From Candidatus Zixiibacteriota bacterium (GTDB lineage: Bacteria > Zixibacteria > MSB-5A5 > GN15 > JAAZOE01), in NCBI GenBank assembly GCA_030668485.1, contig DAOUTW010000050.1, positions 1 to 32,733 of the forward strand: a DNA stretch of 32,733 nt. Reading direction: 5' to 3'. Below are positions 1 through 32,733 of this stretch, one piece after another; within the stretch, counting starts at the first letter, position 1; the number at the start of each line of letters is the position of its first letter. The position numbers were made by a program, and so were the translations under genes. The notes under the pieces were generated by a model. That model had not been told where the DNA came from, ran no database searches, and was given only the letters and a program-made list of their open reading frames with translations.

Positions 1-1
1 A

Positions 2-88
2 ACTCCCCCTTCCAATAACCATCCCTGGAGGAGATCGCCCTTGAAGACGGTGATAAGAAAACGGATGTACAATGAAATAACAAAATAG
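2..88 (+). CDS. C-terminal tail of an IS transposase (partial)
   Basis: The frame starting at base 2 is open from the window edge to a TAG at 86-88 and encodes 28 residues containing NHPWRR. A proline-rich tail ending in an HPWR motif is, from memory, typical of the C-terminus of DDE integrase/transposase proteins of some insertion sequences. The stop codon lies inside the first of two terminal-type repeats, as expected if the gene runs to the end of its element. Only the tail is visible, so the family (IS21, IS481 or other) cannot be fixed. It could also be chance coding, since 28 codons is short. Confidence 0.4.
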   Translation, partial: TPPSNNHPWRRSPLKTVIRKRMYNEITK

Positions 89-129
89 GACATTTCTATT
101 TTGCTAAGAATAGGACATTTCTATTTTGC
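81..129. repeat. Two 21-bp direct repeats, each partly palindromic (probable IS end)
   Basis: The 21-mer AATAGGACATTTCTATTTTGC occurs at 84-104 and again, identical, at 109-129; start-to-start spacing is 25 bp. The first copy sits in a palindrome with arms CAAAATAG (81-88) and CTATTTTG (96-103). Multiple short repeats next to a transposase stop codon resemble transposase-binding sites at the end of an IS. An alternative reading is a tandem operator for the promoter that follows at 153-181. Confidence 0.6.
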
Positions 130-152
130 CTTGACATCAAGTGAGTAAAATC

Positions 153-181
153 TTGACATTACCTCGGCTGTGTGATATAAT
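153..181 (+). promoter_or_regulatory. Consensus sigma70 promoter for the polysaccharide operon
   Basis: A perfect -35 hexamer TTGACA (153-158) is separated by exactly 17 bp from a perfect -10 hexamer TATAAT (176-181). Predicted transcription starts near 188, about 27 nt before the ATG at 215. A second TTGACA lies at 131-136 without a matching -10. The promoter lies just beyond the IS-type repeats, so the polysaccharide operon may be transcribed from DNA brought in or altered by the insertion. Confidence 0.75.
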
Positions 182-214
182 TTTAAGTTACCTTATTTAT
201 TGGGAACAGGTTTT

Positions 215-1756
215 ATGAAAATATCTTTTTGGGCAATAGCAGCATGTTTTCTGTTGGCGGTTCTAATCGTGATTAGTATTCCAATCCCGTTGTCGGCACA
301 GGGCTCCAGATCGGAATCGACTGATTTTTCGCGTAGCGAGATCGGTTATATGGAGAAGCCGTATAGGTCGTATGCCGAGTACGCCCTCGATTTGATTTTG
401 CGCCGTACTCAAAACCACGGTCTCGGTGTTTCGATTGATCCTCAGGAATATATTGTCGGCCCCGGTGATGAATTTACGATATATTTTGTATCCGGCGATA
501 TTCCCAATATTGTCTGCCGCATCGGAATCGGGGGGAAACTATTTATAAAATCGGTAGGGTCGTTGGAGGTTTCAGGAATTACCCTCCAGGATGCCGTTGA
601 GGAGATAAGGACGGCTGTCCGTAAGAATTTTACCAATACCGACTTTGATATCCAGTTGACTGATTTTCGACTGGTTCAGATCAATGTGATCGGCGAAGTA
701 ATGCAGCCCGGTATTTACTATGCGCCGGCCGTTTGGCGGGTCTCGGAGGTGCTTGATCTGACTGGCGGGCTGACTCCGGAAGCGTCGAATCGAAAAATCG
801 AACTACGCGGTGCTAGCGGCGAATTCCCTGTGGATTTGTTAAGATTCAGCGCTACCGGGGATAAGAAGGCCAATCCTTTCATAAACAAGGGGAGAACAAT
901 CGCGGTTCCGTCTCACACGGAAACCGATGATTATGTCACGATCTCCGGGCTTGTGAATCGGCCGCGAATAGTAGAAGTTTCCGGCGGTGATCATCTTGCC
1001 GATTATATCGCCTATGCTCGCGGTACTTCCGGGGATTTGCAGGATATGACCATATCCGTATCATCACGGAACGAATCTGAAGTCAGAAGAATGGACGGAG
1101 CTGACCCGAAGGTACTTGACTTTGTTCCCTCTCCGGGCGATAATATAGTGCTGGCCTGGAAAGAGGGTAAGCAGAAGTTCGGAACGGTAACCATTTTGGG
1201 TGAGGTTACCCACCCGGGGAAATATTCTATCGCAAGCGGGCAGTTCAACTTAAACGATCTTTTGAGCCAGTGCGGCGGCTTCACTGCAGATGGCTGTTCG
1301 GAGATGATTCAGATATATCGCCTGATTCCAGACTATGTCTCCGGGGCGTCGATCGAGAATCTCAATGAAGGTTCTCTGCCGGTCGGATCCTCTAATTTTA
1401 GCGGCAGTAGACGAGACGGTTTTGCGTATAATAAAGTAAGTTTCAATCCGCGCGGGTCGATGGATCTTTCGCAATTTATGCTGACCGACGGCGATTCACT
1501 CTTTATCCCTCGTGCTACCGGGATGGTCTCGGTGACCGGGGCGGTGGCCTCGCCGGGATTGATCCACTTCCGCAAGGGCAAAAATGTCGATTTTTATTTA
1601 AAGGAGGCCGGTGGTTTGGGATTTGACGCTGATGAGCATCGAATGGTCGTATATAACCCCCATACCGGAGGCCGAATCAGCGCCGATGAAGCGGGTGAGC
1701 TTTTTGACAGCGAGATACTCTTTGTTCCCCGAAAGGAAACCGGAACAAAACCATGA
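215..1756 (+). CDS. Polysaccharide export protein (Wza-like, SLBB repeats)
   Basis: This is probably the outer-membrane/periplasmic export component that carries the polymer out of the cell. The ATG at 215 gives 513 residues; an in-frame TTG at 200 is possible but would put five residues before a good signal peptide. Residues 1-28 form a hydrophobic signal sequence ending in LSAQ. The Poly_export domain follows at about 80-155, with the motif YIVGPGDEFTIYF, then several SLBB-type segments, for example GEVMQPGIYY, GEVTHPGKYS and GAVASPGLIHF. Unlike E. coli Wza there is no lipobox cysteine after the signal peptide. It is first in the operon behind a strong promoter and overlaps the next gene by 4 bp, so the two are likely translated together. 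Confidence 0.9.
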   Translation: MKISFWAIAACFLLAVLIVISIPIPLSAQGSRSESTDFSRSEIGYMEKPYRSYAEYALDLILRRTQNHGLGVSIDPQEYIVGPGDEFTIYFVSGDIPNIVCRIGIGGKLFIKSVGSLEVSGITLQDAVEEIRTAVRKNFTNTDFDIQLTDFRLVQINVIGEVMQPGIYYAPAVWRVSEVLDLTGGLTPEASNRKIELRGASGEFPVDLLRFSATGDKKANPFINKGRTIAVPSHTETDDYVTISGLVNRPRIVEVSGGDHLADYIAYARGTSGDLQDMTISVSSRNESEVRRMDGADPKVLDFVPSPGDNIVLAWKEGKQKFGTVTILGEVTHPGKYSIASGQFNLNDLLSQCGGFTADGCSEMIQIYRLIPDYVSGASIENLNEGSLPVGSSNFSGSRRDGFAYNKVSFNPRGSMDLSQFMLTDGDSLFIPRATGMVSVTGAVASPGLIHFRKGKNVDFYLKEAGGLGFDADEHRMVVYNPHTGGRISADEAGELFDSEILFVPRKETGTKP

Positions 1757-2949
1757 TTGAAGATACGAACCGAAGTTTTAATCTGTGGAAAATGCTGCTG
1801 GTTCTGATGCGCCGCAAGGTTTTTATCATCAGCTTTATAATGATTTGTACCCTTGTAGCGGTCGCAGTAGCTTTCGTGCTGCCGAAATGGTATCGAGCCA
1901 AAACCTCGATATTGCCTTTGCAGTATGATCAACATATAGGCATTTCCGGAAATTTTGCCCAGTTTACTTTAAGTTCGGCCGGTTTCGATCTGCCGATCAT
2001 GGCTACCCCCTCCGACGTTTATGCCACTATGCTGAAATCGGAGACTGTCGGCCGGGGTATTATTGAAGAACTGGATCTATGCAAACAATACAATATCCCG
2101 TCAATACAAAAGTGCTTCCTCTCTCTTGTCGATCAGACCAAAATCAGCGTGACGGGAGAAGGTGTCATTGAGCTTTATTTCCAGGATAAGAATCCGGAAA
2201 TTGCGGCCCGCGTGGCCAATGCTTATATCAGGCACCTCGATGCCGTTAACCGAGAGGTTCAGGCGGGTAAGGCCAAATCGGACCGGGAATTTATTTATCA
2301 ACGGTTAATTAATACCAAGAACATGATGGACAGCGCTCAGACTCAGTTGCTCCTATTTCAAAAGGAAAACAAGGCGGTCGACCTCGACAAGCAAAGGGAT
2401 CTGGCGCTTAATGCCGCATCCACCATCAAATCTCAACTGGCCCTTGTGAACGTTTCTCTCGATGTCAAAAAGAAGTCATATTCTGCCGATCACCCCAAGG
2501 TGAAACTCCTGGAACTGGAGGTCGGCGAGTTGAGACGGCAATTGAAAACTATTGAAGAAGGCGACGGTCGGAATTCATATCTGAATATAGCGTTGGCGGA
2601 TATTCCTCAGCTTTCGGCACGGTATGCGGAATTGCAGGCCGAGGTAGATCTGCAGGAAAAGGTTTATTCCTTATTGACGGAGTTGCACGAGGAAGCCCGG
2701 ATTAAGGAACAGAAAGATACTCCGACAATATCGGTTCTTGAGACCGCCTACCCGCCGGAGATCAAGTATCGGCCTAAGCGGAGTATCATTGTATTGGCGA
2801 CTTTTTTTGCGTCGCTGGCTCTGGCAATATTCATATCTCTTTTTGCCGATTACATTGAGAACCTGCGGCGTACTTCTCCGTCCGACTTTGAGTTGATGGA
2901 TCAGGCCCGGAAAAAATTAACCGGCAAAACCGGTTATTCCGATACCTAA
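1753..2949 (+). CDS. Chain-length / polysaccharide co-polymerase (Wzz/GumC-like)
   Basis: An inner-membrane protein of 398 residues that likely sets polymer length and contacts the export protein. It has the typical Wzz layout: an N-terminal membrane helix (about 22-42), a long periplasmic part with predicted coiled coil (about 180-320), and a second helix near the C-terminus (about 345-367, followed by FADYIENLRR). Wzz-type proline-containing sequence (PPEIKYRPKRS) precedes the second helix. There is no C-terminal tyrosine-kinase domain, so it is the kinase-less type. The ATG overlaps the stop of the export gene (ATGA). A 169-bp gap follows before the next gene, in which I see no clear promoter or terminator. 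Confidence 0.87.
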   Translation: MIEDTNRSFNLWKMLLVLMRRKVFIISFIMICTLVAVAVAFVLPKWYRAKTSILPLQYDQHIGISGNFAQFTLSSAGFDLPIMATPSDVYATMLKSETVGRGIIEELDLCKQYNIPSIQKCFLSLVDQTKISVTGEGVIELYFQDKNPEIAARVANAYIRHLDAVNREVQAGKAKSDREFIYQRLINTKNMMDSAQTQLLLFQKENKAVDLDKQRDLALNAASTIKSQLALVNVSLDVKKKSYSADHPKVKLLELEVGELRRQLKTIEEGDGRNSYLNIALADIPQLSARYAELQAEVDLQEKVYSLLTELHEEARIKEQKDTPTISVLETAYPPEIKYRPKRSIIVLATFFASLALAIFISLFADYIENLRRTSPSDFELMDQARKKLTGKTGYSDT

Positions 2950-3118
2950 TGCGGAGAGGCGTGTGCGAAACTCACGCGGGGCAATTCACTTCCGGCAACG
3001 TTTTTTTTCTTCGCCGGTACCTATCATCAAAGAGTATAACGGGTGTGATTTTGTCGATGAAACAAACAGTTTGCGGATAAAGTACATACTTTTCACGCAC
3101 CCTGAGGGAGAATGATAT

Positions 3119-3877
3119 ATGGAAACCAGTTTTATAGATGCCAGTGCCAGTATCGGCGCCGATACTTCAATCGGGAATCTGGCAGTCATCGGCAAAAATG
3201 TCGTCATCGGGGCCGGTTGCGTTATCGGCCATCATGTCGTCATTCATGACGATACAGTCCTCGGCGATAATATCCGCGTCGATGACCAGACCGTGATTGG
3301 AAAAGAGCCGATGCGGGCGGCCAATTCGGCCACGACCTCGGATCAGAAACTTCCACCGTGTCGTATCGGAAACGACTGCATTATCGGTACCGGTACCGTT
3401 ATTTATCGGGGCTCAGATCTCGGCCTGCGGGTTATGGTGGCCGATTTGGCTACGGTCCGCGAAAACGTTACCATCGGAGATTTCACCATTGTGGGCCGCG
3501 GCGCTGCGATTGAGAATTTTTGTACTATCGGCCGCTATTGCAAGCTGGAAACCAATGTCTATATCACCGCTTATTCCGAACTTGCCGATCGGGTCTTCGT
3601 CGCCCCATGTGTGGCGACCTCGAATGATAATTATGTTGGCCGCACCGAGAAACGGTTCGACAATTACAAAGGTGTGATCGCGGAAAAGGGTGCTCGTATC
3701 GGTGTCAATGCCACCATTCTTCCCGGAAAACGGATCGGAGCCGACTCCTTGGTGGCCGCCGGAGCGTTAGTGACCAAGGATGCTCCACCCAAACGAATAT
3801 TCGCCCGTACCCCCGCCAGAGATTTCGGACCGGTTCCTGAGGAACAACTGCTTGAAAATCAAAACTGGCCAGAATAA
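3119..3877 (+). CDS. Left-handed beta-helix acyltransferase (WbpD/WlbB-like)
   Basis: The 252-residue protein is made almost entirely of hexapeptide repeats (I/V-G-x-x patterns such as IGADTSIGNLAVIG and IGDFTIVG), the signature of trimeric left-handed beta-helix acyltransferases. Together with the next aminotransferase and the following 2-epimerase it matches the WbpD/WbpE/WbpI set that converts UDP-GlcNAc derivatives into UDP-diacetamido-uronic acids. In that pathway it would acetylate the 3-amino group of the sugar nucleotide. It is longer than the usual WbpD of about 190 residues. GAGGGA upstream supports the ATG at 3119. Other sugar O- or N-acetyltransferase roles are possible. Confidence 0.8.
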   Translation: METSFIDASASIGADTSIGNLAVIGKNVVIGAGCVIGHHVVIHDDTVLGDNIRVDDQTVIGKEPMRAANSATTSDQKLPPCRIGNDCIIGTGTVIYRGSDLGLRVMVADLATVRENVTIGDFTIVGRGAAIENFCTIGRYCKLETNVYITAYSELADRVFVAPCVATSNDNYVGRTEKRFDNYKGVIAEKGARIGVNATILPGKRIGADSLVAAGALVTKDAPPKRIFARTPARDFGPVPEEQLLENQNWPE

Positions 3878-3888
3878 GGAGAGTGACC

Positions 3889-4989
3889 ATGAGTGTTCCC
3901 TTGATTGATATAAAGCGGCAGTATATGCCTATCCGCGAAGAAGTCGATCGTGTCACAAAGCAGGTATTGGACCACGGCCAGTTTATTCTCGGTCCGGAAT
4001 TGAATAAGTTTGAAGCTGAAGTGGGCGAATATTGCAATGTCAAATATGCGCTGGGTGTGGCTTCGGGTACCGATGCCCTCCTTTTGGCACTTCGCGCCTG
4101 CGGTGTCGGACCCGGTGACGAAGTTATCACATCGGCTTTTTCCTTTTTCGCCTCGGCCGGAGTAATCAGCCGTCTCGGGGCCAGACCGGTCTTTGTCGAC
4201 ATCGATCCCGAAACATACAATATCAGTCCGGCCCTGATCGAAAAGGCCATTACCGATAAAACCAAGGTCATCCTGCCGATCCACCTTTTCGGCCAATGCG
4301 CTGATATGGATGCCATTGTTGAGATTGCCGCCAAATACGATCTTAAGGTGGTTGAGGATGCCGCCCAGGCGATCGGAAGCAAATATAAGGAGCGACATGC
4401 CGGTACTCTGGGTGATGCCGGATGTTTTTCCTTTTTCCCGACCAAGAATCTGGGATGCGCCGGCGATGGTGGTATGGTTGTCACTAATAACGAGGAAATA
4501 GCCAATCTTGTAAAAATTCTGCGAGTGCATGGCGGCCGGTCGGAGTATGTACATGAAATAGTCGGATATAATTCCCGGCTCGACACCCTTCAGGCGGCGT
4601 TATTATCCGCCAAGCTGCCATATCTTAAAGGATGGACCGAGGCCCGACGAAAAAATGCGGCCAGGTACGACGAAGAACTGAAAGATTTGCCGCTGAAAAC
4701 GCCGGTTGTCCGACCAAACGCGTATCATATTTACAATCAGTATACCTTAGCGGTCGATGAACGGGATAAATTCATGGCCTGGTTGAAAGAGAAGCAGATC
4801 GGGCACAAAGTTTATTACCCGGTGCCGTTTCATCAGCAGGAATGTTTCGGTGATCTGGGATATAAGACCGGAGACCTGGCGCAAAGTGAAAAGGCGGCCG
4901 CATCGGTGGTTTCCATCCCGGTTTTCGGCGAAATGACCACTGCCGAACAGGATGAAGTGATCGGGGCCATAAAAGAGTTTTTTGCATAG
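3889..4989 (+). CDS. DegT/DnrJ/EryC1/StrS sugar aminotransferase (WbpE-like)
   Basis: A PLP-dependent aminotransferase of 366 residues that transfers an amino group from glutamate to a keto sugar nucleotide. Family marks are the SGTDALLLAL phosphate-binding region, VEDAAQAIGS (PLP-ring aspartate) and FSFFPTKNLG, whose lysine 186 should form the Schiff base. The N-terminus VPLIDIKRQY is typical of the WbpE/WlbC group that aminates the 3-keto sugar before WbpD acts. The ATG at 3889 has AAGGAG 7-8 nt upstream; an in-frame GTG at 3883 would overlap that site. It starts 11 bp after the acyltransferase stop, so both are one operon. Confidence 0.9.
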   Translation: MSVPLIDIKRQYMPIREEVDRVTKQVLDHGQFILGPELNKFEAEVGEYCNVKYALGVASGTDALLLALRACGVGPGDEVITSAFSFFASAGVISRLGARPVFVDIDPETYNISPALIEKAITDKTKVILPIHLFGQCADMDAIVEIAAKYDLKVVEDAAQAIGSKYKERHAGTLGDAGCFSFFPTKNLGCAGDGGMVVTNNEEIANLVKILRVHGGRSEYVHEIVGYNSRLDTLQAALLSAKLPYLKGWTEARRKNAARYDEELKDLPLKTPVVRPNAYHIYNQYTLAVDERDKFMAWLKEKQIGHKVYYPVPFHQQECFGDLGYKTGDLAQSEKAAASVVSIPVFGEMTTAEQDEVIGAIKEFFA

Positions 4990-5021
4990 GTGATTTTCAT
5001 ATAGACAAAAACGCTGCAGGG

Positions 5022-6131
5022 ATGACGGAGCAAATGGCAAGGAAGAAGATAGTTATATCAATTGTAGGGGCCCGGCCGCAGTTTATTAAGCTGGCGCCGC
5101 TGGCAGCGCGCCTCAAGAGCAAGTGCCGCCACCTTATCCTCCATTCGGGACAGCATTACAATTATGAAATGTCGCAGTCCTTTTTTGATCAATTGCATAT
5201 TCCCGCTCCGGATCTCAATCTGAATGTCGGTTCCGGCAGCCACGGACGGCAGACCGGCCGCATACTGGAACGGTGCGAAAAGGCGATAATTTCAAACAAG
5301 CCGGATATGGTACTCGTTTATGGCGACACCAATACCACCCTGGCCGGAGCGTTGGCTGCCGCCAAGCTCGGTATTCCGATCGGCCATATCGAGGCCGGTT
5401 TGAGGTCATTTGTAAGGACGATGCCGGAAGAAATCAATCGAGTAATGGCCGATCATATTTCCGACTTGCTATTTTATCCGACTCCTACCGCCCGGAAAAA
5501 CCTGCATAACGAAAATATCACACGAGGGCTGGTCCGTTCGGGAGACCTGATGTATGAAATCCTGGATGGATGCCGACCGATTATCTCGCGTAATAAACAG
5601 GCGTTTAATAATCACGGTGTCGATGCCGGCGAATATATCCTGATCACTCTTCATCGCGCCGAAAACGTCGATGACCCGGACCGGTTGGAGAAGTTTGTCG
5701 AAATCCTTGAGCAGATACGCCACCCCAAACTATTCCTGGCCCACCCTCGCACTGTTAAAACTCTCAGGCGATTCGAACTGACCCGACGGATAAAAAAGAT
5801 CGAAGATCTGATTATTGACCGGCCTCAGCCGTACCTGGAGACTCTGACTTTAATGTCGGGAGCGGCTGCGGTTATGACCGACTCGGGTGGAATCCAGAAG
5901 GAGGCCTGTTTCCTGGGTCGTCCCTGCCTGACCATGCGCCGGGAAACCGAATGGCTGGAGACGGTTGACTCCGGCGCCAATTTTCTGGTCGATATGTCAT
6001 TGTCGAAAATTAATCGGGTCCTGAACCGAAACCTGCGACCGCGGCGGCAGCAACAATACAGGATAAATCGTATGAAGCCGTCAGAAATAATCAGCGGCGC
6101 CATTATGAAGTATTTCCACGACCATAGATGA
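5022..6131 (+). CDS. Non-hydrolysing UDP-GlcNAc 2-epimerase family (WecB/WbpI)
   Basis: This GT-B fold enzyme of 369 residues inverts C2 of a UDP-acetamido sugar. Conserved blocks are visible: GARPQFIKLAPL at the N-terminus, GDTNTTLAG, HIEAGLRSF with MPEEINRVMADHISD, LITLHRAENVDD, and DSGGIQKEACFLG followed by RRETEWLETV. Next to WbpD- and WbpE-like genes it is more likely a WbpI-type enzyme making UDP-ManNAc3NAcA than WecB itself. ATG 5022 is reported; an ATG at 5034 (MARKK) is also plausible because GGAG lies just before it. The stop overlaps the next ATG. Confidence 0.88.
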   Translation: MTEQMARKKIVISIVGARPQFIKLAPLAARLKSKCRHLILHSGQHYNYEMSQSFFDQLHIPAPDLNLNVGSGSHGRQTGRILERCEKAIISNKPDMVLVYGDTNTTLAGALAAAKLGIPIGHIEAGLRSFVRTMPEEINRVMADHISDLLFYPTPTARKNLHNENITRGLVRSGDLMYEILDGCRPIISRNKQAFNNHGVDAGEYILITLHRAENVDDPDRLEKFVEILEQIRHPKLFLAHPRTVKTLRRFELTRRIKKIEDLIIDRPQPYLETLTLMSGAAAVMTDSGGIQKEACFLGRPCLTMRRETEWLETVDSGANFLVDMSLSKINRVLNRNLRPRRQQQYRINRMKPSEIISGAIMKYFHDHR

Positions 6132-7690
6132 GTCAGCCATCGCAAACGATCAAACGGGCCACGATCGGCATAGCCCTGCTGGTGTTGCTGTCGAAGGGGG
6201 TCGGTTTTTTGCGGGAGGTGATAATCGCCTACCGCTTCGGTACCGGCATCGATTATGATGTCTATCTGATTGCCGTCTCAGTTCCGATAGCGCTGTACTC
6301 TCTTTTCGGTTATGCCTTCACCAACTTATTTATTCCAAACTATGGCTACGCGGTTTCCGGGACCGATAAAAAATCCGCACTGCGGGCCTTGTGGAGTGAT
6401 TTCAATTTATCGTTGATTGCCGCCGCGGCCATGACCATCGGCATCATATTGATGGCGCCTGCCATTATACGGATGATAGCCCCCGGTCTTTCTGAGCAGC
6501 ATATCCCCGAGGCGGTGATGATAATCAGGGTGTCGTCGTCGGTGGTGATCCTGGCCGTTATAGAAGCTTTTTTCCGCTCGGTTCTCAATGCCGAAAAACA
6601 GTTTTTTATTCCTGCCGCCGGGCCGTTGCTGGCCAATGCCGTATTGATCGGGTTTATTGTTTCCTTGTCAGGTTCGATTTCCACCCGTGCGATTTTGTAT
6701 GGTCTTGTCCTCGGCTATCTGGCACAGGTAATTCTGGTTTCCATCCCGTTTTTGAGGATGAAAATCGTCGGTTTCTTTCACACCCGTTTGATACAAAAGC
6801 ATTCCGGCAGGTTTATTTCCCTGGCCGTCATTATTCTGATAATCGAGGGAGCCTCTCAGGTTTATTCGATTACCGATCGCTATTTTGCTTCCTCTATGGA
6901 CCCCGGAATAATCTCCGCGCTGGGGTATGCCAATTTGCTGATGATGCTGCCGGTCGCTATTTTTGCGTACGCTCTCTCGACTGCCATATTCCCTTATTTT
7001 TCCGATGCTTTCGCAAGAGGGGATAAGGAGCGTTGCAGCTATTTGCTTACACGGGGCATCACGGTTTCCTTGTTACTGGCTTTGCCTTCGACGATGATTA
7101 TCTGGGTTTTCTCGAAAGAAATAGTCCTGTTGCTTTTCCATCGGGGAGCGTTTGATCTGCATTCGGTCGCTTATACATCGGACCTTTTGAGATATTTGGC
7201 AATCAGCCTGGCAGGGCAATTTATCCTGTGGGTGATGTCGCGGGCTTACTATGCCGCCCAAAAATACCGAATCTTGTTTGTTCATGTCGTTGTTGCGATA
7301 GCCAAGGTTATCCTGACTGCTATTGCTATCAGTTATTTCGATTATATCGGCCTGGCGATCTCCAGCAGCTTCAGCTACACAATCGGGGCCTTATTACTTC
7401 TTTCATTTACCGGTCGAATCCTGGCCCGGGTTGACGTAAGGGGAATTTTGCTATATGTTATAAAAGTAATGGCGGCCTCTGCGGTTGGCTATCTGGTGGC
7501 AAGTCAAATCCATGTCTGGTTTGTCGCCGACCGCCTCGGTTTCTATGAGTTGTTGATAAGTTTGCCGCCGGCAATAATTTTATCGCTGCTGGTCGTCGTG
7601 TTGGTCGGGTACGGATTGAATATTTCAGAACTTCGCGAGCTGCCCGGCTTGATATATAGGAGATCGGGATCAGGTGTCGACAAGAATTAG
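6128..7690 (+). CDS. MurJ/MviN-family lipid-linked oligosaccharide flippase
   Basis: A polytopic inner-membrane protein of 520 residues with about 13-14 hydrophobic helices. The N-terminus (LLSKGVGFLREVIIAYRFG) has the MurJ/MviN signature, and the central ALSTAIFPYFSDAFARGD and later LLFHRGAFD are also MurJ-like. MurJ flips lipid II for peptidoglycan, but this copy lies inside a polysaccharide operon between the sugar-nucleotide genes and the polymerase, so I infer it serves as the Wzx-type flippase for the repeat unit. It starts in a 4-bp overlap (ATGA) with the epimerase and overlaps the next gene by 17 bp. Confidence 0.87.
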   Translation: MSQPSQTIKRATIGIALLVLLSKGVGFLREVIIAYRFGTGIDYDVYLIAVSVPIALYSLFGYAFTNLFIPNYGYAVSGTDKKSALRALWSDFNLSLIAAAAMTIGIILMAPAIIRMIAPGLSEQHIPEAVMIIRVSSSVVILAVIEAFFRSVLNAEKQFFIPAAGPLLANAVLIGFIVSLSGSISTRAILYGLVLGYLAQVILVSIPFLRMKIVGFFHTRLIQKHSGRFISLAVIILIIEGASQVYSITDRYFASSMDPGIISALGYANLLMMLPVAIFAYALSTAIFPYFSDAFARGDKERCSYLLTRGITVSLLLALPSTMIIWVFSKEIVLLLFHRGAFDLHSVAYTSDLLRYLAISLAGQFILWVMSRAYYAAQKYRILFVHVVVAIAKVILTAIAISYFDYIGLAISSSFSYTIGALLLLSFTGRILARVDVRGILLYVIKVMAASAVGYLVASQIHVWFVADRLGFYELLISLPPAIILSLLVVVLVGYGLNISELRELPGLIYRRSGSGVDKN

Positions 7691-9077
7691 TCATATTCCG
7701 TTTTTCAAGCGGATGATTATTTCCGATTGGACGCTTTTTGTGGCAGCGGCCTCATATGCTCTGCCGGTGGGCGTTCTTCTCCTGTGGAAGCCGATCCTGG
7801 GAGTGGCCTTTGCCCTGATTCCTATCGGAATCCTCATGATTTCCCACGGGCCGTCGGCGATTTATGCCCTTGTGGTCAGCACTTTCGTTTTTATGCCGCT
7901 TCACGGAACAATAGCGCTGTTACCGGCCGATCTTGTCGCAATCGTACTCGTCGTTGCCTTTCTTATTGATCTTCTGATTCGGGGGCGCAGCCCCGGTATA
8001 AACCGGTTGGCCCGCCCATTCCTTTTATACCTGTCTATAGTTCTTCTATCGATTGTTTTTTCGGGTATTACCGCCTTATCGGTCCGGTTTTTTCTGCGTC
8101 AATTGCTGTTGATTGCCACCTTTTTTGCTGTCTTTCATTTTGGGTATCGGGTCAATGTCAAGCATGTCCTGGCAATGCTGGTCGTTACCGCAGATCTTAA
8201 CTCGATCTATTCGCTCATGGAATTCCTTGGCGCTGGGGGCGCGATCAGGGCTTTTGGTCTGGCCGGTCGCGGCTACGGAGATCATGTCATGCTGGCCTTC
8301 GTTATTTCTTCCGTTTTTTATTTCTGGAGCAGTGATATGCGCCATCGCATGTTCTGGGGCGGCAGTGCCATAATTGTAGTGGCGGCACTGGCGGCCACTC
8401 AGACACGGGCGTCGGCAATTACAGCCGGATGGGCACTGATAGTGATTATCATTCTGGCCATAAGCCTCGGGTGGCATATCAAATGTCCCACACCGAAAAG
8501 AAATCTGGCGATGGCCGTTATCCTGCTTTTATTTATATTCCCGTTCCTGTTATTATATACTCCGGTATTCGAGGGAATTAGTTATCGTTTCGGACGTATC
8601 GGCCTCCATGCCTCCGGCACCATTCTTCTGCGCATATCTTTATGGAAAGCAGCTTTGACCGCATTCTGGAGTAACCCGATTTTCGGTATCGGGGCCGGCA
8701 ATTTCCCTAATGTTTCCAACTGGGTGCCGGGTGTGAGATTTGATCCGATTTTCTATATGGTAAGCGGACTGACGGCTCATGCCGTCATTTTCACCTCTCT
8801 TGCCGAAACGGGAATTTTAGGCTTTCTATCGATGTATTATTTCTTTGTCAGGGCGGTAAAGGTCTCCTTTCAGAATATGAAGAAGGCTGTCGATGTCTCC
8901 GATTTGGCCGCCACCCAATGCCTTTTTATCGGCGCCCTGGTGATTCTGGGGTCTTCGATTTATGCCGGTTCATGGTTCTGGGGTAACAACAGCTACCACA
9001 TGGCAATCATATTCGGCCTCATAGCATCATTCCGACACAAACCGGAAATGCTTTGGTCCAAAGGAAACGATAGTTGA
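7674..9077 (+). CDS. O-antigen polymerase/ligase-like membrane protein (Wzy/WaaL)
   Basis: A very hydrophobic protein of 467 residues with about 10-12 membrane helices. The stretch around 335-355 (NPIFGIGAGNFPNV) is the Wzy_C/O-antigen ligase signature, in which a GxGxG-type motif precedes a large periplasmic loop. It most likely polymerises the lipid-linked repeat unit; ligation to a lipid anchor is the alternative. The start is GTG 7674, 11 bp after AGGAG and overlapping the flippase gene by 17 bp; an ATG at 7713 is an alternative start. The stop overlaps the next gene's TTG. Confidence 0.85.
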   Translation: MSTRISHIPFFKRMIISDWTLFVAAASYALPVGVLLLWKPILGVAFALIPIGILMISHGPSAIYALVVSTFVFMPLHGTIALLPADLVAIVLVVAFLIDLLIRGRSPGINRLARPFLLYLSIVLLSIVFSGITALSVRFFLRQLLLIATFFAVFHFGYRVNVKHVLAMLVVTADLNSIYSLMEFLGAGGAIRAFGLAGRGYGDHVMLAFVISSVFYFWSSDMRHRMFWGGSAIIVVAALAATQTRASAITAGWALIVIIILAISLGWHIKCPTPKRNLAMAVILLLFIFPFLLLYTPVFEGISYRFGRIGLHASGTILLRISLWKAALTAFWSNPIFGIGAGNFPNVSNWVPGVRFDPIFYMVSGLTAHAVIFTSLAETGILGFLSMYYFFVRAVKVSFQNMKKAVDVSDLAATQCLFIGALVILGSSIYAGSWFWGNNSYHMAIIFGLIASFRHKPEMLWSKGNDS

Positions 9078-10132
9078 AAATCGCTATGCTGGCTTATGCC
9101 GGGTCGGTTCATACCCGGCGATGGAGTAGAGGATTGGCCGCCCGCGGGCATAATATCCGAATAATATCGAAGGGCGGCGTGCCGGAATTGTCCGATAATG
9201 TCGCCGTCGATATTCTCCCCGGAAAGACATCCCTGGCCTATTTCAGGAATATTGGTCGGGTAAAAAATATAATCAGTCGTTTCAGTCCCGATATTGTCCA
9301 TGCTCATTATGCCACCGGGTACGGCTTATGGGGTTATAAGCAGAAAACCGCTCCGTTGATCCTGACCGTATGGGGAACCGATATTGCCGATGCCCTGGCC
9401 GGGAAAATGATCATTGCCCCGATTGTTCGGAGGGCGCTGAAAAAGGCCCGGTTTATAACATCGGCCAGCATCTTTATGATGGAGCAGACAGCAGGTTTTG
9501 AACCATCGGTCAAGGACCGGCTGGTGCATATACCTTTTGGAATACCTCTCGAATCCGATGTTCCTCTTCCCGATAATGACAGCGATACCGTAAAGCTTAT
9601 TTTCGCCAAATTGTTTTATCCGTTTTATGCTCCGGAAATGGTGCTCCGCGCTTTCGCCAAAGCTCTCGGCCGGGTTCCGAATATCAGGCTGACAATGATC
9701 GGAGGCGGCCCGCTCCATGACCGGCTGTTGAAACTCACCGATGAGCTAAACCTGACTCATGCCGTGAATATCTGTGGCTTGGTGGAGATGTCCGAGTCAT
9801 CGCGGCTGATTCGTAATTCAGATATAATGCTGATGCCCTCCGAAAAGGAGTCTTTCGGTGTTGCTGCCCTTGAGGCGGCCGCCGCGGGCGTTCCGGTTAT
9901 CGCGACCAAAGTCGGTGGCATACCGGAAATCGTCGAGGACAAGTATAATGGAATCCTTATCGCACCGGGCGACGAAAAAGCTCTCACCGCAGCCATCATC
10001 CAACTGGCCGAAGACCCGATTATGCGCAGCCGGATGGGAGAGGCCGGCAGAAAAATAGCCCGAGAACGATATGATTTCGAAAAATGTCTCGATCAAATGG
10101 AAGGTCTATATCGAGAGGTGGCAGGCAACTGA
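9074..10132 (+). CDS. GT4-family glycosyltransferase
   Basis: A cytosolic GT-B glycosyltransferase of 352 residues. The N-terminus (MKIAMLAYAGSVHTRRWSRG) is the acceptor domain, and the C-terminal half has the retaining GT4 EX7E block in ESFGVAALEAAAAGVPVIAT, followed by GGIPEIVEDKYNGILIAPGD. It should add one sugar to the undecaprenyl-linked repeat unit; donor and linkage cannot be told. The start is TTG 9074 in a TTGA overlap with the polymerase stop, with AAGGA about 10 nt upstream. Its stop overlaps the next ATG (TGATG). Confidence 0.92.
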   Translation: MKIAMLAYAGSVHTRRWSRGLAARGHNIRIISKGGVPELSDNVAVDILPGKTSLAYFRNIGRVKNIISRFSPDIVHAHYATGYGLWGYKQKTAPLILTVWGTDIADALAGKMIIAPIVRRALKKARFITSASIFMMEQTAGFEPSVKDRLVHIPFGIPLESDVPLPDNDSDTVKLIFAKLFYPFYAPEMVLRAFAKALGRVPNIRLTMIGGGPLHDRLLKLTDELNLTHAVNICGLVEMSESSRLIRNSDIMLMPSEKESFGVAALEAAAAGVPVIATKVGGIPEIVEDKYNGILIAPGDEKALTAAIIQLAEDPIMRSRMGEAGRKIARERYDFEKCLDQMEGLYREVAGN

Positions 10133-11358
10133 TGCGCATACGATTTATAACCTTGTATTTTTCTCCGGAAGTCGGGGCTGCTCAGCGGCGTATTTCGGAA
10201 TTAACCCGGCGATTGGCCGAGCTGGGGCATGAGGTTACGGTTCTGACCGGTTTTCCTAATTACCCCTCAGGAGTCAAGCCCGAACGGTATCGAAATAAGT
10301 TAATTATGAAGGAACAATCGGAGGGCTGTACCATAATCCGGGTGCCGCATTTTATTGCCCCCAATAAAGGATTTCTCAAGCGGATCATGATTCATCTCAC
10401 TTTTTCCTTCTCAGCCTCGGTCTATTCACTATTCATGAAAAAGGATGATATCATCTACCTGGAATCACCGCCGCTGTTCAATGGTTTTATCGGTTTGGTA
10501 AACAAATGGTTCCGCCGCATACCTTATTTCTTTAATGTGGCCGATCTCTGGCCGCAAACAGCTATCGAACTGGGGGCTTTGAAGAACAAACAGATCATCA
10601 CTTTTACACAGTTTCTGGAGAGGCTGTTTTATAATCGTTCGGCCAGGATTCTGGCCGTCACGGCCGGGATTCAGGAATTTATAATCGATATGGGATATGA
10701 TGAGGAGAAAGTTCCGCTTATCACTAATGGTGTCGACCACATGATTTTTCATGATGGAATCGAGCCGGACCCAAAGGTTCGGGAATATAAAAAAGAGGGC
10801 CGGATACTGGCGCTCTATGCCGGAACACATGGCATGGCCCATTCCCTGGAAACTATTCTCAAAGCCGCCAACCGTCTTGAAAATGAGAAAATAGATTTTC
10901 TGTTTATTGGCGATGGCGCTGAAAAAGATATGCTCGTAACCAGGGCTGGCGAACTTAATTTGATAAATGTTACTTTTCTCGACTCGTTGCCTCAGGCACG
11001 TATGCCGGCGATCCTGCGGAGCGCTGACATGGCAGTTATTCCTCTCAAGGATTTGCCGTTGTTTGATTCGGCAATGCCCTCCAAGTGCTTCGAAGCGATG
11101 GCCGCCGGTTTGCCGATTATGCTCTCGGTGCGAGGAGAAATGGCTCATCACATAAATGAGGCTGAATGCGGATTCACCGCCGAGCCGGATAACCTTGATG
11201 AAATTGTTGCGGCCTTCCGCAAATTTATCGCCTTAGACAGCGAGGAGCGGAAGGAAATGGGGAGAAGAGGGCGTGACTATGCCGTAAGAAATTTCTCACG
11301 GGAGATGATCACCAAAAAGCTGGAATCGATTTTGCAGGAAACGGTATCGCATGGATGA
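10132..11358 (+). CDS. GT4-family glycosyltransferase (WbuB-like)
   Basis: A GT-B glycosyltransferase of 408 residues resembling WbuB. The N-terminus reads MRIRFITLYFSPEVGAAQRR, and the family block FNVADLWPQTAIELGAL is clear. The C-terminal domain has AMPSKCFEAMAAGLPIMLSV, the donor-binding region. The ATG at 10132 overlaps the previous stop (TGATG) and has a purine-rich AGAGGTGGCAGG upstream; longer in-frame starts would read back into the previous gene. It likely transfers an acetamido sugar in repeat-unit assembly. It overlaps the start of the methyltransferase remnant by 8 bp. Confidence 0.9.
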   Translation: MRIRFITLYFSPEVGAAQRRISELTRRLAELGHEVTVLTGFPNYPSGVKPERYRNKLIMKEQSEGCTIIRVPHFIAPNKGFLKRIMIHLTFSFSASVYSLFMKKDDIIYLESPPLFNGFIGLVNKWFRRIPYFFNVADLWPQTAIELGALKNKQIITFTQFLERLFYNRSARILAVTAGIQEFIIDMGYDEEKVPLITNGVDHMIFHDGIEPDPKVREYKKEGRILALYAGTHGMAHSLETILKAANRLENEKIDFLFIGDGAEKDMLVTRAGELNLINVTFLDSLPQARMPAILRSADMAVIPLKDLPLFDSAMPSKCFEAMAAGLPIMLSVRGEMAHHINEAECGFTAEPDNLDEIVAAFRKFIALDSEERKEMGRRGRDYAVRNFSREMITKKLESILQETVSHG

Positions 11359-11709
11359 CGATAAAGACAGAATTGACAGTGTCTTTCGCCGGCGCAGAAA
11401 GCTGGACAGGCGTTACTCAATTGAAAATCGGGGTAATATTTTCAACTTTGAACATCTCCATAAAAATATAATGAACCGTCTGGAATCGTTATTTAATGAC
11501 CTGAGCGGGAAGCGGATGCCGGATTTGGGCTCCAGGGAACTGTTCTGGACCGAAAAAATCTTGCGCATGGGCTTTAAGCTGAAATCGGTGCTGGACTTCC
11601 GCAACTGGCCAGAAGATTGGGCGGAAAGTTCTCTCTTTTGTTGAATTCTTTTAATGCCTTGCCTATCTTACGGACACATTACCTGGCAATAATCGCACCG
11701 AAAGGATAG
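11351..11709 (+). pseudogene. SAM-dependent methyltransferase remnant (internal deletion, frameshift)
   Basis: The N-terminal frame (11351-11644, 97 codons) reads DRRYSIENRGNIFNFEH, then LSGKRMPDLGSRELFWTEKI, which lines up with the start of class I methyltransferases found in polysaccharide loci, where motif I is VLDxGCGxGxW. Here motif I is broken (MPDLGSRELFW). In the -1 frame, from about 11600 to the TAG at 11707-11709, the DNA encodes LARRLGGKF and then LPILRTHYLAIIAPKG, the usual C-terminus of the same family. The two ends meet within about 20 bp near 11590-11610, so roughly 130-150 codons from the middle are missing and the frame is shifted. The family match is from memory. The short first frame could still be translated. 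Confidence 0.72.
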
Positions 11710-11710
11710 T

Positions 11711-12871
11711 ATGAAAGTCAACGGCGTCCCTTTTTATAGACAATCATTCGGAAAAGCCGAAATAGCGGAAGTGACCGATACCATCAAGAGCGGTTGGGTC
11801 ACCACCGGAAAAAAAGCAAAACTTCTCGAAAGCGAAATCGCCGATTATCTTGATGCTCGCCACACGGTGGCGGTCAATTCCTGTACGGCGGCGATGCATC
11901 TCCTGCTATGTGCCTCCGGTATTGGTCCGGGCGATGAAGTTATCACGACGCCGTATACCTTCGCCTCCACCAGCGAGTGTATCCTGTATACCGGGGCACG
12001 CCCGGTGTACTGCGATATCAACTATGAGACGCTCAACATCGAACCGGATGAGGCAGCCAAAAAGATTACCAGCAAAACCAAAGCTCTGTTGCCGGTTCAT
12101 ATCGCCGGATTACCGGTTCATCTTGACGGTTTTGTCCGGCTGGCCCGGGAACATAAAATCAAATTTTTCGATGATGCCGCTCATGCCCTGGGCGCCGAAT
12201 ATAAGGGGAAGATGGTTGGAACGATCGGTGACGGCAGCGCCTTCAGTTTCTATGCTACCAAGAATCTGACTGCCGGCGAGGGGGGGATGGTCGCCACCCG
12301 GCATACGAAACTGGCTGAAAAAGTCAGGCTATTATCACTTCACGCCATGAGTAAAGGGGCCTGGAAGAGATACACCAAAGGCGGCAGTTGGCGCTACGAT
12401 CTTCTTGACCTGGGATATAAATACAATCTCTCCGACCTGGCCGCTTCGCTGGGCCTGGCACAGTTCAACCGCTTTGAGGAATTTCAGCTACGGCGTGCGC
12501 GTGCTGCACGACGGTATACGGCCTATCTGAAAACAATCGAGGAAATCAAACTACCGGTGGTCGAAGAACAATCGGTTCATGCCTGGCATCTGTATATGAT
12601 CCGCCTGCGGCCCCGGATGTTGAAGATTAACCGCGACCAATTCATCGACGAATTGAATGCGAAAAACATCGGGACATCGGTGCATTTTATCCCGCTTTTC
12701 CTGCAAAGTCATTATCGCAAACATCTCAATTTGAATCGCAAGGATTTTCCCAATGCCGATAAGGCTTTCGGTGAGGTGATAACCCTGCCGTTCTTCCCCG
12801 ATCTGAAGCAGGAGGAGATTGATTACGTCTGCGGTGTGATTGGAAGTATCTGCAAGAAATATAAACGATGA
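11711..12871 (+). CDS. DegT/DnrJ/EryC1/StrS sugar aminotransferase
   Basis: A second PLP aminotransferase of 386 residues. It has the opening block of this family (FGKAEIAEVTDTIKSGWVTTG), NSCTAAMHLLL, FFDDAAHALGAEY and FSFYATKNLTAGEGGM, with lysine 184 as the predicted Schiff-base residue. The start resembles C4-aminotransferases that act on UDP-4-keto-6-deoxy sugars (PglE/WlaK/ArnB group), different from the WbpE-like gene at 3889. No 4,6-dehydratase to supply such a substrate is evident here. AAAGGA lies 6 nt before the ATG at 11711. It overlaps the phosphoglycosyl transferase gene by 4 bp. Confidence 0.9.
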   Translation: MKVNGVPFYRQSFGKAEIAEVTDTIKSGWVTTGKKAKLLESEIADYLDARHTVAVNSCTAAMHLLLCASGIGPGDEVITTPYTFASTSECILYTGARPVYCDINYETLNIEPDEAAKKITSKTKALLPVHIAGLPVHLDGFVRLAREHKIKFFDDAAHALGAEYKGKMVGTIGDGSAFSFYATKNLTAGEGGMVATRHTKLAEKVRLLSLHAMSKGAWKRYTKGGSWRYDLLDLGYKYNLSDLAASLGLAQFNRFEEFQLRRARAARRYTAYLKTIEEIKLPVVEEQSVHAWHLYMIRLRPRMLKINRDQFIDELNAKNIGTSVHFIPLFLQSHYRKHLNLNRKDFPNADKAFGEVITLPFFPDLKQEEIDYVCGVIGSICKKYKR

Positions 12872-13461
12872 AACGCCTATTTGATTTTGTCATGACCCTT
12901 ATCGGGTTGATTTTCCTATCGCCTCTGCTGATTCTGATATCTCTACTGATCCTGCTGACAATGGGGTGGCCGGTATTTTTCCGCCAGGAACGGGTCGGGC
13001 GGGACGGGAAGTTGTTTACGATCATCAAGTTCCGCAGTATGATAAAGGATGCTGAGAATAAAGGAAAGCCGTATACCTCAGAGGGCGATCCCCGGATTAC
13101 CCCGGTGGGGCGTTTCCTGCGGAAATACAAGCTCGACGAATTACCTCAGTTGTTCAATGTCCTCAAGGGGGAAATGGCTATTGTTGGCCCGCGCCCGGAA
13201 GTTGCGGAGTATGTGAAGCTATACACCGAAGAACAAAGGAAAGTCCTGACAGTGCGGCCGGGATTGACCGATACCGCATCCATCGTTTACCGGAACGAGG
13301 AGAGAATGCTGGCGCGGTTCGAGGATTCCGACAGTGCTTATGTCGAGAAGATAATGCCGGCCAAGCTCAAGCTGAACCTGGCTTATTTGGAAAAGGCCGG
13401 TTTTTGGGGCGATCTGATCCTTATTTTCAAAACGCTTGAAAAGATCTTTTGGCGGCGATAA
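12868..13461 (+). CDS. Initiating phosphoglycosyl transferase (PglC-like bacterial sugar transferase)
   Basis: A small membrane enzyme of 197 residues that should transfer a sugar-1-phosphate from its UDP donor to undecaprenyl phosphate, starting repeat-unit synthesis. It has one N-terminal re-entrant/membrane helix (about 8-32), the basic motif RQERVGRDGKLFTIIKFRSM, DELPQLFNVLKGEMAIVGPRP and a PGLTDTAS block, all standard for the bacterial sugar transferase domain. The length matches monotopic PglC rather than the polytopic WbaP/WcaJ class. The ATG overlaps the aminotransferase stop (ATGA). Confidence 0.92.
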   Translation: MKRLFDFVMTLIGLIFLSPLLILISLLILLTMGWPVFFRQERVGRDGKLFTIIKFRSMIKDAENKGKPYTSEGDPRITPVGRFLRKYKLDELPQLFNVLKGEMAIVGPRPEVAEYVKLYTEEQRKVLTVRPGLTDTASIVYRNEERMLARFEDSDSAYVEKIMPAKLKLNLAYLEKAGFWGDLILIFKTLEKIFWRR

Positions 13462-13465
13462 TAAG

Positions 13466-13493
13466 TTGCCTGGCGTCAAAAATTCCTTATATT
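13466..13493 (+). promoter_or_regulatory. Possible sigma70 promoter before the CBS-epimerase gene
   Basis: TTGCCT (13466-13471) and TATATT (13488-13493) are separated by 16 bp. They lie in the 50-bp gap after the phosphoglycosyl transferase gene, the only sizeable gap in the second half of the operon, so the fusion gene may have an internal promoter. The match is moderate. Confidence 0.4.
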
Positions 13494-13511
13494 ATTACGC
13501 TTTATGAGGGA

Positions 13512-15320
13512 ATGAGTTTGCCGAGAAGACGTTATTCATATTTGCAGGCTGCCGCCGACTTTGTGCTCTTTATTTTCATTTCATGGGCATTGATTCTGTT
13601 CCAGCCTTCGATCAAAGAGATTGCCGGCGGGGGAATGATTTCAACCCTTCTGCCGGTCTTTATTTCTCTTTTTATGGTTTGTCTACTGGCCATCTTTCGG
13701 CAGTATCGGCTGCGCAGCAGTGATCGCTTCCTGCGGCAGTTCATGAGCGCCTTCAATGTCGTTACTCTCGGATTCTTGTTGGTAGTCGTAATCAGCTTCG
13801 ACCTCGGCGCTATGGTTACCCGGCACCGGGGCCAGCTTTTCCTGCTTCTCTTGGGACTTTTGTTGGCTACCGCTCTTTCCCGTGTGGTAATCTACATGTG
13901 GATGGGCCGGCGGCCCGATTTTTCGCTCAAAGAACCGGTTATACTTAAAAACGGCAATGGCAATGGTCGCAAGGAATTGACTCCTCTGATCCTGTCCGCC
14001 GATCTTACCATCGAAGAAGCCAAAAAACAGATTGACGATTCCCCCTTCGATTTTGCCGTTGTGATCGACCCGGACGGCTATTATGCCGGGACGGTAACCG
14101 ATGGCGATATTCTTGAACTTCTGCTCGATAAGGACAAAGAAAACGGCAACGTTCGCGGTGTGATGGACAAATCGCATCCGGTCGCGCGTGAAACGGTATC
14201 TCCCAGACGTATTCGCCAGATGATGATCGACCGCAACCTTCGTTTTTTGCCGCTTCTGACCAATGAGGGCAAACCGGCGCGAGTGTTACTGCTGTCGGAC
14301 CTCGATGCCAAGTATCGCACGGTTAAACTCAAAGATCGTTCCCGGCGGGTGTTGATTATCGGCGGCGCCGGATATCTCGGGTCGGTGATGGCCCGCTATC
14401 TGCTGAAACGGGGTTACCCGGTGTCGGTCCTGGACAATCTGATGTTCGGTTACGATGCCATGACGGAGCTCGATAATCATCCCGCATACCGGTTCTACAA
14501 AGGGGATGCCCGCAATATTCAGGATCTGCTAACCGCTATGGATGATGTCGATTCGGTGGTTCATCTGGCGGCGATTGTCGGCGATCCGGCCTGCGAACTG
14601 GATCATCGCCAGACTATCGATATCAACTATGAAGCCTCGAAATTCATGGTCGAGGCCTGTATGCATAAAAAGGTCAATCGTCTGTTGTTCGCCTCCACCT
14701 GTTCGGTGTACGGCGCGAGCAAAACCGTCGAACTGCTTACCGAAGAATCGCCGATCAATCCGGTATCTCTTTATGCCGAGACCAAGCTGCGGTCGGAAGA
14801 GGCGATGTTGAGCAAAGCCGAACCGCCGTTGGCGGTAACGATGTTCCGCCTGTCGACCGTTTTCGGGTTTTCATATCGGCCACGGTTTGATCTGGTGGTC
14901 AATATCCTGACGGCACGGGCGCTCGAAGACGGCGAGATTTCCATCTTTGGCGGAACGCAGTGGCGGCCCAATGTTCATGTCCTCGATGTCGTGACCGCTT
15001 TTGTGGCGGCGATTGAAGCCCCCAAAGAGAAAATTGATCGACAGATCTTCAACCTCGGGTCGGAGAAAGAAAATTATCGTATTTCCGAACTGGGCGATCT
15101 GGTCAAGGAAATTCTCCCTGAAACCAATGTCAAAACGGTCGAGGCGGCTATCGACCGGCGCGATTATCGGGTCGGATTTGATCGGATTGAGAGCACTTTG
15201 AACTGGAAGGCGAAGGTCAGCGTCCGCGACGGTATTCAGGAAATCATCGACGCCTATCACCAGAAAAAATTCGGCCATTACTCCAACAAAATCTATTCCA
15301 ACCTCAAGCACCTGCAATAA
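13512..15320 (+). CDS. Four-helix membrane domain + CBS pair + SDR sugar epimerase fusion
   Basis: A 602-residue protein with three parts. Residues about 11-127 hold four membrane helices like the N-terminus of CapD/WbpM/FlaA1-type proteins. Residues about 155-265 form two CBS motifs (DSPFDFAVVIDPDGYYAGTV with TDGD, and RNLRFLPLLTNEG), usually adenosyl-ligand sensors. Residues about 268-590 are an extended SDR with IIGGAGYLG for NAD, serine 378 in STCSVYG, and Y401xxxK405 in YAETK. The SDR resembles WcaG/GalE-type NDP-sugar epimerases or reductases. It likely makes or modifies a sugar nucleotide at the membrane under CBS control. ATG 13512 is reported; TTG 13518 has better Shine-Dalgarno spacing (GAGGGA). 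CapD-type proteins normally have a CoA-binding-like domain where the CBS pair sits. Confidence 0.82.
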   Translation: MSLPRRRYSYLQAAADFVLFIFISWALILFQPSIKEIAGGGMISTLLPVFISLFMVCLLAIFRQYRLRSSDRFLRQFMSAFNVVTLGFLLVVVISFDLGAMVTRHRGQLFLLLLGLLLATALSRVVIYMWMGRRPDFSLKEPVILKNGNGNGRKELTPLILSADLTIEEAKKQIDDSPFDFAVVIDPDGYYAGTVTDGDILELLLDKDKENGNVRGVMDKSHPVARETVSPRRIRQMMIDRNLRFLPLLTNEGKPARVLLLSDLDAKYRTVKLKDRSRRVLIIGGAGYLGSVMARYLLKRGYPVSVLDNLMFGYDAMTELDNHPAYRFYKGDARNIQDLLTAMDDVDSVVHLAAIVGDPACELDHRQTIDINYEASKFMVEACMHKKVNRLLFASTCSVYGASKTVELLTEESPINPVSLYAETKLRSEEAMLSKAEPPLAVTMFRLSTVFGFSYRPRFDLVVNILTARALEDGEISIFGGTQWRPNVHVLDVVTAFVAAIEAPKEKIDRQIFNLGSEKENYRISELGDLVKEILPETNVKTVEAAIDRRDYRVGFDRIESTLNWKAKVSVRDGIQEIIDAYHQKKFGHYSNKIYSNLKHLQ

Positions 15321-15339
15321 CCCGCAGGGGCGGGTTTTT
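15319..15339 (+). terminator. Rho-independent terminator of the polysaccharide operon
   Basis: AACCCGC (15319-15325) pairs with GCGGGTT (15330-15336) around a 4-nt loop, and a run of five T begins at 15335. It sits directly on the stop codon of the last polysaccharide gene. Confidence 0.8.
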
Positions 15340-15844
15340 GGCTGTCGCGTAGATGACCCGGCTATGAGCATGGATAGCAGGCTGAGTATCCCGTAGTCGT
15401 GTGGCCGCGACCTCTGGTCGCGGTGGCGAAGCCACAGGCAGAGGCCTGTTTTAGGCTGTCGCGCGAGAGGTGGATCAGGACCCTGCAGAGCAGTAAGGTG
15501 CACCATTTTTAGACCAAAAAACCCCTTTTAAGCTCGAAAAGTGGCTTATAATGGCTTAGATTGGCTTTGGTAAAAAAGCGATGTCGTTGCCGCACAACGA
15601 TTATTTGGCTTTGTTTGCTCATTTTTACATGTTTCCCCGGTTTCTCCTCCCTTGGGGTCATACTTGGATTGGCTCTCAGGGCGATTTGTTTCATAGATAT
15701 ACCTTTCTTGTTCAGGTTCACTTAACAGGATGGTATAGGAATCTACAGTGGTTTACTGTTGATTTTGGTGGCGGGGGTGGAAGGGGCCACACTTAGGTTG
15801 TCGCGCCAGAAGCGGACAGGTGCGTGGATGATCAGAATTAGTAG
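15340..15844. other. Noncoding stretch with hairpins and CTGTCGCG motifs
   Basis: No convincing gene is seen here. The first part holds adjacent hairpins: CCGCGACC/GGTCGCGG (15405-15423), GTGGC/GCCAC (15423-15435) and CAGGC/GCCTG (15435-15448). The word CTGTCGCG occurs at 15342-15349 and 15456-15463, with a one-base variant (TTGTCGCG) at 15798-15805, each followed by a weakly conserved tail. The same word recurs at 15965, 16689 and, reversed, at 16952. Around 15500-15780 the DNA is more A+T-rich; short frames exist on both strands but none has a domain I recognise. Confidence 0.6.
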
Positions 15845-15895
15845 ATACGGTCTTTCAAGTCAAGTGTTGATATTTGGAAGAATTGGATGTTTTAA
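15845..15895 (+). pseudogene. 3' stub of a second RAYT transposase gene
   Basis: The last nine codons before the TAA at 15893-15895 read VDIWKNWMF, against IDIWKDWLF at the end of the intact RAYT at 16135-16620. DNA after both stops is nearly identical for about 120 bp. Upstream in this frame a TAG at 15842 ends the similarity, so only the 3' end of a sister copy survives. It shows an older copy of the element lay, or was partly duplicated, immediately upstream of the present one. Confidence 0.6.
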
Positions 15896-16014
15896 GACCG
15901 CAGGGTCACACGTCCCGAAGACGGGCCGCAGGACCCTGCGGAACAGGCAGGAGCCTGGTTTCTGCTGTCGCGCATATGACCTGATTACGGAAAATTAAAA
16001 TGAATTCGTGTATT
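15867..16014. repeat. Long direct repeat, copy 1 (RAYT 3' unit)
   Basis: Copy 1 of a repeat also found at 16592-16738. It covers the last RAYT codons, a REP hairpin, a CAGGC/GCCTG hairpin, CTGTCGCGCATATGACCTGA and a tail that decays after 15996. The copies differ by a few substitutions in the coding tail and one extra base in the hairpin arm, and are otherwise identical through the core. Confidence 0.85.
15898..15941. repeat. REP hairpin A, copy 1
   Basis: Arms CCGCAGGGTC (15898-15907) and GACCCTGCGG (15932-15941) enclose an inner CCCG/CGGG hairpin. It directly follows the RAYT stub stop codon. Confidence 0.8.
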
Positions 16015-16020
16015 CACGTT

Positions 16021-16062
16021 CCGCAGGGTCCTGATCCGCTCTTGCGGATTGTGACCCTGCGG
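16021..16062. repeat. REP hairpin A, copy 2 (upstream of the RAYT gene)
   Basis: The same outer arms, CCGCAGGGTC (16021-16030) and GACCCTGCGG (16053-16062), enclose a different inner hairpin, ATCCGC/GCGGAT (16034-16049) with loop TCTT. It lies 73 bp before the RAYT ATG, so the gene is bracketed by this REP family. Confidence 0.82.
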
Positions 16063-16134
16063 TCTTTTATCACATTCAGGATCAATAAACAATTAGTTAT
16101 TGTCAATATTGTGCCTACTAGTAATATATATATC

Positions 16135-16620
16135 ATGGGGCTGAGATTCAAAAATCAGAAATACGGCCAGTGTTTTTTCGTGACGACGACCTTTCACGAA
16201 TGGACCGAATATGGGGATATCCCCAGTGTATATGAAGCATTGGCTGATTCATGCCGGTATTACAGCCATAAATATGGTGCCAGAATAATCGGATACGTCT
16301 TTATGCCCACTCACCTTCATATGCTTATTTTAATCGATGGAAAACAATTGCCCAATTTCATGCGTGATTTAAAGAAATATGTTGCCCAAAAGGTTATGAA
16401 AGATTTAGGTATAAAGGATGATAAAATCTGGATGGCGGGATATGATCGGCAGGCAGTTTCTACGGAGATGGTATTCCGCACCAAGCTGGACTATATTCAT
16501 AATAATCCCGTTAGGAGCGGATATGTTAAGGGCCCCGAAAAATGGCAGTGGTCAAGTGCCGGGGATTATTTGACAGGTACTTCGGGCATGATTGACATTT
16601 GGAAAGATTGGTTGTTTTAA
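16135..16620 (+). CDS. REP-associated tyrosine transposase (RAYT, Y1 HUH family)
   Basis: A 161-residue single-strand nuclease/transposase of the IS200/IS605-related RAYT group. The HUH motif is H60-L-H62 in FMPTHLHMLI; tyrosine 103 in WMAGYDRQAV fits the catalytic position, and LDYIHNNPVRSG is the usual C-terminal block. RAYTs bind and cut REP hairpins; matching hairpins lie 73 bp upstream and 2 bp downstream. ATG 16135 begins the conserved domain; the frame is open further upstream to 16000 but that part runs through the REP and is unlikely to be coding. It is A+T-richer than neighbouring operons, in keeping with an accessory gene. Confidence 0.9.
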   Translation: MGLRFKNQKYGQCFFVTTTFHEWTEYGDIPSVYEALADSCRYYSHKYGARIIGYVFMPTHLHMLILIDGKQLPNFMRDLKKYVAQKVMKDLGIKDDKIWMAGYDRQAVSTEMVFRTKLDYIHNNPVRSGYVKGPEKWQWSSAGDYLTGTSGMIDIWKDWLF

Positions 16621-16738
16621 GACCGCAGGGTCACACGTCCCGAAGACGGGCCGCAGGACCCTGCGGAACAGGCGGAGCCTGGTTTCTGCTGTCGCGCATA
16701 TGACCTGATTACGGAAAATTCAAATAAATTCATGTATC
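16592..16738. repeat. Long direct repeat, copy 2 (RAYT 3' unit)
   Basis: The second copy of the repeat at 15867-16014, offset by 724-725 bp. It starts within the RAYT gene (last nine codons) and extends about 118 bp beyond its stop, so the gene's 3' end and downstream hairpins moved or duplicated as one unit. Confidence 0.85.
16623..16666. repeat. REP hairpin A, copy 3 (downstream of the RAYT gene)
   Basis: Arms CCGCAGGGTC (16623-16632) and GACCCTGCGG (16657-16666) with inner CCCG/CGGG, identical to copy 1. A short CAGGC/GCCTG hairpin and the CTGTCGCG word (16689-16696) follow. Confidence 0.82.
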
Positions 16739-17039
16739 AAAGATGTCGGGTTTTTCGTCCGTTCGCCGATAGTGAACTCCCTCAGAGCCCGACCTTCTGT
16801 ATTCATGATTATAGCCAATCCAGCGTATTGGTATACAATAAGGCGGATGAGCAATAGTTAACGCTGGGGCAGACGGGGGCGTCTGCCGCCCACATATTCG
16901 TCTGCAGAGCATCAGGCCATCTACGCGGCAGCCAAAATGTGGCTCTGCCACCGCGACAGCCAAAGGGCCGCCCCCGCGGCCAATTATCATTGTTGACCCT
17001 ACGGCCTCTTTTCTATACATTACATCTTTTGATATGGTA
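16739..17039. other. Noncoding, hairpin-rich stretch before serS
   Basis: No gene is supported. A strong hairpin GGCAGACG/CGTCTGCC lies at 16868-16887. The CTGTCGCG word is present in reverse orientation at 16952-16959, near GC-rich sequence that ends around 16982. The last part carries the likely serS promoter. Confidence 0.55.
16993..17021 (+). promoter_or_regulatory. Probable serS promoter
   Basis: TTGACC (16993-16998) and TACATT (17016-17021) are 17 bp apart, giving a start near 17028 and a leader of about 100 nt. A second, isolated -10-like TATAAT lies at 17099-17104 without a recognisable -35. Confidence 0.45.
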
Positions 17040-17087
17040 CCCCAGCCTTGCAGGCTGGGGAAGAGGCAGGATCGCACGGATCCTGCC
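17040..17087 (+). repeat. Two perfect hairpins in the serS leader
   Basis: CCCCAGCC/GGCTGGGG (17040-17060, loop 5 nt) is followed by GGCAGGATC/GATCCTGCC (17065-17087, loop 5 nt). No T-run follows either, so they are not typical terminators. They may be another REP pair or structured leader RNA. Confidence 0.6.
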
Positions 17088-17125
17088 CTACGAAGATATA
17101 TAATTGTGAAACCGGAAAGAAAACT

Positions 17126-18394
17126 ATGCTTGATATTAAGATAATTCGGGATAATCCGGAACTGGTCAAAAAGGCCTGCGCCGATAAAAACGACAAAGCC
17201 GATATCGACGCCATCCTGGCCCTCGATACCGAACGAAGGCAACTGTTGACCGAAACCGAGGCGATGCGGGCCAAACAAAACAAAGCCTCAGAAGAGATCG
17301 CCATAGTCAAAAAGGCCAAAGGTGACGCCTCTGAGGCAATTGCGGCGATGAAAGAGGTCTCGAAACAGGTCGGAGAAATGACCGGGAAAGTACGCGAAGT
17401 TGAGGGAAAACTGCATCAGGCGATGCTGCGGGTGCCGAATGTTCCTCATGAATCGGTTCCGGTCGGTCCCAATGAAGAGCACAATGTCACTATCCGCGAA
17501 TGGGGCAAAATTCCGAAATACGATTTCAAACCGGCTCCGCATTGGGAACTGGGCGAAAAACTCGATATCCTCGACCTTGCGCGGGGTGCCAAAATATCCG
17601 GTTCCGGCTTTTTTGCCCTGAAAGGGCTTGGGGCGCATCTGGAGAGAGCAATGATCAGCCTGATGCTCGATTATCATGTCGATAAATTTGGTTTTACCGA
17701 GGTGGCGGTGCCGCATATCGCACGCGCCGAGGCGATGACCGGGACGGGGCAGTTGCCCAAGCTGGCTGATGATATGTACCGGATCGAGAGCGACGATATG
17801 TATCTGATCCCGACGGCCGAGGTGCCGGTCACTAATCTGCATCGCGAGGAGACCCTCAACGAGGCCGACCTTCCTCTGAAGTATGTTTCCTGTACGCCAT
17901 GTTTCCGGCGCGAGGCGGGGGCAGCCGGGAAGGATACCCGGGGAATTCTGCGGGTTCATCAGTTCAACAAAGTTGAAATGTTCAAGATCGTTGAGCCGTC
18001 TACATCGTATAATGAATTGGAAACACTGGTGGCGCAGGCGGAGGGCCTTCTGCAGCTTTTGAATATCCCATACCGGGTTCGGATGCTTGCCACCGGCGAT
18101 TTGTCGTTTGCGGCCGCCAAATGTTATGATTTAGAAATCTGGGCGGCGGGAGTGGAGAACTATCTGGAGATTTCATCGGTTTCAAACTATGGTGATTTTC
18201 AGGCACGACGGATGAACTGCCGTTATCGCGGTGAGGACAAAAAACTGCATTTCGTCCACACCCTAAACGGTTCGGGTCTGGCTTTGCCGCGATTGATGAT
18301 TACCATTTTGGAAAACAATCAAACCGAAAACGGAGAAATCATTATCCCGGAACCTCTCCGACCATATATGAACGGATTGGAAAGGATACGCTAG
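17126..18394 (+). CDS. serS: Seryl-tRNA synthetase
   Basis: A class II synthetase of 422 residues, the normal length, charging tRNA-Ser in the cytosol. The N-terminal helical arm (about 25-105) is the tRNA-binding coiled coil. Motif 2 is CFRREAGAAGKDTRGILRVH, and motif 3 is NGSGLALPRLMITILEN, with FNKVEMFKI and GDLSFAAAKCYDLEIW between them. The start ATG 17126 gives the conserved MLDIKIIRDNPELVKKA; an open frame further upstream reads through the leader hairpins and is rejected. The gene is 6 bp before the histidine kinase gene, so serS probably heads the operon. Confidence 0.97.
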   Translation: MLDIKIIRDNPELVKKACADKNDKADIDAILALDTERRQLLTETEAMRAKQNKASEEIAIVKKAKGDASEAIAAMKEVSKQVGEMTGKVREVEGKLHQAMLRVPNVPHESVPVGPNEEHNVTIREWGKIPKYDFKPAPHWELGEKLDILDLARGAKISGSGFFALKGLGAHLERAMISLMLDYHVDKFGFTEVAVPHIARAEAMTGTGQLPKLADDMYRIESDDMYLIPTAEVPVTNLHREETLNEADLPLKYVSCTPCFRREAGAAGKDTRGILRVHQFNKVEMFKIVEPSTSYNELETLVAQAEGLLQLLNIPYRVRMLATGDLSFAAAKCYDLEIWAAGVENYLEISSVSNYGDFQARRMNCRYRGEDKKLHFVHTLNGSGLALPRLMITILENNQTENGEIIIPEPLRPYMNGLERIR

Positions 18395-18400
18395 GTTACG

Positions 18401-19627
18401 ATGGCCAAGGGCGGCAATAAATATTTATTGACCCTTTCCGGCAGATTCCACACTGTTTTCAAGGTCTTTCTGCTGGTCGGCGTATGTGCTATCGGCGCGG
18501 TCTTTATCTATTACACCTCCGATGTGATCGACGATATCCAGGCCAATGAAGCACGGATCGCGGAAACTTATACTCATATCTGGCAGTTGGTCGCCTCGGA
18601 CAGTGTCAGCGGCCCGGTGACATCGGTGCTGTTTGATGAGGTAATTCTTAAATCCCAATTTCCGATTGTGGTTACGGATACGGCAGAAGAGCCGTTGTTC
18701 TGGAAGGAATTGCCCGGTATTCCGGCCACGACCGAAGATCCGAAAATAATCGACCGGATCAAGAAGCGGGTAAAGGAAATGAAAACCCGCAAAGGATCGA
18801 TTCCGATTTATGTCGATTCGGTCGAAATCTACCGGCTGTTTTACGACGACACCGCCCTGATCGGAAAACTGCAGCTTATCCCGGTGGTGGAAATGGCGAT
18901 GGTGATCGGGTTTATCGTTCTGGCCCTGGTCGGATTTCAACATATCCGTCGTTCGGAGCAGAAAAGTATCTGGGCCGGCATGGCCAAGGAGACGGCGCAC
19001 CAACTGGGGACGCCGATTACATCGCTATTGGGATGGGTCAATCTACTGAAAGCGGGTGAGATTAACGGATCGTTCACGCCCGAAGAGATGTATCGACGGA
19101 TCGAAAATGATCTGTCGCGATTGGAGATTATTGCGAATCGTTTCGGCAAAATCGGATCGATTCCGATCCTTAAAAAGAACGATCTTAATCAACTGACCGG
19201 TGAGGTGATTGATTATTATCATGAAAGGCTGCCGTATGGCGGCAAAGGGGTTCAACTCAAGTTTGAACCGGGCGAAGTCCCGGAGGTAAATCTCAACCCG
19301 GAATTGTATTGCTGGGTGGTTGAGAATTTGATCAAGAACAGCCTCGAGGCGGTAGACGCCAAAGAGGGTCATATCATGGTAAAAACACGCCTTTCATCGT
19401 CAAGTAGATCGGTCGTAGTCGAGGTGATCGATAACGGAAAAGGGATCCCACGCAGCGATGCCAGGCGAGTTTTTCGACCCGGTTATACGACCAAAAAACG
19501 GGGTTGGGGTTTGGGGCTTTCCCTTGCGCGGCGGATAATCAACGAATACCACAAAGGGAGCATTTCGCTTGTCAGAAGCGATCCCGGCAAGGGAACGACG
19601 ATAGTCATTCATCTGCCTCTCGCATAG
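18401..19627 (+). CDS. porY: Membrane sensor histidine kinase (PorY-like)
   Basis: A 408-residue sensor kinase. Two membrane helices (about 17-38 and 160-180) flank a periplasmic domain of about 120 residues that I do not recognise. The DHp helix reads WAGMAKETAHQLGTPITSLL with histidine 200 as the phosphorylation site, and the ATPase domain has ENLIKNSLEAV, VIDNGKGIP and GWGLGLSLARRI. The KETAHQLGTPI form of the H-box and the adjoining PorX-like regulator point to PorY, which signals for type IX secretion genes in Bacteroidota. The symbol rests on these two facts; function outside that phylum is unproven. Confidence 0.82.
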   Translation: MAKGGNKYLLTLSGRFHTVFKVFLLVGVCAIGAVFIYYTSDVIDDIQANEARIAETYTHIWQLVASDSVSGPVTSVLFDEVILKSQFPIVVTDTAEEPLFWKELPGIPATTEDPKIIDRIKKRVKEMKTRKGSIPIYVDSVEIYRLFYDDTALIGKLQLIPVVEMAMVIGFIVLALVGFQHIRRSEQKSIWAGMAKETAHQLGTPITSLLGWVNLLKAGEINGSFTPEEMYRRIENDLSRLEIIANRFGKIGSIPILKKNDLNQLTGEVIDYYHERLPYGGKGVQLKFEPGEVPEVNLNPELYCWVVENLIKNSLEAVDAKEGHIMVKTRLSSSSRSVVVEVIDNGKGIPRSDARRVFRPGYTTKKRGWGLGLSLARRIINEYHKGSISLVRSDPGKGTTIVIHLPLA

Positions 19628-19658
19628 ATGCGGCTAACTTTTTATTAAGGATGATAAA

Positions 19659-21227
19659 TTGAGTACCAACGCCAAAAGCCATAATATACTCTGGGTTGAC
19701 GATGAAATCGAGATGCTCGATGCCCATATAACTTTTCTTGAGCAGCGCGGTTTCGGCATCACACCCTGTTCTTCCGGAGACGACGCTATCGCTCTGATCG
19801 GCAAAAACGATTATGACCTGGTGCTGCTCGATGAAATGATGCCGGGCAAAGACGGCCTGCAAACTCTTGTCGAAATCAAGGATATCAAACCATATCTGCC
19901 GGTGGTGATGGTCACCAAATCGGAAGAAGAGTCATTGATGGAGGATGCTATCGGTCAGAAAATTGACGATTATTTGACCAAACCGGTTAATCCATCGCAG
20001 GTTTTGATGATTATTAAGAAGCATGTGCAAAGCAAGAAAATCGTCACCGGCCGGCTGGGGCAGCGGTATATCGCCGATATCAACCGGATGAACATGACAC
20101 TCAACGGACCGGTCGAGTGGACCGACTGGGTCGATGCCTATCGTTCCTTGTGTGAATGGGATCTGGAACTGGATAAGTATCCCGACGAAGGATTGGCCGA
20201 AACGCATCGGGGGACTCACAAAGAATGGAATGGACAGTTTTCTCGTTATTACGAGAACAATTTCGAAAGCTGGGTAAATTCCAAGGACCATCCGCCGCTT
20301 TCGACCGATGTGATCGATCAGTCTGTGATTCCTCGATTGAAAGAGGGCGAACAGGTGGTTTTTATTGTCATCGACTGTATGCGCATGGATCTCTGGATGA
20401 AACTGGAGACGCTGCTTTCGGATCTTTACCATATCGATCACAATTTTTATTTTTCGCTCATCCCCTCGGCGACGCCATTTTCTCGCAATGCTATATTTTC
20501 CGGGATGTTCCCGTATGATTTCGCCAAGTTATATCCCGATGACTGGAAAGCTTATCCCGACGACGAAGTATCACGCAATCGTCGAGAATATGAATTACTG
20601 AAAAAACAACTGGCCGATAAGAAAATCAAAGTTGAAAACGGATCGAAATATATCAAGGTACTCAACGCCAATGAAAGCGAGGGGCTGCCCAAACGAATTG
20701 AGAATTATCTCTCATCGCAACTGGTGGCGCTGGTTCTTAACTTTGTCGACGTTCTGACACACGGTCGGTCGAACAATATGTTGCTCAAAGAAATCGTACC
20801 GGATGAGGCGGCGTTCCGTTCGCTGATGCAGACCTGGTTCGAACATTCCAGTTTGTATGAAACGCTGAAAATGCTGGCGCGAAAGAAAGTCACGGTGGTT
20901 ATAACCTCCGATCATGGTTCAACACTTTGTTCGCGGGGAACCATTGCTCACGGAAAACGGGATACCTCGACCAACCTGCGGTACAAATACGGCGATAATC
21001 TCAATTGCAATCCCAAAGAGGCGCTGCTGATCAAGAATCCGGATCGCTATCGGTTGCCGTCTTTTTCGCTGGCGACTACCTATCTCATCGCCCGCGAGGA
21101 TTTTTATTTCGTTTATCCCAACCGCTACAATGAATACCAGCGGCAATTCCAGAACAGCTTTCAGCATGGCGGAATCACCATGGACGAAATCATTCTTCCG
21201 GTGGCGACCCTGAAGCCTAAGGGATAA
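19659..21227 (+). CDS. porX: PorX-like response regulator with PglZ phosphodiesterase domain
   Basis: A 522-residue two-domain protein. The receiver domain (1-125) has D14/D15, phospho-acceptor D58 in LVLLDEMMPG, T86 and K108. A helical linker follows, then a PglZ/alkaline-phosphatase-fold domain (about 200-520) with D239 in FIVIDCMRMD, predicted nucleophile T272 in SLIPSATPFSRN, D365 and H368 in FVDVLTHGR, and D418-H419 in VITSDHGS. This layout is PorX, reported to be a phosphorylation-controlled enzyme acting on small oligonucleotide signals. The start is TTG 19659 with AAGGA about 8 nt upstream; the nearby ATG at 19651 stops after three codons. The partner is the kinase at 18401. Confidence 0.9.
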   Translation: MSTNAKSHNILWVDDEIEMLDAHITFLEQRGFGITPCSSGDDAIALIGKNDYDLVLLDEMMPGKDGLQTLVEIKDIKPYLPVVMVTKSEEESLMEDAIGQKIDDYLTKPVNPSQVLMIIKKHVQSKKIVTGRLGQRYIADINRMNMTLNGPVEWTDWVDAYRSLCEWDLELDKYPDEGLAETHRGTHKEWNGQFSRYYENNFESWVNSKDHPPLSTDVIDQSVIPRLKEGEQVVFIVIDCMRMDLWMKLETLLSDLYHIDHNFYFSLIPSATPFSRNAIFSGMFPYDFAKLYPDDWKAYPDDEVSRNRREYELLKKQLADKKIKVENGSKYIKVLNANESEGLPKRIENYLSSQLVALVLNFVDVLTHGRSNNMLLKEIVPDEAAFRSLMQTWFEHSSLYETLKMLARKKVTVVITSDHGSTLCSRGTIAHGKRDTSTNLRYKYGDNLNCNPKEALLIKNPDRYRLPSFSLATTYLIAREDFYFVYPNRYNEYQRQFQNSFQHGGITMDEIILPVATLKPKG

Positions 21228-21228
21228 A

Positions 21229-21675
21229 ATGGGCTCATTGTCTTTCAATAAGGAAATATTGAGTCATTCATTGGCTGAGACCGAGGCGATTGCCGCCGAG
21301 TTTTACAAACTTATCGGCCGCAACGCTCTGGTGGCGCTGTACGGCCCCCTTGGGGCGGGGAAGACCTGTTTCGTGCGCGGCGTTGCCAGGGCTGCGGGAA
21401 TCGCCGCCGATGATGTGAATTCACCGTCATTTACCTTGATCAATGAATACCCAGGAGGCGAGACGCCGATTTATCATTTCGATCTTTATCGCATGGTCGA
21501 CCCTTCGGAATTTTATTCCATAGGCGGTGATGATTATCTCGACCGCAAAGGGATTATGATGATTGAATGGGCTGAGAACGGGGCCGGGTTTATTCCTGAG
21601 AAGAGAATAAGTGTCAAACTTGAAATTATCGATGAAAACAGTCGTCGCATCACCTTTTCGCGGAGCGAATCATGA
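21229..21675 (+). CDS. tsaE: tRNA t6A synthesis ATPase TsaE
   Basis: A 148-residue P-loop ATPase that drives the TsaD-TsaB complex making N6-threonylcarbamoyl-adenosine in ANN-decoding tRNAs. Walker A is GPLGAGKTCF (lysine 45), with SPSFTLINEY and FDLYRM, then MIEWAENG, all family-typical, as is the length. The ATG at 21229 comes 1 bp after the porX stop, and the gene overlaps tsaB by 4 bp. Confidence 0.95.
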   Translation: MGSLSFNKEILSHSLAETEAIAAEFYKLIGRNALVALYGPLGAGKTCFVRGVARAAGIAADDVNSPSFTLINEYPGGETPIYHFDLYRMVDPSEFYSIGGDDYLDRKGIMMIEWAENGAGFIPEKRISVKLEIIDENSRRITFSRSES

Positions 21676-22331
21676 TTGTCCTCGGGGTTGACACCTCCAC
21701 CGATCATCTCGGCGTCGGACTGGCTGATGATGGTAAGATTATTTTCGAGGATACTCTCAATGCGGTGCAGGAACATGCCTCACAAATCATCGGTATGATC
21801 GATGCGGTTTTGTCGCAGGCCGGAGTGGCGAAGGAAAACCTGGGCGGCATCGCGATTGCCGACGGTCCGGGATCGTTTACCGGATTGCGGATCGGTATGG
21901 CGGCGGCCAAGGGGATGGCGCTGGCGTTGAATATCCCGATCGTAGGTGTCTCGACATTCGAGGTGGTAGCAAGGCGGTTGCTGTCGGAATACGATCATTT
22001 CTGGCTGACGGCGATGGTGCGCAAGGGTGAGTTGTATATCTGCCGGGTGGTAAAGAATAGCGATGTGCGGGGAAGCATAGAGCTTATATCCCAGGAAGGA
22101 TTGCCACAGAAGATAGCTTCAGAACCGGTCGGGATTATCGGACGTGAGCCGGACGGGTGGCAGGAATTGATAATTAATCGGATACCGGCGGACAAACTGT
22201 CAGTTTCCGGTGGTGAGTTGGCGATGTACGGCGGCGAATTGATCTCTGATGGCAAAATCGCCGACCTGGCTTCACTGGAACCGTTCTATATTGCCCCTTC
22301 TCAGGCGGAGTGGAAATTTGGGCGATCCTGA
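21672..22331 (+). CDS. tsaB: tRNA t6A synthesis protein TsaB
   Basis: A 219-residue ASKHA-fold partner of TsaD in threonylcarbamoyl-adenosine synthesis. The opening VLGVDTSTDHLGVGL and the block GPGSFTGLRIGMAAAKGMAL are diagnostic. The start ATG overlaps the tsaE stop (ATGA), and rimI begins inside its last 14 bp. The order tsaE-tsaB-rimI is a common bacterial arrangement. No tsaD is in the window. Confidence 0.95.
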   Translation: MIVLGVDTSTDHLGVGLADDGKIIFEDTLNAVQEHASQIIGMIDAVLSQAGVAKENLGGIAIADGPGSFTGLRIGMAAAKGMALALNIPIVGVSTFEVVARRLLSEYDHFWLTAMVRKGELYICRVVKNSDVRGSIELISQEGLPQKIASEPVGIIGREPDGWQELIINRIPADKLSVSGGELAMYGGELISDGKIADLASLEPFYIAPSQAEWKFGRS

Positions 22332-22785
22332 AATAATTATTCGGGAAATGACCGAAGAAGATATTCCCGAGGTGGTAAAATACGAGCAGGAGCTTTTCAC
22401 CGATTCCTGGCCGGAGGCGGTTTTTCTCGAGGATATCGCTTCTTTATACAGTTATCCCCATGTCCTTCATGTAGATAGCGAACTTGCCGGGTATGTGGTT
22501 TTATGGGTGGCGGCTGATGAGGGACACCTGACCAATATCGCTGTGGCCAAAAAGTATCAGCGGAAATCTATTGCCAAAAAGTTATTATCGTTTATTTTAA
22601 GGCTTGCGAATGAGATGAAGCTGGCGCAGATTAATCTGGAAGTTCGCCCAACGAATACGCCGGCCATTTCATTGTATGAGAAATTCGGATTTGAAAAACT
22701 GGCGGTCCATAAAAATTATTATAGTAATCCGTTAGAGGACTGCCTGGTTATGAGAAAGGATACCACCGGCCACATCCCGGCCTGA
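22318..22785 (+). CDS. rimI: Ribosomal-protein-alanine N-acetyltransferase (RimI-like GNAT)
   Basis: A GNAT acetyltransferase of 155 residues expected to acetylate ribosomal protein S18 or other N-termini. The N-terminus is IIIREMTEEDIPEVVKYEQE, beta-4 is LTNIAVAKKYQRKSIAKKLL, and the end is NLEVRPTNTPAISLYEKFGF. The acetyl-CoA loop, normally Q/RxxGxG/A, reads QRKSIA, with serine for the first glycine, which may weaken cofactor binding. The start is taken at TTG 22318 with GGAG 7 nt upstream; a longer frame reading through tsaB is unlikely. It overlaps tsaB by 14 bp. Confidence 0.86.
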   Translation: MGDPEIIIREMTEEDIPEVVKYEQELFTDSWPEAVFLEDIASLYSYPHVLHVDSELAGYVVLWVAADEGHLTNIAVAKKYQRKSIAKKLLSFILRLANEMKLAQINLEVRPTNTPAISLYEKFGFEKLAVHKNYYSNPLEDCLVMRKDTTGHIPA

Positions 22786-22796
22786 TATAAACAACC

Positions 22797-23651
22797 ATGG
22801 ATTGGTTTCGTAAAACAAAAGAGGGTCTGGTCACTCAGAAAAAGAAAGAAATTCCTGACGGACTGTGGACCAAATGCAAAGGTTGTGGCGAGGTAATTTA
22901 TTCGCGGATCCTGACCGAATCGCTGTGGGTCTGCCCCTCATGCAATTATCATTTCAGAATCGATGCCGCCAGGATTATCGGGCTATTGCTTGATGATGCT
23001 AAACTGGAAGAATTCGACACCAATTTGTCGTCGCTCGACCCCCTGAATTTCAGAGACTCCAAAAAGTACACGGATCGGATCAAGGCTTCCCAGCAGAAAA
23101 CCGGTATGAAAGACGCCGTTATAAGCGGCATTGGGGCCATCAAGTCGATTCCGATTTCGTTGGCGATTATGGACTTCACCTTTATGGGTGGTTCTATGGG
23201 GTCGGTGGTGGGCGAAAAGATAGCCAGGGCTATTGAGCGAGCCATTGCTAAGGGAATTCCCTTGATTGTCGTTTCCTGTTCGGGCGGAGCCCGAATGCAG
23301 GAGGGGATACTGTCACTGATGCAGATGGCTAAAACATCGGCCTTGCTGGCGGTACTGGCAAAGAAAAAACTGCCGTTTATTTCGGTTCTCCTAAATCCAA
23401 CGACGGCCGGTGTGATGGCCTCGTATGCCTCCTTGGGAGACATAATATTAGCCGAACCAAAGGCACTCCTGGGATTTGCCGGCCCGCGCGTTATCCAACA
23501 AACGATAGGGCAGGATCTCCCCGAGGGATTTCAATCTTCCGAGTTTTTCTTAGAACATGGGTTTTTGGATGTAATCTCCGAGCGTAAGGATTTGCGCCAC
23601 AACCTCGCTCTGTGCCTGGAATATACCTACAACCGCCCTGCAATGGAATAG
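22797..23651 (+). CDS. accD: Acetyl-CoA carboxylase carboxyltransferase subunit beta
   Basis: The beta subunit (284 residues) of the carboxyltransferase making malonyl-CoA for fatty-acid synthesis. The N-terminal zinc ribbon is C-x2-C in KCKGCGE and C-x2-C in VCPSCNYHF. The crotonase-like core has MDFTFMGGSMGSVVGEKI and SCSGGARMQEGILSLMQMAK, and ends with the oxyanion-type segment GFAGPRVIQQTIGQDLPEGF. Length and N-terminal layout are standard. It is 11 bp from rimI and 13 bp from folC, in one operon. accA is not in the window. Confidence 0.97.
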   Translation: MDWFRKTKEGLVTQKKKEIPDGLWTKCKGCGEVIYSRILTESLWVCPSCNYHFRIDAARIIGLLLDDAKLEEFDTNLSSLDPLNFRDSKKYTDRIKASQQKTGMKDAVISGIGAIKSIPISLAIMDFTFMGGSMGSVVGEKIARAIERAIAKGIPLIVVSCSGGARMQEGILSLMQMAKTSALLAVLAKKKLPFISVLLNPTTAGVMASYASLGDIILAEPKALLGFAGPRVIQQTIGQDLPEGFQSSEFFLEHGFLDVISERKDLRHNLALCLEYTYNRPAME

Positions 23652-23664
23652 AAGCCCTTTCACA

Positions 23665-24954
23665 ATGAAAAACGACCGCTACCAGAAAGCCCTGCGGTTT
23701 ATCCATGACCGCCAGCATTTCGGTATAAAACTGGGGCTCCATAATATCATCCGCCTCTCCGATTGGATGGGCAATCCCCAGGAAAAATACCGCACGATTC
23801 ATATCGCCGGTACCAACGGCAAAGGATCGACTTCCAGTTTTATTGCCAGTATTCTTCAGGCAGGTGGCTTCAAAGTCGGATTGTTGACCTCGCCCCACCT
23901 TGCCGACTACCGTGAACGAATCAGGGTCAACGGCAGAAAAATCAGCCCGGCGGCGGTGGCACAATTTACCGAGCGTTTTCGCCCTTTGATTGTAAAATCC
24001 GAAGTGACTTTTTTCGAAACGACCACCGCTTTGGCATTCTGGTATTTTGAGCACGTGAAGGTGGACTGGGCGGTGATCGAAACGGGACTGGGGGGAAGGC
24101 TGGATGCTACCAATATCATTCGCCCCGAGGTCTCCGTCATTACCAATATTTCCTTCGAGCATACCAATTTGCTGGGGAAAACGATTTATAAAATAGCGGG
24201 TGAAAAGGGAGGTATTATAAAGCCGATGACACCGGTTGTGACCGGCGTCGAAAACAACGGCAACGATGCCGCGCGGCGTTTGAAAGAAATCAGCCGGGAA
24301 CGACGGGCGCCGCTTTATTTCCATGATACGGATGATTTTATTCGCAGTCGGCGTAATGGCTATAATTTGCTCGAAGTCGCCCGAGGCGCCTACAAGGGAT
24401 TGACGGCCAAAATTTCATTGGCGGGACGGCATCAGGCGGAAAACGGATTCCTGGCTCTGAGGGTGATCGAGGTATTGAACAAGAACGGGCATAAAATCAG
24501 CCGCCCAGCGATCCGACAGGGACTGGCGAATAATTACTGGCCGGGCCGGTTTATGACGATCCGCAAAAATCCCACAGTTATTATCGATGTGGCTCATAAT
24601 CGGGAAGGCTTCACCGCTCTGGCCGATACCTTGAGACGGCAGTATCCGGGGAGAAAATTTGATTTTCTGATCGGCATGGTGGAGAAGAAGAAAGGTCCCG
24701 AATGCCTCCAAATTATTTCACCTCTGGCCCGGTCGATTTCAACCGCGCCCCTGAAAACACAGCGCAGCGATGATCCGTATTATCTTGTCTCCCGGTTGAA
24801 GGCGGGAAAAAACCATGTCCGCGTCTTTCCCGACCCTGTTATCGCCTATAAAGACCTTTTGGAAAACAGCTCTCGTTCCGATATATTGATAATAGCCGGT
24901 TCCCATTTTGTAGTCGGGGACCTGGCCTCAATTATAAAACGGGAAGGCTTTTGA
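23665..24954 (+). CDS. folC: Folylpolyglutamate / dihydrofolate synthase
   Basis: A 429-residue Mur-ligase-like enzyme adding glutamate to folates, and probably making dihydrofolate from dihydropteroate. The P-loop is HIAGTNGKGSTSSFIAS, followed by TSPHLADYRERIRVNG, VIETGLGGRLDATNII and NISFEHTNLLG, with IIDVAHNREGF in the C-terminal domain. The accD-folC order is common. Its stop overlaps the TTG start of the next kinase gene by 4 bp, so signalling genes are tied to this housekeeping operon. Confidence 0.95.
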   Translation: MKNDRYQKALRFIHDRQHFGIKLGLHNIIRLSDWMGNPQEKYRTIHIAGTNGKGSTSSFIASILQAGGFKVGLLTSPHLADYRERIRVNGRKISPAAVAQFTERFRPLIVKSEVTFFETTTALAFWYFEHVKVDWAVIETGLGGRLDATNIIRPEVSVITNISFEHTNLLGKTIYKIAGEKGGIIKPMTPVVTGVENNGNDAARRLKEISRERRAPLYFHDTDDFIRSRRNGYNLLEVARGAYKGLTAKISLAGRHQAENGFLALRVIEVLNKNGHKISRPAIRQGLANNYWPGRFMTIRKNPTVIIDVAHNREGFTALADTLRRQYPGRKFDFLIGMVEKKKGPECLQIISPLARSISTAPLKTQRSDDPYYLVSRLKAGKNHVRVFPDPVIAYKDLLENSSRSDILIIAGSHFVVGDLASIIKREGF

Positions 24955-26300
24955 AGCGGGAAAATAAGGCAAAAGAGAGATCGCAGCGGGCGGTAGAACT
25001 GCTCGGTTCAGCCATCGATGTCAAGATAAGCGAGTTAACCGAAAGTAACCGCCAACTGAAGCGGAAGATTTTCGACCTTTATACCATTTTCGAAATCAGC
25101 CGCAGTATCAATTCCGTCCTCGATTACCGGACGCTGGTCGATTCTTTTCTGCTCACCTCACTGGGTCAGATCGGCGCCTCCTCGGCAGCCCTTTACCTGC
25201 CGAAGAACAGCCAGTCGCGGCGGCTGACGCTGGCGACCTCCAAGGGTATTACCCATATTGAGGAGGTGCAGGGCAATATCAATATCGAAGGACGTCTGGC
25301 AACTTATCTGAAGGCGATTGCCAAACCGGTGATGGTGTCGGAACTGGCCGAAAGGTTTGCCGGATCTTCTGATTTTGCATTTTTTGCTGCCTTTCAAAAC
25401 GGACTCATAATTCCCCTGATTATTCAATCCCACCTCAAAGGTTTTCTGGCGCTGGGGCGAAAAGTTTCAGGAGTCGGGTTCGCCGTCGACGATACCGAAT
25501 TTCTTTCGATTCTGGCCAACCAGTTTGTGGTCGCGCTGGAAAATGCGCGTTTATATGAATCGGAAAAAAGCGCTCTGAGGGAGCTCAAAATTGCCCAGAG
25601 GCAACTCGTGCTGACCGAAAGACAGGCTGCAATCGGAGAACTTTCGGCCAAGATAGCTCACGAGGTGAATAATCCGTTGAGTATTATTTCCAATTACCTT
25701 CACCTGTGCAGCCGCAATTTCGATAATCCGGACAAGGCGGAAGAACATCTCGATGTCGCTCGGCAGGAATTGTCCCGGATTGCTCGAATTGTCCGGCAGT
25801 TGCTCGATTTTCATCGCCCGCAGAAGGCTGAAAAATCAACGATCGATATCCGAAGTTTACTGGATGACATTCTGGCTCTTCTCGAATGGCAACTGGTCGA
25901 ACGGAAAATCACTATCGAGAGGCTGGCCGACGATCCGTTGCCGAATGTAACCGGATCGGCCGAACAACTCAAGCAGGTATTTCTCAACCTGGTACTCAAT
26001 GCCAAGGATTTTATGCCGGATGGTGGAATACTGAAAATTACGGTTACCAGTAATGATACCGAGGTGAAGATCAAATTTGTCGATACCGGCCCGGGGATCC
26101 CGCCGGAACATATTTCGCGCGTATTCGAGCCATTTTTTACGACCAAGGATAATTCAGCCGGAACCGGCCTGGGACTGTCGGTCTGTTTTGGAATCATTAA
26201 GGAGCATAACGGATTTATAACCGCCGCCAACGATCCCGAGGGCGGGGCCAGTTTTGAGATTACCATGCCGGTGGCCTCCGGCGATGAGGATGAGACATGA
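24951..26300 (+). CDS. Soluble GAF-domain sensor histidine kinase (NtrB/PrsK-like core)
   Basis: A 449-residue kinase without membrane helices. A short coiled coil (about 20-45) leads into a GAF domain (about 45-195), then the DHp region with histidine 237 in SAKIAHEVNNPLSII, and the ATPase domain with NLVLNAKDFMPDGG, VDTGPGIP and GTGLGLSVCFGIIKEH. The DHp/ATPase part is of the NtrB/ZraS type that pairs with NtrC-like regulators; such a regulator lies downstream at 28524. PrsK kinases of PEP-CTERM systems also carry GAF domains but usually have N-terminal membrane helices, absent here. The start is TTG 24951, overlapping the folC stop. Confidence 0.88.
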   Translation: MKRENKAKERSQRAVELLGSAIDVKISELTESNRQLKRKIFDLYTIFEISRSINSVLDYRTLVDSFLLTSLGQIGASSAALYLPKNSQSRRLTLATSKGITHIEEVQGNINIEGRLATYLKAIAKPVMVSELAERFAGSSDFAFFAAFQNGLIIPLIIQSHLKGFLALGRKVSGVGFAVDDTEFLSILANQFVVALENARLYESEKSALRELKIAQRQLVLTERQAAIGELSAKIAHEVNNPLSIISNYLHLCSRNFDNPDKAEEHLDVARQELSRIARIVRQLLDFHRPQKAEKSTIDIRSLLDDILALLEWQLVERKITIERLADDPLPNVTGSAEQLKQVFLNLVLNAKDFMPDGGILKITVTSNDTEVKIKFVDTGPGIPPEHISRVFEPFFTTKDNSAGTGLGLSVCFGIIKEHNGFITAANDPEGGASFEITMPVASGDEDET

Positions 26301-28417
26301 TAGAGAAAGATATCAAATCGGATATTCTGACCGCCGGCGTCGGGACCAGGGATCGAATTCTGGTTATCGATGACGAGAAGCGGATGTGCGATTCGCTGGA
26401 AGCATTGCTGACCGATTCCGGATTTGAAGTCGCCACCTTTCAGGAAAGCGAAAAGGCGGCAGAGGAAATAAAGACCGGCCGTTTTGACCTGATCATTTCC
26501 GATATAAAAATGCCGGGTATGAGCGGTCTTGATATGCTTCGCATCGCTCGTAGAGTGGATAATCAGGCGCTGGTAGTTCTTATGACCGCGTATGGCTCGC
26601 TGGAGTCGGCGCTGGAGGCGATTAATCAGGGCGCTTACGATTACCTGCTCAAGCCGGTCGAATATCCTCAACTGGAGCTGGTGATCAAGCGAGGGCTGGA
26701 AAAAAGGCGACTGGGCCGTGCCAAGTCGTTTTTGCTGACCGAACTTCAGGCCAAGAACCAGGAACTCAGCGACCGCCTGGAAGAGATCAATGCTCTCTAT
26801 CAGGCCGGAAAATCGCTGGCCTCGACTTTTGAATTGAAAGAGCTCTTGACGACTATTATCGGCCTGGCGGTCGGTGTGCTTCATGCCAAGATCGGCTCGA
26901 TAATGCTGCTCAATGACGACAGGGAATATCTGAGTATCGCTGCCGCGATCGGATTGGATGAAGAAGTGATCAAGACTACCCGGCTGCCGATCGGATCGTC
27001 GATTGCCGGATATGTGGCCGAGACCAAAAAGCCGTTGTTTGTCAACAATGTTGAAAAGGACACCCGGTTCAAGCGGGAAAACCGTGAGGAGCGATATGGC
27101 CCTGCCTCGCTTCTTTCAGTGCCGTTGATGGTTAAGAAGCGAGTTATTGGGGTGGTCAATATCGCTCATAAAGCTGACGACGGTGAATTTGGTGAGCATG
27201 ATTTAAAATTGCTGAATACTTTTGCGACCCAGGCGGCGGTGGCGATTGATAACGCCTCCACTTTTCACCAGTTAAAAAGGCGGGTCGAGGAGCTTTCCAC
27301 GCTTCAAGAGATCAGTGATGCGATGTCGCGAGCCGGATCGGTCCAAAACCTTCAGGAGATTATTTTCTGGGGTATTCGAAACCTGATGCCGGCGGAAATA
27401 TCACTCTGGTTCCGATGGAACGCCGCGGAAAAAACGCTGTCATATACCGGCGGAGCCGGGCATCGGGAGATCAATCTTGACCTGACGATCAAAACCGAAG
27501 CAGAAATGCTTTCATCGCCAGACAAGGCGAGAATGTTAATCCTGGAGAATTTGCCCGATCGGGAGGAATGCGGTGTTCCGACCGAGTGTTTCACTACTTT
27601 CTTTATTCATAGTGAGGTTGGTCTGGCATATGTCTTTTGTCTGGCGTCGTCAACGGAGGAGTGCTTTTCGGCTGAGGATGAAAAAATAGCCGGTTTGATC
27701 GCCAGCCAGGCGGCCTCGATGTACGAGCGGGAACGGGCGATTCTCAACGCCACCCGGCTGCTGACGATGGGTAACATGATCTCGGAGATATCGCATGACA
27801 TGCGCAAACCGCTGACCAATATTCGGGGTGGGCTGCAGATTATGCGTTCCCGGTGGCCGGAACTGGCCGATGAGTCGGATCTGTTCAAGATGGCCGAAGA
27901 GGAAGTACTTCGACTCAACGAGTTGGTCCGGGAACTGGTCGATTTTTCCAATCCGAATAAGTATCAGACCGAGCGGATCAATATTGCCGGTGTGATCGAG
28001 CGGGCAGTGCAACTGGTCAGCCGTGATATGGAACAGAAAGCCATCACCTGCAAAACCGAGTTCGAGGAAAACCTGCCCGATCTGTTTGTCAATAAAAACC
28101 AGATTATGGAAGTGTTTTTAAACCTGATTATCAATGCCATTGAGGCTTTGAGCAAAGAAGGGACTCTGACCCTGCGGGCGGCACTCAATGATCGGGATAA
28201 TCTCAAAATGATCAAGATGGATGTGGCCGATAACGGTTGCGGAATCGACGATAAAGACCAGGCCATCATTTTTGACCGATACTACACGAACAAAGAAACA
28301 GGAACCGGTCTGGGGCTGGCGGTCGTGGAAAGAATAGTCTCGGCTCATGGGGGGCGGATTGAAGTGCAAAGCGAGAAGGGTGTCGGTACTACTTTTAGTA
28401 TTTATCTGCCTCGCTGA
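26297..28417 (+). CDS. REC-GAF-GAF-histidine kinase hybrid
   Basis: A 706-residue cytosolic signalling protein with the receiver at the front. REC (about 18-135) has D25/D26, phospho-acceptor D69 in LIISDIKMPG and K119. A coiled coil (about 143-165) is followed by GAF1 (about 178-322) and a second, more divergent GAF (about 345-478). The DHp histidine is H500 in ISEISHDMRKPLTNIRGG, and the ATPase domain contains NLIINAIEALSKEG, VADNGCGI and GTGLGLAVVERIVSAHGG. A phosphorelay from the kinase at 24951 to D69 and on to the NtrC-type regulator is plausible. It overlaps the upstream kinase by 4 bp (ATGA). Confidence 0.88.
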   Translation: MIEKDIKSDILTAGVGTRDRILVIDDEKRMCDSLEALLTDSGFEVATFQESEKAAEEIKTGRFDLIISDIKMPGMSGLDMLRIARRVDNQALVVLMTAYGSLESALEAINQGAYDYLLKPVEYPQLELVIKRGLEKRRLGRAKSFLLTELQAKNQELSDRLEEINALYQAGKSLASTFELKELLTTIIGLAVGVLHAKIGSIMLLNDDREYLSIAAAIGLDEEVIKTTRLPIGSSIAGYVAETKKPLFVNNVEKDTRFKRENREERYGPASLLSVPLMVKKRVIGVVNIAHKADDGEFGEHDLKLLNTFATQAAVAIDNASTFHQLKRRVEELSTLQEISDAMSRAGSVQNLQEIIFWGIRNLMPAEISLWFRWNAAEKTLSYTGGAGHREINLDLTIKTEAEMLSSPDKARMLILENLPDREECGVPTECFTTFFIHSEVGLAYVFCLASSTEECFSAEDEKIAGLIASQAASMYERERAILNATRLLTMGNMISEISHDMRKPLTNIRGGLQIMRSRWPELADESDLFKMAEEEVLRLNELVRELVDFSNPNKYQTERINIAGVIERAVQLVSRDMEQKAITCKTEFEENLPDLFVNKNQIMEVFLNLIINAIEALSKEGTLTLRAALNDRDNLKMIKMDVADNGCGIDDKDQAIIFDRYYTNKETGTGLGLAVVERIVSAHGGRIEVQSEKGVGTTFSIYLPR

Positions 28418-28523
28418 CGGCATATTGCAAAAAATTGCAAAAATGTGACATTATTTCGCCTGAATCGCTTGATTTTTCCTTCATTTTACCGATTAATTGC
28501 GTAAGAATTGAGGCTATTATTAT

Positions 28524-29945
28524 ATGAAACAAGATCGTTTAAAAATTCTCGTTATCGACGACGACCCCAAGGTCGCCTGGATCCTGACGGAAGGATTGTC
28601 CGGCAGTTTCGACTTCGTCTCCGCCCGCAATGGCAGTGAGGGGCTACAGATGGTGACGACGGAAAAGCCAAGCCTGGTTTTGCTCGACATCAAAATGCCC
28701 GATATGTCCGGGATCGAAGTCCTAAAAAAGCTTAACAAGATCGACAACCGGCCCGAAATTATCATGCTTTCGGGTCATGACGATACCCATTATGTGGTAG
28801 AGTCGATTCAGAGCGGTGCGGCGGAATTTATAAAAAAGCCATTTGATGTCAAAGAAGTCGAAATTCATATCAACGGTGTTTTGGAAAAGAACCGCCTCAA
28901 ACGTGAAGTCTCTACCCTCAAAACGGAACTGCGTACCAGGTCGCAATACGATTCGTTTATTGGCGACTCTCATAAAATTATGCAGGTCAAGAACTTGGTC
29001 GAGCAGGTCGCTGGTTCGGAATTAACGGTATTGATCCGGGGTGAATCGGGAACCGGTAAGGAAATTGTCGCTCGCATGCTTCATAATATGTCGGGCCGTA
29101 GCGAGGAATCATTCACTAAGGTCAACTGCGCCGCGATACCGCGCGATCTTCTTGAGGCGGAGTTGTTCGGCTATGAAAAGGGTGCCTTCACCGGAGCTCA
29201 CAAGACGAAACCGGGGCGATTTGAGGTGGCCAACAAGGGGACGATGTTCCTTGATGAAATCGGCGATATGCCGATGGAATTGCAATCGAAACTTCTCCAG
29301 GTGCTGGAACAGCAAGAGTTCGTCCGAGTCGGAGGGATCAACACCATTCATGTGGATGTCAGAATAATTTGCGCCACCAACCGCAACCTCGAAGAAGCGA
29401 TAAAGCTGGGCCGGTTCCGTGACGACCTCTTCTATCGTCTTAATGAAATAACCATTTTCCTGCCTCCATTGCGGGATCGTAGCGAGGATGTCACGCTGCT
29501 GGCCGATCATTTTATCGATAAATATAAAAAACTGTATCAGCGGGAAGCTTCTCCGCTGGGCCCGGATGCCATTTCTCAGCTTACGGCAGCGCCCTGGCCG
29601 GGTAATGTCCGTCAGTTGGAGAATCTCATCAAGCAGGTAGTGGTTCGCGGCGAGGAATCTATTATCGCCGATTTGTTGGCCGGTCAGTCGGTATCAACGG
29701 AAAATGTATTGCAACCGGTCGGCGCAACCTCGGTTCAAAATGCGACGGCGACTCCGCCGGTCGAGAAGGACTATTCACTTAAAAAACGGGTGGCTCGGGC
29801 GGTCAGCCGCGAGGAAAAGGGGTTGATCTCCGAGGTTCTTAATCGGACCAACTGGAACCGCCGCAAGGCGGCCGAGATTCTTGCCATCAGCTATCGATCA
29901 TTGCTTTATAAAATCAAAGAATATGGCCTGAACGAGATGAAATAA
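28524..29945 (+). CDS. NtrC-family sigma54-dependent response regulator (PrsR-like)
   Basis: A 473-residue activator. The receiver (1-120) has phospho-acceptor D55 in [10 protein letters not shown] and K104 in EFIKKPFD. The AAA+ domain (about 140-375) has Walker A GESGTGKE (173-180), the sigma54-contacting GAFTGA (220-225), Walker [12 protein letters not shown] and the arginine-finger region [10 protein letters not shown]. The Fis-type helix-turn-helix is at the C-terminus ([20 protein letters not shown]). It should open sigma54 promoters; the only good one seen nearby is at 31070, before the PEP-CTERM gene. By context it resembles PrsR of PEP-CTERM systems. It starts after a 106-bp A+T-rich gap with repeated ATTGCAAAAA, so it may have its own promoter. 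Confidence 0.93.
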
Positions 29946-30311
29946 TTTATATAACTTTATTGGGCATTAAAATACTATAAGTTGATTTGGGTGTGGGAAT
30001 AATTGACACTTTTATGAAGTCTCGGTGATTTCATCATCAAATTACCATCGATTTTAATCAAAAAATAGGGCGTGACGCATCTTTTTGCATATCTGGCTAC
30101 TATTTGAGGATATTATTGACTATTATTGATGTTTATGTATTCCCCATAAGGTCTATTCTATCAAGTGATTAGGCTCTGTGTCGAGAGATGGTCCTTATTA
30201 TTGCGTCTATCATTGGGAATGGTAATTGCTGCATGTTTTATGCTTGAAGTTGATGGTAAAATATAGGATATAATCTCCATGGTTGCCTTTAATGGAAGGA
30301 ATCAATCAGGC
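29946..30311 (+). other. A+T-rich intergenic region with possible promoter
   Basis: No gene or terminator is evident. TTGACA at 30003-30008 lacks a good -10. TATAAT at 30269-30274 would place a start near 30281, leaving a 30-nt leader with GGAAGGA (30294-30300) before ATG 30312; its -35 is weak (TTGAAG, 19 bp away). The region may hold regulatory sites I cannot identify. Confidence 0.4.
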
Positions 30312-30755
30312 ATGGATGCCGATAAAGTAAGCCGATTCCGAGATATCGCATTGATGGAGTTGAAACGGGCCGAGAGATACCGTAATTTTCTGTCGCTGTT
30401 GGTTTTAAACTTGTCAGAATTTCTCTCGACTGCCGGGCGGCGCAAAATCGATTCTCGCGAAGAAGCTGACAAATTTATGGAAAGCCTGGTCGACCGTGTC
30501 AAGGGTGGAGCACGTGAAACCGACTTGATATCCGGATTATACAGTGCCCGTCTGGTAATGTTGCTACCGGAAACCGATCGTAGCGGAGCCGGGGTAGCAG
30601 CCGAAAGATTTCAGGATCTTCTTTCCGAATTCTTGTCAGACTTCCTCGAATCCGATTATCGATTTGATGTTCCGCTGGAAATTACATCATTTCCCGAACA
30701 ATCAGGCAAGAAACATTTTCAAAACAGGCTATCGAATCTGTTCGTCCGCGGATAA
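30312..30755 (+). CDS. Degenerate GGDEF-like domain protein
   Basis: A 147-residue protein shaped like a diguanylate cyclase core. FRDIALMELKRAERYRNFLS then LLVLNLSEF corresponds to the usual LxxARRYxxPLSLLLLDIDxF start, and ARETDLISGLYSARLVMLLP lines up with RxTDLVARLGGDEFAVLLP. The catalytic GGDEF is replaced by LYSARL, so it should not make c-di-GMP; it may bind a ligand or partner. ATG 30312 is chosen because the -10-like TATAAT and GGAAGGA precede it; an ATG at 30279 is possible. It sits between the sigma54 activator and the PEP-CTERM gene, which suggests a role in that circuit. Confidence 0.62.
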   Translation: MDADKVSRFRDIALMELKRAERYRNFLSLLVLNLSEFLSTAGRRKIDSREEADKFMESLVDRVKGGARETDLISGLYSARLVMLLPETDRSGAGVAAERFQDLLSEFLSDFLESDYRFDVPLEITSFPEQSGKKHFQNRLSNLFVRG

Positions 30756-30897
30756 ACCGGCGATTATGCCTGCATCCTAATAAATTCTGTGTCCTGCTCA
30801 AAGGCAGTGATTGAGTAGTCGAGGGTGTGATTTTTGGTTTTGGCGACTACCAATCCCGATCCTGCCCTTTTCAAAGTTAATAATCTATTAATATTTT

Positions 30898-30914
30898 TGT
30901 CCAGTCTGTGAACA
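30898..30914. promoter_or_regulatory. Candidate activator site 1 (TGTCCA-N5-TGAACA)
   Basis: A 17-bp inverted repeat with one mismatch relative to site 2 (TGAACA instead of TGGACA). Its centre is 84 bp from that of site 2, which is eight turns of DNA, so both would face the same side of the helix. It lies about 165 bp upstream of the sigma54 promoter. Confidence 0.5.
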
Positions 30915-30981
30915 TTGGCCCTCTTATTACCTTATTGTCAGGCAAGCTGTTAAGGTCTGATTTACCGATTCATCGTTTAAG

Positions 30982-30998
30982 TGTCCACTCATTGGACA
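30982..30998. promoter_or_regulatory. Candidate activator site 2 (TGTCCA-N5-TGGACA)
   Basis: A perfect 17-bp inverted repeat about 72 bp upstream of the -24 element, at a usual distance for binding of an NtrC-type enhancer protein. The likely ligand is the regulator encoded at 28524. Confidence 0.6.
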
Positions 30999-31069
30999 TG
31001 TGTATTTCCCGGGATTTTATCAACTCTCATAAGTCGTTGATAGACAACATCAATTAAACATCTCAGGTC

Positions 31070-31085
31070 CGGCATGGATGTTGCG
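31070..31085 (+). promoter_or_regulatory. Sigma54 (-24/-12) promoter of the PEP-CTERM gene
   Basis: GGCATG (31071-31076), four bases, then TTGC (31081-31084) fits the TGGCACG-N4-TTGC consensus with the invariant GG and GC 12 bp apart. Of the six -24 bases shown only one (T for C) differs. Transcription would start near 31096, leaving a 35-nt leader with GGGAAG before ATG 31131. Confidence 0.78.
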
Positions 31086-31130
31086 GCATAATGGACGAGA
31101 AATGACAACTTTATAACGGGAAGAATGATC

Positions 31131-31475
31131 ATGAAAAGACAACTTTTAGTCATACTTTCGCTGGCCTGCTTGATATTGACCCCTGCCTTGAGTTTTGCCG
31201 TCGATTTTGAAGAAGCTCAAAATCGTACTTTGGAATCAAGTAATGCCAACGCCTGGGAAATGCTCGATGACGGTAATACTGCAGATCAATCGCAGCCTTT
31301 TGGCGCTTTCGATCCAAACGCGACCGATAAAAACACCGATCCGAGCTATCCGTATGATTCCAACAACACCACCCCGGTAGACAGTGTGCCGCCGCAGGTT
31401 CCTGAACCGGCCACGATGATTCTTCTGGGAATGGGGCTTATCGGCCTCGGCGTCGGTCGCAAATTACGCAAGTAA
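31131..31475 (+). CDS. Short PEP-CTERM sorting-domain protein
   Basis: A secreted protein of 114 residues. Residues 1-23 are a signal peptide (ending in LSFA). The mature part (24-88) is low-complexity, rich in Asp, Asn, Ser, Thr and Pro, with no recognised domain. The C-terminus is a classic PEP-CTERM signal: VPEPATMILLGMGL at 90-103, a short membrane helix, then RKLRK. Such proteins are cleaved and sorted by exosortase and often act with exopolysaccharide in aggregates or biofilm. ATG 31131 has GGGAAG 7 nt upstream; ATG 31125 is too close to it. No exosortase gene is in the window. The gene has its own sigma54 promoter and terminator. Confidence 0.93.
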   Translation: MKRQLLVILSLACLILTPALSFAVDFEEAQNRTLESSNANAWEMLDDGNTADQSQPFGAFDPNATDKNTDPSYPYDSNNTTPVDSVPPQVPEPATMILLGMGLIGLGVGRKLRK

Positions 31476-31508
31476 GCACCGGTATTGATAATGTTGATAG
31501 AAATTTAA

Positions 31509-31534
31509 GGCCGCCTTTCATAGGCGGCCTTTTT
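31509..31534 (+). terminator. Rho-independent terminator of the PEP-CTERM gene
   Basis: GGCCGCC (31509-31515) and GGCGGCC (31523-31529) form a perfect 7-bp stem with a 7-nt loop, followed by five T. It lies 34 bp after the stop codon. Confidence 0.92.
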
Positions 31535-31576
31535 GTATATAGCTCGACTCAGAAGAATGTCTACTCGCTGAGATAC

Positions 31577-31716
31577 ATATAAACCCACCCCGGACAAGCC
31601 GGAGTGGGCCACCGGCAGGGTGGATCACCGACAAGAACATAAAATCTCATGGGAATTATCTCGATTCGGTGGCCCACCTGAAATTCGCTCCCGGCGGATT
31701 TCAGGTGGGTTTATAT
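31577..31716. repeat. Paired inverted REP elements (BIME-like), family B
   Basis: The unit is bounded by ATATAAACCCACC (31577-31589) and its exact reverse complement (31704-31716). The left REP is a hairpin CCCACCCCGG/CCGGAGTGGG; the right has 12-bp arms CCCACCTGAAAT (31673-31684) and ATTTCAGGTGGG (31698-31709). It lies 9 bp past the stop of the minus-strand RAYT and resembles the tandem repeat upstream of that gene, so it is likely that RAYT's target family. Confidence 0.82.
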
Positions 31717-31725
31717 CGCCTAAAG

Positions 31726-32259
31726 CTACAATTCAACATCGTCTATAAAAACAATAGGATCCCGCTTTCCATGATACCAATTATAACTGGACCATGACCA
31801 GTCGCCGGGATCAGAAACCAATCCGGCCTTAACAGGATTCATATGACAATAATTTATCTTATCACGTACAGCCTTGATGGTTCGACAATTATGATCATAG
31901 CATCGGCGCTGCCAGAAAGCGTAACGAGGCCTGCCATCTCTTACAACCGCCAATCTCGTGAGTCTCCCGGGCTGGGATTTCTTCCAGATGTTGATTATTT
32001 TCCTTCCGGATTGACCCTTCATTGCACCTACTATCGGTCCCAGCAGTATCTCGCTATGTGGATATAATACCAGGTGCACATGATTTGGCATGATTACATA
32101 ACCAAGAACTGATAATCCATACCTTTTCCTCGCCTTTTCCAATTCCGACAGAAGTGTAATAGTAGTAAATTCATCAATCAAAAGACGATGATAATGAAAG
32201 CATGAAAAAGTGACAAAGCGTGCTGTGCCGAGATTATCGAAGTGTTTGAGTTTGGTCAT
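31726..32259 (-). CDS. REP-associated tyrosine transposase (RAYT, second type)
   Basis: A 177-residue Y1 HUH transposase on the minus strand. The HUH motif is H60-V-H62 in VIMPNHVHLVLYP, catalytic tyrosine is probably Y121 in FWQRRCYDHNC, and the end carries INYCHMNPVKAGLV. It belongs to the same superfamily as the gene at 16135 but the sequences are quite different and it is flanked by another REP family: a BIME downstream of its stop and a tandem array upstream of its start. It is probably a separately acquired element; RAYTs are usually single-copy and vertically kept rather than actively mobile. Confidence 0.9.
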   Translation of the reverse strand: MTKLKHFDNLGTARFVTFSCFHYHRLLIDEFTTITLLSELEKARKRYGLSVLGYVIMPNHVHLVLYPHSEILLGPIVGAMKGQSGRKIINIWKKSQPGRLTRLAVVRDGRPRYAFWQRRCYDHNCRTIKAVRDKINYCHMNPVKAGLVSDPGDWSWSSYNWYHGKRDPIVFIDDVEL

Positions 32260-32290
32260 TATTTATTCTCGATGGTGTTATCGTAATTTC

Positions 32291-32584
32291 ATGTAAACCC
32301 ACTCCAGCAAGCTGGGGTGGGCTACCGGCGTGATCATGTAAACCCACCCCGGACAAGCCGGAGTGGGCCACCGGCGATACTCAAAATACTCTATTTTACC
32401 ACCCCCACAATCACATATTTTACTAGAAGCCACAATCATGTAAACCCACTCCAGCAAGCTGGGGTGGGCCACCGGCGTGATCATGTAAACCCACCCCGGA
32501 CAAGCCGGGGGGGGCCACCGGCAATACTCAAAATACTCAATATTACCACCCCCACAATCACATATTTTACTAGAAGCCACAATC
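32291..32584. repeat. 147-bp tandem duplication with REP family B
   Basis: Two copies, 32291-32437 and 32438-32584, run head to tail. Each starts ATGTAAACCCACTCC and contains two REP hairpins (CCACTCCAGC/GCTGGGGTGG type and CCCACCCCGG/CCGG type) and a shared A+T-rich tail with ACCACCCCCACAATCACATA. They differ at only a few bases, so the duplication is recent. The next 8 bases (ATGTAAAC) begin a third copy but break off into the IS481 element. Confidence 0.9.
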
Positions 32585-32585
32585 A

Positions 32586-32733
32586 TGTAAACGGTACAGA
32601 CTCACTACCTTGGTAACAGTTTAGACTCAAGACATGGGTAACAGTTCGTATAACGGCATAGGCCAGGAGGTATTGCTATGCCGTGGAAAGAGACCCGTGT
32701 TATGGATGAGCGATTGAAGTTTTTAGGCGAGTA
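32586..32733 (+). mobile_element. Left end of an IS481-family element (runs off the window)
   Basis: Sequence diverges from the tandem repeat after ATGTAAAC and reads TGTAAACGGTACAGACTC, with TGT at 32586 fitting the TGT ends of IS481 elements. GGTAACAGTT occurs twice (32612-32621 and 32637-32646), likely transposase-binding repeats. The transposase start follows. The right end is outside the window. Confidence 0.65.
32678..32733 (+). CDS. IS481-family transposase, N-terminal fragment
   Basis: Only the first 18 codons are present before the window ends. They read MPWKETRVMDERLKFLGE, matching from memory the highly conserved MPWKE-x3-MDERLxF start of IS481-family DDE transposases, whose N-terminus is a helix-turn-helix. 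AGGAGG lies 7 nt before the ATG. The end of the frame at 32733 is the window edge, not a stop. Confidence 0.85.
   Translation, partial: MPWKETRVMDERLKFLGE

Follow-up and report, generated by a model that had tools for sequence, protein, structure and literature searches.

What reaction is carried out, and what is sensed, by a protein that places a pair of CBS domains, a module that often binds nucleotides, between four membrane helices and an SDR domain? The question arises at a gene within the window, the whole stretch of 32,733 nucleotides that we analyzed, which is an entire contig of a 4.5-Mb assembly. An original prediction had proposed a membrane-bound sugar epimerase under nucleotide-sensing control. 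We favor a different reaction and give about an even chance to the following reading: a nucleotide-sugar C4-dehydrogenase that is held at the membrane and regulated allosterically, and that would feed a DegT aminotransferase and then a phosphoglycosyl transferase (PGT). The gene, its parts, and its upstream neighbors are:

10084–11358, plus strand: family 4 glycosyltransferase (GT4) of the same conserved operon (Pfam; blastp operon comparison)
11351–11644, plus strand: 97-aa methyltransferase remnant (comparison with the whole gene of relatives)
11711–12871, plus strand: DegT-family aminotransferase, ArnB/PseC-like (Pfam; PDB; NCBIfam)
12868–13461, plus strand: small monotopic PGT (Bac_transf), 197 aa, next gene upstream of the fusion (Pfam E 1.6e-62)
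13512–15320, plus strand: 4TM-CBS-SDR fusion protein, 602 aa (open frame from ATG at 13512 to the stop at 15320; full-length homologues)
13539–13904, plus strand: four-helix membrane module, residues 10–131 (hydropathy; model helices; TIGR03025 N-terminal match)
13974–14321, plus strand: CBS pair, residues about 155–270 (Pfam CBS; PDB CBS pairs)
14340–15317, plus strand: extended SDR domain, Cj1427-like, residues about 277–602 (Pfam; PDB sequence search; Foldseek; VIA)

A single-chain fusion in a conserved operon

Hydropathy, Pfam, PDB matches, and homologues confirmed that four helices, a CBS pair, and an SDR share one continuous frame, as originally predicted, and that the product is a real, membrane-anchored single chain. 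Its layout is a new combination of known modules; in the open-licence literature we found no published description of a CBS plus SDR/epimerase architecture. The gene is present in all seven genomes of the family and complete in six of them, while in the seventh (G005) it ends about 440 bases in, at a contig end. The six homologues, window included, align end to end, with 67–72% identity to the window protein. Upon comparing them part by part, we obtained dN values of 0.26–0.32 for the helices, 0.33–0.49 for the CBS pair, and 0.14–0.16 for the SDR, against dS values above 1.1, near saturation, in 13 of 15 comparisons and not computable in the rest. As dN lies well below dS, each of the three parts appears to be under purifying selection, and since the six homologues share the whole layout, it is not a product of chance. 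An assembly artefact was likewise rejected, given its occurrence in six genomes from five genera.

The fusion is also rare, as had been anticipated. Searching for the domain combination, we found that an N-terminal query matched 15 of 132 phylum genomes: 7 were those of the fusion's own family, 5 gave SIS-CBS proteins, and 3 gave weak matches with no usable ORF (L034, L036, and L037). With a CBS-SDR profile against the same 132 genomes, the matches that reached into the first CBS copy came, among the matches listed, from 6 genomes, all of the fusion's family. Among the matches listed, the full fusion was hence seen solely in one family of the 132 phylum genomes. Its sister family f2 has about 40 genomes with strong matches to the SDR only, mostly in ORFs of about 330–370 aa, and an NTP_transferase gene adjoins the SDR in both f2 loci examined with Pfam (L095 and L097). 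In a contig scan with short exact patterns, the named relatives of the protein belonged to Candidatus Zixiibacteriota MAGs and to one labelled "FCB group bacterium", which is the basis for assigning the family to Zixibacteria; because such patterns reach close relatives only, the scan says little about other phyla. Of two viral contig scans, one yielded a single distant SDR and the other nothing, and a near search of E. coli genomes gave no match.

The order DegT, PGT, fusion recurs in all six full-length loci, with the DegT gene of locus L042 assigned by Pfam and its PGT by ORF position and length only. By blastp to the window proteins, the longer order of GT4, methyltransferase (where present), DegT, Bac_transf PGT, and fusion was found in the window, L039, L040, L041, and L112, where the ORF list of L039 held no GT4b match and that of L041 no methyltransferase match. 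The methyltransferase is whole in L039, L040, and L112, at 228 aa, compared to 97 aa in the window.

In L041 and L112, serS directly follows the fusion gene, while the window stretch 15321–16740 holds a REP-associated tyrosine transposase (16000–16617, NF047646 over cut-off) flanked by two identical 44-nt palindromic stretches (15898–15941 and 16623–16666). The dispersed repeat beside this transposase has at least 69 matches in its own genome, with 40 of 176 candidates scored. Further along, 18401–21227 carries a histidine kinase gene and then a response regulator-PglZ protein that, we presume, resembles PorX.

The helix module and the CBS pair

Hydropathy placed the membrane segments at residues 10–35, 37–67, 74–104, and 107–131, and a predicted structure placed helices at 10–38, 42–66, 72–97, and 103–131. 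That model used a 25-row alignment and reached a pLDDT mostly above 90 in the SDR, about 50–70 in the helices, and low values in the second CBS copy (an earlier model from six near rows had a mean pLDDT of 48.6). The fold library rows span the SDR part alone, which places CBS and helix folds outside its reach. Upon scanning the helix module by itself, we found a match to positions 2–119 of TIGR03025, the exopolysaccharide polyprenyl glycosylphosphotransferase model for large PGTs. TIGR03025 was the top match for all five family helix modules tested, with E values of 6.8e-6 (window), 6.2e-7 (L007), 4.9e-5 (L008), 6.8e-6 (L010), and 2.8e-4 (L012), as well as for the helix module of a 4TM-SDR protein labelled as cyanophage (1.6e-4). 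Two block shuffles of the module that roughly kept its hydropathy gave no match, nor did the two other multi-helix window proteins (Wzy-like and MurJ). By contrast, when the family module was aligned by hhalign to seven large PGTs taken from these genomes, with shallow profiles on both sides, no match emerged (probability 0.8%). The TIGR03025 matches suggest that the helices correspond to the four-helix module of large PGTs, which PglF-type dehydratases have in common with them.

The remainder of the chain differs from both of these groups. Large monotopic PGTs of the TIGR03025 kind, such as WbaP and WcaJ, carry their catalytic domain in the chain, whereas the fusion has none; the Bac_transf catalytic domain is encoded by the separate small PGT gene directly upstream, which matched only the C-terminal part of TIGR03025 (257–441). 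We considered and rejected the idea that this arrangement arose when a sole large PGT of the genome was split, as a PF13727 protein is encoded elsewhere in every genome of the family (one match in each of 7/7). The likeness to CapD/WbpM-type proteins that had been pointed out from the outset holds up through the TIGR03025 helix match, the presence of a middle domain, and the C-terminal extended SDR: PglF, CapD, and WbpM share four N-terminal helices and this order with the fusion. Their middle domain is PF13727, whereas PF13727 was absent from the fusion protein at E 0.001 and a CBS pair was found in its place.

The assignment of this middle region as a CBS pair stood up to several searches. 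In the window protein, the first copy spans residues 158–205 (Pfam E 2.7e-9), and the second, scanned alone as a 60-aa piece, reached 19.4 bits where 24 are required; the second copy is clear in L008 and L010, with its best stretch at 212–262. Two CBS stretches passed Pfam in four of the five other homologues (L007, L008, L010, and L011) and one did so in L009. A five-row profile of residues 150–272 matched whole CBS pairs in the PDB, for example 3kpb (MJ0100) over positions 8–114 with E 5.7e-5. The last Asp of the first motif, G-x-[VI]-[TN]-D-G-D-I, is retained in 6/6 family homologues and the second motif, S-x-x-D, in 5/6. Motifs of this kind are associated with nucleotide binding, with which the CBS pair is compatible.

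A published precedent suggests what such a domain might do at this position. In a study of WbaP, large PGTs and PglF-type dehydratases were described as having four helices and a PF13727 domain in common, a sharing by functionally unrelated enzymes that the study called "puzzling"; the WbaP PF13727 domain was reported to bind uridine nucleotides and UDP-sugars, and UMP to inhibit WbaP (PMC10942596). By the same logic, the CBS pair that stands in place of PF13727 is a plausible sensor of a nucleotide or nucleotide sugar, which would tune flux through the fusion enzyme. We suggest, tentatively, that the CBS pair independently replaced the uridine-nucleotide sensor of WbaP and PglF, such that flux control at the same position evolved more than once, with the CBS pair reading the nucleotide-sugar product of the pathway or the nucleotide charge and throttling the supply of amino sugar to the PGT. 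Through such a layout, the cell could be able to slow the construction of its surface polysaccharide. The fusion would be a third enzyme type with these helices, but one with a well-studied sensor module.

It is possible, if doubtful, that the CBS pair is structural only, acting in dimerization or spacing with no ligand. The CBS pair is the least conserved part of the protein (48–58% identity versus 76–80% for the SDR), the cyanophage-labelled relative manages without it, the CBS copies of haloarchaeal relatives have no motif Asp, and the WbaP middle domain is reported to also hold the dimer together (PMC10942596). The retention of the first-motif Asp (6/6) and of the second-motif S-x-x-D (5/6) argues against a purely structural role.

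CBS pairs on other sugar-pathway enzymes were also encountered in the phylum. The initial remark that CBS pairs occur in sugar pathways stands, but its emphasis on nucleotidyltransferases needs widening: of the other CBS matches that the N-terminal query gave in the phylum, the five checked with Pfam all proved to be SIS-CBS proteins, presumably KdsD-like, rather than nucleotidyltransferases. Like the fusion, these have a CBS pair on a sugar-pathway enzyme, whereas they differ in their isomerase-type domain, the C-terminal place of the CBS pair, and the lack of helices.

The SDR domain and its proposed reaction

Pfam Epimerase covers residues 280–516 of the window protein with E 8.4e-44. The statement that the NAD loop and YxxxK are intact was correct for the window protein (GGAGYLG; Y421-x-x-x-K425), but YxxxK does not hold throughout the family: Y421 is kept in all six homologues, while K425 is replaced by Arg in three of them. 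In some more distant relatives, the equivalent residue is Asn or Cys. The three Arg425 homologues cluster together in the SDR tree; as a side observation, Arg425 homologues also carry Ser instead of Thr at the residue that precedes the Cys-Ser discussed below (loci noted: window, L007, L009, and L011).

In both sequence and fold, the nearest known structure is Cj1427. The best PDB sequence match was Cj1427 (6vo6) with E 6.9e-51, followed by 2.7e-25 for the next; Foldseek likewise ranked 6vo6 first (E 5.8e-30, next protein 2.5e-24) and superposed the model on 6vo8, also Cj1427, with a TM of 0.94 and an rmsd of 1.6; and VIA gave Z 40.6, compared to 38.1 for the next non-Cj1427 entry. The two SDRs are 34–36% identical and share the S-x-R-x-R-x-D-L region and Y-x-x-x-K. 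They differ in the active-site columns, which read TNSGYG in Cj1427 and TCSVYG in the fusion, and Cj1427 has neither helices nor CBS.

The linked aminotransferase points to the same carbon. The best structural match of the DegT protein was ArnB (8sng, E 1e-83), and its best NCBIfam models were ArnB (358 bits) and PseC (350 bits), both under their cut-offs. ArnB and PseC both act at C4. With the SDR gene linked to an aminotransferase of the C4 type, release of a 4-keto sugar would be favored.

These findings suggest the following scheme. The four helices would hold the fusion protein at the inner membrane face, beside the small PGT, and the SDR would oxidize C4 of an NDP-sugar via bound NAD+ without removal of water. 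The DegT enzyme, whose gene lies two positions upstream, would then aminate the 4-keto product, and the PGT, encoded between the DegT and fusion genes, would load the 4-amino sugar phosphate on a lipid carrier. Cj1427 of Campylobacter jejuni was reported as a C4-dehydrogenase that oxidizes C4 of GDP-glycero-manno-heptose and whose tightly bound NADH is recycled by α-ketoglutarate (PMC10680097). Ping-pong use of ketoglutarate was also described for WbpB (PMC10622841), and WbpB and WbpE, acting at C3, set a precedent for a ketoglutarate-using dehydrogenase beside a glutamate-using aminotransferase. As in Cj1427 and in WbpB of P. aeruginosa, the bound NADH of the fusion SDR may be re-oxidized by α-ketoglutarate, and a glutamate/ketoglutarate cycle could then link the dehydrogenase to the aminotransferase; we infer such a WbpB/WbpE-like coupling of the fusion SDR with DegT from this likeness. 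Cj1427 belongs to a heptose pathway, whereas a Pfam scan of 20 window proteins named none for heptose synthesis, which makes the substrate of Cj1427 itself unlikely here. Also counting against the C4-dehydrogenase reading are the identity to Cj1427 of only 34–36%, the tree position of plasmid SDRs with Cj1427-like motifs (see below), Arg at position 425 in three of six homologues, the weak second CBS copy, the hhalign outcome for the helix module, and the cyanophage-labelled relative, for which no DegT gene is listed within 4 kb.

A C4-epimerase of the GalE or UDP-GlcNAc/GlcA 4-epimerase type with a CBS regulator is the next reading in line, and we regard it as unlikely. Among generic models, Pfam Epimerase and NCBIfam galE match best, and 4-epimerase folds follow close behind Cj1427 (Z 38.1 versus 40.6). 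However, galE, the best curated model, scored 112 bits against a cut-off of 262.3, the sequence match to Cj1427 is far stronger than that to any epimerase, and an epimerase beside a 4-aminotransferase would supply it with no keto substrate. On the GalE score we rejected a plain epimerase, and the "epimerase" label originally given to the domain yields to Cj1427 as its closest relative in sequence and fold. More broadly, an epimerase or a reductase sharing the SDR fold might also fit the sequence.

Very unlikely, and rejected as a candidate, is a PglF/CapD-like 4,6-dehydratase whose middle domain has been exchanged and which would supply DegT and the PGT with 4-keto-6-deoxy sugars. This reading would account for the same helix module and for neighbors of the bacillosamine-pathway kind, but is contradicted by the missing PF13727 match, by Polysacc_synt_2 covering residues 280–406 only (E 8.8e-9 versus 8.4e-44 for Epimerase), and by the absence of the dehydratase Asp-Glu pair, as the T-D-E columns read T/S-C-S in 6/6 family members. 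Bacillosamine-type pathways have a DegT aminotransferase and a PGT as partners, and the fusion shares these partners with PglF, CapD, and WbpM, whereas those enzymes carry the Asp-Glu pair and belong to another SDR subfamily. L004, an SDR from the same genome, retains T-D-E in these columns. The view that the SDR is of another subtype than that of CapD/WbpM was thereby borne out, given the lack of the pair and Cj1427 as nearest relative.

Relatives with part of the layout

For the preferred C4-dehydrogenase reading, relatives with fewer parts offer a comparison. Plasmid proteins of the haloarchaea Haloterrigena, Natronorubrum, and Natrinema have, like the fusion, a CBS copy before an SDR of the same subfamily, whereas they have no helices and their second CBS part and nucleotide motif are degenerate. 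Pfam CBS was matched in five of six of them (E from 3.6e-7 to 0.039; over cut-off in three), the sixth, L056, having been scanned from its annotated, later start and so without the CBS part. As with the fusion, a DegT gene adjoins, lying just upstream of the haloarchaeal gene in five of six loci, with none listed for L056. DegT genes also adjoin plasmid SDRs of Pantoea and Klebsiella. The converse arrangement occurs in Aphanizomenon phage Yong-DA, where a 508-aa "NAD dependent epimerase" (UOX39780.1, L120:3476–5002) has, like the fusion, four helices before an SDR of the same subfamily but, unlike it, no CBS pair and no DegT gene listed within 4 kb. From these part-layouts, it appears that the helices and the CBS part are readily gained or lost, and that the linkage of SDR and DegT is in most cases retained. 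Fusion, CBS-only, and helices-only relatives form a natural domain-swap series, which could separate the role of the helices (placement beside the PGT) from that of the middle domain (flux control).

In an SDR tree of 55 rows, the six fusion homologues formed one clade (100/100), which is nested in a larger group (85/86) that also includes the Pantoea SDR, the cyanophage-labelled protein, and the CBS-SDRs of haloarchaea. L003–L006 were left out of the tree and are present in the motif table; L060, with a stop inside, was left out of both. Free SDRs of f2 genomes and of one f4 genome made up another group (98/94), and plasmid SDRs with Cj1427-like motifs (L118 and L119) fell closer to SDRs of other Zixibacteria proteins than to that of the fusion. 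AU tests did not reject a single clade of the family with the haloarchaeal SDRs (p 0.45) or with the cyanophage-labelled SDR (p 0.27), and gave p 0.07 for the family with other Zixibacteria SDRs, values that would be compatible with a single fusion event behind the CBS-bearing forms, but also with more than one order of fusions.

Some further observations concern individual records. The Yong-DA record, in which ParA and a replication protein are encoded as well, is perhaps a plasmid. In the Klebsiella variicola plasmid, the frame of the SDR (L060:6001–7050) carries a stop, and an annotated DegT gene adjoins it. Asn replaces the Lys of YxxxK in three further SDRs of this superclass, at L108:6666–7700, L110:6802–7836 (minus strand), and L111:6762–7796 (minus strand); those of L108 and L110 score under the cut-off of the dTDP-glucose 4,6-dehydratase model and adjoin RmlC-like and RmlA- or RmlD-like genes, at a place where RmlB would be expected.

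Follow-up and report, generated by a model that had tools for sequence, protein, structure and literature searches.

Organization of the PEP-CTERM locus

The analyzed window is a 32,733-nucleotide stretch (contig C55) of a Candidatus Zixiibacteriota assembly that comprises 4,508,503 bases and is 99.95% complete. Toward its end, a 369-bp intergenic region (30756-31124) holds two palindromes and a σ54 promoter and is followed by a small PEP-CTERM gene. The candidate proximal activator palindrome, TGTCCACTCATTGGACA (30982-30998, centre 30990), has the form TGTCCA-N5-TGGACA with perfect 6-bp arms and a motif score of 17.0 bits, and the candidate distal palindrome, TGTCCAGTCTGTGAACA (30898-30914, centre 30906), carries one mismatch and scores 16.3 bits; neither is assigned to a strand. 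Their centres are separated by 84 bp, and the start of the proximal palindrome lies 88 bp from the -24/-12 promoter, CGGCATGGATGTTGCG (31070-31085, plus strand), which has its GG at 31071-31072 and its GC at 31083-31084 (GG-N10-GC). The promoter with exact GG/GC spacing, the perfect 17-bp inverted repeat and its near copy had been described in an earlier note on this DNA, and all three were recovered at those positions. Between the operator and the promoter lies a sequence, WATCAANNNNTTR (31030-31042, minus strand), that matches the IHF consensus perfectly, which is weak evidence; IHF was rejected as a shared element, its sites being found in 4 of 45 PEP-CTERM upstream regions with 1.8 expected, which is too weak.

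The gene that follows (31125-31475, plus strand), 55 bp from the promoter, encodes a short protein of 116 aa with a C-terminal PEP motif, a hydrophobic stretch and a basic end. It passes the curated cut-offs of both PF07589 (E = 3.9e-8) and TIGR02595, in agreement with its earlier description as a PEP-CTERM protein. Since a GGGAAG ribosome-binding site is located at 31118-31123, seven bases ahead of the ATG at 31131, this second ATG is probably the start, giving a protein of 114 aa.

Upstream of the intergenic region are an NtrC-type response regulator (28524-29945, plus strand), which scores 398 bits against the PrsR model and is thus under its cut-off of 502.6, and a degenerate GGDEF-like protein of 158 aa (30279-30755, plus strand; PF00990, E = 4.5e-4, just under the cut-off). 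The latter gene is preceded by its own σ54 promoter, GGGAATGGTAATTGCT (30215-30230, plus strand). The window also contains two REP-associated tyrosine transposases (16000-16620 and 31726-32259), the second of which is flanked by GTAAACCCACYCC...GGTGGGC-like repeats (about 31580-32590), as well as a PorX-type response regulator with a PglZ domain (19659-21227), which matches the T9SS regulator model with 642 bits.

Candidate operator sites in the genome

The perfect TGTCCA-N5-TGGACA palindrome has two copies in the 4,508,503 bases of the genome. Like the copy in the window, the second one (C108:13115) precedes a PEP-CTERM gene that has a good σ54 promoter. Allowing the literal motif up to one mismatch gives no genome-wide enrichment, as its 9 sites compare with 13 of the reversed control; therefore one position per half-site was relaxed. 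The refined motif TGTNCA-N5-TGNACA is enriched, with 13 sites versus 1 in the control, and 7 of the 13 precede PEP-CTERM genes (on C36, twice on C55, three times on C59, and on C108); the other six have no PEP-CTERM gene downstream. The genome-wide scan proposed in the earlier note was therefore productive with the refined motif, about half of whose sites stand before PEP-CTERM genes, and unproductive with the literal motif at one mismatch. The proposal that the PEP-CTERM gene is σ54-dependent and has a paired operator for an activator is supported by this enrichment and by the presence in the genome of the two genes on which it had been made to depend, rpoN (contig C69) and an exosortase (contig C14); the latter scores over the TIGR02602 cut-off and adjoins an EpsI-type protein.

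An array of six tandem paralogous PEP-CTERM genes is located on C59 (G000:C59:56919-61479; L140). Three of them have a TGTnCA-N5-TGnACA site near -265 and a σ54 promoter near -82, and the other three have no such site.

Distribution of PrsR

A PrsR ortholog is encoded on C59 (26062-27396) and matches TIGR02915 with 532 bits, over the cut-off of 502.6. Directly before it lies the gene of a PrsK-like kinase, whose best match is TIGR02916, although its 282 bits fall slightly short of the cut-off of 300, which counts against a PrsK/PrsR assignment; no match to PrsT (TIGR02917) was found at E 1e-20 among the ten C59 ORFs scanned. Among the 60 genomes searched, PrsR at the curated threshold is present in all seven genomes of the family and in one genome outside it (G043) and is absent from the remaining 52. 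In the phylogenetic tree, PrsR proteins of Zixiibacteriota and Proteobacteria form one clade (100/100), and orthologs of the window regulator form a separate clade (100/100). The PrsR recognition helices TSRTTLYDLI and VSRPTLYDLM are alike, and the helix of the window regulator differs from them.

Putative operators and promoters of PEP-CTERM genes in the family and the order

The PrsR-bearing set consists of 45 PEP-CTERM upstream regions from the seven family genomes and G043, with 500 bp scanned. A de novo palindrome search in these regions returned the same 17-bp palindrome, TGTyCr-N5-yGrACA, with a log-likelihood of 148.6 versus 28 for shuffled sequences. Sites of at least 12 bits precede 26 of the 45 genes, versus 7 of 57 in PrsR-negative genomes and 0.6 per 45 in shuffles. 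A few of the family sites end in TTACA (TGTCCAGTTGCTTTACA in G001 and TGTCCAATTGCCTTACA in G003), and about a third of the family PEP-CTERM genes have no good operator within the 500 bp scanned.

TGTCCA-type sites before PEP-CTERM genes co-occur with PrsR. Sites with no more than one mismatch to TGTCCA-N5-TGGACA were found for 10 of 45 PEP-CTERM genes in PrsR-bearing genomes versus 0 of 57 in genomes below the PrsR cut-off (p = 1.5e-4; 9 of 44 and p = 3.4e-4 after removal of the window gene); both p-values are optimistic, as the family genes share ancestry and are not fully independent. Raw counts of the refined motif are above the control in most of the 60 genomes and do not separate PrsR-bearing from PrsR-negative ones; only the PEP-CTERM upstream regions do so.

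The sites are frequently paired, with 13 pairs at distances of 80-106 bp versus 2.6 expected (maximum 6 in 200 randomisations), and are located roughly 70-130 bp ahead of the -24/-12 promoters. Because ten of the 13 pairs are spaced by 83-91 bp, the 84-bp spacing in the window is typical, whereas exact whole-turn phasing is not general: the suggested eight helical turns fit the window exactly and the orthologous locus (83 bp, see below) almost exactly, but other pairs cluster at 87-91 bp.

Strong σ54 promoters precede 32 of 42 PEP-CTERM genes in the family, versus 1.3% of shuffles, and 33 of 40 in an initial set taken from other parts of the order, versus about 1-2% of shuffles; σ54 control of PEP-CTERM genes in Zixiibacteriota thus seems to be common to the whole order. 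For the PrsR-negative genomes, the de novo search gave a different palindrome, TGYNYA-W5-TRNRCA, which is AT-rich and weaker. Genomes without PrsR at the curated threshold (e.g. L327-L366) keep strong σ54 promoters, and a different palindrome is often found near -180. This difference suggests that another enhancer-binding protein probably operates in the PrsR-negative families. It can be tentatively speculated, at somewhat less than even chances, that σ54 control was kept order-wide while the activator was exchanged, with PrsR and paired TGTCCA-type operators in this family and probably another enhancer-binding protein and TGYNYA-W5-TRNRCA sites elsewhere.

The orthologous locus and related sites

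The gene order of the window, i.e. the regulator, the GGDEF-like gene and a PEP-CTERM gene (112 aa), is conserved in G005, a genome of a different genus. The distal and proximal palindromes in this genome, TGTCCGGTAGATGGACA and TGTCCTCAGTTTGGACA, are 83 bp apart, and the distances from the palindrome to the promoter and from the promoter to the gene start are 89 and 63 bp, compared with 88 and 55 bp in the window. This ortholog was missed by a nucleotide search with the upstream region because the flanking DNA has diverged; among the relatives, the search returned only the own genome and one weak 51-bp match. The latter aligns window positions 31009-31058 with L028:1501-1551, in an f3 genome, at 80% identity, and no PEP-CTERM gene or promoter was seen beside it.

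Outside the family, a σ54-preceded PEP-CTERM gene in G043 has a perfect TGTCCA-N5-TGGACA at -305 and TGTCCACACATTGGACA at -200, both with perfect arms. In two Betaproteobacteria that possess PrsR (694 and 742 bits), yGTCGR-N5-CTTTACA-like sites were found before three σ54-preceded PEP-CTERM genes; in this small sample of three sites, they match the Zixiibacteriota sites in length and in the start of the half-site. A comparison with Propionivibrio, where none of 16 scorable PEP-CTERM genes is preceded by a strong σ54 promoter, was uninformative.

Candidate activators of the PEP-CTERM gene

Orthologs of the regulator at 28524 were identified in 54 of the 60 genomes of the order, and in most relatives they have no adjoining PEP-CTERM gene. 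Its closest named relative, L059 from Candidatus Zixiibacteriota, is 69% identical, and neither a PEP-CTERM gene nor a TGTCCA palindrome was found beside it. Order-wide, the regulator is followed by its conserved partner, the GGDEF-like gene with its own σ54 promoter, whose conservation extends to most of some 40 genomes, and a TGC-N9-GCA palindrome is located upstream of the latter gene in most genomes, being weak in the window itself. This TGC-N9-GCA site is the more likely target of the regulator.

We propose that the intergenic region combines a σ54 promoter with a pair of 17-bp PrsR operators upstream of it, which we consider likely, and that the switch is more likely worked by PrsR encoded elsewhere than by the neighbouring regulator. 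The earlier note had assigned the TGTCCA-N5-TGGACA sites to the latter, and this part of it was not supported: the regulator is under the PrsR cut-off (398 bits versus 502.6) and belongs to a separate clade, the C59 protein scores 532 bits, and genomes that lack such sites nonetheless keep orthologs of the regulator, L059 having neither the gene nor the palindrome beside it. A scheme in which the neighbouring regulator, activated by an upstream kinase, binds both palindromes and drives the PEP-CTERM gene does have some appeal: the regulator is of a suitable class, its gene is a neighbour and shares synteny with the PEP-CTERM gene and paired sites in G005, and in G001, G003 and G004 the first 2 kb or so downstream of that gene contain TGTCCA palindromes. 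We nevertheless regard this scheme as unlikely, given that PEP-CTERM genes are preceded by TGTCCA-type sites in PrsR-bearing genomes alone (10/45 versus 0/57) in spite of the wide distribution of the regulator, that a different palindrome and a σ54 promoter lie downstream of it order-wide, that most relatives lack the adjoining PEP-CTERM gene, and that its recognition helix is unlike that of PrsR. The neighbouring regulator is thus probably not the activator of this gene.

The palindromes might instead belong to an unrelated repressor or activator, with the σ54 promoter alone being part of the PEP-CTERM system. Both the six refined-motif sites of the own genome that are not upstream of PEP-CTERM genes and a palindrome of the same type before a non-σ54 RND/MMPL gene in four relatives speak for an unrelated factor; the 17-bp length, the N5 core, the pairing, the distance to the promoter and the co-occurrence with PrsR rather fit an enhancer-binding protein and make this explanation very unlikely. 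Chance occurrence of both the palindromes and the GG-N10-GC match is less probable still, to the point of being hardly credible: it would agree with the literal motif at up to one mismatch not exceeding its genome-wide control, but the de novo motif and the pairing statistics speak strongly against it, as do the refined-motif enrichment, the promoter frequency, the G043 sites and the spacing-preserving ortholog in G005.

The RND/MMPL-side palindromes of the four relatives (G001-G004; L287, L288, L296 and L326) lie between zinc-finger anti-sigma-like and RND/MMPL genes, about 2.4-3.5 kb from the start of the regulator, and are of the TGTCCA type in G001, G003 and G004 and of the TGTTCA type in G002, the G003 pair being 83 bp apart. 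The RND/MMPL genes have a common TGAATCGTTT...CTAAATGG-like upstream sequence. No σ54 promoter was seen at these palindromes in G001-G004; hence, the motif is not exclusive to PEP-CTERM and σ54 genes, and some weight stays on the neighbouring regulator or an unrelated factor.

Under the preferred assignment to PrsR, the kinase encoded beside prsR on C59 would phosphorylate PrsR, and PrsR dimers would occupy both palindromes. Through looping of the DNA, the assembled AAA+ activator could then reach the σ54-polymerase at the -24/-12 promoter, about 90 bp downstream, and this contact would open the promoter. The PEP-CTERM product would be exported, and its PEP-CTERM tail would be processed by the C14 exosortase. 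The role of PrsR as the binding protein, its phosphorylation, the looping and the sorting are all steps that we infer from sequence comparisons.

Comparison with known regulatory systems

Enhancer sites of the NtrC/AtoC type are palindromes of 17 bp whose short core is not conserved; they lie upstream of σ54 promoters and are often paired. The window sites are alike in length, core and pairing, but the half-site is TGCACC there and TGTCCA/TGTyCr here.

In the literature library searched, no paper on both Zixibacteria and PEP-CTERM was found under those spellings. The predicted regulon, so far reported from Proteobacteria only, would be extended to a deep uncultured phylum, and its operator in Zixiibacteriota is now given as an explicit, testable sequence. 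The locus also illustrates that the nearest regulator is an unsafe guess for the activator. The order offers a natural comparison of σ54 PEP-CTERM genes with and without PrsR for the study of activator change in surface-protein regulons.

In Aquincola tertiaricarbonis, pepA is RpoN-dependent, with a mapped -24/-12 promoter and a predicted enhancer upstream (PMC9850573). Both systems thus share a PEP-CTERM gene, a -24/-12 promoter and an upstream predicted activator site; however, the former is betaproteobacterial, is backed by experimental evidence and has pepA upstream of prsT, whereas the window gene is known from sequence alone.

The closest counterpart was described by Haft et al. 2006 (PMC1569441), where a 17-nt motif 1 ending in TTTACA, sometimes repeated, a spacer (mean 62.8 nt, range 32-92) and a σ54 motif occur in this order before PEP-CTERM genes; the regulon is matched by PrsK, PrsR and PrsT, with PrsR as the predicted binder, and is common to Proteobacteria only among the species discussed there. 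The window likewise has a 17-nt motif and a σ54 motif before a single PEP-CTERM gene, its spacer from the proximal palindrome end (30998) to 31070 is 71 nt and lies within the 32-92 range, and PrsR (TIGR02915), an exosortase of the EpsH family and rpoN are present in its genome. In contrast to the TTTACA end of the proteobacterial motif, the last letters of the window sites are GGACA and GAACA, and the Zixiibacteriota operator is usually GGACA/GAACA-ended, more symmetric and often paired at 83-105 bp. The element is best read as a probable Zixiibacteriota branch of the same PrsR/σ54 PEP-CTERM regulon, outside the Proteobacteria and with an operator of greater symmetry.
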